DNA of 64,000 nucleotides from Acetobacter ghanensis (GTDB lineage Bacteria; Pseudomonadota; Alphaproteobacteria; Acetobacterales; Acetobacteraceae): assembly GCF_001499675.1 (NCBI RefSeq), contig NZ_LN609302.1:1525896-1589895 (forward strand), in the 5' to 3' direction. The notes below the pieces were generated by a model, which worked only from the letters and a program-made list of their open reading frames with translations, had not been told where the DNA came from and ran no database searches. A program made the translations under genes and the position numbers. Positions within the stretch are counted from its first letter, which is position 1; the number at the start of each line of letters is the position of its first letter. Of the stretch, positions 1 to 64,000 are shown piece by piece.

Positions 1-1646
1 AAGTCCTTAAGTGCCTGCTCGCGGGCGTTTGTGTCCTGCCGTCCGTGGGCAAGACCTACCATATCGCCAAACCTGTCAATCAGTACCGCCTGCCGTGCCT
101 CTGCGGCCGCTATGTCCAGCGCTTCACTTTCGGACACAAGAGGACAGACCCAAAAAATCTGCGCTCCGGCCTGCAGGGCGCGGGCAATGGCGTCCAGAAT
201 GTCCCCCATTGTATTCAGGCTGTGCAGGGAGGTGCGAATAGGTTTGCGGCCGGAGGGTTTGCCCTCAAGCCGACTGACCTGCATATCTCCAAACTGGGTT
301 AGTAGCAGTGTGCGGGGTATGGGGGTTGCGGTCATAACCAGCATGTCTGCGTTATGGCCTTTTTCCACCAATGTCAGGCGCTGGTCCACGCCAAAGCGGT
401 GCTGCTCATCCACCACGGCCAGCCCAAGGTCCGCAAATTTTACGGTGTCCTGCACCAGAGCATGGGTGCCGACCACAAGTTTTGCCGTGCCATCGGCCAT
501 ATCGGCCAATGCCTGTTTGCGGGCTTTCCCTTTGACCGAACTACACAGAAACGCCACGGGCACAGGGGAGAGCCGCGCAAATGTTGCGGCATGTTGGCGG
601 GCCAGAATTTCGGTTGGGGCCATAATGGCGGCCTGCGCGCCTGCTTCTACTGCACGGAGCATGGCCAGCAGGGCCACCAGTGTTTTGCCCGCGCCCACAT
701 CCCCTTGCAGGAGGCGGCTCATACGGTGAGGGGCGGCCATATCGGTCTCTATCTGCCGCAGGACATGCCTTTGCCCCGGTGTAAGCGGGTGGGCAAAAGC
801 CGCCAGGGCCTGCTTTTGCAAATGACCATCCCCCCGCAGGCTGCGTCCGGGCCGGTAGCGGGATGCCTGTTGGGCAATGCGCATGGCAAGCTGGTCGGCC
901 AGTAGTTCATCACAGGCTAGGCGGGCCTGCGCACGGGTGCGTTCCGCCTGCCATTGCGTGCCGCTTTGGCTGTCGGGAATACTGTCTGGTCGGTGCATCC
1001 ATGTGAGGGCGGTTGTAAAATCCGGCCATTTTTTTTGCGTTATCAGCGCCGGGTCGTGCCATTCCGGCAGGTCAGGGGGGAGCAGGGCAAGGGCTGCGGT
1101 CATAGCCTGCCGTACCTGCCCGCTGAACAGGCCTGCAGTGAGCGGCCATACGGGGTCCAGCAGGGGGATCCGTTCAATCTGGCGGGCAGGGAGCAGATAG
1201 TCGGGGGAGGTCATGCATAGCCGGTCGCCAAAACGCTCGACCTTGCCAGATACGGCAATATGCGCCCCGGTTAACGCCTGTTTGGCCTGCCATGGAGAGA
1301 AAAAGGCAAGCTCCAGCACGCCGGTTTCGTCCGATATGGTGGCCCGCCAAGGCTGGCGGGTGCGGGGTGCTGGCGGGCGCACCTCCAGCACTGTGCCAGA
1401 AACTGTTGCAATGGTGTCAGCCCTGAGTTGTGCAAGCGAGGGACGCAGGCGCCTGTCCGTTACACTTTCCGGCAGACAGAATAGGAGGTCCATAACGCGT
1501 GACCCACCTGCAATTTTGGACAAAAGGCGGGCACGTGCCACATTGACACCGCTCAGACTGTCTAGCGGAGCCTGCAGGGCGGAGAGGGCAGGTGCACCAG
1601 CCCATTGCGGAGCCGAAGCGGATGTGAAGGGCGGGGGGCTGGACAC
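1..1646 (-). CDS. recG: ATP-dependent DNA helicase RecG (3' end cut by window edge)
   Basis: RecG is a superfamily 2 helicase that remodels stalled forks and branched DNA in recombination and repair. About 548 codons are visible on the minus strand and the frame is still open at base 1, so the C-terminal part lies outside. The N-terminal part reads like the RecG wedge/OB domain (LLFCLPESVTDRR). A Walker A motif GDVGAGKT lies near residue 315, DEQHRFG near residue 413 and TATPIPRT further on. No ATG is available in frame after the upstream stop. GTG at 1646 is chosen; GTG at 1694 is the only other reasonable start. The gene is divergent from sdhE with a very short gap. Identity is certain; the start is not. 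Confidence 0.95.
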   Translation of the reverse strand, partial: MSSPPPFTSASAPQWAGAPALSALQAPLDSLSGVNVARARLLSKIAGGSRVMDLLFCLPESVTDRRLRPSLAQLRADTIATVSGTVLEVRPPAPRTRQPWRATISDETGVLELAFFSPWQAKQALTGAHIAVSGKVERFGDRLCMTSPDYLLPARQIERIPLLDPVWPLTAGLFSGQVRQAMTAALALLPPDLPEWHDPALITQKKWPDFTTALTWMHRPDSIPDSQSGTQWQAERTRAQARLACDELLADQLAMRIAQQASRYRPGRSLRGDGHLQKQALAAFAHPLTPGQRHVLRQIETDMAAPHRMSRLLQGDVGAGKTLVALLAMLRAVEAGAQAAIMAPTEILARQHAATFARLSPVPVAFLCSSVKGKARKQALADMADGTAKLVVGTHALVQDTVKFADLGLAVVDEQHRFGVDQRLTLVEKGHNADMLVMTATPIPRTLLLTQFGDMQVSRLEGKPSGRKPIRTSLHSLNTMGDILDAIARALQAGAQIFWVCPLVSESEALDIAAAEARQAVLIDRFGDMVGLAHGRQDTNAREQALKD

Positions 1647-1714
1647 GGACGGTATACAGGCCTCTGTTTGCAGGCTGACAGACAGGAACAGCACCGGTAT
1701 AGGACAGCAAAGCC

Positions 1715-2044
1715 ATGCAACACAATTTCACAACATCTTCCAACACCCTTTCTTCCAACGATTCTGATGGTTCGGAAGATTCCCTCGCCGCCCGGCGCCG
1801 TCGGCTCAAGTTCCGCGCCAACCATCGTGGCACGTTTGAAACCGATATTCTGATCGGGGGATTTGTTGAGGAAACGGCAGATACCCTGAATGCCGAGCAA
1901 CTGACGGACATGGAAGCCATACTGGAAATGCCCGACCCCGACCTGACGGACTGGCTGTTCGGCCGTTTGGCCTTGCCGGAGGAAAAAGCAACCCCCATGT
2001 TGCGGCGCATGGTGAACGCATGCCGTGCAAAGTGCGGAAAATAA
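1715..2044 (+). CDS. sdhE: Succinate dehydrogenase assembly factor SdhE (YgfY/DUF339)
   Basis: A small soluble protein of 109 aa that helps attach FAD covalently to the flavoprotein subunit of succinate dehydrogenase. The family's conserved RGxxE-type motif is seen as HRGTFETD near residue 37, followed by the acidic helix region (MPDPDLTDWLF). The first ~25 residues are Ser/Asn-rich and not conserved. It sits between divergent recG and mfd, an arrangement common in Alphaproteobacteria. Its end lies 49 nt before the preferred mfd start, so the two are probably co-transcribed. Confidence 0.93.
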   Translation: MQHNFTTSSNTLSSNDSDGSEDSLAARRRRLKFRANHRGTFETDILIGGFVEETADTLNAEQLTDMEAILEMPDPDLTDWLFGRLALPEEKATPMLRRMVNACRAKCGK

Positions 2045-2093
2045 ACTCATCTTCCTTGGTTGGAACACGGGCAGGACAAGAGAAATACGCCAG

Positions 2094-5000
2094 ATGACAG
2101 CAGACACAGGTGCCCCTTTACAGCGTCGGATTGCCACCATTTGGGGCGTGCCGGAGGGGTATGATGCCCTTTTGCTTGCACGCCGCGCGCGTGAGTACAA
2201 AGGGCCTGTGCTGCACATAGCCCGCAACGATGCCTCCATGGCCCGGCTGGCGGACATACTGGCTTTTGTTGCGGCCGATATGGAGGTGCTGCGTTTTCCC
2301 GCTTGGGACTGCCTGCCATACGACCGTGTTTCGCCCAACCCCACCATTGTGGCCGAGCGGGTTGCAACCCTGACCCGGCTGCTGGAACCATCAGGCGGCA
2401 AACCCCGCCTTGTGCTGACCACAGTCAACGGCGCCATCCAGCGCGTTGCTCCGCGCAAGACATTCGAGGGGCAGTCCCTGAACATTCGGGCGGGGGAAAG
2501 TCTCGACCAGTCCCTGCTCATCGAACTGCTGATCGCCAATGGCTACACCCGTACGGATACGGTGATGGAGGCCGGGGAGTTTGCAACGCGCGGTGGTATT
2601 TTTGACCTCTACCCCGCAGGCGCGCCCGAACCGGTACGCCTTGATCTGTTTGGGGATGAGGTCGAAAATATTCGGGCTTTTGACCCCGGCACCCAACGCT
2701 CCACCGAGCAGCGCGATGGTTTGGTGCTGTGCCCTGTTTCTGAATTTTCGCTCGATGCGCCAAGCATCTCCCTCTTCCGCACGGGCTGGCGGGATGCCTT
2801 CGGCCCTGCTGCCGCGTCCGACCCGTTATACGAACATATTTCGGACGGTCGCAGATACCCCGGTATCGAACACTGGCTGCCCCTGTTCCATGACCATCTG
2901 GAAACCCTGTTTGATTACCTGCCGGGTGCAGCCCTCTCGCTTGATTATCAGGTCGAGGAAGTGTTGTCCGCACGGTTGGAAATGATTGCCGACCACTATC
3001 AGGCCCGTAAGCTGCCGGTCAGGGAGGGCGAGACACCCTACCGCCCTTTGCCGCCCCATCTGCTGTACCTGGACCACAAAGGGTGGGAGGCGGCTGTATC
3101 GCGCCTGCCAGCCGTGGCCTTTAGCCCCTATGCCCAGCCCGATGGGGCGGAGGGCGTGGATGTTGGCGGCAGACCCGGCAAAATGTTCTCCAAAATTGTG
3201 CCCGGTGCGCAGCGCGAACAGGTGTTTGGCCTGTTGGGTGAGCAGGTGCGGGAGTGGGCGCAGGTTAAACGCCGCACATTTGTGGCGGCATGGACCAAGG
3301 GCTCGCGCGAGCGGATTGGTGTTTTGCTGCGTGAGCATGGCGTGTCGACAGAGACATTCGACACATGGGAGCAGGCACGCAAGGCCAAGGCTGGCCCCGT
3401 AGGGTTGCTGACCCTTGGGCTGGAACGTGGCTTTGTGGCGGATGATCTGGCTTTTGTTTCCGAGCAGGACCTGTTGGGGGAACGTATAGGCCGCCCACCG
3501 CGCCGCCGCCGCCGCGCCGATGAACTGATTGCCGAGGCCAGTGAACTTTCTGCCGGAGATCTGATCGTGCATCAGGATTACGGTATTGGCCGGTATGACG
3601 GGCTGGAGACGGTCAGCGTGGGTGTGGCCCCGCATGACTGCCTGCGCCTGCTGTATGATGGGGGAGAAAAGCTCTACCTGCCGGTCGAAAACATTGAACT
3701 GCTCAGCCGGTTTGGTTCAGATCAGGCCGGGGTATCGCTCGACAGACTGGGCGGTGTTGCGTGGCAGAACCGTAAGGCGCAGATGAAGCGCCGCATACGT
3801 GACATGGCGGGTGAACTGATCCGTACTGCTGCGGCCCGCGCCTTGAAGGAAGCCCCCGAACTGCTCCCCCCCGAGGGGATGTGGGACGAGTTTTGCGCCC
3901 GCTTCCCGTTTGTGGAAACGGACGACCAGTCCCGCGCCATTGCTGACGTGCTGGAAGATATGGCTTCCGGCCGCCCCATGGACCGGCTGGTGTGTGGTGA
4001 TGTGGGCTTTGGCAAAACGGAAGTTGCCCTTAGGGCGGCGTTTGTTGCGGCGATGTCTGGCGGGCAGGTGGCTGTTGTGGTGCCAACAACGTTGCTGGCC
4101 CGGCAGCATTACCGCACTTTCGCGGCCCGGTTCGAGGGCTTCCCCATCAAGGTGGCGCAGCTCTCCCGCATGGTGACGGGTAAGGAAGCAACGGAGGTCC
4201 GCAAAGGGCTGGCCGATGGCAGCATCAATGTTGTGATTGGCACACATGCCCTACTGGCCAAAACGGTCAAGTTTGCCTCGCTCGAACTGTTGATTATTGA
4301 TGAAGAGCAGCACTTTGGCGTGTCGCATAAGGAAAAGCTAAAAGCCCTGCGCGAGGATGTGCATGTGCTTACGCTGTCCGCCACGCCGCTCCCCCGCACG
4401 CTCCAGCTTTCTCTCTCCGGCGTGCGGGAGATGAGCCTGATAGCGACGCCTCCTACGGACCGTCTGGCTGTGCGGACCTTCATTATGCCGTTTGACAGTG
4501 TGGTGATCCGTGAGGCCATTCAGCGTGAACGCTTCCGAGGTGGGCAGATCTTCTGCGTAGCGCCCCGAATTGAAGATCTGGACCGGTTGGCCGAACGGTT
4601 GAGCAGTATTGTGCCCGATGCGCGGGTGGTGCAGGCGCATGGCCGTCTGTCTCCCACGGAGCTGGAGCGGGTGATGACCGAGTTTTCGGACGGTCAGTAT
4701 GATATTCTGCTTTCCACCAATATTGTGGAAAGCGGGCTGGATATGCCTGCGGTGAATACGCTTATTATCCATCGGGCGGATATGTTCGGGCTAGGCCAGC
4801 TCTATCAGCTGCGTGGCCGTGTCGGCCGGGGTAAGCAGCGCGGCTACGCGTATCTGACATGGCCACAGACTCATGCTCTCTCACCTTCGGCGGAAAAGCG
4901 ACTGGAGGTCATGCAAACGCTCGACACATTGGGCGCAGGCTTTACGCTGGCATCGCACGACCTTGACCTGCGTGGTGCGGGTAACCTGCTGGGGGACCAG

Positions 5001-5570
5001 CAGTCCGGCCATGTGCGTGAAGTGGGGATAGAACTATACCAGCAGATGCTGGAAGACGCCGTGGCTGACATGCGTTCCGACAAAGGCCGTAATGCGGAAA
5101 ACGATCGGGACTGGACGCCCAACATTGTTATGGGCCTGCCGGTACTTATTCCCGATGCGTATGTGCCGGATCTGCCGGTAAGGCTGGGTCTTTACCGTAG
5201 AATCAGTGCGTTGGCGTCCGATGCTGAGCTGGAGGCTATGGAGGCGGAACTGGTGGACCGGTTTGGGACTGTTCCGGACGAAGTTAAAAACCTGCTCAAC
5301 ATTGTTGATCTTAAAAGACTTTGCCGTCAGGCAGGCGTGGAGCGGGTGGAAGCGGGTCCTAAAGGCATGGTGCTCCAGTTCCGGAACAACAGTTTTGCCA
5401 ACCCTGCAGGGCTTGTGCAGTGGATGGGCCGTTGGAAGGATGGCGTAGTCAGGCTGCGGCCAGACCATAAAATGGCAGTGGTGCGGGAACTGACCAATGT
5501 TCAGCGCATAGACCTCGCCCGTAAAGTGCTCAAAGACCTTGCGCATATGTGCGAGCGTGAAATGGCCTGA
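2094..5570 (+). CDS. mfd: Transcription-repair coupling factor Mfd
   Basis: Mfd displaces RNA polymerase stalled at lesions and recruits UvrA. The protein is 1158 aa from this start, close to the usual length. In order: a UvrB-like N-terminal module (FPAWDCLPYDRVSPNP), the CarD-like RNAP-interacting domain (LIVHQDYGIGRYDGL), a RecG-like helicase with Walker A GDVGFGKT near residue 635 and DEEQHFG near 736, and a C-terminal TRCF domain. The frame is also open from an ATG at 2025 that overlaps sdhE by 20 nt. I prefer ATG 2094 because family N-termini begin near this point and a GGACAAGAG-like purine stretch lies just upstream. Confidence 0.95.
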   Translation: MTADTGAPLQRRIATIWGVPEGYDALLLARRAREYKGPVLHIARNDASMARLADILAFVAADMEVLRFPAWDCLPYDRVSPNPTIVAERVATLTRLLEPSGGKPRLVLTTVNGAIQRVAPRKTFEGQSLNIRAGESLDQSLLIELLIANGYTRTDTVMEAGEFATRGGIFDLYPAGAPEPVRLDLFGDEVENIRAFDPGTQRSTEQRDGLVLCPVSEFSLDAPSISLFRTGWRDAFGPAAASDPLYEHISDGRRYPGIEHWLPLFHDHLETLFDYLPGAALSLDYQVEEVLSARLEMIADHYQARKLPVREGETPYRPLPPHLLYLDHKGWEAAVSRLPAVAFSPYAQPDGAEGVDVGGRPGKMFSKIVPGAQREQVFGLLGEQVREWAQVKRRTFVAAWTKGSRERIGVLLREHGVSTETFDTWEQARKAKAGPVGLLTLGLERGFVADDLAFVSEQDLLGERIGRPPRRRRRADELIAEASELSAGDLIVHQDYGIGRYDGLETVSVGVAPHDCLRLLYDGGEKLYLPVENIELLSRFGSDQAGVSLDRLGGVAWQNRKAQMKRRIRDMAGELIRTAAARALKEAPELLPPEGMWDEFCARFPFVETDDQSRAIADVLEDMASGRPMDRLVCGDVGFGKTEVALRAAFVAAMSGGQVAVVVPTTLLARQHYRTFAARFEGFPIKVAQLSRMVTGKEATEVRKGLADGSINVVIGTHALLAKTVKFASLELLIIDEEQHFGVSHKEKLKALREDVHVLTLSATPLPRTLQLSLSGVREMSLIATPPTDRLAVRTFIMPFDSVVIREAIQRERFRGGQIFCVAPRIEDLDRLAERLSSIVPDARVVQAHGRLSPTELERVMTEFSDGQYDILLSTNIVESGLDMPAVNTLIIHRADMFGLGQLYQLRGRVGRGKQRGYAYLTWPQTHALSPSAEKRLEVMQTLDTLGAGFTLASHDLDLRGAGNLLGDQQSGHVREVGIELYQQMLEDAVADMRSDKGRNAENDRDWTPNIVMGLPVLIPDAYVPDLPVRLGLYRRISALASDAELEAMEAELVDRFGTVPDEVKNLLNIVDLKRLCRQAGVERVEAGPKGMVLQFRNNSFANPAGLVQWMGRWKDGVVRLRPDHKMAVVRELTNVQRIDLARKVLKDLAHMCEREMA

Positions 5571-5588
5571 CTCACCTTGGGTGGTCTG

Positions 5589-5615
5589 CCCCTGCATGGC
5601 CAGAATATGCAGGGG
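5589..5615. terminator. Inverted repeat between convergent mfd and 5625-6551 gene
   Basis: CCCCTGCAT (5589-5597) is perfectly complementary to ATGCAGGGG (5607-5615) with a 9-nt loop. It lies in the 54-nt gap between two convergent genes. A bidirectional terminator is the likely role, though no strong T-run follows on either strand. Confidence 0.5.
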
Positions 5616-5624
5616 CCGGTCTGG

Positions 5625-6551
5625 TTATTTGATGGGGAGCGGAAAGCCGTTAACCGTTAGCACGCCACCTTCCCACGTGGTGTCCCATGTGTTCTGTTCG
5701 CCAGAGTGGTGGCTGACCAGCCTGCCTAACACAAGCCCTGCGGCCAGCTTCATCTGATGGGCGGCGCGGGCTTTTTCAATTAGTTCTTCCAGATTGGTAA
5801 TTTCCAGATGCCCAGAGGCGGATGTGGCGGCCACGTTGCCGGTCAGGGTTGCCTGCCCATGCCCCTGTAGGCGTGCATGTCCTTCCGATGCCTCAAAGTT
5901 GCTGATGGTGGCATGGACGGCAGGCGCAGCTTCGCTCTGTCCCCCAATGGCGCTCATGAGCGCTGGAAGCTCTGTGGTTGGGAGCGAGAACGCAGCGCGT
6001 GCGTTTGAAGGCAGAAGTTGCTGATTAGCGACGTTCTGGAATGTCAGGCCACTCATGTTCAGGGTTGCTGCACTGGTCTGCGCGGTGCTGGAACCCTGCA
6101 TCTGGTAGTGTGCTGTTGTGACGCTCACATGGGCCGAACCATGCACAACGGTGGCGTTGTTCCATGTCAGATCATAGGCTTTGCCGGATTGTAGGCCAGT
6201 AACAACCAGTTGCCCCTGTGCTTTAAGCCACTGGGTACAGGCCGCATTGTGCTGCCCGGTCATGGCGGAAACCAGAAGTAATGATGCTGCCTGCGCCAGA
6301 TCCTGCATAGCGTCTGCATTAGGTGCAAACCCGGAAAAGACCAGTTTTTTGACATGCAGACTGGTTACTCCGTTGGGGGAGCTGACTGCTAGATCATGGT
6401 AAATCAGGCCTTTGGCAGTAGTTTCCTCCGACGTGGCGCTTATTGTTGCGCAGCCCGAGGGAGGAGCCGCGGTTGCGTTTTCTGCGTGGGTGGCAGCGTA
6501 AAGACTCACGACCCCGAGAAGAAAGAGGGAAAAAGGAGAGTTCTGCTTCAT
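5625..6551 (-). CDS. Hypothetical exported protein
   Basis: A 308-aa protein of unknown function. The first ~29 residues form a Sec signal peptide (MKQNSPFSLFLLGVVSLYAA, cleavage plausible after ENATA). The mature part is rich in Ala, Thr, Ser and Gln, has three Cys, and ends in LTVNGFPLPIK. A terminal 'LxVNGxPL' is also seen in large periplasmic or AsmA/DUF945-like proteins, but I cannot assign a family. Genes on both sides are unrelated, and it is divergent from the YfeH-type transporter with 67 nt between the starts. An envelope-associated role is only a guess. Confidence 0.75.
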   Translation of the reverse strand: MKQNSPFSLFLLGVVSLYAATHAENATAAPPSGCATISATSEETTAKGLIYHDLAVSSPNGVTSLHVKKLVFSGFAPNADAMQDLAQAASLLLVSAMTGQHNAACTQWLKAQGQLVVTGLQSGKAYDLTWNNATVVHGSAHVSVTTAHYQMQGSSTAQTSAATLNMSGLTFQNVANQQLLPSNARAAFSLPTTELPALMSAIGGQSEAAPAVHATISNFEASEGHARLQGHGQATLTGNVAATSASGHLEITNLEELIEKARAAHQMKLAAGLVLGRLVSHHSGEQNTWDTTWEGGVLTVNGFPLPIK

Positions 6552-6618
6552 TTCGTAATGAAGGTGCCGTAAGTAAAAATGGCAGGCAATACAAGATTAC
6601 CATGGAAGAGGCAGAGCT

Positions 6619-7599
6619 GTGCGGTTTTTGAAGATTGACCCCTTTTTGCTGGGGCTGCTGGCCTCTGTTCTGCTGGCGACCTTTGTGCCGTGTCACGGCG
6701 CTGCCGTACCGGTTTTTCACTGGTTATCGGTCGGGCTGATCGCCCTTATGTTTTTTTTGCAAGGGGCGCGCCTTTCCCGCAAGGCCGTGCTGGACGGGGT
6801 GGTGGCATGGAAGCTGCACCTGCTTATTTTAAGCTGCACGTTTGTCCTGTTTCCCCTGCTGGGCCTTGCCGCCCATGCTCTGTTCCCCGGCCTGTTGCAG
6901 CCTGATGTGTGGATGGGGGTGCTATTCCTGTGCTGTCTGCCTTCCACAGTACAGTCTTCCATCGCCTTTACCTCTATTGGAGGTGGCAATGTGCCTGCGG
7001 CCGTGTGTGCGGCTACCGCTTCCAACGTGTTTGGTATTTTTATTACACCGGTGCTGGTAGGGCTGGTGTTAAGCCAGCATGGGCAGGCTACGGGTAACCC
7101 GTTGGATATTGTTTACCAGCTTCTTCTGCCGTTTATTCTAGGGCAGGTATTGCAGCCATGGCTGGGTGCATGGGCCCACCGGAACAAGAAGGTGCTCTCT
7201 TTTTCTGACCGAGGGTCCGTTCTGGTGGTTGTGTACACAGCGTTTAGTGATGCCGTCATGCAGGGGTTATGGCACCGTCTGCCAGCAGCCGAACTGGGGA
7301 TGATTGCCGTAGCGGATACGGTTCTGCTGTTTAGCGTGCTGGCCCTGACCATTTTTGGCGGCCGTCTGATTGGTCTGCCCCTGAAGGACGAAATTGCGGT
7401 GGTGTTCTGCGGCTCCAAAAAAACGCTGGCTTCTGGCGTGCCCATGGCCAATGTCCTTTTCCCCGCTTCCTCTGTAGGGGTTATTGTTCTGCCGCTCATG
7501 ATGTATCACCAGATCCAGCTTTTTGTCTGCGCCGTACTGGCCCGCAGGTTTGCACGCATGGGGCAGAAGCAGGATGATGCAGCCAGAACGCCAGCCTGA
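6619..7599 (+). CDS. YfeH-type bile acid:sodium symporter-like (SBF-like) transporter
   Basis: A 326-aa integral membrane protein with about nine to ten hydrophobic helices. It matches the SBF-like/YfeH family: LIALMFFLQGARLS near residue 40, LPSTVQSSIAFTSIGGGN near 107, and the ASNVFGIF and GSKKTLASGVP segments of the second half. Family members are thought to move organic anions or cations with sodium; the substrate here is unknown. The start is GTG at 6619, preceded by GGAAGAGG. An overlapping short ATG frame at 6602 stops at once. The amino-acid decarboxylase follows after 52 nt. Confidence 0.88.
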   Translation: MRFLKIDPFLLGLLASVLLATFVPCHGAAVPVFHWLSVGLIALMFFLQGARLSRKAVLDGVVAWKLHLLILSCTFVLFPLLGLAAHALFPGLLQPDVWMGVLFLCCLPSTVQSSIAFTSIGGGNVPAAVCAATASNVFGIFITPVLVGLVLSQHGQATGNPLDIVYQLLLPFILGQVLQPWLGAWAHRNKKVLSFSDRGSVLVVVYTAFSDAVMQGLWHRLPAAELGMIAVADTVLLFSVLALTIFGGRLIGLPLKDEIAVVFCGSKKTLASGVPMANVLFPASSVGVIVLPLMMYHQIQLFVCAVLARRFARMGQKQDDAARTPA

Positions 7600-7651
7600 C
7601 AGGCCGGTCAGGGCGCATCGATATTGAAACCAAACGCAAGGAGAGTAGGGT

Positions 7652-9127
7652 GTGGCGGGTCTGGATCCTGAAAACTGGGAAGAACTGAAAGCTCAGGGGC
7701 ACCAGATGCTGGACGCAATGCTGGAGAGCATTCGCCACGTCTCTCAAGGTCCGGTCTGGCAGCCCATGCCAGATACCGTGCGTGAGAGTTTTAGAGCAGC
7801 TCCTTTGCCGGTTGCGGGGCAGGAGCTGGAGGCCCTTTACCAGCAGTTTACGGCTACGGTGCAGCCTTATGCAGTGGGGAACCGCCACCCTCGCTTTATG
7901 GGCTGGGTACATGGTGGGGGCACGGCGCAGGGCATGTTGGCCGAAATGCTGGCAGCAGGTCTGAACGCCAATCTGGGTGGGCGTGACCACGCGCCGGTTG
8001 AAGTGGAACGGATGGTTATCCGCTGGGCGGCGGATATGTTCGGTTTTCCACCAGATGCCACCGGCGTACTCGTGACCGGGTCCTCCATGGCTAACTTTAT
8101 TGCCATCCTGACCGCTACGCGCAATGTGGCCAATGGGCAGGCTCTGCGGCAGCAGGGGGTTGGCGGGCGCAAGCTGGTTGGCTACGCGGGGGAGAGTGCG
8201 CACGGTTGCGTTGCCCGTGCGTTTGATATGGCAGGCCTTGGTGAGCAGGCGTTGCGTCGCGTGCCGCTTGATTCTGCATTCCGCATGGATATTGCGGCTC
8301 TCACACGTATGATCGCGCAGGACAAAGCCGCCGGGTATGAGCCGTTTCTGGTTGTTGGTACGGCGGGTACAGTGGATACGGGGAGTATCGACCCGCTGAA
8401 CACGCTGGCGGATATAGCGGCGCAGGAAGGCCTCTGGTTCCATATGGATGGAGCCTTTGGGGCGCTGGCGCGCCTTGCGCCCGATCTTGCGCCATTGCTG
8501 GCGGGGTTGGAACGGGCCGATAGTCTGGCTTTTGATTTTCATAAATGGGCACAGGTGCCCTACGATGCGGGTTGTGTGCTGGTGCGCGAACCGGGCAGGC
8601 AGGCTGCGGCATTTGCGCAATCGCTCGCCTATCTCTCGCGCGAGGATAGGGGGCTTGCCGCCGGGGCACCGTGGTTCTGTGACTTGGGGCCAGACCTGTC
8701 ACGCGGGTTCCGCGCGCTCAAGGTCTGGTTCGCTCTGGCCGGGTTCGGCACCCAAAAACTGGGGGATGTTGTAACGCAGTCCTGCACTTTGGCGCGTTAT
8801 CTGGCGCAGCGTGTGCAGGATACGCCGCGGCTGGAACTGCTGGCCCCGGTTACGCTGAACATCGTGTGTTTTCGGGTTGTGGTGCCTGATGTGGATGATC
8901 TGGACTGGCTGAATGGTGAGCTGGTGAAGGATATGCAGGTCAGCGGCATTGTGGCGCCATCCACAACCCGGATCGGCGGTGTGTTGGCTATTCGCGCAGC
9001 TCTTGTAAACCATCGCACAACCGAGGTGGACATCAATATCCTGCTTGAGACCCTGAGTTCGTTTCTGGATGTGCGTCTGGCTCAGGTGCAGATGATCAAA
9101 GCGATGGAAGGTGTAGCGGGGGCCTAA
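7652..9127 (+). CDS. PLP-dependent amino-acid decarboxylase (group II, aromatic-L-amino-acid decarboxylase family)
   Basis: A 491-aa enzyme of the DDC/pyridoxal-dependent decarboxylase family, which removes CO2 from an amino acid to give an amine. The family landmarks are clear: [10 protein letters not shown] near the N-terminus, the substrate/cofactor loop [19 protein letters not shown] with the cofactor-binding Asp, and DFHKW with the Schiff-base Lys. Start GTG 7652 is preceded by AAGGAGAG. The substrate cannot be read from sequence; tyrosine, tryptophan, DOPA or another amino acid are possible. The stop overlaps the convergent cobT stop by 4 nt. Transport by the upstream YfeH-like protein is conceivable but unproven. 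Confidence 0.9.
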
Positions 9128-11043
9128 CCCCGCTGGCCTCGCCTGCGGGAGCGCTTTTCATCAAACAGGGCGGAGAGTGACTGGAGCATGGTTCCCCCCA
9201 GCTCCTCCGCATCGGTAATGGTGACTGCACGCTGGTAATAGCGTGTTACGTCGTGGCCAATGCCGATGGCTGTCAGTTCCACGGGGCTACGATTTTCGAT
9301 CATGTGGATGACTTCCCGCAGGTGGTCCTCCAGATAAGAAGCAGGGTTGACCGAGAGTGTGCTGTCATCCACCGGAGCACCATCGGAAATAACCATCAGA
9401 ATTTTGCGGGCTTCCGGGCGGCTTTTAAGCCTGCGCCAAGCCCAGAGCAGGGCTTCACCGTCAATATTTTCTTTCAAAAGCCCTTCGCGCAGCATCAGGC
9501 CCAAATTGGTGCGCGCACGCCGCCACGGCGTGTCCGCCCCTTTGTACACAATGTGCCGCAGATCATTCAGGCGACCGGGGTTTTCAGGCTTGTGGTTCTG
9601 CACCCAAAGCTCGCGGCTTTGTCCGCCTTTCCATGCGCGTGTGGTAAAGCCCAGAATTTCCACTTTTACGCCGCAGCGTTCCAGTGTGCGGGCTAGAATG
9701 TCCCCGCAGGATGCGGCAACAGAAATGGGCCGACCGCGCATGGACCCCGAATTGTCAATGAGAAGTGTGACAACGGTATCGCGGAACTCGGTATCTTTCT
9801 CCTGCTTGTAGGAGAGAGAAAGGCGGGGGTTAACCACAATGCGGGACAGGCGGCCAGCATCCAGCATCCCTTCCTCCAGGTCAAAGGACCAGGAGCGGGT
9901 CTGCTGCGCCATAAGACGCCGCTGGAGCCGGTTGGCTAGGCGGGAGACAACACCATGCAATGTGGCAAGTTGAAGGTCCAACTGGTGTCGCAAGCGGGAA
10001 AGTTCTTCCGGGTCGCACAGATCCTCGGCCAGAATTTCCTCATCAAACTGTGTTGTGTAGGGGTGGTAGCCCTTGGCGGTCTGACCGGCTTCTATGTCTT
10101 TACGGTTGCCGGGACCTGCGGCATCGCCCGTACCTTCTGCTGAACCAGATTCCTGCTCCACCTCGGGCGTATTGTCCGCAGTATCTGCGCTGCCCGCCAT
10201 AAGCTGAGGTTCGGACACGGCGTCGGACTGGTCGGGGGCAGCTCCGGAGGTATCATCCTCCTGTTCGGGGGGCGGCGTTTCGTTATCGTCTTCGTTTGAG
10301 TCCGGTGCGCTGCCAGATTCGTCTTCTTCCTCCTCCTGATCGGAGAGGGAGTCATCATCTGTCAGTTCACAGGCGGCCAGCAGTTTGCGCGCTGCGCGGG
10401 AGTAGGCCTTCTGACTGTCCTGATCAGCGACCAGCGCGTCCAGCGCGTCCAGCGCGGTTTGTGGGAGTGTCTGCTTCCACTGGTCCATAATGGCGCGTGC
10501 GGACTCTGGTATGGGGTCACCAGTCAGTTTTTCCCGCGCCAGCAATTCCAACCCAACTACGGGGGAAAGCTGGGCCGCATCGGTCATACGGTCCAGCCCT
10601 GCGGAGCGGATTTCCTGCTCCAGACGGGTGCGCAGGTTGGCGGCAACGCCCTTCATATGGCGGGCGCCTACGGCTTCTACACGGGCCTGTTCCAGCGCAT
10701 CATATACCTCGCGGGCAATGGTATCTGCTGGGCGGCGTGCTGCGTGCAGGTTAAAGTCATGGTGTTTCAGCCGGAGCGCCTGTGCATCGGCCGCGCCACG
10801 TAGGCGCTGCGCTTCCTCCTCGTTCAGGTTGAGGGATGGAGCAGACAGGCGGATTTTCTCACCTAGGCCGATCGGTGTCATGGGCATGTTGCCACTGTGG
10901 AAGGAGACGTCAGTCTCCTTCCGCCCACCAAGGGCGCGCAGTGTTGCCTCCGTTGCCTGTTTAAAGGCATCGGCCCGTTTTTCCGCCTCTTCGCGCGAGA
11001 GACGGACAGGTGAATTGCCTATGTCTTTTGCCTGATCAGCCAT
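9124..11043 (-). CDS. cobT: Cobaltochelatase-like subunit CobT
   Basis: CobT forms, with AAA+ CobS, the complex that powers aerobic cobalt insertion by CobN in vitamin B12 synthesis. From ATG 11043 the protein is 639 aa. It has an N-terminal helical region, a strongly acidic Asp/Glu-rich linker around residues 230-330, and a C-terminal von Willebrand A domain with the MIDAS motif DNSGSM and ISDGAP. The frame is open for another 37 codons upstream, which overlap cobS. ATG 11043, with GGGGGCG upstream, fits the family start (MADQAKD). The cobN chelatase is not in the window. Confidence 0.94.
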
Positions 11044-11071
11044 GACGCCCCCGGTCTGTTTTAGAATGTGC

Positions 11072-12079
11072 TCAGGTGGTGCGTTTGGGGAGGGGACTGC
11101 TGTTGAAGCAACGCTGGTAATATTCCGCCACCATGCCGCGCTCTGCCTCGTCACATTTATTCAGGAACGTAACGCGGAAGGCAAAGGTCAGATCCTTGAA
11201 GATCCGTTCATTTTCTGCCCAGGCAATAACCGAACGCGGAGACATGACAGTGGACAGATCGCCCGCCATAAAACCAGCCCGCGTTAACCCTGCCAGCGCA
11301 ACCATGTTGTCAATTTTTTCACGCTCGGCCTTGTCATTTTCCCCAACGCCCAAGCGGGAGCAGACAATGCCCACTTCCTGTTGATGGGGCAGGTAGTTGA
11401 GGGAGGTGACAATGTTCCAGCGGTCCATCTGGCCTTGGTTGATCTGCTGCGTCCCGTGGTACAGGCCCGTTGTGTCACCCAACCCGACCGTATTGGCGGT
11501 GGAGAACAGGCGGAACCAAGGATTGGGCGTGATAACCCGGTTCTGGTCAAGCAGCGTCAGCTTGCCTTCCACTTCCAGAATACGCTGGATGACGAACATG
11601 ACGTCCGGGCGGCCCGCATCGTATTCGTCAAACACAAGGGCGCAGGGGCGTTGCAGGCACCACGGAAGCAACCCTTCCTGAAATTCGGTAACCTGCTGGC
11701 CATCCTTGACCACAATGGCGTCCTTGCCGACCAGATCAATACGGGAGACGTGGCTGTCCAGATTAATGCGGATGCACGGCCAGTTGAGGCGTGCGGCAAC
11801 CTGCTCCACGTGGGAAGATTTACCAGTGCCATGAAAACCCTGCACCATAACGCGGCGGTTAAAGGCAAAGCCCGCCAGAATAGCCAGTGTTGTGTCGTGG
11901 TCGAACAGGTAAGCAGGGTCAATGGGAGGCACGTGGTCGGTGCGCAGGGAGAAGGCGGGAACCTTCATGTCGGAATCGATGCCGAATACATCGCGGACGC
12001 AGACTTCCACATCCGGTACGGAAACCGCCGAAATGGGCGGGAGATCAAGGGCTGCTGTCTGGGTGCTGGAGTCCGTCAT
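11072..12079 (-). CDS. cobS: Cobaltochelatase-like AAA+ subunit CobS
   Basis: A 335-aa MoxR-type AAA+ ATPase, partner of CobT. Visible motifs are Walker [10 protein letters not shown] near residue 80, Walker [11 protein letters not shown], sensor-1 region LFSTANTVG, and the arginine-containing C-terminal lid. The family N-terminal signature ([14 protein letters not shown]) is intact. It lies 28 nt upstream of cobT on the same strand, so the two are presumably one transcript. The J-domain gene precedes it by 67 nt, a neighbourhood seen in many Alphaproteobacteria. Confidence 0.95.
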
Positions 12080-12146
12080 GATTATCCGTCTGATCGTAAG
12101 TGGTTCAAAACAAAACCGGCATGGTGTGTGCGGGCAGGATACATGA

Positions 12147-12758
12147 TCAGCCTGCTTTTTCGAGTTCTTCCGCCTGCAGGTGTGTCTTCACAACAGTGAA
12201 AGCAACGTTGATTTTTTTCAGACGTTCTTCCGCTGCAAGGTCGCCCTGATTGGTATCGGGGTGGTGTTTGCGTGCCAGCGCACGGTAATGCGCCTTGGCA
12301 TCCGCTAGGGATACCGGCCAGTCCATACCCAGAATGGCCAGCGGCTCACGTAGATGGCCGGGCACCCGTGGTTCGGCCTGTGATCGGGCGCGTTCGGCAC
12401 GTGCGCGGCGATTCTGCCCCAGTATGTCCAACGGATCCAGAATGTCTTCTTCATTGGGCATGGTGCGTTTGCCGGGGTTGGGGCCCTGCCCAAACGTCCA
12501 TGTCGGGCGGTCCCAGCTCATATCGGCGCGCAGGTGGGCCTCAATCTGGCCGGGGGACATGCCTTTATAGTAGTCCCACCGCGCATTATATTCCCGTACG
12601 TGTTCCAGACAGAACCAATAATACTGGTTCAGGCTATCGCGGGAACGAGGCGCGCGGTATCCTGCCGGACTTGTGCAGTTCGGCATGTCGCAGCAGCGCT
12701 GCGGCGCGTCAGGATCAGGATCAAACGCGCGGGGACGGGTGTTCCTTCGCTTCATCAT
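12147..12758 (-). CDS. J-domain (DnaJ-like) protein
   Basis: A 203-aa protein whose last ~65 residues form a J domain (LAILGMDWPVSLADAKAHYR, then the essential HPD in HHPDTN). The N-terminal ~90 residues have a Cys cluster (CCDMPNC) and an aromatic segment (YYWFCLEHVREYNARWDYYKGMS) typical of an alphaproteobacterial family found next to cobS. J domains stimulate Hsp70 (DnaK); the client is unknown. Two adjacent Met codons make the exact start uncertain by one residue. It is divergent from bolA over 51 nt, which must hold both promoters. Confidence 0.9.
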   Translation of the reverse strand: MMKRRNTRPRAFDPDPDAPQRCCDMPNCTSPAGYRAPRSRDSLNQYYWFCLEHVREYNARWDYYKGMSPGQIEAHLRADMSWDRPTWTFGQGPNPGKRTMPNEEDILDPLDILGQNRRARAERARSQAEPRVPGHLREPLAILGMDWPVSLADAKAHYRALARKHHPDTNQGDLAAEERLKKINVAFTVVKTHLQAEELEKAG

Positions 12759-12809
12759 TCATCGTTATTTGCGTTGCAAATGCTTTGGTCGCAAGAGGTG
12801 AGTTGTCAT

Positions 12810-13148
12810 ATGACCAGTCTTTCAGAGTCCACAGCCTGTTCAGCGCCGGGTGTTACACGCGCCCAGAGGGTCCGCAAAGTGCTGGAAACTGCCCTTTTTC
12901 CCACAAGGTTGGACATACAGGACGAAAGTCATCGCCATGCCCACCATGTGGAGCAGACGCGCGGCCCACACGCTGGTGCGACCGAAACCCACTTCCGTCT
13001 TTATATTGTCTCTCCCACATTCGAGGGCATGAGTCGCGTAGCCCGCTCGCGAAAAGTGCATGAACTGCTGGCGGGGGAACTGGCCGATGGTCTGCACGCG
13101 TTAGCGCTCACGCTACGCACTCCAGCGGAAGAAGAGGCCGCCGCATGA
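12810..13148 (+). CDS. bolA: BolA family protein
   Basis: A 112-aa BolA-type protein. Members bind glutaredoxins and [2Fe-2S] clusters and some bind DNA; they act in iron-sulfur homeostasis and stress morphology. Landmarks are RVRKVLETALFPTRLDIQDES, the conserved His pair in HRHAHH, ETHFRLYIVSPTFEGMSRVARSR and HELLAGEL. ATG 12810 is preceded by GAGGTGAG. The frame continues upstream to 12534, but that part runs antisense through the dnaJ-like gene and is not coding. Its stop overlaps the next start (ATGA). Confidence 0.92.
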   Translation: MTSLSESTACSAPGVTRAQRVRKVLETALFPTRLDIQDESHRHAHHVEQTRGPHAGATETHFRLYIVSPTFEGMSRVARSRKVHELLAGELADGLHALALTLRTPAEEEAAA

Positions 13149-13711
13149 GTGGCGGTGCGCTCAAGCGGCGATACCTGCTAGCTTTGGCCCCGCTGCTTTT
13201 TGCAGCCTGCGCAACCCCACAGCGTAACAATGGGGCGCAGCAGAATGAGGCCATCAGCCGGGTAGAGGCGTATTTCCGTACGGTTAACCTGCAAGGTGAA
13301 CCGTTTATGCAAAAGTGGCCTAATGGTAGCACCGGGGGCGGGCTTATTACCTATAGGCCCGGCTATCTGGATATGCGCTTTACGGCTCCGCATGAGATGG
13401 AACTTAAAGCGTCTGGACGGTCGGCCGTCTTTACGGATGCGCAGAACGGGTCGGAAACGCATATAGGGTTGGGCCATAATGCACTGGGGCTGCTGCTGGG
13501 CAACCCCGTGCGTCTGTCTGACCCGGTTATGGTTACAGATGTGCAGCAGTTGCCGGGAGTGCTTCAAATATCTCTGACAAGGGCAGATAATCCTTCCCAA
13601 GGGTTGGTGACGCTCCGGTTCAGGGATGCAGGTGGCGCATTGACGCTACATGAAGTGCAGATACTGGACGAACGGCGCCAGCTTACGCGAATTCAACTGG
13701 ACCCTGTGTAA
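13145..13711 (+). CDS. LolA-like outer-membrane lipoprotein carrier protein, probable lipoprotein
   Basis: A 188-aa exported protein. It begins with a basic, hydrophobic signal segment ending in FAAC at residues 19-22, which could be a lipobox, so it may itself be lipid-anchored. The mature part fits the LolA/LolA-related fold: helix with [25 protein letters not shown], later [21 protein letters not shown] and [18 protein letters not shown]. LolA proteins ferry lipoproteins through the periplasm. It overlaps bolA by 4 nt (translational coupling) and overlaps the convergent lipB end by 29 nt. Confidence 0.82.
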
Positions 13712-14393
13712 CGTCCACGGTGTTTACGGGGGCTGGTGTGCTGCCAAACACGGTGTGCCAAGCCGCCATCAGTGCCTGATCCAGGTCCTGCATGGTGGCT
13801 TTGACGCCCAGTTTTTCAAAGCTGGTTACGCCGTATTCCCGAATGCCACAGGGTACGATGCCGTCAAAATCCGGCAGGGCAGGGGCCAGATTAATGGCCA
13901 CGCCATGCCAGCTTACCCAGCGGGAAACGCGGACGCCAATAGCCGCAATTTTTTCTTCCTGCCCCGTGTGCGGGTTGGTTATCCAAACACCTACCCGGCC
14001 TTCGCGCACTTCTCCCTTCAGGCCAAATGAAGCCAGCGCGGTAATAATCCATGTTTCCAGCGCCTGCACATAAGCGCGCAGGTCCCGCGCAGGTGTGTTG
14101 CCGTGGGCGCGTTGCAGGTCGAGCATAACATAGGCCGTGCGCTGGCCCGGCCCGTGGTAGGTCCATTGTCCGCCCCGGCCCGCATGGTAAGTGGGGTACC
14201 CAGCGGGGTTGAACAGGTCTTCCGCCCGGGCGGACGTGCCAGATGTGTAAAGCGGCGGATGTTCCAGCAGCCATACCCGCTCTGCGCTCTCTCCTGCTCG
14301 TATGGCTTTGGCAATCTGTTCCATTCTGCTTAGTGCCAAGGGGTAAGGCACCAATTTTTTGCTAATTTCCCATAAAATTTGTTCTTTGGTCAT
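13683..14393 (-). CDS. lipB: Octanoyltransferase LipB
   Basis: LipB moves octanoate from acyl carrier protein to the lipoyl domains of the E2 and H proteins, the first step of endogenous lipoate synthesis. The 236-aa protein shows the family hallmarks: [12 protein letters not shown] near residue 73, [17 protein letters not shown] with the catalytic Lys, and the Cys of VPCGI. The usual start context is ATG 14393, near the tRNA-Leu promoter region. The 3' end overlaps the convergent LolA-like gene by 29 nt. lipA is not in the window. Confidence 0.95.
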
Positions 14394-14467
14394 TGCCGCC
14401 TGCTTATGGTTCGGTTATAGGGCTTCCTATCACACGGTATCGCTTTTTTTGGTACCGTTTGTCACGT

Positions 14468-14553
14468 GCGGTCGTGGCGGAATGGTAGACGCGCAAGCTT
14501 GAGGTGCTTGTGGGGGAAACCTCGTGGAAGTTCGAGTCTTCTCGACCGCACCA
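14468..14553 (+). tRNA. tRNA-Leu (anticodon GAG)
   Basis: An 86-nt class II tRNA including an encoded CCA. Acceptor stem GCGGTCG pairs with CGACCGC. The anticodon stem CAAGC/GCTTG encloses the loop TTGAGGT with anticodon GAG. A long variable arm (GGGG AAA CCTC) and a T arm with TTCGAGT are present. All arms fold by eye. Confidence 0.97.
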
Positions 14554-14583
14554 TTTTCTTTCATAACAATTTAAGCGTTATGG

Positions 14584-14619
14584 ACGGCAAAAGGCTGAGG
14601 CCTTGAGCCGTTTTTTTTG
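14584..14619 (+). terminator. Rho-independent terminator after tRNA-Leu
   Basis: ACGGC (14584-14588) pairs with GCCGT, and inside it AAGGC (14591-14595) pairs with GCCTT (14600-14604) around a TGAG loop. A run of eight T follows directly. It is correctly placed to end the tRNA transcript. Confidence 0.85.
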
Positions 14620-14887
14620 CATTTGCACGTCATTTTTCTGCGAAATGGGACGGGTTTGACATATTCACGCCGTTCTTTTGCGGTTTGGTGCGATGTAGAA
14701 GCATGGTTACAGTTATGTAAAAAAGATCATGCCCACCGGCCACGGGTAAGGGCATAATGCTAGATAAGACTGGCAGTGCCTTTATCTTTTTTCGGCTTGT
14801 CCCAAGCACCGGGAGTTCCAACCCTGTGTTGGGGACATGTCGGTTTGAATGGTCTTAGGTTTAACTTGATTTAAAGGTGTTTTATTC
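14620..14887 (+). promoter_or_regulatory. Leader/promoter region of galU; no gene seen
   Basis: About 270 nt between the tRNA terminator and galU (the tRNA-to-galU gap is 334 nt in all). It is A+T richer than the genes and has no supported ORF. TTGACA at 14658-14663 resembles a -35 box, but I see no good -10 at the right spacing. The galU operon promoter must lie here; its exact site is not resolved. Confidence 0.35.
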
Positions 14888-15772
14888 GTGTCCAATCCCA
14901 AGCCTTTACGTAAAGCAGTCCTGCCAGTTGCGGGGCTGGGAACGCGCTTTTTGCCCGCCACCAAGGCGATGCCAAAAGAAATGCTTCCGGTCGTGGATAA
15001 ACCTCTTATTCAATATGCCATTGATGAAGCACGGGCCGCAGGGATTGAGGAATTCTGCCTGATTACCGGCCGCGGAAAAGATTCCCTGATCGATTATTTT
15101 GATATTGCCTACGAGCTGGAAAGCACGCTCAAGGAACGTAACAAGGTGGATTGCCTGGAAGCGCTGGAACCCAGCAGCATTCAGGCCGGGTCTCTTATCG
15201 CCGTGCGTCAGCAGGAACCACTTGGGTTGGGGCACGCCATTTGGTGCGCGCGGTCCTTTATTGGGGACGACCCGTTCGCCATTCTGCTGCCTGACGATAT
15301 GGTGATGTCGCAGAAAGGCTGCCTGAAGCAGCTGGCAGACGCTTACTACGAAACTGGGGGCAACGTAGTGGCCGTGTCCGAAGTGCCGCGCGAGCACACC
15401 AACCGCTATGGTATTCTGGCCACAGGCAAGGATGATGGGCGTTTGGTTGAAGTGAAGGGACTGGTTGAAAAGCCCAAGCCCGAAGATGCACCGTCCAACC
15501 TCTCCATTATCGGGCGCTACATTTTGACACCTGATGTCATGCCGCACCTCTCCAAGCTGGAAAAAGGTGCCGGGGGTGAAGTGCAGTTGACGGATGCCAT
15601 GGCTAAGACCATCGGCCATGTGCCGTTTTTTGGTCTGCGCTACGAAGGTACGCGTTATGACTGCGGTAACAAGCTTGGCTTCCTTGAAGCGCAGGTTGCC
15701 TTTGCGCTGGAACGCCCGGAACTGGCTGATGGGGTGCGTGAGTTCCTTAAAAAGTATACCGAACAGAATTAA
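14888..15772 (+). CDS. galU: UTP--glucose-1-phosphate uridylyltransferase GalU
   Basis: GalU makes UDP-glucose from glucose-1-phosphate and UTP, the precursor for exopolysaccharide, cellulose and lipopolysaccharide sugars. The 294-aa protein has the nucleotidyltransferase signature [19 protein letters not shown] near the N-terminus, LPDDM with a metal-binding Asp, VEKP, and the C-terminal [11 protein letters not shown]. The start is GTG at 14888; no closer ATG exists. Its stop codon TAA shares its last A with the ATG of the downstream mutase (TAATG), so the two are translationally coupled and both feed UDP-glucose supply. Confidence 0.96.
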
Positions 15773-17181
15773 TGTCTTTTGTTCATGGCTTTGATGCCAC
15801 CAGTCTGCGCGAATACGATATTCGCGGCATCGTCGGCAAAACACTAACTGCCGACGATGCGTTCGCCATTGGCCGTACCTTTGGTAGTTTGGTGCGCCGT
15901 AATGGCGGTAAAACACTGGTGGTTGGGTATGATGGCCGCCTGTCTTCGCCCATGCTGGAAGACGCACTTATAAAAGGTGCTCTGGAGTGTGGGCTGGATA
16001 TTACGCGCGTTGGGTGCGGGCCATCCCCCATGCTGTACTACGCATCTGCCACGTTGAATGCCGATGGGGCTATTATGGTGACGGGTAGCCACAACCCGCC
16101 CAATTACAATGGCTTTAAAATGGTGCTGGCGGGCAAGCCGTTCTTTGGCGCCCAGATTCGTGAACTGGGAGAACTGTCAGCCAAAGGGGATGTGGTCCCG
16201 GCTAAAAAAGGGACTATTCGCACGCTTGATGTGCGGGACAAATACGTCAAGCGCCTTGTTAAGGATTACGACGGTGGCGCGCGTAAGCTCAAAATTATCT
16301 GGGATAACGGCAACAGTGCCGCTGGCCAGATTTTGGAAAAGCTGGTGGCCGTACTGCCGGGCGAGCACATTGTGCTGAACGCTGCCATTGACGGTACATT
16401 CCCAGCCCATCACCCTGACCCAACGGTTGCCAAAAACCTTGAGCAGCTCATTGCCGCCGTCAAAGACAACCATGCGGACATTGGCATCGCTTTTGACGGG
16501 GATGCCGATCGTATTGGTCTGGTGGACAATAAGGGCGAGATTCTGTGGGGGGATCAGCTTCTCGTTCTGCTGGCGCGCGATGTGCTTAAAAGCCATTCAG
16601 GCGCCACCATTATTGCCGATGTAAAGGCCAGTCAGACCCTGTTTGATGAGGTGGCACGCGCAGGCGGTAAGCCGCTCATGTGGCGCACAGGCCATTCGCT
16701 CATCAAATCCAAAATGGCGGAAACCGGCTCCCCACTGGCAGGGGAAATGTCGGGCCATATTTTCTTTGCGGATAAATGGTTCGGGTTTGACGATGCGCTT
16801 TACGCGGCTGTGCGTGTGCTCGGCATTGTTGCCCGGTCGCATGAACCGCTCTCTGCTTTTCGTGAGGCATTGCCCGTCTCGTTGTCCACGCCGGAAGTGC
16901 GCTTTGACTGTGACGATCATCGCAAGTTCAAGGTGATTGAAGATGTGGCCGAACGTCTGCGCAAGGATGGCGCGGATGTGTCTGAAATTGACGGGGTGCG
17001 TGTTCATACAGCGGATGGCTGGTGGCTGTTGCGCGCATCCAACACGCAGGCCGTATTGGTTGCGCGTGCAGAAGGCCGGGATAAGGCCGGGCTGGAACGC
17101 CTGAAAGGTGCTTTGGTAAAGCAGCTTGAGTTGTCTGGACTCGCTAAGCCGGATTTTTCAGGCAACAACGCGGGTCACTAA
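15772..17181 (+). CDS. Phosphomannomutase/phosphoglucomutase
   Basis: A 469-aa alpha-D-phosphohexomutase that interconverts hexose 1- and 6-phosphates. All four family signatures are seen: YDIRG near residue 15, the phosphoserine loop TGSHNPP near 104, the Mg-binding DGDADR near 242, and the sugar-specificity loop GEMSGH near 324 (the GEMSGH form is typical of dual PMM/PGM enzymes). It is coupled to galU by TAATG overlap. Together they supply glucose-1-P/UDP-glucose or mannose-1-P for polysaccharide synthesis. A perfect terminator follows. Confidence 0.94.
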
Positions 17182-17206
17182 ATTTCTGTTTGCAGCTTGT
17201 CTGGTG

Positions 17207-17241
17207 CATACGGCCCGCTTAAAGCGGGCCGTATGTTTTTT
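17207..17241 (+). terminator. Strong Rho-independent terminator of the galU operon
   Basis: CATACGGCCCGC (17207-17218) pairs perfectly with GCGGGCCGTATG (17224-17235) over a short TTAAA loop, followed by six T. It is a textbook intrinsic terminator. Confidence 0.95.
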
Positions 17242-17242
17242 G

Positions 17243-17268
17243 CAGGGCAGAATGTTGTTTCCGCCCTG
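17243..17268. repeat. Small inverted repeat upstream of moaA
   Basis: CAGGGC (17243-17248) and GCCCTG (17263-17268) can pair with a 14-nt loop in the 143-nt gap before moaA. There is no T-run. It could be part of a leader or the foot of the previous terminator. It does not look like the large Moco RNA motif. Confidence 0.3.
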
Positions 17269-17324
17269 ACTGGATAATCTTTTGCATTTTAATGCGGCAG
17301 GGATTTCTGATATAAAGTGTACCT

Positions 17325-18341
17325 ATGTTGTCCTCTTTAACGGACCCCGCCGGAAGGCGGATTTCCTACCTCCGTATCTCTGTAACAGACAGGTGCGACA
17401 TGCGGTGCGTGTACTGCATGTCCGAACACATGTCGTTTTTGCCGCGTGCGGATGTGTTGGATTTTGATGAGCTCTTACGCCTGAGCCGGGTGTTTGTGCG
17501 CCATGGGGTGCGCCGCTTGCGCATTACAGGTGGTGAGCCACTTGTGCGGCGGGATATTGGTTTTTTCTTCAAGGAACTGGGGTCATGGCTAAAACAGCCA
17601 GAGCAGTCCGGCCGATTGGATGAGCTAACGCTCACAACCAATGGCAGCCGCCTGGCCCAGTATGCGGACACTCTGGCGGAGGCTGGGGTCAAGCGTGTGA
17701 ATGTTAGCCTTGATTCGCTGGATGAAGCGCGGTTTGCAAAGCTAACGCGGCGGGGCAAACTGGCCCTGACGTTGGAGGGCATACGCGCCGCCCGTGCGGC
17801 AGGTCTGGCCGTAAGGGTCAATACCGTAGCCATGGCCGGTGTGAATGACGATGAGTTTGATGCGCTGCTGGCGTGGTGTGGTGAAATTGGTGCCGATCTT
17901 TGCCTGATTGAAACCATGCCTATGGGGGAAACGGGCGAGGACCGTGTGGGGCAATACCTCTCGCTGGATGTGGTTCGTCAGAGTCTTTCTCAGCGCTGGA
18001 CTCTGGAGCCTCTGACTTATCAGACGGGTGGGCCGGCCCGTTATGTGCGGGTGGCGCAAACAGGCCAGCGTCTGGGTTTTATTACGCCCATGAGCCACAA
18101 TTTCTGTGCAACATGTAACCGTGTGCGCCTTTCCTGCACTGGGCGGCTTTATACCTGCCTTGGGCAGGAAGATGGCGTGGACCTACGCCACCTCATGCGT
18201 GACGGTGCGACTGATGGCGCTCTGGAAGAGGCCATACAGTACGCCATAGCCCGCAAGCCTACAGGGCATAACTTTCTGCTGGATGCTCAAACAGGGGCCA
18301 TATCAGGCCCACAAAGGCATATGAGTGTAACCGGGGGCTGA
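17325..18341 (+). CDS. moaA: GTP 3',8-cyclase MoaA
   Basis: MoaA is the radical SAM enzyme that starts molybdenum cofactor synthesis from GTP. In 338 aa it has the N-terminal cluster motif CDMRCVYC (C-x3-C-x2-C) near residue 24, the GGEPLVRRD segment, and the second 4Fe-4S cluster in the C-terminal half (CATCNRVRLSC). The chain ends in the usual double glycine required for activity. ATG 17325 has only a weak ribosome binding site. The gene converges on the methyltransferase with 3 nt between stops. moaC and other moa genes are not nearby. Confidence 0.95.
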   Translation: MLSSLTDPAGRRISYLRISVTDRCDMRCVYCMSEHMSFLPRADVLDFDELLRLSRVFVRHGVRRLRITGGEPLVRRDIGFFFKELGSWLKQPEQSGRLDELTLTTNGSRLAQYADTLAEAGVKRVNVSLDSLDEARFAKLTRRGKLALTLEGIRAARAAGLAVRVNTVAMAGVNDDEFDALLAWCGEIGADLCLIETMPMGETGEDRVGQYLSLDVVRQSLSQRWTLEPLTYQTGGPARYVRVAQTGQRLGFITPMSHNFCATCNRVRLSCTGRLYTCLGQEDGVDLRHLMRDGATDGALEEAIQYAIARKPTGHNFLLDAQTGAISGPQRHMSVTGG

Positions 18342-18344
18342 CCT

Positions 18345-19220
18345 TTAACGTTTAGTCTGTTCGGTCTCCTGCTGAGCCAGAACGTCATGCAGTGAGTGCT
18401 CGAACTGTCCCGGTTGTAAGGGAACAGGTTGAGTCGGGGCAGGAGCCCAGCCAGACAAAACGGCCATATGCAGAGGCATGGAGAAGCTCTCTGTATCCGG
18501 TTTTTCCAATTCAGCGGCAGTTGCCGGGAATAACATCCGTGGAGCCAGATGGCGTGTGCGCTGGACGAGTGCATTTGTTTCTCCCGCAGCGCGCAGGTCA
18601 GCCATAAGAGCGCTCAGGGAACGGTAGCGTAGGTCCAGTTGCTCAGTATCAATAACGGGGAGGGCAAACCCGGCCCGCTGCATAAGCTGTGCACAGCTTT
18701 GCTGGGTAGGAAGCGGCGAGACATGGGGGGAAACACCATCACATAACGCGAGCTCCGTTGCCTCCAGAGCTGTACGCAATGGGCGCAAAGTCGGCAGAAT
18801 GGGCATACTGGCCAAAAATAGCCCGTCAGGGCGGAGCACATGCCGGATCTGGCTGAATACGCCTGGCAGGTCATTGGCCCAGTGTAAGGACAGGTTGGCA
18901 ATGACCAGGTCAAAGCTATGTGGCGCAAATGGCAACCACTCCTCATCCGCGCACACGCGTAATCCACTTGCACGGGCTACTAGCTGGGGGGAGAGGTCCA
19001 TGCTGACAGTACCAATGCCGCGTGCGGCAAGGCGCTGGCTGGTTATGCCGCGCCCGCCAATGTCCAACGCGCAGGAAAATGTCCGCGCCATGTCATCCAG
19101 ACGATCGAGCAGAATATCAGTTGCCGCATCTAATACGGGGGTCACGCTATCCAGCGTCCGTGCGGCACGGTCCCTATGCTGTCTAACGGCTTTGCGGTCA
19201 AAAATAACAGGTGTATCCAT
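18345..19220 (-). CDS. SAM-dependent methyltransferase (BioC/NDUFAF5-like)
   Basis: A 291-aa class I methyltransferase. The N-terminus (FDRKAVRQHRDRAA) and the segments FDLVIANLSLHWANDLPGVF and IRHVLRPDGLFLASM resemble BioC and the mitochondrial complex I assembly factor NDUFAF5. Motif I reads ALDIGGRGITSQ, where most relatives have a Cys or Gly-x-Gly (D-x-G-C/x-G-x-G), so the SAM loop is slightly atypical. In Alphaproteobacteria this family commonly sits beside comF and a glutaredoxin, as here. Either a biotin or a respiratory-complex hydroxylation/methylation role is possible. Confidence 0.8.
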   Translation of the reverse strand: MDTPVIFDRKAVRQHRDRAARTLDSVTPVLDAATDILLDRLDDMARTFSCALDIGGRGITSQRLAARGIGTVSMDLSPQLVARASGLRVCADEEWLPFAPHSFDLVIANLSLHWANDLPGVFSQIRHVLRPDGLFLASMPILPTLRPLRTALEATELALCDGVSPHVSPLPTQQSCAQLMQRAGFALPVIDTEQLDLRYRSLSALMADLRAAGETNALVQRTRHLAPRMLFPATAAELEKPDTESFSMPLHMAVLSGWAPAPTQPVPLQPGQFEHSLHDVLAQQETEQTKR

Positions 19221-19297
19221 ACGTCAGATGTGCGCGTATCCACACTTTTTGCCAAGTTGCCTGCCATGACAAACCTGTGTTTGCGCTAAGGCGGCAT

Positions 19298-20065
19298 ATG
19301 ACCGGAGGGCCGCGGTCCTTTTGGCAGTCGGCCCTACAGGTGCTTTACCCGCCAGCCTGCCTGCATTGTGGAGCGGAGGTGGTGCAGCACGGGACCGTAT
19401 GTGCGACCTGTTTCCTTCATCTTCAATCCGTTGTCGCACCTTATTGTCAGGCCTGCGCCGTACCGCAGGTCAGCGTTGAAATGCTGGGGGCCGATGGGTT
19501 GTGTCCGGCATGTGAGCGGCATCACCCGGCATGGGGGAAGGCGCGTGCGGCTTTTGTGTATGAAAGCGTGGCAAGGGAGCTGATTCTAAAGCTTAAATAT
19601 GCCGATAGAATCGACAATGCCTCGTTTCTTGCCCAGCATATGGTGCGCATAGGACAAGATATTCTGGTGGAAGACGCCCTTGTTGTGCCGGTGCCTGTGC
19701 ATCGTTGGCGTCTGTTCAGGCGTCGCTACAATCAGGCGGCGTTGCTGGCGCATGGGGTGGCAAAGCTGGCAGGCTTGCGCTGCCAGCCAGATATGCTGGT
19801 CCGTGTCCGTCCTACTGCGCCATTGGCAGCTTTTTCGCGTCAGGCCCGGCAGGATGAAATGGCGCAGGCTATTACGCTGCGGGCTGCCCGCAAGCCAATG
19901 GTTTGTGGCCGGGATATTGTTGTGGTGGATGATCTGCTTACGACTGGGGCCACAGCTACCGCATGTGCCAATGCATTGCTGCACGCTGGTGCGCGAAGCG
20001 TCAGTCTTCTTGTCGCAGGAGTGGTGCCTGCACGCCCAGATGTTGATATGGATATGCCAACATAG
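19298..20065 (+). CDS. comF: ComF family phosphoribosyltransferase-like protein
   Basis: A 255-aa protein of the ComF/GntX family. The N-terminal double zinc finger has four Cys pairs (CLHCG, CATC, CQAC, CPAC), and the C-terminal type I phosphoribosyltransferase fold has the PRPP loop IVVVDDLLTTGAT near residue 208. ComF is needed for DNA uptake in transformable bacteria and is linked to replication-fork metabolism elsewhere. The frame is open from 19211 but ATG 19298 matches family N-termini. It is divergent from the methyltransferase and 76 nt ahead of the glutaredoxin. Confidence 0.88.
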   Translation: MTGGPRSFWQSALQVLYPPACLHCGAEVVQHGTVCATCFLHLQSVVAPYCQACAVPQVSVEMLGADGLCPACERHHPAWGKARAAFVYESVARELILKLKYADRIDNASFLAQHMVRIGQDILVEDALVVPVPVHRWRLFRRRYNQAALLAHGVAKLAGLRCQPDMLVRVRPTAPLAAFSRQARQDEMAQAITLRAARKPMVCGRDIVVVDDLLTTGATATACANALLHAGARSVSLLVAGVVPARPDVDMDMPT

Positions 20066-20141
20066 ACACGGCGGGCCAACACCATAATATGGTCAGCTAA
20101 AGTGGATTGAACCGATAACCCATACTCAGCAAGGACAGTTT

Positions 20142-20402
20142 ATGCCTGAAATTAAAATTTATACCCAGCCCGGTTGCCCATATTGCATGCGTGCAGTGGC
20201 TTTGCTGGAAAGCAAGAAGGTTCCGTTTACCGAGATTAACGCACCGCGCGGCACAGCAGAGCGCGATGAAGCCATAGCTCTTTCTGGTGGCCAGACAACG
20301 GTGCCGCAGACATTTTTGGATGGAAAGCCTCTGGGTGGGTGTGATGACCTGATGCGTCTTGAACGCACCGGGCAGTTAAATGGTATGCTGGGCCTGAGCT
20401 GA
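20142..20402 (+). CDS. grxC: Glutaredoxin 3 (GrxC)
   Basis: An 86-aa dithiol glutaredoxin that reduces disulfides and glutathionylated proteins with glutathione. It has the active site CPYC at residues 12-15, the cis-proline TVP and the GGCDDL glutathione-binding end. It is preceded by AGGACAG. The gene belongs to the comF-grxC-DUF1178 run. Confidence 0.95.
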   Translation: MPEIKIYTQPGCPYCMRAVALLESKKVPFTEINAPRGTAERDEAIALSGGQTTVPQTFLDGKPLGGCDDLMRLERTGQLNGMLGLS

Positions 20403-20443
20403 CTTTTTGTCACAATTAAAAGGCCATATCAGGATAAGTTAAC

Positions 20444-20926
20444 ATGATCTGCTACCGTCTGCGTTGTGCCCACGACCATGTGTTTGAAGGCTGGTACAAG
20501 GACAGCAGTACGTTCGTCATGCTCCGGCAAAAGGGGCTTCTCAATTGTCCGGAGTGCGGCACGTCCGAGGTGGATCAGGCCCCTATGGCCCCGGCCATTG
20601 TTGGGCGCGGTCGTGCACGCCCTGTATCGGAAGAATCTGAGCAGGAGACGGAGGCCGATGCGGCTCCCGTTGCCCCAGTCGCGCCCTCTGGTCCGGCGGT
20701 CTTACCTGATGTTGTGCTGAGTGCCATGCGCGAGGTCAGGCGCACGGTTGAAGACAACTGCGAAAATGTGGGGCGGCGGTTTGCAGAAGAGGCCTTGCGC
20801 ATTCATTATGGTGAGGCCCCTGAGCGCGGCATTTATGGCGAGATGTCTGAATCCCAGCGTGAAGAACTGGAAGAAGAAGGTGTCGCCTTCCAGAATATTC
20901 CCTGGGTGCGTGACACGGACAGTTGA
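20444..20926 (+). CDS. DUF1178 family protein
   Basis: A 160-aa protein of unknown function in a family found throughout Alphaproteobacteria. The N-terminus MICYRLRCAHDHVFEGWY with the pair CPECG looks like a zinc ribbon. A low-complexity Glu/Ala/Pro linker (about 60-85) leads to a conserved C-terminal helical block (GRRFAEEALRIHYGEAPERGIYGE). It lies 41 nt after grxC, as in related genomes. No function can be given. Confidence 0.88.
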   Translation: MICYRLRCAHDHVFEGWYKDSSTFVMLRQKGLLNCPECGTSEVDQAPMAPAIVGRGRARPVSEESEQETEADAAPVAPVAPSGPAVLPDVVLSAMREVRRTVEDNCENVGRRFAEEALRIHYGEAPERGIYGEMSESQREELEEEGVAFQNIPWVRDTDS

Positions 20927-21043
20927 ATGTCTGGTCTGACCATATACAAATGGGGGTGGTGTGTAAGGGAGTGATCCCCCACATCCTTGAGGGCTGGATG
21001 GCCCGGAAGCCATACCGCTAGCCCGGTTGAGGGAGAAGCAGAT

Positions 21044-21556
21044 ATGAAAAGAGACAGAGCGTCAGGCATGGTATCTAAAGCCAAAAAGGGTGTGGCAGCC
21101 CTGCTGGCTGTTTTTCTGGCTGGTGCGCCTGCTGTGTCTCTGTCTGCTGAATCCTTATCGAATGAAAACACTTTAAGCGGGTACTGGCTGAGTCAGGACC
21201 ATGATGGTGTTTTTAAAATAGATCGGTGTGGTCAGAATTTGTGCGGGCATCTGGTTGGCCTGCGCTACGAGGGGACAAATGTCCCACATGGGCATGACGG
21301 CAAGTCCGAATGTGACCTGCTCATGCTGACGGATTTCCGCCCTATGGGGGATGATAATAAAGGGCGCTGGGCCGGGCATATTCTGGACCCCGATACGGGG
21401 CATTTATACGATGCCCAGATATGGTCCAATCAGCCGGACGTTCTGAAGCTGCGTGGTTATCTGGGTCTGCCTATTTTTGGCGAAACCCAGACATGGACCC
21501 GCTATAATGGCCCACCTATGGGGCCTGTGTGCAAAATTCCCGACTCAGTTAAATAG
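21044..21556 (+). CDS. DUF2147 domain exported protein
   Basis: A 170-aa protein with a Sec signal sequence (residues ~1-35, AVFLAGAPAVSLSAES) and a DUF2147 domain: GYWLSQDHDGVFKIDRCG, LCGHLVGLRY, GRWAGHILDPDTGHLYDA and LKLRGYLGLPIFGETQTW. Members are secreted and unstudied, though the fold is lipocalin-like. ATG 21044 with GGGAGAAG in front is preferred over an upstream non-ATG start at 20987. It may be a separate transcript from DUF1178 (117-nt gap). Confidence 0.85.
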   Translation: MKRDRASGMVSKAKKGVAALLAVFLAGAPAVSLSAESLSNENTLSGYWLSQDHDGVFKIDRCGQNLCGHLVGLRYEGTNVPHGHDGKSECDLLMLTDFRPMGDDNKGRWAGHILDPDTGHLYDAQIWSNQPDVLKLRGYLGLPIFGETQTWTRYNGPPMGPVCKIPDSVK

Positions 21557-21567
21557 CATCGGGTTAG

Positions 21568-21594
21568 GGGCTGGAGAAATGTGCTCTCCAGCCC
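21568..21594. terminator. Bidirectional hairpin between DUF2147 gene and ubiG
   Basis: GGGCTGGAGA (21568-21577) is perfectly complementary to TCTCCAGCCC (21585-21594), with a 7-nt loop. It sits between convergent stops, followed by GTTAAAACTTTT. It is likely to end both transcripts. Confidence 0.75.
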
Positions 21595-21610
21595 GTTAAA
21601 ACTTTTATAA

Positions 21611-22351
21611 TCAGTATTTTGTAAACGCTGCGATGTAGTTGATCCCAAGGTCACGCGTTTCCTTCCAGCCCGTGGGGCCGGGCATCATGCCTGCAATGTC
21701 GATCATGCGTAGGCCTGCCGCTCGGGCATATTGACCCAGTTCGGATGGTTGGATGAACTTGCGCCATTCATGCGTTCCCACAGGGAGCAGGCGGAGAATA
21801 TATTCCGCGCCAATTTTTCCCACGGCAAGGGACCGCAGGGTACGGTTCATGGTGGAAACAATGACCGTACCCTGCGGTCCTACAAGTTGGGCTAGCATGT
21901 CCATAAATGCCGCAGGATCAGTAACATGCTCAATAATTTCTAACGCGACCACGGCGTCAAACTGGCTGCCTTCGGCAACCAGATCTTCCGCGCTGCCATT
22001 GCGGTAGTGCAGAGGGCCTGCGTGTTCAGGAAGCGGGCAGGCAGCTAGGTGCTCTTTGGCTGCGGCAATGCCATTGGCCGAGGCATCCAGCCCCAGCACA
22101 TCGTAGCCAGCTTTGGCCAGTGCTTCGCTCGCCAGCCCGGCGCCACATCCGATGTCCAGAATTTTTGCGCGGCGCGATGTGCGGCCACGTAACGGCAGGT
22201 GCCGGCAGGCCCAGTCTATGCGCAACGCATTCATGGCGTGCAGTGGGCGCATGGGACCAGAAGGATTCCACCATTGCTCCGCAAGGGCGCTAAACCGTGC
22301 GATTTCTTCATCAGAGACCGAAGAGGCCCCATGTGGGCTGGTGGCGTTCAT
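21611..22351 (-). CDS. ubiG: Ubiquinone biosynthesis O-methyltransferase UbiG
   Basis: UbiG performs the two O-methylations of ubiquinone synthesis. From ATG 22351 the protein is 246 aa with the typical N-terminus FSALAEQWWNPSGPMRPLHAMN, motif I ILDIGCGAG, FDAVVALEIIEHV, and the late block GTHEWRKFIQPSEL. The frame is open 104 codons further upstream, but that part is antisense to lysC and its leader. An AGGAAAGGA site precedes ATG 22351. Ubiquinone is the electron acceptor for Mqo and the periplasmic dehydrogenases of acetic acid bacteria. Confidence 0.96.
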   Translation of the reverse strand: MNATSPHGASSVSDEEIARFSALAEQWWNPSGPMRPLHAMNALRIDWACRHLPLRGRTSRRAKILDIGCGAGLASEALAKAGYDVLGLDASANGIAAAKEHLAACPLPEHAGPLHYRNGSAEDLVAEGSQFDAVVALEIIEHVTDPAAFMDMLAQLVGPQGTVIVSTMNRTLRSLAVGKIGAEYILRLLPVGTHEWRKFIQPSELGQYARAAGLRMIDIAGMMPGPTGWKETRDLGINYIAAFTKY

Positions 22352-22523
22352 GCAACAAATTCCTTTCCTGCTGGTCTCCCCGCTGGACGAAAGGGGGCCG
22401 GGAAGGTTATGTGACGCGCCTTGTAAAGCTGTGCAACCGTTCCTGTTCGTCTTTTCTGGCAGAGCTGGGGTCGAATTGGGGTTGGTGGCATGTTCTGCGG
22501 CTTGTCTGGTGGAGAATAAAGCT

Positions 22524-23777
22524 ATGTCCGGTTCCGCACCCCGGATTGTCATGAAATTCGGCGGAACGTCTGTCGGCGACCTTGATCGTATTCGGGCCGT
22601 GGCCGAGCGCGTCAAAAAACAGAAAGACGCAGGATGTGATGTTCTGGTTGTCGTTTCCGCCATGGCGGGGGAGACAAACAGGCTCGTCGGCTTCTGTCAG
22701 TCTCTCTCTCCTTTGCATGATCCCAAGGAATACGATTCCATTGTGGCTACGGGAGAGCAGGTGACCAGTGGTCTGCTTGCCATTGCATTGCAGAAGCTGG
22801 GTGTGCCTTCCCGCTCGTTTGCCGGCTGGCAGGTGCCTATTCTAACCGATTCGGCGCATGGCAAAGCCAGCCTGGATACGATAGATGGCGCACGTCTGCT
22901 GGGCTGCATGGCCGAGGGCATGGTGCCGGTTGTGGCGGGCTTTCAGGGCGTTGCGCCAGATGGGCGTGTGTCCACTTTGGGGCGAGGTGGTTCGGATACG
23001 TCCGCTGTGGCGCTGGCTGCGGCCATTAAGGCGGACCGGTGTGACATCTACACGGATGTGGATGGCATTTACACAACCGACCCGCGTATTGTGCCGAAAG
23101 CGCGCAAGCTTGATAAAATTACCTATGAGGAAATGCTGGAACTGGCCTCGGTCGGCGCCAAGGTGCTGCAAACCCGCAGTGTAGGGCTTGCCATGCGTGA
23201 GGGTGTGCGGGTTCAGGTGCTTTCCAGCTTTGCGGATGGTCCGGCTGTTATGGAAGGGCATCTTCCCGGGTCTTTGGTGGTGGATGAGGACGAAATCGTG
23301 GAAAAGAAACTGGTTACCGGCATTGCCTACTCGCGTGATGAAGCCAAGCTGTCGGTTCGGCGTATTCCGGACCGTCCCGGCATTGCCGCAGCGATCTTTG
23401 GCCCGATGAGCGAAGCGCACGTGAACGTGGACATGATTGTGCAAAGCACTGGCGCGGACGGCACCACCAACATGACCTTCACAACCAGCAAGAGCGACCT
23501 GCCGCAGGCGATCAATGTGCTGGAAAGTGTTCGGGACTCCGTGCAGTACGAAGAACTGGCGACTGACCCGGATATTGTTAAGATCAGCGTTGTCGGCACG
23601 GGCATGCGTTCGCACGCTGGCGTGGCTAGCACCATGTTCCGCACTTTGTCTGAGCGGTCGATCAACATTCAGGCTATCTCTACCAGCGAGATCAAGATTT
23701 CTGTTCTGGTGGCGGCGGAATATGCAGAACTTGCCGTTCGTGCCCTCCATACCGCATACGGGCTGGACAATGTCTGA
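22524..23777 (+). CDS. lysC: Aspartate kinase LysC
   Basis: Aspartokinase phosphorylates aspartate, the entry to lysine, methionine, threonine and diaminopimelate synthesis. From ATG 22524 (GGTGGAGAATAAAGCT upstream) it is 417 aa. It starts IVMKFGGTSVGD, has GRGGSDTSAVALAA, DVDGIYTTDPR, and two C-terminal ACT regulatory domains (RPGIAAAIFGPMSEAHVNVD and HAGVASTMFRTLSERSINI). The ORF is open from 22113 but that part is antisense to ubiG. The stop overlaps the next start by 8 nt. Confidence 0.96.
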   Translation: MSGSAPRIVMKFGGTSVGDLDRIRAVAERVKKQKDAGCDVLVVVSAMAGETNRLVGFCQSLSPLHDPKEYDSIVATGEQVTSGLLAIALQKLGVPSRSFAGWQVPILTDSAHGKASLDTIDGARLLGCMAEGMVPVVAGFQGVAPDGRVSTLGRGGSDTSAVALAAAIKADRCDIYTDVDGIYTTDPRIVPKARKLDKITYEEMLELASVGAKVLQTRSVGLAMREGVRVQVLSSFADGPAVMEGHLPGSLVVDEDEIVEKKLVTGIAYSRDEAKLSVRRIPDRPGIAAAIFGPMSEAHVNVDMIVQSTGADGTTNMTFTTSKSDLPQAINVLESVRDSVQYEELATDPDIVKISVVGTGMRSHAGVASTMFRTLSERSINIQAISTSEIKISVLVAAEYAELAVRALHTAYGLDNV

Positions 23778-24858
23778 GCAAAACCAAGTGGTCACGCCGA
23801 GCGATGCCCCCACGGATGCGGAGCTGCAACGCGCCCGCAAGCGGCTGGATGCCCTGTGGCGGCGTGGAACCGAGTTTTTGGGGGCGCAGTATGCCATTCT
23901 TGGTGGCGCCATGTCCTGGGTCAGTGAGCGCAATCTGGTTTCGGCTATTTCCAACGCTGGTGGGTTTGGCGTCATTGCCTGCGGGGCAATGGAACCGGCC
24001 CGTCTGGCGGAGGAAATTCAGGCCACCCGCGCTCTGACGGACCGCCCCTTTGGCGTGAACCTGATTACCATGCACCCGCAGTTGAATGAGCTGGTGCAGG
24101 TCTGTCTGGATGCAGGCGTGGGGCACATTGTGCTGGCGGGTGGTATTCCCCCCGGCGCAGCCATCAAGGCCATTAAGGAGGGAGGGGCAAAGGTTATTGC
24201 GTTCTCTCCGGCTCTGGTGCTGGCCAAGCGTCTGGTCAAGATGGGCGTGGATGCGCTGGTGATTGAAGGCGCGGAAGCCGGTGGGCATGTTGGCCCGGTT
24301 TCGCTAACCGTTCTGGCGCAGGAAATTCTGCCACATATCCAGAGTGTTCCGGTTTTTGTTGCGGGCGGTCTGGGTCGGGGCGACGCTCTGGTATCCTACC
24401 TTGAGCAGGGAGCCTCCGGCGGGCAGTTGGGCACACGCTTTGCTGCGGCGGAAGAAAGCATCGCTCACGAAAAGTTCAAAAAAGCATTTGTGCGTGCCGC
24501 TGCGCGTGATGCCGTAACCTCCGTTCAGCTGGATGAACGTTTTCCGGTCATTCCCGTGCGTGCTCTTGGTAACGAGGGTGGGCGGCAGTTTGTCAGCCAT
24601 CAGGCCGATGTGATCCGTCGTTTTCAGGCGGGGGAACTCACGCGGGAGGCTGCTCAGCTTGAAATCGAGCATTTCTGGGCTGGTGCGTTGCGCCGTGCCG
24701 TGATTGATGGCGATGTTGAGCAGGGGTCTGTTATGGCAGGCCAATCTGTTGGTATGGTAACATCTGTCCAGCCCGTGGCGCAGATTATTGAAGATCTGGT
24801 CGAGCAGGCTACTGTGGCACTGGTACGTCAACAACGTCGTATGGATGCGGATGGCTGA
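23770..24858 (+). CDS. Nitronate monooxygenase family FMN protein
   Basis: A 362-aa TIM-barrel flavoprotein of the 2-nitropropane dioxygenase/nitronate monooxygenase family. Landmarks are PILGGAMSWV-like (YAILGGAMSWVS), SNAGGFGVIACG, PFGVNLI, EGAEAGGHVG and GGLGRGDALVSYLEQGASGGQLGTRF. Family members oxidise alkyl nitronates, and some act as quinone reductases or enoyl reductases; the substrate is unknown. It overlaps lysC by 8 nt and the downstream RodZ-like gene by 8 nt, so these three are a coupled operon. Confidence 0.88.
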   Translation: MSEQNQVVTPSDAPTDAELQRARKRLDALWRRGTEFLGAQYAILGGAMSWVSERNLVSAISNAGGFGVIACGAMEPARLAEEIQATRALTDRPFGVNLITMHPQLNELVQVCLDAGVGHIVLAGGIPPGAAIKAIKEGGAKVIAFSPALVLAKRLVKMGVDALVIEGAEAGGHVGPVSLTVLAQEILPHIQSVPVFVAGGLGRGDALVSYLEQGASGGQLGTRFAAAEESIAHEKFKKAFVRAAARDAVTSVQLDERFPVIPVRALGNEGGRQFVSHQADVIRRFQAGELTREAAQLEIEHFWAGALRRAVIDGDVEQGSVMAGQSVGMVTSVQPVAQIIEDLVEQATVALVRQQRRMDADG

Positions 24859-26107
24859 ATACGCCCAAGGTTCTGATCAGGAGCAAGGTTCGCCTTTGCC
24901 CCCGCTGCCAGATGCTGCGGCTCTGGGGGTAGGCGAAGCTTTGCGTAAACGCCGGGAGCAGCTTGGCTGGGCAATTGAGGATGTTGCCGCCTGGCTGCGG
25001 ATCCGTGGCGTTTATCTGGAAGCGTTGGAAAGCGGTAATGCCAGCGTTCTTCCCGCCGAGGTCTATGCACTAGGTTTTTTACGCACATATGGGCAGGCTC
25101 TGGGCTTTGACCCGGAGCAGTTGCTCAAGCTGTACCGTCAGGAGGGGCGGCTTGGGGTGCGCAAGCCAGAACTGGATTTTCCCGATCCTCCGCCTGACCG
25201 TCGTTTGCCGCCCTCTGTCAGTATTTCGTTGGGGCTAATTGTTATTCTGGCCAGTTATGTGGGGTGGTACTGTTTTGTTGGACATGCCCCGCCTGTGCCG
25301 GAAAGGGTGCCGCCTGTAGCGACCCTTATGCCCGGTGAGAGTGCAAAAAACGCACCGTCCCCACAGGTTGCTTCCATTCTGCCTGACCATAACATCGCAC
25401 AGGTCCCAACCGTTCCTCCGACTGTTATTCCCTTAGCGCCCCCCGCACCACCAGAAGGGGGCGAGCCCCCATCGTCCGGCAATGCGGCCAGTGTTGCGGA
25501 TGCCGGTGTTGCAAATGCAGGGGGAAGTACTGCACCAGTTGGTGCACCTTTGCCAGTGCCGCCGGCTCACAGTGAGCCGGATGCGGTTGTGCCCGCAGTG
25601 GATGCACCGCTTATGCTCAAGGCAGTCGCGCCAAGCTGGGTTCAGGTAAAGAACACCGCAGGCAAAGTGGTGTATGATCACATTCTGCAACCGGGTGATG
25701 TTTGGAGCGTGCCTGCCGATAACGGGCCTTACAGCCTTACTGTCGGGAATGCCGGTGGGATTGTACTGGCGCAGGGGGCGTTGACAACACCGCCTTTGGG
25801 ACGGAATGGGGCCGTGCTGCGGCATATAGCCCTCACGCCAGATGTCATGCAGCAGGCTCAGGCTGGTGGGGTTAGCCCCACACCTGTAGCACCTGTTGTG
25901 CCTGCCGGATCAGCGCCGGGGGCTGCATCCTTACCAGTCAATGGTGCAAAGGACGTTGCGCCCGTTACCACTGAGGGTGGGCCGCCTGCACCGGCACCGG
26001 CACAGGCTGAGGCGGCTAAACCGCCGCCACGCGGCAATACACCCCCCGCCGAGCCGAGTGCGGACGACCTGAACGCCCGCCAGCTAAATGGGCTTGGCAC
26101 GCATTGA
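24851..26107 (+). CDS. RodZ-like helix-turn-helix membrane protein
   Basis: A 418-aa bitopic protein. Residues ~25-100 form the RodZ-type HTH (LRKRREQLGWAIEDVAAWLRI, YLEALESGN, YALGFLRTYGQALGFDP). One membrane helix follows at ~120-140 (VSISLGLIVILASYVGWYCF). A Pro/Ala-rich periplasmic spacer then leads to a DUF4115 domain (LMLKAVAPSWVQVKNTAGKVVYDHILQPGD), and the tail is again Pro/Ala-rich. RodZ ties MreB to the cell-wall elongasome. ATG 24851 overlaps the previous stop; ATG 24845 is an alternative. Such a gene beside ispG and hisS is common in Proteobacteria. Confidence 0.87.
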   Translation: MAEYAQGSDQEQGSPLPPLPDAAALGVGEALRKRREQLGWAIEDVAAWLRIRGVYLEALESGNASVLPAEVYALGFLRTYGQALGFDPEQLLKLYRQEGRLGVRKPELDFPDPPPDRRLPPSVSISLGLIVILASYVGWYCFVGHAPPVPERVPPVATLMPGESAKNAPSPQVASILPDHNIAQVPTVPPTVIPLAPPAPPEGGEPPSSGNAASVADAGVANAGGSTAPVGAPLPVPPAHSEPDAVVPAVDAPLMLKAVAPSWVQVKNTAGKVVYDHILQPGDVWSVPADNGPYSLTVGNAGGIVLAQGALTTPPLGRNGAVLRHIALTPDVMQQAQAGGVSPTPVAPVVPAGSAPGAASLPVNGAKDVAPVTTEGGPPAPAPAQAEAAKPPPRGNTPPAEPSADDLNARQLNGLGTH

Positions 26108-26244
26108 ATGGCTCTTTCCATGCTTTATGTATAGCCAACAGGGCTTGATTTTGGCAGGAAAGCAGCAAACTTAAAGCGGGAGACGCCGCAGCGCCGAAAT
26201 GCGGCCCACCTCCCTCAACTGTCGTCTCGACAAAAGGATGTAAG

Positions 26245-27405
26245 ATGAGCGGCTACCGGCCATACCAGCATATCGAGCGTCGGAAATCTCGGCAGATCCA
26301 CGTCGGCAAGGTAGCCGTCGGTGGGGACGCCCCAATTTCCGTCCAGACCATGACCAATACGCTGACCAGCGACGCACAGGCGACCATTGAGCAGATTCGC
26401 CGGGCGGAACTGGCAGGCGTTGATATTGTTCGCGTGTCCTGCCCAGATGAGGACAGCACGAAGGCGCTTGCTGAAATTGTGAAGGAAGTGAACGTGCCCA
26501 TCGTGGCGGACATTCACTTCCATTATAAACGGGCCATTGAGGCCGCCAAGGCCGGGGCTGCCTGCCTGCGCATTAATCCGGGCAACATTGGTAGTGCAGA
26601 CCGTGTGCGCGAAGTGGTGCAGGCTGCCAAGGATTATGGCTGCTCCATTCGTATTGGCGTGAACGCAGGCTCGCTGGAAAAGCACCTGCTGGAAAAATAT
26701 GGTGAGCCCAACCCCGAAGCTCTGGTGGAAAGTGCGCTCGAACACGCCAAAATTCTGGAAGATCATGACTTCCGTGAATTCAAGATCAGCGTAAAGGCGT
26801 CGGACGTGTTCATGGCAGTTGCGGCTTATCAGCAGCTTGCCGATGCGTGCGAGTATCCGCTGCACATTGGTATTACGGAAGCAGGCAGCAAGCGTGCTGG
26901 TACCGTCAAGTCTTCCATTGGTCTGGGCAATCTGCTGTGGGCTGGTGTGGGTGACACCATGCGTGTTTCGCTTTCTGCCGCACCGGAAGAAGAAGTGCTG
27001 GTGGGCTGGGATATTCTGAAGTCCCTTGGGCTGCGGCATCGTGGTGTTAAAATTATTTCCTGCCCGTCCTGCGCACGTCAGGGCTTTAACGTGGTGGAAA
27101 CGGTCCAGACTCTTGAAGATCGTCTGGCCCATATCAAAACCCCGCTCACGCTTTCCATCATCGGGTGTGTGGTTAACGGACCGGGTGAAGCCCTTATGAC
27201 GGATCTGGGTGTGACGGGTGGTGGTTCCGGCCGCCACATGGTCTATTCAGCCGGTAAGCAGGATCACACCGTGCCCGCAGGGGACATGATCAACCATGTT
27301 GTTGGTCTGGTGGAAGAACGCGTGGCGGCCATTGAGGCTGAAGAAGCGCGTGCCAAGCAGGAAGGGGCGGCCCCGGAACTGCCAGACATGGCCTCCGCCA
27401 ATTAA
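26245..27405 (+). CDS. ispG: 4-hydroxy-3-methylbut-2-en-1-yl diphosphate synthase IspG
   Basis: IspG (GcpE) is the iron-sulfur enzyme of the penultimate step of the MEP isoprenoid pathway. The 386-aa protein has the TIM barrel start ([15 protein letters not shown]), RINPGNIG, and the C-terminal cluster region with CPSCARQGF and [10 protein letters not shown], giving the three Cys ligands. The last ~25 residues (Glu/Ala-rich) extend slightly past most relatives. A GGATGTAAG site precedes ATG 26245. There is a 137-nt gap after the RodZ-like gene and an apparent terminator after it. Confidence 0.96.
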
Positions 27406-27419
27406 AACTTGCATACCAT

Positions 27420-27465
27420 CCGCCGCACGTAACCCGGCCTGTTCGGGGCGTGTGGCGGCTTTTTG
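27420..27465 (+). terminator. Probable intrinsic terminator between ispG and hisS
   Basis: CCGCCGCACG (27420-27429) pairs with CGTGTGGCGG (one G-T pair), followed by CTTTTT. It implies that hisS may have its own promoter or depend on read-through. Confidence 0.7.
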
Positions 27466-27534
27466 TTCAGTACATTTCATATATCAGGACGCCAAAGCCC
27501 CTTGGGGTTGCCCGTCAATCAGGAAAAACAGGCC

Positions 27535-28782
27535 GTGAGCAGCATTCAGCCCGTAAGAGGAACGCACGATCTTATTGGAGAAGAGCAGCGCCGCCATGCG
27601 CGCGTGGTGAGCACCGCCCGCCATATTGCTGGACTCTACGGGTTTGATGAATGGTCCACCCCTATCTTTGAAGAAACCCGCGTGTTCTCCCGTTCTCTGG
27701 GCGATACGTCGGATGTGGTTTCCAAGGAGATGTACTCCTTCAATGACCGGGATGGAGAGAGCCTGACTTTGCGGCCAGAAGGGACTGCTGCGGTCTGTCG
27801 TGCGCTGGTTACCAATGCGCTAACCCAGTCTCTCCCGCAGAAAGTGTTTTATACGGGGCCGATGTTCCGGCACGAGCGGCCGCAGAAGGGCCGTTACCGC
27901 CAGTTTCATCAGATCGGAGCGGAGTTGCTTGGTGCCGCCGAGCCTCTGGCGGATGCCGAGGCCATTGCCATGGGTTACGCTGTGTTGGAAGCCTTGGGTG
28001 TTGCGAATTGTGTAACGCTTGAACTGAATACACTGGGGGATGCTGCCAGCAGGGACGCATGGCGGCATGCGCTCGTGGCATATTTTTCAGCACATGGAGA
28101 CAAGCTGTCAGAAGATAGCCGTGTCAGGCTGGAAAAAAATCCGCTGCGTATTCTGGACAGCAAGGATGCAGGCGACCGCGAGCTTGTTGCCAACGCGCCG
28201 ATGATGGCTGAATTTTTGACCCCAGAGGCCCGTACATTCTGGGATGAATTGCGCCAGAAGTTAGATCTGTTTGGCATTGCGTACACCGTCAACCCCAGCA
28301 TTGTGCGTGGGTTGGATTACTACAACCACACTACGTTTGAGTTCGTGACCAACCGTTTGGGCTCGCAGGGTACGGTGCTGGCTGGTGGTCGCTATGACGG
28401 TCTGGTCAAGCAGATGGGAGGGCCGGAAGTGCCCGCTATTGGCTGGGCTGCAGGGGTGGAACGTCTGGCCATGTTGTTGGAAAGTGCCCCAGAGGCTCCA
28501 CGTTCTGTCGTGCTGATTCCGGTCGGCTCGCCTGATGAAAAAGCCGTATGCCAGATCTTGCAGGGCTTGCGTCAGCAAGGCGTCCGTACGGAAATTGGCT
28601 ACAAGGGGTCACTGCGTAAGAGGATGGAACGGGCAGGCAAGCAGAATGCAAGCCATGTTCTGTTTTTGGGCGAGGATGAACTGGTCCGGGGCGTATTCCG
28701 CGTCAAAAGCATGGAAAGCGGGCAGGAAAGCGAAGTCGCATCTGCCGCCCTTATGTCTGATGCACGGAGCATTTTTGCGTAA
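27535..28782 (+). CDS. hisS: Histidine--tRNA ligase HisS
   Basis: A class II aminoacyl-tRNA synthetase of 415 aa from GTG 27535. It begins [12 protein letters not shown], the family N-terminus, then shows motif 2 ([21 protein letters not shown]), the histidine motifs [12 protein letters not shown] and GGRYDGL, motif 3 [11 protein letters not shown], and a C-terminal anticodon-binding domain. AGGAAAAA lies about 10 nt before GTG. The open frame extends 24 codons upstream through a terminator-like stem and is unlikely to be translated. Its TAA overlaps the prfA ATG (TAATG). Confidence 0.95.
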
Positions 28783-29840
28783 TGAATCTTGATGAGCGGC
28801 TGGACCGGATTGCCAATCGGGCGCTGGAACTGGAAGCGCATCTGGCAAGTGGGCTGAGCGGAGATGCCTTTACGCAGGCATCCCGCGAATATGCGGAAAT
28901 CGAACCAGTTGTTGCCCGGATTAATGAGCTGCGCGCAACAGAGCAGGGCATTACACAGGCTGAAGCTCTCTTGTCCGACCCGGAAATGCAGGAGCTTGCG
29001 GGGGAAGAACTAGCAGAGCTTCGCCAACGCCTGCCCGGGTTGCAGCGGGAGGTCCGCTTGGCGCTGCTGCCCAAAGACGTGGCGGATGAACGCAGCGCTA
29101 TTCTGGAAGTGCGTCCGGCTGCTGGGGGGGATGAAGCCGCTTTGTTCGCGGCTGAACTGTTTGACCTGTATCGCCGTTACGCAGACCTTAAGGGCTGGCG
29201 CTTTACCGTTATGGATTATGACGAGAGCGAGCTGGGTGGCCTACGGTGCGGCATTGCCGAAATTAATGGCAAGAGTGTTTTTGCTCGCCTCAAATACGAA
29301 TCTGGCGTGCATAGGGTCCAGCGTGTTCCGGCAACAGAGGCTCAGGGACGTATTCATACCTCCACGGTTACGGTCGCCGTGCTGCCAGAGGCAGAAGAGG
29401 TGGATGTCACAATTAACGAGACAGAATTGCGGATCGATGTCTTTCGTGCGTCCGGTGCTGGTGGTCAGCATGTGAACAAAACCGAAAGTGCGGTGCGTAT
29501 CACTCATTTGCCGACAGGCATTGTCGTGTCCATGCAGGAAGAAAAAAGCCAGCATAAGAACCGTGCCAAGGCGATGAAAATTCTGCGTGCGCGTCTGTAC
29601 GAGCGCGAGCGTGAGCAGGCTCATGCCAGTCGTGCGGCCGATCGGCGCTCTCAGGTTGGTACGGGGGATAGGTCTGAGCGGATACGGACGTATAATTTTC
29701 CACAAGGGCGGGTTACAGACCACCGCATTAATCTGACGTTGTATAAGATTGACCGCGTGATGCTGGGTGAGCTGGATGAATTTGTGGATGCGTTAACGCA
29801 GGAGGAGCAGGCGGCTCTTCTGGCGGACGCTGGATTCTAG
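28782..29840 (+). CDS. prfA: Peptide chain release factor 1 (RF1)
   Basis: RF1 reads UAA and UAG stop codons. In 352 aa it has the codon-recognition tripeptide PAT (VPATEAQGR), which separates it from RF2 (SPF), and the catalytic GGQ loop ([12 protein letters not shown]), the Gln of which is methylated by PrmC. It is translationally coupled to hisS. The modifying enzyme prmC follows, but only after an antisense gene. Confidence 0.97.
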
Positions 29841-29846
29841 TTTTAT

Positions 29847-30317
29847 TCAGCTAATGGGGGCGGAGCACACTTCGCCCCGACCGGGCAGGCGCTCTGCTGC
29901 TTCTGGCGCCTGAGGGTCGATCAGGAAAAAGTCGGTAAATCCATCGGACCCCAACGCATCAAAATGATGTCCGTCCGGGTTATGTAAAATGCCACTACTG
30001 CTGACCTCATGGGTTTCTGCCCGACCATCTGGCGTGCGAATGGTAATTTCTCCACACAATGTGTAGGTATGGTCCAGTCGGCCCTGAGGGGTGGCAATGC
30101 GCACGGTTTTGTAGCGTGTGCTGTCATCCAGCCGAAAGACGGATGCCAGTCTGCCGTCCAGATAAATGCGGGAGACTTCGGAAATTTCCATGTCAGCTTT
30201 TTCGTCCGTCACCGTAAACTCTCCCGCCAGAGCAGGACGCACGGACATAGACAGCGCAGAGATGGCTGCCATGAATGCAAAAGTCCGAAGAGGCAATAAA
30301 AAGCTGGAAATAGGCAT
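29847..30317 (-). CDS. Hypothetical exported protein between prfA and prmC
   Basis: A 156-aa protein with a signal peptide (residues ~1-31, hydrophobic FAFMAAISALSMSVRPALA, cleavage plausible after ALA). The mature part is acidic, with two Cys (LCGEI and EVCSAP) about 95 residues apart in sequence order and no motif I recognise. It lies on the minus strand between prfA and prmC, ending 6 nt after prfA and starting 28 nt from prmC. Coding potential is supported by the signal peptide and the full use of the gap. Function unknown. Confidence 0.7.
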   Translation of the reverse strand: MPISSFLLPLRTFAFMAAISALSMSVRPALAGEFTVTDEKADMEISEVSRIYLDGRLASVFRLDDSTRYKTVRIATPQGRLDHTYTLCGEITIRTPDGRAETHEVSSSGILHNPDGHHFDALGSDGFTDFFLIDPQAPEAAERLPGRGEVCSAPIS

Positions 30318-30345
30318 TGATGTGCGGATCAGGTAATTTGTTGAA

Positions 30346-31248
30346 ATGATACTTCAAAGCAAAGCAGAAAATGCGGCTTCTCACCAGTCAATACAGGACC
30401 TACTGGTCCGCGGGACGGCACTTTTGCGCGATGCTGGGGTGGAAAATCCGCGTAGGGAGGCGCGTCTGCTGCTGCAATACGCATTGGGCCTGACGCCAGA
30501 GGCTCTGTTGGCCATGTCCCCGCGGGAGGTTGTCGCGGCTGAACCGTTCTTGGCGTGGGTCGGTCGGCGGGCGCAGCACGAACCGTTTGCGTATATTACT
30601 GGGAGCAAGGGCTTCTGGAGTCTGGAGCTTGGGGTGTCCCCTGCATCTCTTGTGCCTCGTGGAGATACGGAAACGTTGATTGCCGCTTTGCTGGACCATT
30701 GCCCGGACCACAATGCGGAACTGTCATTTCTGGATATGGGGACGGGGTCAGGGTGTATTCTGCTTGCGGCTTTGGCGGAGTATCCGAACGCTTGGGGGCT
30801 TGGCGTGGACATTCATCCCGCTGCCGCCATGCTGGCACGTAGTAATGCCCAGCGTTGCAATATGGCGCAGCGGGCATTGATTATGGCCGGGCAGTGGGGC
30901 GAAGCTCTGCGTGCAGGAACTCGCTTTGACGTCGTATTTAGCAACCCACCTTATATTCCCACCGCAGACCTGGATGATCTGATGGAGGAGGTGAGGGCGC
31001 ATGAGCCCGTGCGTGCGCTTGATGGTGGGGCGGATGGTCTGGATGCCTATCGGTATTTGTGCAGCCAACTGCCACTATGGCTGAGTGAACAAGGGATTGG
31101 CATTTTTGAAATCGGCATAAGGCAGGATGCGGCATTGCGGGCCATTGCCGGGCAGAATGGGCTGGATGTTGTGCAGATTGTGCCAGATCTGGCAGGTATT
31201 CCGCGCAGTGTTGTGCTGCGTCAGAGTGAGCCATCTGCCAGAATATAA
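30346..31248 (+). CDS. prmC: Peptide chain release factor N5-glutamine methyltransferase PrmC
   Basis: PrmC (HemK) methylates the Gln of the GGQ motif of release factors, raising termination efficiency. The 300-aa protein has the N-terminal helical domain (LLRDAGVENPRREARLLL), ITGSKGFWSLELGVSPASLVPRGDTE, motif I LDMGTGSGC and the catalytic NPPY near residue 203. The start is ATG 30346. The antisense gene immediately upstream means prmC must have its own promoter within about 28 nt plus the antisense ORF, or be read through from prfA. Confidence 0.95.
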   Translation: MILQSKAENAASHQSIQDLLVRGTALLRDAGVENPRREARLLLQYALGLTPEALLAMSPREVVAAEPFLAWVGRRAQHEPFAYITGSKGFWSLELGVSPASLVPRGDTETLIAALLDHCPDHNAELSFLDMGTGSGCILLAALAEYPNAWGLGVDIHPAAAMLARSNAQRCNMAQRALIMAGQWGEALRAGTRFDVVFSNPPYIPTADLDDLMEEVRAHEPVRALDGGADGLDAYRYLCSQLPLWLSEQGIGIFEIGIRQDAALRAIAGQNGLDVVQIVPDLAGIPRSVVLRQSEPSARI

Positions 31249-31312
31249 AAAAACCGGTTGGCTTTGTGGGTTCGCGTTGTTATTATCGCAAAGCTCAGTC
31301 CTGCGGCAGAAT

Positions 31313-31331
31313 GCAGATTAATAAAATCTGC
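31313..31331. repeat. Small inverted repeat between prmC and the DUF4167 gene
   Basis: GCAGATT (31313-31319) and AATCTGC (31325-31331) flank AATAA. There is no T-run. The surrounding 248-nt gap also holds GGGCTTTT and AAAAGCCC about 35 nt apart and must contain the promoter of the DUF4167 gene, but no clear -35/-10 pair is seen. Confidence 0.35.
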
Positions 31332-31496
31332 CACGGTGGATGAGCGGTAAGGGCTTTTCTTCCGGCGATAAAAACAGATTGCCTCCAAAAGCCCATTCCG
31401 AAAAAACAATTCGGCCTTCATTCAGGAACATGCCTTTTGTATCGGACTGTTTCTTCATGCAAAGTGCCATGAACAGGAAAGCACTGTGATAAACCC

Positions 31497-31940
31497 ATGA
31501 ATGTAAAACGGATGCGTACCAGACACCATCGTTCCAACGGGAGCAATGGAGCGTCCAGGCAGTTGAATGGCCAGATTCCCATGAATCGGAATCATGTTTT
31601 TGACAGTCATGGCCCCGATGTGCGGGTCAGAGGCACAGCGCAGCAGCTTTTTGAAAAATATCTTCAGCTTGGCCGCGATGCAACGGGCAGTGGTGACCGT
31701 GTTGCGGCAGAAGCGTACTTCCAGCACGCCGAACATTATTTTCGTATTCTGAACGCTATGGCGCAGGCCGCGCAGCAAAGCCAGCAGGAACGCGCAGAGC
31801 GTCAGGCTGCCCGGCAGCAGCGGGTGGCAGCGACGACTTCCGAGGATGAGGAAGCCGGGCAGGCAGACACAGATAATGAGGCCTCTGGCGAACCCAAAGA
31901 CCTTTCTTCCGAGCCGCAGCCGGAATTGTCAGAAGGCTGA
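31497..31940 (+). CDS. DUF4167 domain protein
   Basis: A 147-aa protein of a family restricted largely to Alphaproteobacteria and regularly found beside prmC. The conserved part is residues ~10-95: basic N-terminus with HRSNGSNG, then VFDSHGPDVRVRGTAQQLFEKYLQLGRDA, GDRVAAEAYFQHAEHYFRI. The tail is Gln/Glu-rich and disordered. The basic start suggests RNA or nucleic-acid contact, but function is unknown. Confidence 0.9.
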   Translation: MNVKRMRTRHHRSNGSNGASRQLNGQIPMNRNHVFDSHGPDVRVRGTAQQLFEKYLQLGRDATGSGDRVAAEAYFQHAEHYFRILNAMAQAAQQSQQERAERQAARQQRVAATTSEDEEAGQADTDNEASGEPKDLSSEPQPELSEG

Positions 31941-32087
31941 TTCTGGCGCGTCCTGTATTCGCTCTGTTGCCATGACACGTATGGCGCAGAGTGGAGCAGG
32001 GTGTTTTATGTTTTAAAACAGAACGCACAAATTCCCTGCTTGGGAACGCCCAAGAGGTAAAATGATTGCCTGAATTTTCAAGGGAAT

Positions 32088-32162
32088 TGGTAGCGGCGGA
32101 AGGATTTGAACCTCCGACCAAGGGATTATGATTCCCCTGCTCTACCACTGAGCTACGCCGCC
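32088..32162 (-). tRNA. tRNA-Met (anticodon CAT, elongator type)
   Basis: 75 nt including the encoded CCA. Acceptor GGCGGCG/CGCCGCT (first pair G-T), D arm AGCTCAGTGGTAGAGC, anticodon stem GGGGA/TCCCT with loop ATCATAA (anticodon CAT), T arm GGAGG/CCTTC with TTCAAAT. The anticodon arm sequence is that of alphaproteobacterial elongator tRNA-Met. A CAT-anticodon Ile2 tRNA is the alternative. Confidence 0.93.
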
Positions 32163-32258
32163 ATTGGTTGGTGGCGGTTATGTATCCGTTTCGCAGGGGG
32201 GCGTCAATCCACCTTATTCGTTTTTTTGCAAAAAACTGAATGTTTGGTGGGGATTGGC

Positions 32259-32717
32259 TTATTCGCTCAGGTTGCCCGCTCCAAAAATATAGTTGCTGAC
32301 CTGCTGTTCCAGGCTGGATGGTTCCAATGTGTGGGGCAGCATCTGCCCAGCCTGCGCAAAGGTGGTGGCCTTACCCGGTTCAATCATCAGAGCATTCTCG
32401 GAGGAGAGTGTGCTGCTGCTGATTGTGAGGGTGCTGTCCGTGGGGAGGTGTAGCGCACCATCCAGTTGGAAGCGAACAATGGCCATTTGTGAGGCGGGGT
32501 CGAGGATAATGGCCGCAACACGCCCAACTTTTACACCGGCAATGTCTACATCCGCACCGCGTGCCAGACCATTGGCGGAGACAAATCTGGCTGTGAGTTC
32601 GTACGAAGTTTTCCCCGGTGTTTTTTGCGTGTTGCTGGCATAAACACCAAACCCGGTTGCCGCAGCCAGAACCAGAGTGCTGCAAATAATCGCGCCTATA
32701 TGGTTTTGTCGGCTCAT
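32259..32717 (-). CDS. MlaD-family (MCE domain) lipid transport protein
   Basis: A 152-aa protein with an N-terminal membrane anchor (HIGAIICSTLVLAAATGFGVYA) and one MCE domain (SYELTARFVSANGLARGADVDIAGVKVGRV). MlaD hexamers carry phospholipids between inner and outer membranes as part of an ABC complex. The usual partners mlaE and mlaF are not adjacent, so this is a separate locus, as sometimes seen in Alphaproteobacteria. It ends 96 nt from the tRNA-Met and is divergent from uppP. Confidence 0.88.
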   Translation of the reverse strand: MSRQNHIGAIICSTLVLAAATGFGVYASNTQKTPGKTSYELTARFVSANGLARGADVDIAGVKVGRVAAIILDPASQMAIVRFQLDGALHLPTDSTLTISSSTLSSENALMIEPGKATTFAQAGQMLPHTLEPSSLEQQVSNYIFGAGNLSE

Positions 32718-32848
32718 GGAGCGTTACGACCTCTTATCAGAAATGTGTGCGTGCGTAGAAAGTAAAGAAGACGAAATCCTTGCAGCACTTAGGCGCATGG
32801 TGCAAGGACAGCAGTAAGATTTCAGACAGTTTGGAACCCTACACCTAC

Positions 32849-33697
32849 ATGTCTCTTTTTCAGGCACTTATCATGGCCCTGCTTCAGGGCGCTACAGAAC
32901 TGTTTCCTGTCAGCAGCCTTGGACATGCTGTTGTCCTGCCAGCTTTGCTGCACTGGTCGTATGACCTGCATGACCCAACATTTCTGCCGTTTCTGGTTAT
33001 GCTGCATATGGGGACCTCTGTCGCCCTGCTGATTTTTTTCTGGCAGGACTGGCTGGCTCTGTTCAAAGGCGCATTCGGGTCGTTTGGGCATCGCATCCAG
33101 TTGGAAAGTCTGCATATTTTATGGCTGATATGCCTTGCTACCGTTCCGGCGGTTATTATTGGGGGCGTGTTTGAACATTGGTTGCGCAGTGTTTTTGGTT
33201 CCGCATCGTCTGCTGCCTTATTCCTGTTCCTGAATGGTATCCTGCTGCTGGTTGTTGAAAAGCTGCGTGGCAGCGTGGTGCGGCGGGAGGTGCGGTACCT
33301 GGCCAGCCTGACATCGCGGGATGCTCTGTTTATCGGGTTTTTTCAGTGTTTTGCGTTTTTCCCCGGTCTTTCTCGTTCCGGGGCCACGATCTGTGGGGGG
33401 CTGCTCCGTGGTCTGCACCATGATGCGGCCGCAAAATTTTCGTTCCTCATGGCACAGCCGGTTATTATCGCGGCCACCGTGCGTGAGGCATTTAAAATGC
33501 GCCATGCCCCTATAGATCCGGCACAGTTGCACATAGCCATGCTGGCGGCGGTTGTGTCTGGCGTTACAGCATTGGCGAGTACGGCGTTTTTGATGCGTTA
33601 TTTCCGTCGGCACGATAGCTGGGCGCTGTCTCCATTCGCCTGGTATTGCATGGTTGCAGGAGGGGCAGCATTCCTGATGTTCCACTTCGCAGGTTAA
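32849..33697 (+). CDS. uppP: Undecaprenyl-diphosphate phosphatase UppP (BacA)
   Basis: A polytopic 282-aa membrane phosphatase that recycles undecaprenyl diphosphate for cell-wall and polysaccharide synthesis and gives bacitracin resistance. The family motif appears at residues 13-26 as QGATELFPVSSLGH with the catalytic Glu17, and the second motif as PGLSRSGAT. The frame is open from 32780, but ATG 32849 gives the canonical N-terminus. The gap to the divergent mlaD-like gene is 131 nt. Confidence 0.94.
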   Translation: MSLFQALIMALLQGATELFPVSSLGHAVVLPALLHWSYDLHDPTFLPFLVMLHMGTSVALLIFFWQDWLALFKGAFGSFGHRIQLESLHILWLICLATVPAVIIGGVFEHWLRSVFGSASSAALFLFLNGILLLVVEKLRGSVVRREVRYLASLTSRDALFIGFFQCFAFFPGLSRSGATICGGLLRGLHHDAAAKFSFLMAQPVIIAATVREAFKMRHAPIDPAQLHIAMLAAVVSGVTALASTAFLMRYFRRHDSWALSPFAWYCMVAGGAAFLMFHFAG

Positions 33698-33701
33698 GCG
33701 G

Positions 33702-35228
33702 GTGGACAGAATGAAAAAGGCCAGCGCTCCCGTGCGCCGCAAGACGCTTGCGCGCATAAAGCTAGAAAACGGTCGGCAGCGTCTGAAAAAAACGCTGGGC
33801 CCCTTGCAATTAACCATGCTGGGCGTGGGGTCCACCATTGGTGCTGGCATTTATGTCATGACTGGCACCGCGGCCGCAGATTATGCGGGGCCGTCCATTC
33901 TGCTGTCTTTTATTGTTGCCGGGGTTGCCTGCCTTTTTACCGCACTGTCTTACGCAGAGCTGGCGTCTGTCATGCCTGTGTCAGGCTCTGCGTATACTTA
34001 CGCTTATGTCTCCATGGGGGAAGGCTGGGCGTGGGCTGTTGGTTGGCTGCTTTTACTAGAATATGGCATTTCGTGCGCAGGGGTGGCGGCAGGATTTTCC
34101 GGCTATGCGGCCAGTCTGCTGGAAGACTTGGGTGTGCATGTTCCGCCCGCGTTGCATACCACAACCCTCGGCGTCATTTACGAAGGTGCTAACCGGCACA
34201 TAGTGGGGCACTGGCAGGGCGACCTGCTCGGAGCATTTTCCATTCTGGTTGTTACGGCCCTACTGATTGTGGGGGTGCGGGAATCTTTTAAAATCAATTC
34301 CCTTATTGTCGCTCTTAAGGTCGGGGTGCTGGCAATTTTTGTTGCGCTGGGCATCTGGCAGTTGCACCCGGCTTACTGGGTGCCGTTTATCCCGCCTTAT
34401 GAGGGGGGATTCCGGTATGGTTTGCCTGGTATTTTTCGGGCTGCTTCAGTTATCTTTTTTGCATATGTCGGGTTCGAGGCCGTTTCCACCGCAGCGGCAG
34501 AAGCCAAAAACCCCAGACGGGATGTGCCAGTGGGGATCGTGCTCTCATTGGTGATCTGTACAGCGGTTTATATGGTGGTTGCTGCGGTGCTCATTGGGGT
34601 TGTGCCGTGGCAGACGCTGGATGTGGCGGACCCCTTGGCTGTTGCAGTTAATGCCATGCATCAGCCGTGGCTGGCTCTGTTTGTCAAAATTGGTGCGGTA
34701 ATTGGGCTTTGCTCTGTGCTAATGGGGCTGCTGTATGCCCAGAGCCGCATCTTTTTCGCCATGGCGGAGGATGGGCTGCTATTTTCCGTTTTTTCTCGTT
34801 TGCACGCTCGGTATCATACGCCATGGATTGGCAGCATTGTGCTGGGGGTGGTTGTGGCTCTGGCAACCGCTACGCTTCCCATCGATATTATTGGGGATCT
34901 GGTCAGTCTGGGTACGGCCACAGCCTTTGGCATTGTCTGTTTTACCGTTATTTGGATGCGCAATACCGCGCCCGATTATGAGCGGCCTTTTATGGTGCCG
35001 TTTGGCGGGTTTACTGTGCGCGGAGTGTGGATAGGCTATGTGCCCCTGCTAGGCATGGTCTTTTGCGGCTTTATGGTCGCGCCTCTGTGTGGTGACATGT
35101 TTCTGGCGCTTAAGGGCGGAGACCCGGTGCCAGCATTGCTGTTGCTGGTTTATACGCTGTGCGGGTGGGGCTGCTACCGCTTTTACGGCAAGCATAACTC
35201 CCGTCTGGGGCGGGAGCAGCGTGGCTGA
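33702..35228 (+). CDS. APC-family amino acid permease (YfnA/CAT type)
   Basis: A 508-aa transporter with 12 or more predicted helices. The N-terminal signature LGVGSTIGAGIYVMTG near residue 40 and FFAYVGFEAVSTAAAEAKNPRRDVP near 256 identify the cationic amino-acid/YfnA branch of the APC superfamily. Substrate not predictable. GTG 33702 is the first start after the uppP stop; ATG 33711 (fourth codon), with GGGTGG just upstream, is equally likely. It follows uppP by 4 nt, so they are co-transcribed. Confidence 0.9.
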   Translation: MDRMKKASAPVRRKTLARIKLENGRQRLKKTLGPLQLTMLGVGSTIGAGIYVMTGTAAADYAGPSILLSFIVAGVACLFTALSYAELASVMPVSGSAYTYAYVSMGEGWAWAVGWLLLLEYGISCAGVAAGFSGYAASLLEDLGVHVPPALHTTTLGVIYEGANRHIVGHWQGDLLGAFSILVVTALLIVGVRESFKINSLIVALKVGVLAIFVALGIWQLHPAYWVPFIPPYEGGFRYGLPGIFRAASVIFFAYVGFEAVSTAAAEAKNPRRDVPVGIVLSLVICTAVYMVVAAVLIGVVPWQTLDVADPLAVAVNAMHQPWLALFVKIGAVIGLCSVLMGLLYAQSRIFFAMAEDGLLFSVFSRLHARYHTPWIGSIVLGVVVALATATLPIDIIGDLVSLGTATAFGIVCFTVIWMRNTAPDYERPFMVPFGGFTVRGVWIGYVPLLGMVFCGFMVAPLCGDMFLALKGGDPVPALLLLVYTLCGWGCYRFYGKHNSRLGREQRG

Positions 35229-35233
35229 CGGTT

Positions 35234-36307
35234 TCAGTCGTTGAGGGGGTAAGAGGCCAGAAGTTTTTTCTGGGCACGCCACAGGCGTAATCCGTGCCAC
35301 AGGTTTGTCGGTTTCCAGCCAGCAGCCTTGTTTTTGGCCCCAATGCGGTAGCTTTCCCGATAATGGTGGAACTGCGCCACATAGGCCTCGCGTAGGGTGG
35401 TTTTGGCATCCCATATATGAATGGCTTCTGCCCCCACGCCATTGATTTCTATGATTTCAAAATTTTTGCCGAGGGACAGGTCTTCGACCGAGCGGAATTT
35501 AAGATCAATGCGCCCGAAGTAAAAATCGGGAATGTCCTGCATGATCCGGTCAATCTGTGCGGTCAGTTCTGGAGTAATGTCCGGGATACCGTTGCGAAAA
35601 ACCGCCCCCTTGCAATGATTGCCAGCAAAGACAAGTTCCAGCGTTTCGCCCTTGGCGGGGATGGTGTTCAGGCAATGTTGCAGGCGCGGAGTGTAAATGT
35701 GCAGCACCTTACTTGTACGCACATCCTGTTTAAGTAAATCCAGAACGGTATCCCGCCCGTTGCCGGTTAGAAAAGGGATGTCTTTGTAGGTGAGGGAGGT
35801 CAGGCGGCCTGTGGGTTCGTCTGGATGGCGGATGTAAAAAAGTCCGGCTTCGTGTGGCCATGTAATCAGTTTTTGAACAACAAGGCTGATATTGCGGGGG
35901 AAGGATGCGCAGACCTGCGCCAGTTCCTCCTGTGTGTGTACCAGCTTAACACCCGTGCCGTTGCACCCGATGTCTGGTTTTACAACAACGGGAAACGCCA
36001 GATTTTTGGAGCGCATGGCACGTGTGGCATCCGCCAGATCATTGCTGCCAGTTGTAAAGGTGGCATACGGCGCAATCCACTGCTGTGCATAGGGGCCAGC
36101 CATATCTAGCAGTTCGCTCTTTTTTTCTCCACACAGGCCGCCGGTTGTTATGCGTGGGTTGGCCGCCGTAGGGAGTGTGACATCCCGATAGCGCAGCCCC
36201 AGCAGAATCCAGTAGGCGACAACAGGGGTGTAAAAAACCCAGCGAGGCCAGAATTCAAACAGGGAAAGCGGGTTGGGCTGTTTGTCGTGTGGGGAGGCAG
36301 GGAGCAT
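35234..36307 (-). CDS. ATP-grasp domain protein, membrane-associated
   Basis: A 357-aa protein. The N-terminus has one hydrophobic stretch (FEFWPRWVFYTPVVAYWILLGLRY), followed by an ATP-grasp fold: FPVVVKPDIGCNGTGVKLV (the glycine-rich ATP loop) and later FYFGRIDLKFRSVED and FEIIEINGVGAEAIHIWD with Mg-binding acidic residues. ATP-grasp enzymes join a carboxylate to an amine or thiol through an acyl-phosphate. It resembles D-Ala-D-Ala-ligase-like proteins only in the fold, so no substrate is assigned. It starts 2 nt after the DedA stop, so the pair is coupled. The open frame extends 30 codons upstream into dedA. Confidence 0.8.
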   Translation of the reverse strand: MLPASPHDKQPNPLSLFEFWPRWVFYTPVVAYWILLGLRYRDVTLPTAANPRITTGGLCGEKKSELLDMAGPYAQQWIAPYATFTTGSNDLADATRAMRSKNLAFPVVVKPDIGCNGTGVKLVHTQEELAQVCASFPRNISLVVQKLITWPHEAGLFYIRHPDEPTGRLTSLTYKDIPFLTGNGRDTVLDLLKQDVRTSKVLHIYTPRLQHCLNTIPAKGETLELVFAGNHCKGAVFRNGIPDITPELTAQIDRIMQDIPDFYFGRIDLKFRSVEDLSLGKNFEIIEINGVGAEAIHIWDAKTTLREAYVAQFHHYRESYRIGAKNKAAGWKPTNLWHGLRLWRAQKKLLASYPLND

Positions 36308-36309
36308 GG

Positions 36310-36876
36310 TCACATCTTGCGTTTTTGGGTGCGCGCAACCAGTCGCCCCATAAGAATGATAACAATAACAAAACCGGCAATACCAACCCAGCGCCATGCA
36401 CCAAGGTGAGCCAGCAGCACACCACCAATTCGGAGGGAGAGCATGAAGAGCGCAGTCGTCCAGATTAACGTGGCGCAGGTGGTTGCCGCCGTAAAAACAG
36501 GAAGGCCAGCCCGAAAAAAACCGCAGGCAGTATAAAGCGGCAGGCGTGTGCCCGGTACAAAGCGGCTGATGAATACAACCTTAAACAGGTTTTTGTTGAG
36601 CCAGGATTGTTGAGCCTGCGCGGAGGGAACCGTAATCCACCGTTGTGCGGGTGGCCATTTGGCAGCGAGTGCACCCAACCCATAAAGCCCCACATCGCCT
36701 ACAACAATGCCACAATAGAGGGCGATCAAGGCAACTGGAATGCTGATTGTGTGGAGGTGGACCTGAATGGCGGTAATGACGGTTGCCGCATCTTCCAGCA
36801 CAAAAGTGGCCAGAATAACAATCAGAACCTGCAGGAGGGGTTGTGAAGCTGTGATTTCCAGAAAATGGTCAAGCAC
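36310..36876 (-). CDS. DedA family membrane protein
   Basis: A 188-aa polytopic protein of the DedA/VTT (SNARE-associated) family, members of which are thought to flip polyprenyl-phosphate or phospholipids. The family motif is seen as FISRFVPGTRLPLYTACGFFRAG, with the essential Arg in FVPGTR, and an acidic residue is seen in VLEDAATVI and VVGDVGLY. It heads a two-gene unit with the ATP-grasp gene. Together with uppP nearby this suggests envelope lipid-carrier work (inference). Confidence 0.88.
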   Translation of the reverse strand: MLDHFLEITASQPLLQVLIVILATFVLEDAATVITAIQVHLHTISIPVALIALYCGIVVGDVGLYGLGALAAKWPPAQRWITVPSAQAQQSWLNKNLFKVVFISRFVPGTRLPLYTACGFFRAGLPVFTAATTCATLIWTTALFMLSLRIGGVLLAHLGAWRWVGIAGFVIVIILMGRLVARTQKRKM

Positions 36877-37109
36877 AACGGGGCCTAGTCTCCAATGCGG
36901 CAGGTCTGTTCAGTTTACGCTCAGAACATGCGGCAACAGGCTCTTTTGCGCGGCGTCTGTCAAGCATTGGGGCTTTATGTCGCCCAAAAAACGCACTCTG
37001 CGGTTAGCTCAATTGAGGCATGGATTAAAGAGTAAAGCACAGCCTGACAGACGTGCAAAAGCAGGATACGCTGTATATCCCGTGTCGTCTGCAAAGCGGA
37101 TTTTGCCTC

Positions 37110-38098
37110 ATGTTACGTAGAGAACTGTTGTTGGGAGGAGGCGCCGCACTGGTGGCCTCGCCGGTTTGTGCGCATAAGGCGGCTCATGCTGGGCATGGTG
37201 CGACCGGCGAATATGCCACGTTTCTTGCCGGAGTGCGGCGGGACGCCATAGCTCAGGGTGTTTCTCCCTCCGTAGTGTCTCAGGCTTTGGCGTTGACATC
37301 CACCCCCAACCCCAAAGTGTTGCAGGCAGACAGGCACCAGCCGGAATTTACCCTCACATGGGCGCAGTACAAAGATCGCGTTCTAACCGAAAAAAAATGA
37401 ACGATGGTCTCTCCGCTGTTCAGCGGCGTACGGACCTGATCGGGCAGATCAGCGGGCTTTATGGCGTCAGTAAGGGCGCTATTGCGGGGATCTGGGGGCT
37501 GGAATCCGCTTATGGCACCCGGATGGGGACGTTCTCGGTTATCGATGCACTGGCAACCTTGGCGTATGATGGGCGGCGGGCCAGTTTTTTTCGGTCTGAA
37601 CTGCTCAAGGCGCTGCATGTGGTGGAGCAGGCGGGGGTAGCCCCTGCCAACATGCTTGGCAGTTACGCCGGGGCCATGGGGCAGCCGCAGTTTATGCCCA
37701 GTGCGTACCTGCGTTATGCGGCTAGTTACCCTGCCGGGGGACGGGCAGATATCTGGCGGAACGAGGGGGATGTTTTTGCCTCTATTGGCAATTACCTTGC
37801 CCGTTGCGGCTGGCAGGCCGGTCAGCCTTGGGGGGAGGGTGTTCTGGTCCCCGATACGGTGAGTCAGTCCCAACTGGGGCGTGGTCAGGTTAGGCCAGTT
37901 GCATGGTGGCGGCAGCAGGGGGTAAGGCCTCGGGCCGGATCATTTGATTCGTCCGTCAGTGAAGGAGCGGTTATCCGTCCGGATGGAGCCGGCGGTGAGG
38001 CGTTTATTGTTTACCATAATTTCAACGTGATCCGGCGGTACAACCCGTCAGATTTTTATGCATTGGCCGTAGGGCTTCTGGGTGATGCCATAACGTGA
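37110..38098 (+). CDS. Membrane-bound lytic murein transglycosylase B (MltB family), frameshifted as read
   Basis: MltB-type enzymes cleave peptidoglycan with 1,6-anhydro-muramic ends. Frame one, from ATG 37110, encodes a signal segment (RRELLLGGGAALVASPV) and family sequence up to FTLTWAQYKDRVLTEKK, then stops at 37398-37400. The second frame picks up at MNDGLSAV and continues to 38098 with the catalytic Glu in GLESAYGTRMG, GAMGQPQFMPSAY and DVFASIGNYL. One extra A in the run of eight A (37390-37397) would join them into about 329 aa, the family length. The break is probably a base-calling error, otherwise a slippage site or a real mutation. The gene ends in a GTGA overlap with rlpA. Confidence 0.85.
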
Positions 38099-38943
38099 AA
38101 AAAGTCGTTTTTGGGTGCTGTCTGTTGCTGGCCTCGTGCTCTCCCGCACATCCGCCGGGTCATCCAGATGTGCATTATACCGTTGGCGCAGCGTGGAGCG
38201 CGCAGGGGCAATGGTTTTACCCGCGTGAGGAATTTGCCTGGCAGGGGACGGGGCTTGCTGTCCGCCAGACTGACCGCGAAGGGGAACTGACTGCGGATGG
38301 TGAGGTGCGAAGCATGGCAACCATGACGGCCAGCCACCCCACACTTCAGTTGCCCGCCATTGTTACCGTGACAAATCTGGAAAATGGGCGACAGGTGCGT
38401 GTGCGTGTGAATGACCGGGGACCTGCCCAGCCGGGACGCATCATTGGCTTATCCACGCAGGCGGCCAACCTGCTGGGCATGGGGCGCGACCCGGCACAGG
38501 TCCGTATTGTGGAAGATGAATTGGCCAGCCGACAACTGGCGGAATCTTTACCCGGAGGTGTGGCGTTGCAAATTTCGGCCGCCCCCAAGGAGCAGGTTAT
38601 CCAGTCCAGCCTTGGAGGTGCCGGTAGTGCTCCAGTCGGGAGCAGTACGGGGGGAGAAATTCCCCCCTCATCAGGCGTGCAGATGTCTGATATGCCTGTT
38701 ACCTACGCGCAGGGATACGCATCCCCCGGCATGCTTTGGGTCGAGACCATGGATTTTACGTCTCGCTACGCCGCTATGAGGCAGGCGGGTGGGCACGGTG
38801 GGGTGGTGCGGCCCGTTATGTCTGGCCAAAGCATGATGTGGGCTGTCCGGCAAGGACCGTTTGCGACTATAAGTGCGGCAGACGCAGCCCTTAAGCGGGC
38901 ATTGGCAGATGGTTTAAATGGTTCTCACATCGTCGTCGAATAG
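38095..38943 (+). CDS. rlpA: RlpA-like septal ring lytic transglycosylase lipoprotein
   Basis: A 282-aa lipoprotein, with signal and lipobox LLLASC near residue 15. A double-psi beta-barrel domain follows (YPREEFAWQGTGLAV, MTASHPTLQLPAIVTVTNLENGR, VNDRGPAQPGRIIGLS, with the catalytic Asp of NDRGP). The C-terminal part (WAVRQGPFATISAADAAL) is a SPOR-like domain for denuded glycan. RlpA acts at the division septum. GTG 38095 overlaps the mltB stop (GTGA). The mltB-rlpA-carboxypeptidase order makes a cell-wall operon. Confidence 0.88.
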   Translation: MKKVVFGCCLLLASCSPAHPPGHPDVHYTVGAAWSAQGQWFYPREEFAWQGTGLAVRQTDREGELTADGEVRSMATMTASHPTLQLPAIVTVTNLENGRQVRVRVNDRGPAQPGRIIGLSTQAANLLGMGRDPAQVRIVEDELASRQLAESLPGGVALQISAAPKEQVIQSSLGGAGSAPVGSSTGGEIPPSSGVQMSDMPVTYAQGYASPGMLWVETMDFTSRYAAMRQAGGHGGVVRPVMSGQSMMWAVRQGPFATISAADAALKRALADGLNGSHIVVE

Positions 38944-38952
38944 GGAATAGCT

Positions 38953-40167
38953 TTGCAGACTCGACGGTTTTTACTCGCAGGGGGCGCAGCCCTTTTTTCT
39001 GGTGGGCTGGTGGTGGATGCGTTGGCGCGTCCTCGGCACGGGGCTGCACCTTCTTCCTCGCCCGTGGCATCAGCTCCGGCTGGTGGCATGACGCCAGAAA
39101 CACCGGCCACCACGCCCGTTGGACCGGTGGATACAATGGCGCGCTGGGCCTGCATTCTGGATTATGGTAGCGGCGCTGCCGTGCTGGAAAAAAATGCGGA
39201 TGAGCGTATGCCTCCGTCATCCCTGACCAAGATGATGACGGCGTATGTCACATTTGGCATGTTGCGGGCTGGGCGGCTCAAGCTGGACCAGATGCTGCCG
39301 GTTAGCGAGCGGGCATGGCGGATGCAAGGGTCCAAAATGTTCGTGCCACTGGGGCAGAGCGTTGCCGTGCAGGACCTTATTCAGGGTATGGTCATCCAGT
39401 CCGGGAATGATGCCTGCATTGTTCTGTCCGAAGGAATTTCCGGTTCTGAGGAACAGTTTGTCGCGCTGATGAACGATACGGCCGGTAAGCTGGGGCTGAC
39501 CAATTCACACTTCATGAACGCGACCGGCTGGCCTGCGGAAAACCATTATATGTCTGCGCGGGATGTGGCTTATCTGGCGTTGCGCCTTATTCATGACTTT
39601 CCGGAATATTATCATTTCTTTTCGGAAAAAGAGTTTGTTTTCAACAAAATTCACCAGCAGAACCGTAACCTCCTTGTGGTCAAGGGGCTGGCAGATGGTC
39701 TGAAGACTGGCCACACGGATGCAGGTGGTTTTGGTCTGTGCGCCTCCTCCGAGCGGGATGGACGCCGTGTGGTTATGGCCATTAACGGTCTGCCATCAGA
39801 TGGTGCCCGTGGGCGTGAAGGTGAGCGCCTGATGGGGTGGGCATTCGCAAATTTTGAAAATGCCCAGATCGTCAACAAGGGCGAGATGGTTGAACAGGCC
39901 CCTGTTTGGATGGGAACAAGCCAGACGGTGCCTCTGGTTGCGGCGCAGGACTTCAAGATGCTGCTGCCTCACGGCTGGAAAAACAGTACACATGTGGGGG
40001 TGGATTACGACAGCCCGATTATTGCCCCAGTGCAGGAAGGGCAGGTTATTGGCCAGTTGACCGTGGTGCTGCCCGGCGGCAGGCAGGCTACCATTCCGCT
40101 TGTGGCAGGGCAGGCGGTGCCTGCCTTGGGTGTGCTTGGGCGAGCAGCCAGACGGCTTCATCTGTAA
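38953..40167 (+). CDS. D-alanyl-D-alanine carboxypeptidase (penicillin-binding protein 5/6 family)
   Basis: A serine DD-carboxypeptidase of 404 aa that trims the terminal D-Ala of peptidoglycan stems. The three active-site motifs are seen: SSLTK (Ser90, Lys93), SGN in QSGNDAC, and KTG in LKTGHTD. The N-terminus (TRRFLLAGGAALFSGG) could be a twin-arginine or Sec signal. The C-terminal beta domain is typical of the DacA/C/D group. The start is TTG 38953, with AGGGAATAG upstream; no in-frame ATG or GTG lies nearby. Confidence 0.93.
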   Translation: MQTRRFLLAGGAALFSGGLVVDALARPRHGAAPSSSPVASAPAGGMTPETPATTPVGPVDTMARWACILDYGSGAAVLEKNADERMPPSSLTKMMTAYVTFGMLRAGRLKLDQMLPVSERAWRMQGSKMFVPLGQSVAVQDLIQGMVIQSGNDACIVLSEGISGSEEQFVALMNDTAGKLGLTNSHFMNATGWPAENHYMSARDVAYLALRLIHDFPEYYHFFSEKEFVFNKIHQQNRNLLVVKGLADGLKTGHTDAGGFGLCASSERDGRRVVMAINGLPSDGARGREGERLMGWAFANFENAQIVNKGEMVEQAPVWMGTSQTVPLVAAQDFKMLLPHGWKNSTHVGVDYDSPIIAPVQEGQVIGQLTVVLPGGRQATIPLVAGQAVPALGVLGRAARRLHL

Positions 40168-40170
40168 TTT

Positions 40171-40801
40171 ATGATGTCTGGCCAGTTCATAACGTTGGAA
40201 GGCGGAGAAGGTGTTGGAAAATCCACGCAACTCCGTCTGCTAAGGGATGCTCTACAGTCACAAGGGTATAGGGTTCTAGCAACACGGGAGCCGGGTGGCT
40301 CTCCAGGTGCCGAGGATTTGCGGCAGCTTTTGCTTTTTGGACAAAACCCTTTGTCTCTGCGGGCAGAAATTCTGACGCATTTTGCCGCACGGTTTGACCA
40401 TGTTGATCAGGTTATCCGTCCGGCGCTTGCAGACGGACAGATTGTGCTGTGCGACCGGTTTACGGATTCTACCATGGCGTACCAAGGGTACGGCAGGGCG
40501 GAGGGAGACCCTGCTATTCTGGCACTGATTGGTGAGTTGCAAAAACAGCTTGGCCTAATGCCGGACATGACATTTCTGCTGGAAGCACCAAGAGAGGTCA
40601 CGCGGCAGAGGCTGGCTGTGCGTGGTGTGCCAACAGACCGTTACGAGCAGGCGGATGAAGGATTCCACGCCCGTATTGCCGCAGGGTTTAAGCAAATAGC
40701 CCGCCAGAACCCTGAGCGTCTGCACTGTATTGCCACGGCCAACCATAGTCAGGAGGCGGTGAACAGCCTGATCATGAAGGAAATTTTGTCCAGATTATCC
40801 A

Positions 40802-40809
<8 letters not shown>
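40171..40809 (+). CDS. tmk: Thymidylate kinase
   Basis: Thymidylate kinase phosphorylates dTMP to dTDP. The 212-aa protein has the P-loop EGGEGVGKST at residues 10-19, the TREPGG motif, DRFTDST, and a lid region. It follows the carboxypeptidase after 3 nt and overlaps holB by 8 nt. The tmk-holB-metG-tatD run is a widely conserved order. Confidence 0.96.
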
Positions 40810-43291
<2,482 letters not shown>

Positions 43292-43295
<4 letters not shown>

Positions 43296-44095
43296 CTGTT
43301 GTTACCATGCCGGGATTGATCGACTCTCATTGCCATCTGGACCATTTCTCGGATGAAGAGCTTCCGGGGCTGCTTGATGCAGCACGGGAGGCAGGTCTGA
43401 GTGGAATGGTTACAATTGGCACTCGCCTGTCTCATGCTCCAGAGCAAAAGCGTCTGACGGGTTTTGGCCAGCCAGATATGCGCATATGGTGCACCGTTGG
43501 CACACACCCGGACCATGTGGAAGAAACAGAGCTTCCCTTGGTGCAGGATATTGTCGCCGTTGCAGAGGCCCCGGAGGTTATCGGCATTGGGGAGACGGGG
43601 CTGGATTATTTTCATGGCCGGGAAGAGGTGCGACCACTCCAGCAGGCAAGTTTTCGCCGGCATATTCAGGCTGCCAGAGAACTGGATATTCCGGTGATTA
43701 TCCATGCCCGTCAGGCGGATGAGGATGTTGCCACTATTCTGGAGGATGAATCCGCCAAAGGGGCTTTTCCAATTTTGCTGCACTGTTTTGCCTCTGGCCC
43801 AGATCTGGCGCGGCGGGTGGTAGCTTTGGGCGGCTATGTCAGTTTTTCCGGGATTGCCACATTTCCCAAGTGTGAGGAAATTCGGAGCGTTGCCCGTGAC
43901 GTGCCCTTGGACCGTATTCTGGTGGAAACCGACGCGCCTTATCTGGCACCGGTGCCGCAACGTGGCAAACGCAACCAGCCTGCTTTTGTTGCCCATACAG
44001 CGGGTCGTATTGCGCAGGAGCGTGGTCTGGAAATGGCTGCCTTTACTGACCAGACAACGCGGAATTTTCAACGGTTGTTTCGTAAGGTTAGCTAA
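43292..44095 (+). CDS. TatD family hydrolase (YcfH-type metal-dependent DNase)
   Basis: A 267-aa TIM-barrel metal hydrolase. The metal ligands are seen in LIDSHCHLDHF, GIGETGLDYF, PVIIHAR, LLHCFASG and ETDAPYLAP. TatD relatives are 3'-5' exonucleases on DNA/RNA or other phosphodiesterases. Placement after holB and metG is typical of the ycfH branch. The stop is 15 nt before the MBL-fold gene. Confidence 0.92.
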
Positions 44096-44110
44096 GCGGG
44101 AGAACCGGGT

Positions 44111-44917
44111 ATGAAGGTCAGTGTGCTTGGGTGTGGTGGCTCATCTGGCGTGCCAGCCCTTGGAGGGGCAGATGGGCATGGCCAGTGGGGTGCCTGCAAC
44201 CCGGATGAACCCCGTAACAGGCGGAGCCGTGCATCCATTTTTTTGCGTATGGAAGATGGGTGTGGCGTTCTGGTTGATACGGGGCCAGATTTGCGTGCGC
44301 AATTGCTTGCGCACGGAATTAGCGCGTTTGACAATATTATTTATACGCATACCCACGCTGACCACGTTGCCGGTATTGATGAGATAAGGGGCATTAACCG
44401 CCAGATAGGCAAAGCCATTAACGCCTATGCCACCGCCGAGGTGTTGGCGGAGTTGGAGGCGCGGTTTGCCTATGTTTTCAAACCTTGCACACCACCACAT
44501 TTTTTTCGGGCGGCCTTGCAGTCTCATCCCATTACATGGGGGCAGCCTGTTACCATCGGCGGGTTTGAGTTTGTTCTGTTTGAGCAAAATCACGGCTACG
44601 TCACATCCACGGGTATTCGCTGCGGCTCATTTGCTTACAGTACGGACGTGGTGGAGTTACCCGAAGCGTCTCTTGAGTGCCTGCGTGGTGTGCAGACATG
44701 GATGGTGGACTGTTTTCAAAAAACACCACACGGAGCTCATGCGTGGCTTGACCGTGTTATGGAATGGAAAGATCGGCTCCAACCGCAGCGTATTATTCTA
44801 ACCCATATGGGTACGGAAATGGACTGGGGCTGGATGCAGGAGAACCTCCCGGACGGGGTCGAGGCCGCGTGGGATGGTATGAGCTTTGAGGTCCCCGACC
44901 CGCCTCATGGTTTGTGA
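44111..44917 (+). CDS. MBL-fold metallohydrolase (PhnP-like)
   Basis: A 268-aa metallo-beta-lactamase fold protein. The metal motif THTHADHVAGID is near residue 77, with more ligands in NHGYV, YSTDVVELP and ILTHMGTEMDW. The pattern SSGVPALGGADGHGQWGACNP at the start matches the PhnP/phosphoribosyl cyclic phosphodiesterase branch, which also follows tatD in many Proteobacteria. No phn operon is present, so its substrate is undefined. Confidence 0.88.
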   Translation: MKVSVLGCGGSSGVPALGGADGHGQWGACNPDEPRNRRSRASIFLRMEDGCGVLVDTGPDLRAQLLAHGISAFDNIIYTHTHADHVAGIDEIRGINRQIGKAINAYATAEVLAELEARFAYVFKPCTPPHFFRAALQSHPITWGQPVTIGGFEFVLFEQNHGYVTSTGIRCGSFAYSTDVVELPEASLECLRGVQTWMVDCFQKTPHGAHAWLDRVMEWKDRLQPQRIILTHMGTEMDWGWMQENLPDGVEAAWDGMSFEVPDPPHGL

Positions 44918-44950
44918 GGCGGGCAGGGGCTTGGGTCATGGCTGGGTGTC

Positions 44951-45829
44951 TTAGCGGCTCATAAGCACCGTAATATCGGCTGTTTCCAGTACATGCCGGG
45001 TCACACCGCCCAGAATAAGCTGTCTGAGGCGGGAATGTGAATAGGCCCCCATGGCCAGCATATCGGCATCAAAGTCCTTGCAGGCAGCGAGCAGACCTTT
45101 CCCCACATCACGGTCGATGGGCTGAAATTCTACGGCATCCGCCTTGATGCTGTGCGCGGCCAGATACTCCAGCACGTCTTTTGCGCTGGGACCACGGCGC
45201 TGGTAGTCACCACAGTGCAGCACCCGCACGGCTTCGGCCGTCTGGGCCCACGCCAGAGCTCCCCGGAGAGCGGAGGAAGATTCCGCAGTTCCATTCCAGC
45301 CAATGCACACGCGTTTAATCAGCCCGACCGGGCTGGTGCGGGGGGCCATAACAACCGGACGTCCACTGTCAAACAGCACAGCGTGCAGCGTTTCGGAAGA
45401 CGAAACCTCATCTCCAGAATCCGGGTGTGGCACCAGTGTAAAGTCGGACAGGCGCGCCTGTGCGGGAACAATCTCGCTTTCCGCACCGCGCACAACGGTA
45501 AAGCTGATGCTTGGCGCATCGACCGGATACATGCTGTGCAGGGGGACGACCTGAATGTCGGGCTGTGCTGCCGTGTAACGCTCGAACAGCGTATGCACGT
45601 CATGGGCATGGCGTGCGCTTTCGTGGTCGGCAGAGCGCATAAGGTCTTCCACCATTGCGCCCGACATACCTTCGCCCGCCAGTGGCGCAATGTCGCGTCC
45701 ATCGGGGCGAACGTGCAGAACTGCAAGGTGTGCGCCAAAGCGGCGGGCAAAATTGCCACCGCGGACCAGTGCCGCTTCGGCATTGGACGTGCTGGGGAGT
45801 GGAAGCAGGATTTTGCGGACGTCTTTCAT
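44951..45829 (-). CDS. Universal stress protein (tandem UspA)
   Basis: A 292-aa protein of two UspA-like halves. The second half has IKRVCIGWNGTAESSSALRGAL and MGAYSHSRLRQLILGGVTRHVL, the latter the ATP-binding G-2x-G-9x-G(S/T)-like segment. The first half keeps KILLPLPSTSNAEAAL but is degenerate. Tandem Usps help survival under nutrient or oxygen stress. It ends convergent to the MBL-fold gene. Confidence 0.88.
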   Translation of the reverse strand: MKDVRKILLPLPSTSNAEAALVRGGNFARRFGAHLAVLHVRPDGRDIAPLAGEGMSGAMVEDLMRSADHESARHAHDVHTLFERYTAAQPDIQVVPLHSMYPVDAPSISFTVVRGAESEIVPAQARLSDFTLVPHPDSGDEVSSSETLHAVLFDSGRPVVMAPRTSPVGLIKRVCIGWNGTAESSSALRGALAWAQTAEAVRVLHCGDYQRRGPSAKDVLEYLAAHSIKADAVEFQPIDRDVGKGLLAACKDFDADMLAMGAYSHSRLRQLILGGVTRHVLETADITVLMSR

Positions 45830-45896
45830 GGTGTTGCTCCTTTTAATGCCTGTACCGGTTGTGCACGTATGCTGTGCGGATAATTGGCGTGATAAC

Positions 45897-46562
45897 TTAT
45901 GGATATAACCGTGTTACGTCCCATCCGTTCCCTTGGCGTTCCCATATAGCCCGGTCGTGCAGGCGGAACGGACGCTCCTGCCAGAATTCAAAATGCTGCG
46001 GGCTGACCCGGTAGCCAGACCAGTTTTCCGGGCGGGGAATGGGGCCGTCCCCAAACTTGTTCTCCGCCTCTTTAAGGCGGTTTTCAAAAATTGCTCGGTC
46101 GGCCAGTGGGTGAGACTGGTTGGAGGCAATGGCCCCTAGGCGGGACATGCGGCTCCGACTCGCAAAATAGGCATCTGCTTCTTCGTCCGAGACTGGAAAA
46201 ATATCGCCTTCGATTCGAATTTGGCGGCGCAGGCTTTTCCAGTGGAAGAGCAGGGCTGCGTGCGGGTTGGCTGCGAGTTCCTGCCCCTTCCGACTGAACA
46301 TGTTGGTGTAAAAGACAAACCCTCTCTGGTCATGGCCTTTAAGCAGCACCACGCGTGCGGAGGGACGACCATCGGCTGTGGCGGTGGCCAGAACCATGGC
46401 GTTGGGGTCACAGGGCTCTGCTTTTTCTGCATCCTGCATCCAGGCGTCAAAGAGCGTGAACGGGTCAGCCTTCAGGTCAATCAGAGGCTGGTCCGTAAAA
46501 GGGACAGAGGAGGAGGCTATGTCTGTTTCCGGCATGGTTCGGACTCTTGCTCTAATGGTCAT
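45897..46562 (-). CDS. pdxH: Pyridoxamine 5'-phosphate oxidase PdxH
   Basis: An FMN enzyme that oxidises pyridoxine or pyridoxamine 5'-phosphate to PLP. The 221-aa protein has MVLATATADGRPSARVVLLKGHD, FYTNMFSRKGQELAANPHAALLFHWKSLRRQIRIEG, and the C-terminal SGYRVSPQHFEFWQ...RLHDRAIW...WDVTRLYP, all conserved. ATG 46562 is the longest start; ATG 46535 (MPETD) is equally plausible since neither has a strong ribosome site. PLP is the cofactor of the decarboxylase and dehydratase in this window. Confidence 0.94.
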   Translation of the reverse strand: MTIRARVRTMPETDIASSSVPFTDQPLIDLKADPFTLFDAWMQDAEKAEPCDPNAMVLATATADGRPSARVVLLKGHDQRGFVFYTNMFSRKGQELAANPHAALLFHWKSLRRQIRIEGDIFPVSDEEADAYFASRSRMSRLGAIASNQSHPLADRAIFENRLKEAENKFGDGPIPRPENWSGYRVSPQHFEFWQERPFRLHDRAIWERQGNGWDVTRLYP

Positions 46563-46586
46563 GGAAAGAAGGGTTACTCTCTTTCC
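46563..46586. promoter_or_regulatory. Inverted repeat directly upstream of pdxH
   Basis: GGAAAGA (46563-46569) and TCTTTCC (46580-46586) flank 10 nt, starting at the base before the pdxH ATG at 46562. It lies in the 164-nt divergent region with fabI. It may be an operator or a leader hairpin; no regulator is suggested by the sequence. Confidence 0.35.
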
Positions 46587-46726
46587 CGTGTGATTCCATA
46601 CTCCTGCCCGATACGAGTTTAAAGCACGTCCATGCGTCTTTGGGCTTGTTTCACGCGCCGGTGTATGCGACCACCCCTACAGAAAACCCAGAATTTTTTC
46701 CGAAACAGGTAGGTTGAGGTTCCCAC

Positions 46727-47566
46727 ATGTCTTCTCCCAACGCCGAGCTGCCCACAAAAGGTACGCTGATGAAGGGCAAAAAAGGTCTGGTGATGGGTGT
46801 TGCCAATGACCGCTCTCTTGCATGGGGCATTGCATCCGCAGTGGCCGCACAGGGGGGCGAACTGGCATTTACCTATCAGGGCGAAGCGTTGGGCAAACGC
46901 GTACAGCCTTTGGCAGAAAGTGTTGGTGCAAAGCTGGTTCTGCCGTGCGATGTAACGGACGACGCCGCCATTGACGAAACATTCGCTACGATTGAGCGCG
47001 AATGGGGTGAACTGGACTTTGTCGTGCACGCCATTGGCTGGGCTGACAAGCAGTTCCTGCGTGGCCGCTACGTGGATACCCCGCGCGCCGCATTCCTGAC
47101 TGCGCTGGATATTTCGTGCTATTCCTTTACCGCCGTTGCACGCCGTGCTGCGGGCCTGATGAAGAATGGCGGCTCCTTGCTCACTCTTAGCTATTTGGGT
47201 GCAGAGCGCGTTATGCCCCACTATAATGTCATGGGTGTTGCCAAGGCTGCGCTTGAGGCATCCGTGCGTTACATGGCGGCTGACCTTGGGTCTGAGGGTA
47301 TTCGTGTGAATGCAGTGTCCGCAGGGCCGGTCAAAACGCTGGCAGCCAGCGGAATTGGCGATTTCCGCTACATTCTCAAGTGGAATCAGTATAACGCGCC
47401 GCTGGAACGCAACGTGATGCTGGAAGAAGTGGGGGGCGCTGGGCTATATATGCTGTCCGACCTTTCTTCCGGGGTAACGGGTGAAGTGCACCACGTTGAC
47501 TGTGGTTACCACATGGTGGGCATGAAAAATCCGGCGGCTCCCGATATTTCTGTTGCTGGGGACTAA
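46727..47566 (+). CDS. fabI: Enoyl-[acyl-carrier-protein] reductase FabI
   Basis: FabI reduces enoyl-ACP with NADH in the last step of fatty-acid elongation. The 279-aa SDR-fold protein has the unusual FabI cofactor loop [13 protein letters not shown], the catalytic Tyr-x6-Lys in [13 protein letters not shown], and the [12 protein letters not shown] loop around the triclosan-binding site. It lies 8 nt upstream of aroC, so the two are likely co-transcribed. Confidence 0.96.
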
Positions 47567-47574
47567 GCACAGCC

Positions 47575-48648
47575 GTGTCCTACAATACTTTCGGGCATAT
47601 GTTCCGGGTTACGACGTGGGGCGAGAGCCATGGTCCTGCGATCGGGTGTGTTATTGACGGCTGCCCGCCGCGGATTGCATTGAGTGAGGCTGATATTCAG
47701 CCTTTTCTTGACCGCAGGCGGCCCGGCCAGTCGGCTTTTACAACGCAGCGGCAGGAGCCTGATCAGGTTCGTATTCTGTCCGGTGTGTTTGAAGGGCAGA
47801 CAACGGGCACACCGATCTCTCTGGTTATCGAGAATACGGACCAGAGGTCGCGCGATTATGGTGACATCGCGCAGACATATCGCCCCGGTCACGCTGACCT
47901 TGTGTATGACCTAAAGTACGGTATTCGGGATTATCGTGGCGGAGGGCGCTCCTCCGCTCGTGAGACAGCCTGCCGTGTTGCCGCAGGGGCCGTGGCCCGT
48001 AAGGTGCTGGGTGAAGGGGTAAGCGTGCGTGGCGCGCTGGTTCAGCTTGGCCCCAAGGATATTGACCGTACCCGTTGGGACTGGGCAGAGGTAGAGCGTA
48101 ACCCGTTCTTTGCGCCCGATGCCGGAGTTGTGGAAGAATGGGCCGCGTATCTGGCTGCCATTCGCAAAGCCGGTTCATCCATTGGTGCTGTTATCGAGGT
48201 TGTGGCTGAGGGTGTGCCTGCTGGTTTGGGCGCTCCCATTTATGGCAAACTGGATGCAGATATTGCCGCGGCTTTTATGAGCATTAACGCCGTTAAAGGT
48301 GTGGAAATTGGTGATGGGTTTGCCTCTGCATCCCTCACTGGCCCAGAAAATGCGGATGCCCTGTTCATGCGTGATGGTGCGTTGGAATTTGGTTCCAACC
48401 ATGCCGGTGGCGTGTTGGGGGGAATTTCCAGCGGTCAGCCCGTGGTGGCCCGTTTTGCGGTCAAGCCAACCAGTTCCATGCTGACACCTGTTCCGTCCAT
48501 TACCAAAGATGGGGCGGAAACGCAGGTTATTACCAAAGGGCGGCATGACCCTTGCGTGGGTATTCGGGCTGTTCCTGTTGGAGAAGCCATGATGGCCTGC
48601 GTTCTGGCAGACCATCTGCTGCGGCATCGTGCGCAGGTCGGCGGCTGA
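47575..48648 (+). CDS. aroC: Chorismate synthase AroC
   Basis: AroC makes chorismate from 5-enolpyruvylshikimate-3-phosphate, the last common step to aromatic amino acids, folate and ubiquinone. In 357 aa the three signatures are seen: [37 protein letters not shown] and [24 protein letters not shown], with [13 protein letters not shown] at the end. The start is GTG 47575. It converges on the osmC-like gene with 4 nt between stops. Confidence 0.96.
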
Positions 48649-48652
48649 GAGC

Positions 48653-49087
48653 TTACGCGACCAGAGTTGCTTCCAACGTTATGGTTGCCTTGAAGAGTTT
48701 GGAAACAGGGCAACCCACTTTGGCTTTGTTGGCCAGTTCCTCAAACTGCTGTTGCGTTGCGCCGGGGACCTGTGCCTTCAGGCGTAGGGTAATGGCGTCA
48801 ATTTCAAAACCCGCATCTGTCTTGTTCAGGCTGACATCGGCCTGCGTATCAATGGACGTGGCGGTTAGTCCCGCATCTCCCAGAATGAGGGACAGCGCCA
48901 TGGAAAAACAGGCAGCGTGGGCGGCACCGAGAAGTTCTTCCGGATTGGTGCCGGGCTGTCCTTCAAAGCGCGTGTTAAAACCGTAAGGTTGCTTGTTGAG
49001 TGCGCCACTCTGGGTGGAAACAGTGCCTTTGCCTGTTTTAATGGCACCTTCCCAATGTGCGCTGCCATGTTTGATAATGCTGCTCAT
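48653..49087 (-). CDS. OsmC family peroxiredoxin
   Basis: A 144-aa OsmC/Ohr-fold protein that reduces organic hydroperoxides with two Cys. Both are present, in AAHAACFSMALSL and AKVGCPVSKLF. The N-terminus HGSAHWEGAIKTGKGTVSTQSGAL matches the OsmC (osmotically induced) subgroup rather than Ohr. It is divergent from mqo over about 280 nt. Confidence 0.92.
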   Translation of the reverse strand: MSSIIKHGSAHWEGAIKTGKGTVSTQSGALNKQPYGFNTRFEGQPGTNPEELLGAAHAACFSMALSLILGDAGLTATSIDTQADVSLNKTDAGFEIDAITLRLKAQVPGATQQQFEELANKAKVGCPVSKLFKATITLEATLVA

Positions 49088-49111
49088 ATGCGCTGTATCC
49101 GTCTTCTGTTC

Positions 49112-49132
49112 GCCTGATGTGTGTTGTCAGGC
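49112..49132. promoter_or_regulatory. Inverted repeat upstream of the osmC-like gene
   Basis: GCCTGA (49112-49117) and TCAGGC (49127-49132) flank 9 nt, 24 nt upstream of the osmC-like ATG. The 280-nt divergent region (49088-49367) holds no other recognisable site and no gene. Confidence 0.3.
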
Positions 49133-49367
49133 ATCGTATTGGACGAACGTTGGGGCGGTCGATAAAGTTCACGCATGGCTGCCTGCTCTCGCAGAGATGA
49201 AAAGGCGTTTTGGACGGAATGTGCCTATACTGCTTTTAATAATATGGCTGTGAACGCTCTGTAAAACCTTGCAAGCAGGGAGGAGTAGGGGCATTCCGGC
49301 TTATTCTTTGGCCCCGTTTCCATGCGCAGACGCGGCGGCGGGCGAGGCTGACAACGCGGAGACCATA

Positions 49368-50864
49368 ATGAGTTCCACCACGACCGATACCGCTTCTTCC
49401 GTTGATGTTGTCCTTATTGGCGGTGGCGTCATGAGCGCCACGCTGGGGACATTGCTGCGCCAGCTCCAGCCGGACTGGAGCATTAGCGTTTTCGAACGTC
49501 TGGGCAGTGTTGCGGAAGAAAGTTCCAACGCGTGGAATAATGCAGGCACGGGGCACTCCGCCCTATGCGAGCTGAATTATACCCCCCAGGGGGCAGATGG
49601 GACCGTGGATATTACCAAGGCTGTGGGGGTGAACGAACAGTTCCAGATTTCCCGTCAGTTCTGGTCTTATCTGGTGGAAAACGAGATTATTGTATCGGCC
49701 AAAAGCTTTTTAACGCCTGTTCCGCACATGAGCTTTGTGTGGGGGGATGATAACGTGGCGTTCTTGCGCAAACGTTACGAAGCGCTCTCCCAGCATCCCT
49801 TGTTCTCCGGTATGGAATATACGGAAGATACGGCCCAGATTAAGCAGTGGGCACCGCTTATTATGCGTGACCGTCCGGCAGGGCAGAAACTGGCTTTGAC
49901 ACGTAGCCTGAGAGGGACAGACGTTAATTTTGGCGCTCTGACCCGTTTGATGTTCACCTATCTGGCCAGTACGCCAGCCTGCACGCTCCATACGCAGCAC
50001 GAGGTGAGTGATCTTGTCCGCAATGGTCAGGACGGCTGGAAGCTCAAGGTCAAGGATCTGCGTCAGAATACCCAGCGTGAGGTGAACGCCCGGTTTGTCT
50101 TTATTGGCGGTGGCGGTGGGGCACTCTCTCTGTTGCAGAAAACAGGCATTCCCGAAGCGCGCGGCATTGGTGGTTTTCCGGTTAGTGGGCAGTTCCTGCG
50201 TTGCACCAACCCTGACCTGATAGCGCAGCACCATGCCAAGATTTACGGTAAGGCCTCCGTGGGGGCTCCTCCCATGTCTGTACCGCATCTTGATACGCGG
50301 ATGATTGACGGAAGTCCGGCCCTGCTGTTTGGCCCGTATGCTGGTTTTTCCACTCGTTTTCTAAAGCAGGGGTCCCTTATGGATCTGCCGCTTTCCGTTC
50401 GCGCAGACAACATTGGTCCCATGCTGGCGGTTGCGCGGGATAACTGGGCTTTGACCAAGTATCTGATCGAGCAGGTTTTGCAGACACAAAGCGCGCGTAT
50501 TAAGGCATTGCAGGACTTTATTCCCGACGCTCAGGCCAAGGATTGGGAGCTGGTGGTGGCAGGCCAGCGTGTGCAGATTATTAAAAAGGATGCTGCCAAA
50601 GGTGGTGTTCTTCAGTTTGGTACGGAAGTTATTGCCAGCAAGGATGGCTCTGTTGCGGCCCTGCTGGGGGCATCGCCCGGCGCATCCACGGCAGCGCCAA
50701 TTATGCTGAACGTTCTGGAGAAATGCTTCTCCGCAAAAATCCCGGAATGGACCGATAAGCTGCGGCAGATTATTCCGTCTTTCGGGCAGAAACTCGCCCG
50801 TCATCCAGAACTGTGTGACGAAGTTTTTGATAAAACAACGCAGGTTCTGGGGCTAAGCCAGTAA
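49368..50864 (+). CDS. mqo: Malate:quinone oxidoreductase Mqo
   Basis: A peripheral-membrane FAD enzyme that oxidises malate to oxaloacetate and passes electrons to ubiquinone, in place of NAD malate dehydrogenase. From ATG 49368 (GCGGAGA upstream) it is 498 aa. It has the dinucleotide fold VDVVLIGGGVMSATLG, ESSNAWNNAGTGHSALCELNYTP, GGFPVSGQFLRC and LFGPYAGFSTRFLK. The ORF is open 33 codons further upstream without a good start. Mqo is common in acetic acid bacteria. Confidence 0.95.
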   Translation: MSSTTTDTASSVDVVLIGGGVMSATLGTLLRQLQPDWSISVFERLGSVAEESSNAWNNAGTGHSALCELNYTPQGADGTVDITKAVGVNEQFQISRQFWSYLVENEIIVSAKSFLTPVPHMSFVWGDDNVAFLRKRYEALSQHPLFSGMEYTEDTAQIKQWAPLIMRDRPAGQKLALTRSLRGTDVNFGALTRLMFTYLASTPACTLHTQHEVSDLVRNGQDGWKLKVKDLRQNTQREVNARFVFIGGGGGALSLLQKTGIPEARGIGGFPVSGQFLRCTNPDLIAQHHAKIYGKASVGAPPMSVPHLDTRMIDGSPALLFGPYAGFSTRFLKQGSLMDLPLSVRADNIGPMLAVARDNWALTKYLIEQVLQTQSARIKALQDFIPDAQAKDWELVVAGQRVQIIKKDAAKGGVLQFGTEVIASKDGSVAALLGASPGASTAAPIMLNVLEKCFSAKIPEWTDKLRQIIPSFGQKLARHPELCDEVFDKTTQVLGLSQ

Positions 50865-50874
50865 TATCAGGCAC

Positions 50875-50904
50875 GCTGCCCCGTATAAGTCATACTGGGG
50901 CAGC
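50875..50904. terminator. Hairpin between convergent mqo and queD
   Basis: GCTGCCCC (50875-50882) and GGGGCAGC (50897-50904) pair perfectly, and inner GTAT/ATAC can extend the stem. It sits in the 57-nt gap between convergent stops. There is no T-run. Confidence 0.5.
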
Positions 50905-50921
50905 TGCTCTGGCCGCGTAAT

Positions 50922-51446
50922 TTAGTCGGCTATGCTCATATCGGCCCGGTTCCACCAGCATGTTTGCTCTGTGGAACGCTGCGGAATAAAGTCTGCCGGG
51001 TCACCATCAAAGCTGACGGTGTTGGTGGGCGTTTCCTCAATGCTCAATTCAGAGCACCGCAGAACACCCCCTTCAGCTAACAGGAACGCATTGACCTTGG
51101 CCATAAGTAGGCAGGTCATGAGTTCTGTTGTCGGGTCACCCGGCGTGACTACAATACGTGCGGCGCGTGCTGGCTCATGTGTTTGGAACCATGCAAGGAG
51201 CGGGTCGTCTTCCGCCAGTTGCAGCGCATGGTCCAACCGCTCGTCCACAAAGCGATGCCATGTCTGTTTTGCGTTCTGGAAGGAAACAGGCATGTTTCCG
51301 CGGCCATCAAGCCGGGTTGCTTTGGTGGGTGTAAGGCGGACAGTCACAAATTCGTTGTGACCGTGGGGCAGGGCGCAGCTCTCGCTTGCTCCGTGGATCA
51401 GACGGTGCCCCATGGAAAAACGACGCGTAAAAACAAGGTCAGGCAT
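50922..51446 (-). CDS. queD: 6-carboxy-5,6,7,8-tetrahydropterin synthase (QueD family)
   Basis: QueD makes 6-carboxytetrahydropterin from dihydroneopterin triphosphate, the second step of preQ0/queuosine synthesis. From ATG 51446 it is 174 aa, longer than the classical ~120 aa. Zinc-ligand His residues are in SMGHRLIHG and LPHGHNE, and the catalytic Cys is in ESCALPHGH. The open frame extends 42 codons upstream through queC, but ATG 51446 gives the right start and overlaps queC by 8 nt. Confidence 0.88.
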
Positions 51447-52167
51447 TTTGGTTTTCTGCTTTGTAGGCTTCCCATCCGGCACGGCGGAGTTGGCAGGCTG
51501 GGCAGGTACCACATCCATACCCCCAAGCGTGGCGTGTACTGCGCTCACCCATGTAACAGGTATGACTCTCATGGTTAATGAGGGTAACTACTGCTTCACC
51601 GCCAAGCTCTTCCGCCAGTGTCCATGTTTCGGCCTTGTCCAGCCACATGAGAGGCGTGTGCAGGACATATCGGCTGTCCATACCCAGATTGAGAGCGACC
51701 TGTAGGGCCTTGATAGTGTCATCCCGGCAGTCCGGGTAGCCGGAATAGTCTGTCTCACAAACACCGGTCACGATGTGGCGTATGCCTCTACGCGCGGCAA
51801 GGGCGGCGGAAAATGTCAAAAAAATCAGGTTCCGGCCGGGCACAAAAGTGTTGGGCAGGCCGCTTTGCGTCATGGAAATTTCGGCATCGCGCGTTAGGGC
51901 AGTGTCGGAAATATCATTCAGGGCGTGCAGGGGCAAAGTATGGTCTGGTCCCAGACGCTGTTTCCATTGTGGGTTTGCTGCGGCTAGTCCGTCTCTTATG
52001 CTCTGGCGGCATTCTAGTTCAATGGCATGGCGCTGGCCGTAGTCAAACCCAACGGTTTCCACATGCCCAAAGCGGGATAAGGCCCATGCAAGGCATGTTG
52101 CAGAATCCTGTCCGCCAGAAAAAAGAACCAGGGCGGATTCAGTCTGTTCCTTGGAGGACAGGGGCAT
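51439..52167 (-). CDS. queC: 7-cyano-7-deazaguanine synthase QueC
   Basis: QueC turns 7-carboxy-7-deazaguanine into preQ0 using ATP and ammonia. From ATG 52167 the protein is 242 aa with the PP-loop [46 protein letters not shown], and the zinc site [10 protein letters not shown]. It begins 2 nt after the queE stop. The ORF is open 16 codons further upstream inside queE. Confidence 0.95.
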
Positions 52168-52169
52168 GA

Positions 52170-52814
52170 TCAGGGTATTCCCGTCAGCTTGTGAGTTTGT
52201 AGGGATAACGCCCATTGGGGCGTTTGCAGGCAGTAGGCAATGGCTGCCTGTGTGTTGGCAGCCTGATCGGGACCATCCTTAGGCTGTAGCCAGAAGTGGG
52301 TAAAGTCCAGCCCAGCGACGTCTGCCGGGTTCAGTCCCTCTTGAGGGTAAACGAGTTTAAGCTCGGTACCACTGGTTTGTACAAGCGGAGCACCGGCTTT
52401 GGGGCTGATACATAGCCAGTCTATGCCCTGAGGAGCGGCTATGGTGCCATTGCTTTCGACCGCAATGGAAAATCCTCTGGCATGCATGGCGTCAATTAAG
52501 GGCGCATCAAGCTGGAGCAGTGGCTCCCCCCCCGTAAAAACGATCAAACGACGTTGTGGGGTTGCTGGAGCCTGCGCAGGCCAGAAGTTTGCAATACAGT
52601 CAGCTAGATCGGCGGCGGTCTGGAACCGCCCGCCATTGCTGCCATCTGTGCCAACAAAATCCGTATCGCAAAACTGGCAGATGGCCTCTTGCCGATCTTC
52701 CTCCCGACCGGACCAGAGGTTACATCCGGTAAAGCGGCAGAACACGGCCACACGCCCTGCCTGCCCGCCTTCGCCCTGCAGGGTAAGGAAAATTTCTTTG
52801 ACCGAGTAAACCAT
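52170..52814 (-). CDS. queE: 7-carboxy-7-deazaguanine synthase QueE
   Basis: A radical SAM enzyme that contracts 6-carboxytetrahydropterin to 7-carboxy-7-deazaguanine. The 214-aa protein has [15 protein letters not shown] and the unusual cluster motif C-x14-C-x2-C ([19 protein letters not shown]), characteristic of the Burkholderia-type QueE, then [11 protein letters not shown]. It lies 8 nt downstream of bioB on the same strand. Only queF, tgt and later genes are missing from the window. Confidence 0.94.
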
Positions 52815-52822
52815 TGAAAATC

Positions 52823-53821
52823 TTACAGGCCAATCCCGGTCGTGTGCATGCCCAGATTGTCCAGCAATGCACGGTCACGCTGGGCTTGAGGGTTGGGTGT
52901 GGTCAGCAGCCGCTCGCCGTAGAATATGGAGTTGGCTCCGGCCAGAAAACACAGAGTCTGGGTTTCATCGGTCATGTTTTCACGGCCCGCGGCTAGCCGC
53001 ACGCGGCTTTTGGGCATGGTAATGCGGGCCGCGGCAATCATCCGCACAAAGTCTAGCGGACGCACTTCATCCGCTTGGGCAAGGGGGGTGCCTTCTACGC
53101 GAACAAGCAGATTGATGGGTACACTTTCGGGGTGAGAGGGCATGTTGGCCAGTGCTGTAATCAGCCCTGCGCGGTCGGTTTCATTTTCACCCATGCCAAC
53201 AATGCCACCACAGCAGACGTTAATGCCTGCATCCCGCACGTTGGAGAGGGTGTCCAGTCGTTCCTGATAAGTGCGGGTGGTGATGATCTGGCCATAATAC
53301 TCAGGCGATGTATCAATATTGTGGTTATAATAGTCCAGACCAGCCTGCTTTAGTCTGTGGGCCTGCGCATCATCCAGCATCCCCAAGGTTACACAGGTTT
53401 CCATACCAAGGTCTTTAACGCCTTCAATCATGGCGCAGACGGTTTCCATGTCGCGTTCTTTGGGGCTACGCCATGCGGCGCCCATGCAAAAACGGCTGGC
53501 ACCTGCGGCCTTGGCTTTTTTGGCTTCGGTCAGAACCTTTTCGACTGCCATAAGCTTTTCAGCTTTAACACCGTCTTCGTGCGCGGTGCTCTGGGGGCAG
53601 TATGCGCAGTCTTCCGGGCAGCCGCCTGTTTTGATGGACAGGAGGGTGGAGATTTGTATCTCTGTCGGATCAAACGTTGCGCGATGGATTGCTTGCGCCT
53701 GAAACATTAGTTCCGGAAACGGAAGATCAAGCAAAGCCTGCACTTCGGCCACACTCCAGTCATGGCGGATGTCCAGAGAGGGGGAGGCAGGGCGGGAAAA
53801 GGAGGGCGAACCGTCAGGCAT
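52823..53821 (-). CDS. bioB: Biotin synthase BioB
   Basis: BioB inserts sulfur into dethiobiotin, the last step of biotin synthesis. In 332 aa it shows [13 protein letters not shown] (the radical SAM C-x3-C-x2-C), [28 protein letters not shown] and RLAAGRENM with the Arg ligand of the 2Fe-2S cluster. The gene heads the run bioB-queE-queC-queD, with queE after 8 nt. No BirA-type biotin operator is recognised upstream. Confidence 0.96.
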
Positions 53822-54005
53822 GGAATGTTGACCGAACCAGATATGCTAGAGGAAAGTGCAATGCAGCATAGCGTGTTTGGATGGTCAAAGCCAGTTTTTA
53901 GCAGATGGCCGAAGGGGGGGGGTGGGTGCCCCACCTTCACAACGGGCGGAAAGTGTTTGAATACTCGAAGCGCGCAAAACCCAACGACAAAGAAAGGTGG
54001 GTAAG

Positions 54006-54281
54006 ATGACAAAAAAGAAGGCGGTTACAGGGCTGGTGCTGGCCATGACGGCAGTGACGTCGCTTGCAGCTTGCGAACATCACCCGGAGGAACGTTCTGG
54101 GCGCGGTGTAAGGCCGTTACGTATGCCCAATCCGGCCTCCCTTTACTGCGTTAAAAAAGGTGGCGAGCTGAAGATGGAAACAACGGACAAAGGGCAGGTA
54201 GGCTACTGCCATTTGCCTGATGGTCGTGTGGTTGAGGAATGGACGCTGTTCCGCCAGGAAAATCCGCGTCCGAGCAACTGA
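54006..54281 (+). CDS. DUF333 domain lipoprotein
   Basis: A 91-aa predicted lipoprotein. Signal with lipobox TSLAAC around residue 22, then a DUF333 motif NPASLYCVKKGGELKMETTD...GYCHLPDGRVVEEWTLFR with two conserved Cys. Members are small secreted proteins with no defined role. ATG 54006 (GGTGGGTAAG upstream) is preferred over GTG 53997. It is 184 nt from the divergent bioB, and the DUF1348 gene follows after 22 nt. Confidence 0.85.
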   Translation: MTKKKAVTGLVLAMTAVTSLAACEHHPEERSGRGVRPLRMPNPASLYCVKKGGELKMETTDKGQVGYCHLPDGRVVEEWTLFRQENPRPSN

Positions 54282-54303
54282 CCCTGTTGGGTAGGAGTTT
54301 TTT

Positions 54304-54768
54304 ATGTCTCGTCCTCCTTTTCCACCATTTGACGCGGCATCAGCTGCGCAAAAGACCCGCATGGCTGAAGACGCCTGGAACTCTCAGGAGCCAGAAAAAG
54401 TGGCGCTGGCCTATACGCCCGACAGTGTCTGGCGGAACAGGACGGACTTTGTGCGTGGACGCACAGAGATTGTTGCATTTTTAAACCGCAAGTGGGCGCA
54501 GGAGCAGGACTACAGACTGATCAAGGAGGTCTGGGCCTTTGGCGGAAACCGCATTGCTGTGCGTTTTGCTTATGAGTGGCGTAATGCGGCAGGGTTGTGG
54601 TTCCGCTCCTACGGTAACGAGAACTGGGAGTTTGATGAGGCAGGGCTGATGCAGCAGCGTCATGCGTCCATCAATGATCTGCCAATTACAAGTGCTGATC
54701 GACTGTTCCACTGGCCAAAAGGCCGTAGGCCGGATGACCATCCGGGGCTGACCGCACTCGGCCTGTAA
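54304..54768 (+). CDS. DUF1348 (NTF2/SnoaL-like) protein
   Basis: A 154-aa protein of the DUF1348 family with the cystatin-like NTF2 fold: [83 protein letters not shown] and [10 protein letters not shown]. These are conserved stretches of an abundant but uncharacterised family, possibly binding small hydrophobic ligands. The function is unknown. Confidence 0.9.
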
Positions 54769-54811
54769 GCAGGCCAAGTGCAGGAATGGATGGTGCATTA
54801 TGGTGACCTCG

Positions 54812-55891
54812 TCAGTCACAAAAAGTGACTTTGACGAGCGCCAGACTGGCGCCAATCAGGCCAGCTAGGGAAAAACATACCGTCAGAACGAGCGGCTTGC
54901 CTGCGCGGATGACGGACCGTAAATCCACACTCAGGCCCAGTGCCGCCATGGCCAGAATGGTCAGGTTGGTTGCGGTAAGCCCCAAAGGGGCAACTGCGGC
55001 TGTCGGAATAATGCTGAGCGAACGGGCGATCATCATCACAAAAAAGCCAGTAATGTACCACGGCACCAGCCGGGAAAGAGGCAGGTGATATGGTGCAGCA
55101 GGGGGCTTGCTGGATGCCCCCATATGCAGCAGCTTTGGAGCGAGTAGGGACAGGCTAATGCAGACCGGTCCCAACATAAGGACGCGCATAAGTTTGACTA
55201 GTGTGCCAACGTGCACAGCCGTTAGGCCAAACGGGGCTGCTGCGGCAACAACCTGAGGCACGGCATAAACAGTCAGCCCGGCTAGTGCGCCCTGAGCACT
55301 CTGGCTCATATGTAGGGTGGGAACCAGTAAGGGCAGACACAAGACGACCACAAGGCCTCCCGCCGCAGTAAAGGCAATGGTTGTCCCTACATCTTCGTCC
55401 TTGGCCCGAATAACTGGTGCCGCAGCCATAATGGCAGAATTTCCACAAATGGCGTTACCACATGCCACCAGCAAAAGCTGAGGTGTGGGCAGGCCGATTA
55501 CGCGTCCAACGCCATATGTAAAAATAATGCTGAACAGCACAACGCCCATAACCCCCACCAAGAGCAGAGGGCCTGCGCAAAGAACGGCGTTGAGGCTGAA
55601 AGATGCTCCCAGAAGAACGATGGCAATGTTCAAAAGGGTTTTGGAGCAGAGTTTAATTCCATCTGCCCATATGAGTCCGGGTTCGTAGAGGGTTCTTGCA
55701 AAAACGCCCAGTAGCAGAGCCAGATTCAGGCTTTCCAACCATGCTTTGCCCAGCAGGAAGGTTTCGGCTGCCTCAAGCACCATGGCCATGCAGGAAATGA
55801 GCAGGCAGAGCAGAACGCCGGGTAGGTTTGTTTTTACAAACCGGAAAGCCTGTTGGGGCAGAATGAAGGGGGCGAGAAATATTCTGGTCAT
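54812..55891 (-). CDS. YeiH family putative sulfate/sulfonate exporter
   Basis: A 359-aa membrane protein with around ten helices. It matches the YeiH/PSE family: NLALLLGVFARTLYEPGLIWADGIKLCSKTLLNIAIVLLGAS, TYGVGRVIGLP, LVACGNAICGNSAIMAAAPVI and GLTVYAVPQVVAAAAPFG. The family is proposed to export sulfate or sulfur compounds. It is divergent from a LysR gene, the common YeiH/YeiE layout, which suggests direct regulation. A role in sulfur balance would fit the nearby cys genes but is unproven. Confidence 0.9.
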   Translation of the reverse strand: MTRIFLAPFILPQQAFRFVKTNLPGVLLCLLISCMAMVLEAAETFLLGKAWLESLNLALLLGVFARTLYEPGLIWADGIKLCSKTLLNIAIVLLGASFSLNAVLCAGPLLLVGVMGVVLFSIIFTYGVGRVIGLPTPQLLLVACGNAICGNSAIMAAAPVIRAKDEDVGTTIAFTAAGGLVVVLCLPLLVPTLHMSQSAQGALAGLTVYAVPQVVAAAAPFGLTAVHVGTLVKLMRVLMLGPVCISLSLLAPKLLHMGASSKPPAAPYHLPLSRLVPWYITGFFVMMIARSLSIIPTAAVAPLGLTATNLTILAMAALGLSVDLRSVIRAGKPLVLTVCFSLAGLIGASLALVKVTFCD

Positions 55892-55934
55892 GGCGCGCTT
55901 CCTTTCGTCTTCGCAGACTTAGGGGAAGATTATT

Positions 55935-55988
55935 CAATCAATCCAACGCATAGTTTTTGTGGTTTTAATCGCGAATAGTGATTGATTG
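55935..55988. promoter_or_regulatory. Divergent promoter/operator region of yeiH-like and lysR genes
   Basis: CAATCAAT (55935-55942) and ATTGATTG (55981-55988) form an inverted repeat with 38 nt between, within the 113-nt A+T-rich gap. Between them ATAGTTTTTGTGGTTTTAAT includes LysR-like T-n11-A spacing. This is the natural site for the LysR protein. Confidence 0.5.
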
Positions 55989-56004
55989 TGCTAAGGGCCC
56001 CAAA

Positions 56005-56892
56005 ATGACCTTGGAGCAACTTCGTCTTTTTGTCGCTGTGGCTGAACGTGAGCACGTCACAGCCGCCAGCCGGGCCCTGCATGTGACGCAATCAGCCGTA
56101 TCCGCCGCCATAGCGGCGCTGGAAGAACGGCATGGCGTTAAGCTGTTCCACCGTGTGGGGCGTGGTATCTGTTTGACCGAGGCAGGGCGCCTGTTTCTAC
56201 CAGAAGCGCGCGGTGTTCTTGCCCGCGCGGCTTCGGCAGAGAATGTGTTGGAAGAGGTGGCGGGCCTCAAAAGGGGCACATTACGTGTTGTCGCCAGCCA
56301 GACCATTGCGGCTTACTGGCTGCCTCCCATTCTTGTCGCCTTTCACAGGCAGTATCCCGACATCGAAATTGATCTCGCAATCAGCAACACGCAGGATGCC
56401 GCCTCCCGCGTGCGGGATGGTGTTGTGGAACTGGGTATTGTTGAAGGTTTGGTGGAAGACCCGGTCCTTGCGCAATGGCCTGTGGGGGAGGACCACCTGA
56501 CACTTATTCAGGCATCTCCTGAGTTACCTCATACCATCAACCGCGCATGGCTACGGGCGGCGCAATGGGTTATGCGGGAGCCTGGCTCCGGCACGCGTGC
56601 GACGCTGGAGCAGCATTTGCGGCAACTGGGGATTGATCCGCAGGAGCTGACAATCAGCCTCGTTCTGCCCTCTAACGAGAGTGTGCGAACCGCCATAGAA
56701 GCCGGGGCAGGCATTGGTGCGCTCTCATCTCTGGTTGTGGCACCCTCTTTGCAGGCCGGAACAGTGTATGCCGTGCCGCAAACGCTCAAAACCCGTTCGT
56801 TTTACGGACTGAGGCACAAAGAGCGTTATCGCAGCCGTGCGGCCGATGCCTTGCTGATGCTGATTGACCAAAACAACCGCCAAATGAAGTAA
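56005..56892 (+). CDS. LysR family transcriptional regulator (YeiE-like)
   Basis: A 295-aa regulator. The N-terminal winged HTH is MTLEQLRLFVAVAEREHVTAASRALHVTQSAVSAAIAALEERHG, and the C-terminal part is a periplasmic-binding-like effector domain (LRVVASQTIAAYWLPPILVAFHRQYPDIEIDLA). ATG 56005 gives the standard LysR start; GTG 55978 would add nine residues. Placed divergent to the YeiH-like transporter, it probably controls it and perhaps itself. The effector is not known. Confidence 0.92.
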   Translation: MTLEQLRLFVAVAEREHVTAASRALHVTQSAVSAAIAALEERHGVKLFHRVGRGICLTEAGRLFLPEARGVLARAASAENVLEEVAGLKRGTLRVVASQTIAAYWLPPILVAFHRQYPDIEIDLAISNTQDAASRVRDGVVELGIVEGLVEDPVLAQWPVGEDHLTLIQASPELPHTINRAWLRAAQWVMREPGSGTRATLEQHLRQLGIDPQELTISLVLPSNESVRTAIEAGAGIGALSSLVVAPSLQAGTVYAVPQTLKTRSFYGLRHKERYRSRAADALLMLIDQNNRQMK

Positions 56893-57043
56893 GGCGTGCT
56901 CTTTTTACCCCATTATGCTCAAAATGAGGTTATGTAGCTTCCGGTAGCATTGCATGGTGCTGCTTGTGGGATAATAAGGCTTATTGTCTCAATCCATCCC
57001 ACATATGCAAAACGCGTTGGATAAAACCGGGAAAACATTCAAG

Positions 57044-58003
57044 ATGACAGCTCTGCCTGCTTTTTGTGACGTGGTTGCGGCTTCTGCCAGACTTAAGGGG
57101 CGGGCTCACCGGACGCCGGTTCTGACGTCGCGTTACTTTAACCAACAAAGCGGCATGGAGCTGTTTTTTAAGGCAGAAAATTTTCAGCGGGTGGGGGCCT
57201 TCAAGTTCAGAGGTGCCACCAATGCAATTATGGCACTGCCGGAAGAGACGCGACGGAAGGGGATTGTTGCTTTCTCTTCGGGGAACCATGCGCAGGCCAT
57301 TGCCTGTGCTGCAAGGGATGCCGGGGTCTCTGCGGTGGTCGTGATGCCCGAGGATGCTCCAACCATGAAGCTTGCAGCAACCCGCGGGTATGGGGCTGAG
57401 GTTGTTACGTATGATCGTTATACAGCAGATCGTGAGGAAATAGCTGCACGCCTTGTGGCCGAGAGAGGTGGGACGCTGCTGCCGTCTTTCAATCATCCTG
57501 ACATCATTGCGGGTCAGGGAACGGCAGCGTTGGAACTGCTGGAGGAGACTGGCCCGCTGGACGCTCTTTTTGTCCCGGTTGGCGGCGGAGGGTTGGTCTC
57601 CGGGTGTGCGCTTGTTGCACATGAAATAGCGCCAGACTGTGCCGTGATTGGCGTTGAGCCTGCTGCGGGGGATGATGCCCGGCAATCGCTGGCGGCGGGG
57701 CATATTGTTAAAATTCCTGCGCCACGCACAATTGCCGATGGCGCGCAGACCACGAGTGTTGGAAGTCTGACGTTTGCACTCATGCAGCAGTATTTGCGTG
57801 GTATTGTCACGGTTGATGACGCTTCGCTAGTTGCAACCATGCGCCAGATAGCGGAACGGATGAAAATTCTTGTGGAACCAACCGGATGTCTGGCCCCGGC
57901 GGCGGCCCTTGCCGCAGCGCCGGAATGGCAGGGACGGCGTGTTGGCGTTATTTTATCCGGAGGGAACGTGGATATTACGAGATTTTCCGCTCTTGTTGGA
58001 TAA
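57044..58003 (+). CDS. Threonine/serine dehydratase-like PLP enzyme
   Basis: A fold-type II PLP enzyme of 319 aa. The cofactor Lys is in GAFKFRGATN near residue 54, with SSGNHAQAIACAA, the glycine loop PVGGGGLVSG, and EPTGCLAPAAALA. It resembles the serine racemase/threo-3-hydroxyaspartate dehydratase/catabolic threonine dehydratase branch and lacks a C-terminal regulatory ACT domain. TTG 56984 and ATG 57005 would give longer N-termini; ATG 57044 fits family starts (MTALPAFCDVVAASARLKGRAHRTPV). The true substrate is uncertain. Confidence 0.88.
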   Translation: MTALPAFCDVVAASARLKGRAHRTPVLTSRYFNQQSGMELFFKAENFQRVGAFKFRGATNAIMALPEETRRKGIVAFSSGNHAQAIACAARDAGVSAVVVMPEDAPTMKLAATRGYGAEVVTYDRYTADREEIAARLVAERGGTLLPSFNHPDIIAGQGTAALELLEETGPLDALFVPVGGGGLVSGCALVAHEIAPDCAVIGVEPAAGDDARQSLAAGHIVKIPAPRTIADGAQTTSVGSLTFALMQQYLRGIVTVDDASLVATMRQIAERMKILVEPTGCLAPAAALAAAPEWQGRRVGVILSGGNVDITRFSALVG

Positions 58004-58042
58004 AATACGATATCGCAGAGCCTGAAGCAGGAGGGAATAGCC

Positions 58043-58726
58043 GTGCGCAGTATGGATTTCAGTTCATGGCATAGTGCGCTCATAACGGTTATTGGACTGG
58101 TATTTTTGACCCTGCTAGGGGTGGGCATTCGTCTGGTTATGATGCTGACAATCCAGCAGCGCAGGGAACGCCTAAACAGGCAGATTAATGAACGGATCAG
58201 AACGCTGATCGCGGCATATAAAACATTGGGGGGGTCATTTACCGGAGACCTCAGTGTTAGTCCGATACACCTGCGGGAAATCAAGACCAACGGTCAGGAC
58301 GCGGTGTCTCTGGATATGTCAGGGAGTTCGGAGCGTGCGCGCCGTATCCGTGATGCTGTTGAAGGCGCTCTGTCGGATATTATCCTGCTAGGCACCGAAG
58401 AGCACGTCCGTCTGGCCGTAAGAGCTGCGTCTGAACTGGCACAGGGGCGCAATGTTCATACGCATGATCTGGTGGTGTCGTTACGTAATTTTATTCGTAA
58501 AGCGCTTGATATCGAACATATTCCATCTGATCTGGAACTCCCGCGTCAGGGGCCAAGCCGTCCTTCGGCATCTGGCGGCCGAGATAAAGGAGAAGGGGGC
58601 AAAGATGGAGGCGCTAAAGGTGGTGGTGCCGGTGGAATGGGGGGAGGAAATGCCGGTGGCAGCGGCATGGGAGGGAGTATCTCTGCCGATAACGATGCAG
58701 ACACCTCATCCAGCCATCATATGTAA
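58043..58726 (+). CDS. Uncharacterised membrane-anchored protein with glycine-rich tail
   Basis: A 227-aa protein. One hydrophobic helix lies at residues ~12-36 (ALITVIGLVFLTLLGVGIRLVMML). The cytoplasmic conserved-looking region runs QQRRERLNRQINERIRTLIAAYKTLGGSFTGDLS, then RIRDAVEGALSDIILLGTEEHVRLA and VSLRNFIRKALDIEHIPSDLELPRQGP. The tail from ~180 is nearly all Gly, Ala and Ser with a few charges. GTG 58043 sits 6-7 nt after CAGGAGGGA, a strong ribosome site; ATG 58052 is less well spaced. Function unknown. It follows the dehydratase by 39 nt. Confidence 0.78.
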   Translation: MRSMDFSSWHSALITVIGLVFLTLLGVGIRLVMMLTIQQRRERLNRQINERIRTLIAAYKTLGGSFTGDLSVSPIHLREIKTNGQDAVSLDMSGSSERARRIRDAVEGALSDIILLGTEEHVRLAVRAASELAQGRNVHTHDLVVSLRNFIRKALDIEHIPSDLELPRQGPSRPSASGGRDKGEGGKDGGAKGGGAGGMGGGNAGGSGMGGSISADNDADTSSSHHM

Positions 58727-58828
58727 CGCTACGACCGGATAAAAAAGACTGCCTTAGGTGCCTTGCGTGGGGGGCGTTGTAGGCGGAACAGCCCACATCA
58801 CACAGGCTTGCGGGAGAAGAGGGGCAGT

Positions 58829-58855
58829 CGTTGTCGAGGGTGCTATTCGACAACG
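58829..58855. promoter_or_regulatory. Perfect 9-bp inverted repeat upstream of the RNase A-like gene
   Basis: CGTTGTCGA (58829-58837) and TCGACAACG (58847-58855) flank nine bases, about 60 nt ahead of ATG 58914. It may be an operator or a transcript hairpin, or the terminator of the upstream gene (no T-run). It lies in a 187-nt gap that otherwise holds no gene. Confidence 0.5.
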
Positions 58856-58913
58856 CATGGAGCATGGTGCATTCAAGTTAAAATTATCAAAAAACACACT
58901 TGGATGACCCGTT

Positions 58914-59705
58914 ATGCCCAAGCTCTTAAATTGTACCAGTGACGATATTCTCGACACGTTTCCTCGTCTGGCAGACCTTGGTAGCGGTACATTTGGGGAA
59001 GACGCTGATACCTTTGCCGATACACTACGTGACGGCATTCGGGATGATCCGCAAACGCGGAGTTTGCTATTCAAAAGCCAAACAATAGATGAATTAAGGC
59101 TTTTTCTGATTCATTGTGATGAAGATATTGAGCGGGTTAGCCGGGTTGTGCTTGGGATAAACCCTGCAGTTAATCCGGAAGAGCCGCCTGACTGGGGTAG
59201 TTTTCCAAGCCTGCGGTCATTCTGGTCTGCTGTTCTGCATGCCTTTGAAAATGATCTCGAGGTGCGGGTGGGCGAGAGCTTGGCCCGAGCAGACACGGGA
59301 GGGTATTTGTTATCGCGGGAGATAGTAGGCGAGGCTCTGCCATATAGTCGTCAGGCGGGCGGCTGTGTGCTGCGAAACCATGTTAATCTGACCGATGCGT
59401 ATATTGAGAGGCGGTTCGCAAGGGAGAGGCTCTTTGTGGTTTCGTTCTTCACTTCAAAGGAGGGGGCCGAACAAACCATTCTCAAGGTACTGAGTGATAA
59501 TTCTGACAAAATTGACGACTGGCTCCAAATTGCAGGGACAGGAGCCAAGCTGGATATTGAAGGATATATCTCAGGAAAGGGAACTGTCGTTATCGAGAGC
59601 GCTAATAGGCAGCATAAAGCTGCTCGGCGTATCCGCGTTACAATTGTCAAAGAAGAATACAACGGGATGGTTTATTATGTGCATACCGTCAAATTGTACC
59701 AATAA
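58914..59705 (+). CDS. Protein with C-terminal RNase A-like (CdiA-CT type) domain, orphan toxin candidate
   Basis: A 263-aa protein. The N-terminal ~140 residues are acidic and match nothing I know. Residues ~148-263 follow the bacterial RNase A-like CDI-toxin pattern: GGCVLRNHVNLTDAYIERRF, SFFTSKEGAEQTILKVLSDNSDKIDDWL, a glycine-containing strand pair, and a C-terminal RVTIVKEEYNGMVYYVHTVKLY. Compared with the family (GGHxxxRHV ... TxY), His156, Arg167 and Thr258 are in place. The first His of GGH is Cys151, and the final Tyr is either displaced (Tyr262) or replaced (Lys260). There is no signal peptide. No immunity gene is seen. Base composition is lower in G+C than the neighbours, which hints at transfer. 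Activity is unknown. Confidence 0.65.
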   Translation: MPKLLNCTSDDILDTFPRLADLGSGTFGEDADTFADTLRDGIRDDPQTRSLLFKSQTIDELRLFLIHCDEDIERVSRVVLGINPAVNPEEPPDWGSFPSLRSFWSAVLHAFENDLEVRVGESLARADTGGYLLSREIVGEALPYSRQAGGCVLRNHVNLTDAYIERRFARERLFVVSFFTSKEGAEQTILKVLSDNSDKIDDWLQIAGTGAKLDIEGYISGKGTVVIESANRQHKAARRIRVTIVKEEYNGMVYYVHTVKLYQ

Positions 59706-59836
59706 GGACATCCCGGCCGGGGATTATTAACGATGCACAGCAAAGCCTTCGCCCGTTGCTCAGGCAGCAAATCATTAGGGTGGGGGCTGATGGTGGGCCT
59801 TTAACCGTTCGGCTAAAAAATCAAAGATTTCGACAT

Positions 59837-59877
59837 ATTGTCCCGCAACATCTTTAGGGATGGACTTGCGGGACAAT
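59837..59877. repeat. Perfect 12-bp inverted repeat
   Basis: ATTGTCCCGCAA (59837-59848) and TTGCGGGACAAT (59866-59877) surround 17 nt. A further copy of the outer ATTGTCCC appears at 60172-60179. It could be a terminator of the RNase A-like gene (about 130 nt downstream), a mobile-element end, or a protein site. Confidence 0.8.
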
Positions 59878-59980
59878 CGACGATTGGTGTCATTGCAACC
59901 GTGATACTGGAAATTAACGTCTGACCCGACTGAGAAGACATTTCCATTCGGTTAGAGTGAGCCTCCTCCAATCTGGCGCG

Positions 59981-60030
59981 TAGAACCAAAAATCGCATAA
60001 GATATATTATGCCAACAAAATATGGTTCTA
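59981..60030. repeat. Nested inverted repeats (cruciform-like)
   Basis: TAGAACCA (59981-59988) pairs with TGGTTCTA (60023-60030). Inside, GCATAA (59995-60000) pairs with TTATGC (60007-60012) around GATATA. The two stems give a 50-nt extended hairpin in A+T-rich sequence. Confidence 0.75.
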
Positions 60031-60377
60031 AAATTGTGGGGTGAGGTTCAAGCTGAATGATACGCAGGTTTGTGCGAGATGGACATATCAAGCACGACAA
60101 ATGCGTTTTTCAGGCCTTTGTAAGGCTCTCAAATGGCTATCAGACCCTAGCTGGCTCGTGTGTCGCTGCCAGATTGTCCCCTAAATCGCCTCTGATCGCG
60201 GGATTTCCCCATAATTTGTGTTGTGTGGACGTCGTCTGGTGTTCTGTAGTGTGATGAAGACGGACGATGTTGCCCCTCTCTTTGTGCTCAATCCATGACC
60301 AGCAGTTTTGCGAGATATTAACGAATTAAAATAGTGCAATGCGGAGGGTGATTGGTAGGATTGTCGATTTTTATGTG

Positions 60378-60404
60378 TTGTTATTGGAGGAATATATCTA
60401 TAAA
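60378..60404 (+). promoter_or_regulatory. Possible promoter of the cysH-cysD-cysNC operon
   Basis: TTGTTA (60378-60383) and TATAAA (60399-60404) are separated by 15 nt, in A+T-rich sequence 40 nt before the cysH GTG. The spacing is shorter than ideal; this is only the best-looking pair in the region. Confidence 0.3.
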
Positions 60405-60444
60405 AGGTCGTTAAATAAGTTTCTGTCATTCACTGTGGTGGGTT

Positions 60445-61143
60445 GTGGATATTTCTTCCTCTGACAATGCGGCCGTTATTGCGCAGTTGAATGCTGTGCA
60501 GGATGACCCTGTCCGTCTGTTGCGCAAGGCGCATGAACTGCTGGGTAATAAACTGGCAGTTATGTCCTCTTTTGGTGCGGAATCTGCGCTGCTGCTGGCT
60601 TTTGTGGCCGAAGCAGACCCGAACATGAAGGTTCTGTTCCTCAACACAGGCAAGCACTTCCCTCAAACACTCGCTTACCGTCGTGAACTGGCCGATGTTC
60701 TGGGGCTTACGAATGTTGAGGACATAGGTCCTTCCCATGAGCGGGTCAGTGATAGAGACCCAACTGGAGAGCTTTGGGCTTTTGATCCGGACGCATGTTG
60801 CAAACTGCGCAAGGTCGAGCCCTTGAATCTTGCTTCCCTGCCATATGAAGTGCTGGTGACTGGCCGCAAGCGCGGGCAGGCTGTTACCCGTGCATCTATG
60901 ACCATTGTGGAAGAGCGGGCTGATGGTCAACTCCGCATCAACCCGCTGGCATTCTGGCAGGCGCAGGATATTCAGGCGGAAATGCAGCGCAGGCACCTAC
61001 CACCTCATCCGCTTGTAGCAGAAGGATATTTGTCCATTGGATGTGCGCCATGCACACGTCCGGTGGATGGGCAGGAAGACGCCCGGTCAGGCCGTTGGTC
61101 TGGCCTGAACAAGACCGAGTGCGGAATTCATATAGCGGGCTGA
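60445..61143 (+). CDS. cysH: Adenylyl-sulfate reductase-type CysH
   Basis: CysH reduces activated sulfate to sulfite using thioredoxin. The 232-aa protein has SSFGAESALLLAFV, the LNTGKHFPQT loop, and the conserved Cys pairs CCKLRKVEPL and CAPCTRPV that ligate a [4Fe-4S] cluster, plus the C-terminal catalytic ECGIHI. The cluster Cys mark the APS-reductase class, although the operon also encodes APS kinase. The start is GTG 60445. The sulfite reductase gene is not in the window. Confidence 0.93.
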   Translation: MDISSSDNAAVIAQLNAVQDDPVRLLRKAHELLGNKLAVMSSFGAESALLLAFVAEADPNMKVLFLNTGKHFPQTLAYRRELADVLGLTNVEDIGPSHERVSDRDPTGELWAFDPDACCKLRKVEPLNLASLPYEVLVTGRKRGQAVTRASMTIVEERADGQLRINPLAFWQAQDIQAEMQRRHLPPHPLVAEGYLSIGCAPCTRPVDGQEDARSGRWSGLNKTECGIHIAG

Positions 61144-61202
61144 CCTGCTGTTTCGTACTTCAGGAATTACCCTTACCCGTCAAAATTACAGGGTCGTGGA
61201 AC

Positions 61203-61997
61203 ATGGATCATCTTGATCAACTCGAAGCTCAGAGCGTTTTTATCCTGCGGGAGGCTTATCGTAAGCTGAAGCCGCTTGCCATGCTGTGGTCATTGGGGAA
61301 GGACTCCAATGTTATGGTCTGGCTGGCCAAGAAGGCGTTCCTCGGGCGCGTTCCCTTCCCTGTTATGCATGTGGATACAGGCAAGAAATTTCCGGAAATG
61401 TACAAATTCCGGGATGAATATAGCAAAAAATGGGAGCTGGACCTGCTGCTGGGGGATTGCCCGCCGGTAGAGGAAATGGACCCTTCCCTCCCTCCTGCTG
61501 CCCGTTCTGCCGCACGTAAGACGGCGGGCCTTGCCGCCATGATCGAAAAGCACAAGTTGCAGGGGGTTATTGCCGGCATCCGGCGTGACGAGCAGGGAAC
61601 CCGCGCCAAGGAGCGTGTGTTCAGCCCGCGTGGTGCCAGCCATAAATGGGACATTCGCAACCAGCCGCCCGAATTCTGGGATCAGTACGCTACGCCGCAC
61701 GAAGAGGGCATGCATATCCGCGTGCATCCTCTCCTGTCTTGGCGTGAAATTGACATTTGGCGCTATATCGAGCGTGAGGGTATTCCGCTGGTTGATCTGT
61801 ATTTTGCCAAAGATGGCAAACGCTACCGCTCTTTGGGCGATGCGGACATTACCTCCCCGGTGGAGAGCAACGCCTCTACCCTTGCAGAGGTGATTGCTGA
61901 GCTGGAAACAACCAAAACATCGGAACGCTCGGGCCGGGCCATGGATCATGAATCCGAAGATGCCTTTGAACGCCTGCGTGTGGCTGGTTATCTCTGA
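61203..61997 (+). CDS. cysD: Sulfate adenylyltransferase subunit CysD
   Basis: The catalytic small subunit of ATP sulfurylase, which makes APS from ATP and sulfate together with GTPase CysN. The 264-aa protein has the PP-loop-like [55 protein letters not shown] and [21 protein letters not shown]. The ORF is open from 61041 inside cysH, but ATG 61203 gives the standard start. It is 26 nt ahead of cysNC. Confidence 0.95.
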
Positions 61998-62023
61998 TAG
62001 AGCGTGGATCGGAAAATACGAAA

Positions 62024-63904
62024 ATGAGTGATACGATTTCTTCCTCTCAGGATGCCGCAACACCTATCGTCATTGTGGGGCATGTTGACCACGGCAAATC
62101 CACGCTGATCGGGCGTCTGCTCCATGACACGGACAACCTGCAGGACGGCAAGGTCGCGCAGATCATTGAATCGTCCAAAAAGCGTGGGCTGAAAATTGAA
62201 TGGAGCTTCCTGCTGGACTCCCTCCAGATCGAGCGTGATCAGGGCGTTACGGTGGATTCCACGCGTATTCCTTTCAAGCTGGGGTCGCGCGAATACGTTA
62301 TTGTGGATGCGCCGGGACACCGCCAGTTCCTGCGGAACATGATTACGGGTGCAGCCGATGCGGAGGCCGCCGTGCTGGTGGTTGACGCCGTGGAAGGTGC
62401 GCGTGAGCAGACCCGCCGTCATGCCATGTTGCTGCACCTTATTGGCATCCGCCATGTCATTGTGCTGCTCAACAAGGTTGACCTGCTCGACTTCGATCAG
62501 GCCAAGATTGAAGCCGTCGAGGTTTCGGTGAACGAGCTTCTGGGCAAGCTCGGGCTGGAAGCCGCTTACTTTGTTCCGGCCTCTGCGCGGGATGGGGATA
62601 ATATTGCCAGCCGTTCCGACCGTATGCCGTGGTACAAAGGGCCAACTCTGACGGAAGCACTGGCCCGCGTTCCAACGCCGGCGTCCCGCTCCGAACTGGC
62701 TTTGCGCTTTCCCGTGCAGGATGTCTATCGGTTTGGGGACAAGCGCTACGTGGCGGGCCGCATTGAGCGTGGTCGAGTGCGTGTGGGCGATACGGTTGTG
62801 ATTGGCACGCAGAAAACCCCTGCCCGCATTGCGTCGATCGAAAGCTGGCATACGGCTCCGCATGTTAGCGCAAGTGCTGGACAGTCCATTGCCGTTACGC
62901 TTGAGCCGGACGTTATTCCTGACCGTGGTGACCTGCTGCATCACGTCGATACCCCGCCTGCTCAGGCATCCCGCGTGCGTACGCGGCTGTTCTGGCTGCG
63001 GCAGGAGCCTCTGCGCGTGGGGGAAAGCTTCCGCCTGCGTTTGGCAACGGCTGAACATGCCGTAACGGTTACCAGCATTGAGTCCGTTGTTAATCTGGAC
63101 GATCTGACAATGCACCCGGGCACGGAAGTGCCGCCCGAAGGCTTTGCTGAAATTACGCTTTCTGCTGCGGAAAACATTCAGTTCGATGCCTTTGCCCCCG
63201 GTACGCCAGATGGTCGGGGTGTGCTGGTCGATCTCCAGCAGCGTATTGTCGGCGGTGCGCCACTTATTGGCCCTGCGGCTATTGCTGCGGGTGAAAAAGC
63301 CATTCATCCAAGTGCGAGTGCCGTTACAACGCAGGACCGTCAGCGCGTTAAGGGCCACAAAGGGAGTGTGTTCTGGCTGACGGGGCTGTCGGGTGCGGGT
63401 AAAAGCACGCTGGCTCGTGCGGCGGAAAATGCTCTGTTCGCTGCCGGGGTGGATGTCAGTGTGCTGGATGGGGACACGCTCCGCGCAGGGCTGTGCAAGG
63501 ATCTTGGTTTCTCCGAATCCGACCGGACCGAAAATGTCCGCCGAGCAGCAGAGGTAGCCCGTATTCTGCGTGATGCTGGTCAGGTCGTTCTGGTTGCGCT
63601 GATTTCCCCGCTTCGTTCTGACCGGGAACTGGCTCGCCAGATTATTGGCGAAGGGTTTGAGGAAGTGTTTGTGGATGCCGATCTGGGCACCTGCGAGCAG
63701 CGTGATCCCAAAGGCCTGTATGCGGCAGCCCGCGCGGGTAAGATTAGCGGCTTTACGGGTATTGATGCTCCGTACGAAGCACCGGAAGCCCCTGCTCTGC
63801 GTGTGGCGACAGGCAAAGGAAGCGTGGAAAACGCGGTTTCGCAGCTTGTTTCTTTTGTGGAGGCCAGTGTGCGAGCGGGTGGCCGTTCGCGCGCACATTC
63901 CTGA
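62024..63904 (+). CDS. cysNC: Bifunctional sulfate adenylyltransferase GTPase/adenylylsulfate kinase (CysNC)
   Basis: A 626-aa fusion. The N-terminal GTPase CysN has GHVDHGKS at residues 19-26, [16 protein letters not shown] and NKVDLLDFD, with EF-Tu-like beta-barrel domains after it. From ~445 the APS kinase CysC begins, with P-loop GLSGAGKST at 454-462, [24 protein letters not shown] and LISPLRSDR. It therefore couples GTP hydrolysis to APS formation and phosphorylates APS to PAPS. The NodQ/CysNC type is common in Alphaproteobacteria. A terminator follows. Confidence 0.95.
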
Positions 63905-63915
63905 GAACACAGCAG

Positions 63916-63958
63916 AAGTGGCTGCCGGAGCGAGGAAAAGCTCTGGCGGCCACTTTTC
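63916..63958 (+). terminator. Terminator of the cys operon
   Basis: AAGTGGCTGCCGGAGC (63916-63931) pairs, with two wobble pairs, with GCTCTGGCGGCCACTT (63940-63955) around an 8-nt loop, ending in TTTT. The T-run is short but the stem is strong. Nothing else is seen to the window end. Confidence 0.7.
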
Positions 63959-64000
63959 AGATAACGTTGTTCGCCTGTAAGGTATGGTTTTGGTCAGGCG

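What the first reader, a model, noticed from the sequence alone, without database searches (positions are those of the whole stretch)
58914..59705. Orphan RNase A-like toxin domain with altered catalytic positions
The C-terminal ~115 residues align by eye with the RNase A-like CdiA-CT family (GGHxxxRHV, SFT...AE...I...W, C-terminal TxY). His156, Arg167 and Thr258 are retained. GGH is GGC here and the last Tyr is shifted or replaced by Lys260. It is not attached to CdiA, a signal peptide or a secretion marker, but to an acidic ~140-residue N-terminal part of unknown type. No immunity gene is visible. It may be a domesticated or inactive RNase, a freestanding effector with its inhibitor fused at the N-terminus, or a new toxin class.
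Basis: partly seen in the sequence, partly recalled or inferred. Interest (0 to 1): 0.75.

Follow-up and report, generated by a model that had tools for sequence, protein, structure and literature searches.

The report
RNase toxin fused behind its inhibitor
In a vinegar bacterium (Acetobacter) one gene carries an immunity-like domain joined to an RNase A-like toxin domain of the kind such immunity proteins block; the two are usually separate neighbouring genes, so this looks like a built-in, pre-inhibited toxin left from an old toxin-immunity gene array and kept by selection.

Summary
Confirmed and extended. Window 58914-59705 (+) is an intact 263-codon gene. Its C-half is a bacterial RNase A-like (CdiA-CT) domain (PF18431, E=6e-15). 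The unknown N-half is related to CdiI_2 immunity proteins: its relatives are separate genes directly behind relatives of the C-half, and a profile of them matches immunity genes that follow such toxins (E=6e-7). So immunity and toxin are fused in reverse gene order. A decayed toxin tail upstream (58818-58942) points to origin from a tandem array. The same fusion lies at the same locus in A. lovaniensis and A. fabarum (omega 0.057 between those two); a second fusion group occurs in another Acetobacter and another genus. Active-site His, Arg and Thr are kept in six of six rows (A. papayae, with halves in different frames, included); the GGH His is lost in all six but kept in 28 of 30 other rows. 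Most likely it is a single-chain, self-neutralised RNase. Binding between the halves, RNase activity and any trigger are untested; the model does not fix how the halves sit (pTM 0.56).

The parts
58914..59705 (+). Whole fusion gene, 263 aa: immunity-like half, linker, RNase A-like half
   Evidence: fusions of the same layout in L077, L078, L079, L060
58914..59291 (+). N-half, residues 1-126: CdiI_2-related immunity domain, predicted all-alpha
   Evidence: PF18593 15.5 bits, below cut-off 26.7; hhalign of 16 N-half relatives with 8 immunity genes that follow RNase A toxins, 92% probability, E=6e-7; up to 74% identical to separate immunity genes (52% to the paralogue in the same genome); helices in the AlphaFold2 model
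59298..59360 (+). Linker, residues 129-149, predicted disordered
   Evidence: pLDDT under 50; shares the letters RADTGGYL with A. papayae
59355..59696 (+). C-half, residues 148-261: RNase A-like toxin domain (PF18431); active-site His156 (59379-59381), Arg167, Thr258; GGH motif reads GGC at residue 151
58818..58942 (+). Decayed tail of another toxin gene, in shifted frames, running into and overlapping the start of the fusion gene
   Evidence: Protein score 61 against a shuffled maximum of 38 in 500 (44 against 37 strictly before the ATG); DNA strictly before the ATG scores 70 against a shuffled maximum of 25 in 300

Best explanation
The gene encodes a single-chain immunity-toxin pair. Shown: the N-half is related to CdiI_2 immunity proteins, the C-half is an RNase A-like toxin domain of the CdiA-CT kind with His156, Arg167 and Thr258 intact, and the fused frame is present at one and the same locus in three Acetobacter genomes of different species. 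Inferred: it arose when the immunity gene of one module in a tandem array was joined to the toxin tail of the next, with loss of the delivery region, of the first toxin and of the second immunity gene. Inferred: in the cell the N-domain folds back through a flexible linker and covers the RNase active site, as separate CdiI does in the Yersinia complex, so the protein is made as a self-neutralised RNase. Its selected use is then inside the producing cell: a reserve of immunity domain against the same toxin family from neighbours, and possibly a latent RNase that can be released. The parallel loss of the GGH His suggests that the tethered toxin was weakened or retuned.
For: Domain identity. Cognate arrangement: toxin then overlapping immunity gene in relatives; a Pantoea plasmid has the same kind of pair as separate genes, PF18431 E=2e-31 and PF18593 E=3e-16. 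Origin: decayed toxin tail upstream; arrays in which an immunity gene is followed by an orphan toxin fragment in other genomes (L054, L057, L080). Conservation: same syntenic locus in A. lovaniensis and A. fabarum, 51% and 50% identical; 15 synonymous to 3 non-synonymous differences between those two, omega 0.057, and 5 to 2 in the toxin half; a rough neutral simulation keeps an open frame in 0.2% of 2000 runs. Active-site letters kept in 6 of 6 fusion rows, A. papayae included. Model: two folded parts, all-alpha and alpha/beta, with a disordered linker. Inhibition by contact with H175, T276 and Y278 in the Yersinia complex is from PMC9086364.
Against: pTM 0.56: the model does not support a defined docking of N-half on C-half. 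The N-half of the window gene alone is below the Pfam CdiI_2 cut-off; a profile of close relatives without two distant rows no longer finds the Yersinia CdiI structure (against E=0.0048 with them). The GGH His, kept in 28 of 30 non-fusion rows, is lost in all fusion rows, which also fits an inactivated tail. The two halves probably come from different modules, so they need not be a matched pair. In A. papayae the two halves lie in different frames. The omega of 0.057 comes from one close pair of species, not from the window's own lineage, where dS is saturated.
Confidence: 0.6

Rival explanations
1. Immunity protein with an inert passenger. The N-half is a working orphan immunity protein against RNase A-like toxins of neighbours; the C-half is a disarmed toxin remnant kept only because it stabilises the protein.
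For: GGH His lost in all 5 fusion lineages (6 rows); the genome has only this one PF18431 match and a second orphan immunity gene behind a decayed toxin tail; in E. coli EC93 the orphan immunity protein is made while the orphan toxin fragment does not appear to be (PMC3150448, passages seen).
Against: Catalytic His, Arg and Thr kept in 6 of 6 rows; purifying pattern also in the toxin half (5 synonymous to 2 non-synonymous, few sites). A tethered toxin domain that binds the immunity domain would compete with incoming toxin (inference).
Confidence: 0.25
2. Neutral chimera: an accident of array decay with no function.
For: Decayed module pieces are common here and in relatives; A. papayae has the halves in different frames.
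Against: Intact frame at the same locus in three species over large divergence (nucleotide distance 0.41 between window and A. lovaniensis), omega 0.057 between two of them, and a second fusion group that includes another genus.
Confidence: 0.08
3. Freestanding secreted effector that carries its own inhibitor for safe export.
For: Freestanding toxins of about 320 aa with the same C-terminal domain exist in relatives.
Against: The fusion lacks their N-terminal region; no known secretion domain matched; an inhibitor covalently attached would travel into the target (inference).
Confidence: 0.04

Closest known systems
CdiA-CT/CdiI complex of Yersinia kristensenii ATCC 33638 (PDB 5E3E; PMC9086364: section 18 read and passages seen; the original paper is not held)
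   Same: C-half is homologous to the toxin chain (E=4.5e-15); H175, R186 and T276 have counterparts His156, Arg167 and Thr258; the N-half is predicted all-alpha as the table in that review gives for CdiI; an N-half profile with two distant bridging rows finds the CdiI chain first (E=0.0048).
   Different: One polypeptide with immunity first; no CdiA; Tyr278 counterpart is Lys260 with a Tyr at 262; GGH reads GGC; without the bridging rows the CdiI chain is not found.
[quoted passage not shown] 2011, PMC3150448; abstract and passages seen)
   Same: Displaced toxin tails followed by immunity genes, lost delivery region, tandem arrays.
   Different: [quoted passage not shown] here the toxin half is read from the start codon of an immunity-like half.
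Immunity-toxin and immunity-immunity fusions listed by Zhang et al. 2012 (PMC3482391; passages seen)
   Same: Immunity domains fused to toxin domains 'on occasions' (for example SUKH with Tox-GHH, Imm36 with Tox-NucA, Imm35 with papain-like toxins).
   Different: Different families; the passages I saw name no RNase A/CdiI_2 fusion.
CapRel-SJ46 fused toxin-antitoxin (PMC9712102; abstract and section list read)
   Same: One chain holds toxin and inhibitor; inhibition in cis.
   Different: Unrelated domains, inhibitor at the C-terminus, phage sensing shown there and nothing comparable shown here.

Membership tests
RNAse_A_bac (PF18431, bacterial CdiA-CT RNase A domain) | Score over the curated cut-off | tested here: met
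   56.5 bits against 27
RNAse_A_bac (PF18431, bacterial CdiA-CT RNase A domain) | Active-site His, Arg and Thr of the Yersinia toxin | tested here: met
   His156, Arg167, Thr258; kept in 6 of 6 fusion rows
RNAse_A_bac (PF18431, bacterial CdiA-CT RNase A domain) | Fourth active-site residue, Tyr278 of the Yersinia toxin | tested here: not met
   Lys260 at this place; K or R there also in the aligned separate-gene toxins of this subgroup except one truncated fragment. It is a residue of the studied protein, not a Pfam requirement
RNAse_A_bac (PF18431, bacterial CdiA-CT RNase A domain) | RNase A-like fold | tested here: inconclusive
   AlphaFold2 order of helices and strands agrees with the published one except for four instead of five last strands; comparison of the fold with PDB could not be run
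RNAse_A_bac (PF18431, bacterial CdiA-CT RNase A domain) | Metal-independent RNase activity | not testable with these tools
   needs purified protein
CdiI_2 immunity proteins (PF18593) | Score over the curated cut-off | tested here: not met
   15.5 bits against 26.7; best of the Acetobacter-type separate relatives scanned, L082, 26.0 bits. Hence called CdiI_2-related, not CdiI_2
CdiI_2 immunity proteins (PF18593) | Profile relationship to accepted members | tested here: met
   hhalign 92%, E=6e-7 against 8 genes that follow RNase A toxins; 5 of the 8 were scanned and all 5 pass PF18593 (L048, L049, L051, L052; L012)
CdiI_2 immunity proteins (PF18593) | Gene directly after its toxin gene | tested here: met
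   True of the relatives, not of the window gene, where it is fused in front
CdiI_2 immunity proteins (PF18593) | Binds and blocks the toxin | not testable with these tools
   pTM 0.56 gives no answer
CDI system (CdiB/CdiA/CdiI) | Toxin carried by a large CdiA with a CdiB partner | tested here: not met
   Toxin half is in a 263-aa protein without a CdiA part; the genome was not searched for CdiB
Fused toxin-antitoxin defence (CapRel type) | Release of a tethered toxin by a specific trigger | not testable with these tools
   No trigger known; only the logic is similar

The most novel reading that the evidence does not exclude
The fusion is a tripwire. The tethered immunity domain keeps the RNase domain off until a related RNase A-like toxin delivered by a rival binds the immunity domain and displaces it; the freed RNase then stops the attacked cell or alters its growth, so a decayed weapon has become a sensor of attack. 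Repeated loss of the GGH His in separate fusion lineages would be part of that change of role.
Probability: 0.1. Interest if true: 0.85.

Novelty: new variant of a known kind. Interest (0 to 1): 0.5.

Why it matters
Toxin and immunity domains are the raw material of bacterial competition. Cases where the two have become one conserved chromosomal protein show a route from weapon array to house-kept protein, and give a compact, testable system (one chain, two domains, known active site) for asking what selection keeps once delivery is lost. Fusions that may have arisen more than once, each without the same otherwise conserved His, would be a natural experiment on what tethering does to a toxin.

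Tried and rejected
New toxin class: rejected, PF18431 and PDB 5E3E match clearly. Inactivation through loss of the last Tyr: rejected as an argument, the subgroup has K or R there. Remnant of a second immunity gene after the stop: by eye I first read one, but strictly after the stop there is no signal (117 of 500 shuffles score as high); the stretch that includes the toxin/immunity overlap scores 35, reached by 1 of 500 shuffles. Phage or defence origin: not supported; PADLOC gives nothing better than E=0.01; one PHROG family of unknown function, phrog_25038, matches the toxin half (window E=0.003; separate toxin L084 E=1e-7), so the domain also occurs in phage proteins. Link to the 227-aa gene upstream: rejected, it is found in 21 of 49 genomes of the genus and not in G009, G015, G027 or G048 (G343 of the other genus was not searched for it). 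Promoter and terminator scan: counts within the spread of shuffles. Single origin of all fusions: the N-halves reject it (p-AU 0.015), the C-halves do not (0.37); the groups were chosen after seeing a tree, so this is weak, and six long rows (loci L068, L076, L086, L095) were left out of those trees. Comparison of the fold and a second model (L060 fusion) could not be run: the machine stayed busy. The match of the N-half profile to the Yersinia CdiI structure depends on two distant rows.

Full report
What is there. Window 58914-59705 (+) is an intact gene of 263 codons. The genome is held as G000, 2.84 Mb in 3 contigs, and the window is on contig 1. It falls in the same genus as G015 and G009, whose contig lengths (708,833 and 656,215) equal those of the Acetobacter lovaniensis DSM 4491 and A. 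fabarum LMG 24244 records, so the host is an Acetobacter.

C-half. Residues 152-258 match PF18431 (RNAse_A_bac) at E=6e-15, above the cut-off. A profile of 16 C-halves finds the toxin chain of PDB 5E3E at E=4.5e-15. The review PMC9086364 (section 18 read) gives H175, R186, T276 and Y278 as the active site of that toxin and says that CdiI contacts H175, T276 and Y278. In the chain printed, the His and Arg 11 residues apart are the His of RHV and the Arg of LLNR; the window's His156 and Arg167 have the same spacing (my mapping). The GGH His five residues earlier is conserved but is not one of the four.

N-half. The window's own N-half scores only 15.5 bits with PF18593 CdiI_2 (cut-off 26.7). Its separate-gene relatives score from 13.6 to 26.0 bits (L082 26.0, E=1.6e-5; L067 24.9, L084 19.3, L094 13.6; L080 10127-10657 no match), all below the cut-off. 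More distant relatives in the same family pass it (L066 33.7, L072 52.5) and are found by an iterative profile that starts from the window's N-half. Profile against profile, 16 N-halves match a set of 8 immunity genes that follow RNase A toxins (hhalign 92%, E=6e-7). The PDB search found the Yersinia CdiI chain first (E=0.0048) only with two distant rows in the profile; without them it did not. I therefore call it CdiI_2-related.

Usual arrangement. In relatives the two halves are two genes in the opposite order: a toxin whose last eight or so codons overlap, by about 29 nt with the stop, the start of an immunity gene of about 127 aa. The full toxins are about 320 aa with a roughly 200-residue N-terminal region of no Pfam family. 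Several genomes carry arrays in which a toxin-immunity pair is followed by further toxin fragments and immunity genes (L080, L057, L054).

How many fusions. Of 49 genomes of the genus, 16 have a match to the protein at E up to 0.001, and 4 of 49 have both halves in one open frame: the window's, G015, G009 and G048. In a fifth, G027 (A. papayae, a draft held as 86% complete), the halves are adjacent but in different frames and share linker letters with the window. Of 397 genomes drawn from the family, 14 match a fusion profile and 2 of 397 span it whole: the window's and G343 of another genus. Of 385 genomes drawn from the class, 2 match and only the window's spans it. In the family search with PF18431, 23 of 397 genomes matched with 35 places; 30 of the 35 came as loci and were examined.

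Same locus. In A. lovaniensis and A. fabarum the fusion lies between the same neighbours in the same order: DUF333 lipoprotein, DUF1348, then genes that I name from their sequence by recall as YeiH-like, LysR, threonine dehydratase, then the fusion, then cysH, cysD, cysNC (only the two DUF families were checked with Pfam). The fusion is 51% and 50% identical to the window's, the neighbours 67-98% over their main stretches. In G014 and G022 the dehydratase and cysH genes lie close together with no match to either half between them (gaps of about 0.44 and 0.97 kb). Of the 48 cysH loci found in 49 genomes, 30 were returned, each with up to 1.5 kb upstream; 3 of 30 carried the fusion (the window's, G015, G009). 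The G048 fusion is far from its cysH gene.

Origin. Directly upstream, 58818-58942 is the decayed tail of a toxin gene in shifted frames, aligned in DNA right into the start of the fusion (protein score 61, shuffled maximum 38 in 500). So the immunity half once stood behind a toxin of its own, and the toxin half attached to it probably comes from a second module. Strictly downstream nothing immunity-like is left. The order immunity 1 then toxin 2 is what a tandem array offers; the joining event itself is inferred. A. lovaniensis shows no such tail by eye in the three frames before its fusion.

Selection. Between A. lovaniensis and A. fabarum there are 15 synonymous and 3 non-synonymous differences (omega 0.057); by part 10:1 (first 140 codons) and 5:2 (last 101 codons compared) (NG86 counts in my script). 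Between the window and A. lovaniensis synonymous sites are near or at saturation; third positions vary most (0.34, 0.29, 0.59). A rough neutral simulation (uniform substitutions, half of the pairwise distance) kept an open frame in 0.2% of 2000 runs. The frame is thus very probably kept by selection.

Active site. In 6 of 6 fusion rows (5 lineages; A. papayae counted although its halves are in different frames) His156, Arg167 and Thr258 are present. The residue at the GGH His is C (window), Y (A. papayae), Y and Y (A. lovaniensis, A. fabarum), C (L060), C (L079); in non-fusion rows it is H in 28 of 30, the two others being L064 (Y, separate genes) and L088 (R, cut before Thr258). Fisher p=6e-5 with lineages counted once, not corrected for kinship; rows of seven duplicate loci were dropped before the count. 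L060 and L079 are one clade in the C tree. All fusions as one clade is rejected by N-halves (p-AU 0.015) and not by C-halves (0.37), so more than one origin is suggested, not proved.

Structure. AlphaFold2 with 31 rows: mean pLDDT 84, residues 129-149 under 50, N-half all helices, C-half two helices, strand, two helices, four strands; pTM 0.56. The table in PMC9086364 (passage) gives all-alpha for CdiI and helix-helix-strand-helix-helix and five strands for the toxin. Relative placement of the halves is not determined. Fold searches could not be run.

Mechanism. I commit to a self-neutralised RNase in one chain, used inside the producing cell. The domain relationships and the intact catalytic letters are shown; cis inhibition, the role and any trigger are inferred. 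The main rival, an immunity protein with an inert toxin tail, is favoured by the GGH change and by the fact that this genome has only one PF18431 match and another orphan immunity gene at contig position 37370 behind a decayed toxin tail.

Literature. Searches listed no paper whose title or abstract start describes a CdiI_2/RNase A single-chain fusion; the full texts were not read for this and the library lacks most subscription papers and the original Yersinia paper. Immunity-toxin fusions of other families are mentioned in PMC3482391 (passages), so the kind is known and this is a new variant.

Noticed in passing
window 59967-60025: A stretch of 33-59 nt before cysH is 85-97% identical in G014, G015, G022 and G045 (74% over a longer stretch in G043) while most of the rest of the gap gives no match; possible regulatory site of the cysH-cysD-cysNC genes. 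No Rfam match up to E=0.5.
   Followed up: partly
window 58043-58726 (+): 227-aa protein with an N-terminal hydrophobic stretch and a Gly-rich tail (by eye), no family over its cut-off, present in 21 of 49 genomes of the genus.
   Followed up: partly
L086:6474-7433 and L095:1709-2626: Proteins with two immunity-like domains in one frame in G029 and A. papayae (G027): polyimmunity proteins of this family.
   Followed up: no
L005:7273-7828 (genome contig 1, 37273-37828): A second immunity-like gene in the same genome behind a decayed toxin tail; its frame runs on past the usual end.
   Followed up: partly
L079:7103-7189: The G048 fusion carries about 28 extra residues after the toxin domain, ending in a Lys/Phe-rich stretch.
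   Followed up: no
L084:5728-6690 and relatives: The separate toxins of Acetobacteraceae have a conserved roughly 200-residue N-terminal region with no Pfam family and no secretion gene among the 8 neighbours scanned at three loci; how they are delivered is open.
   Followed up: partly
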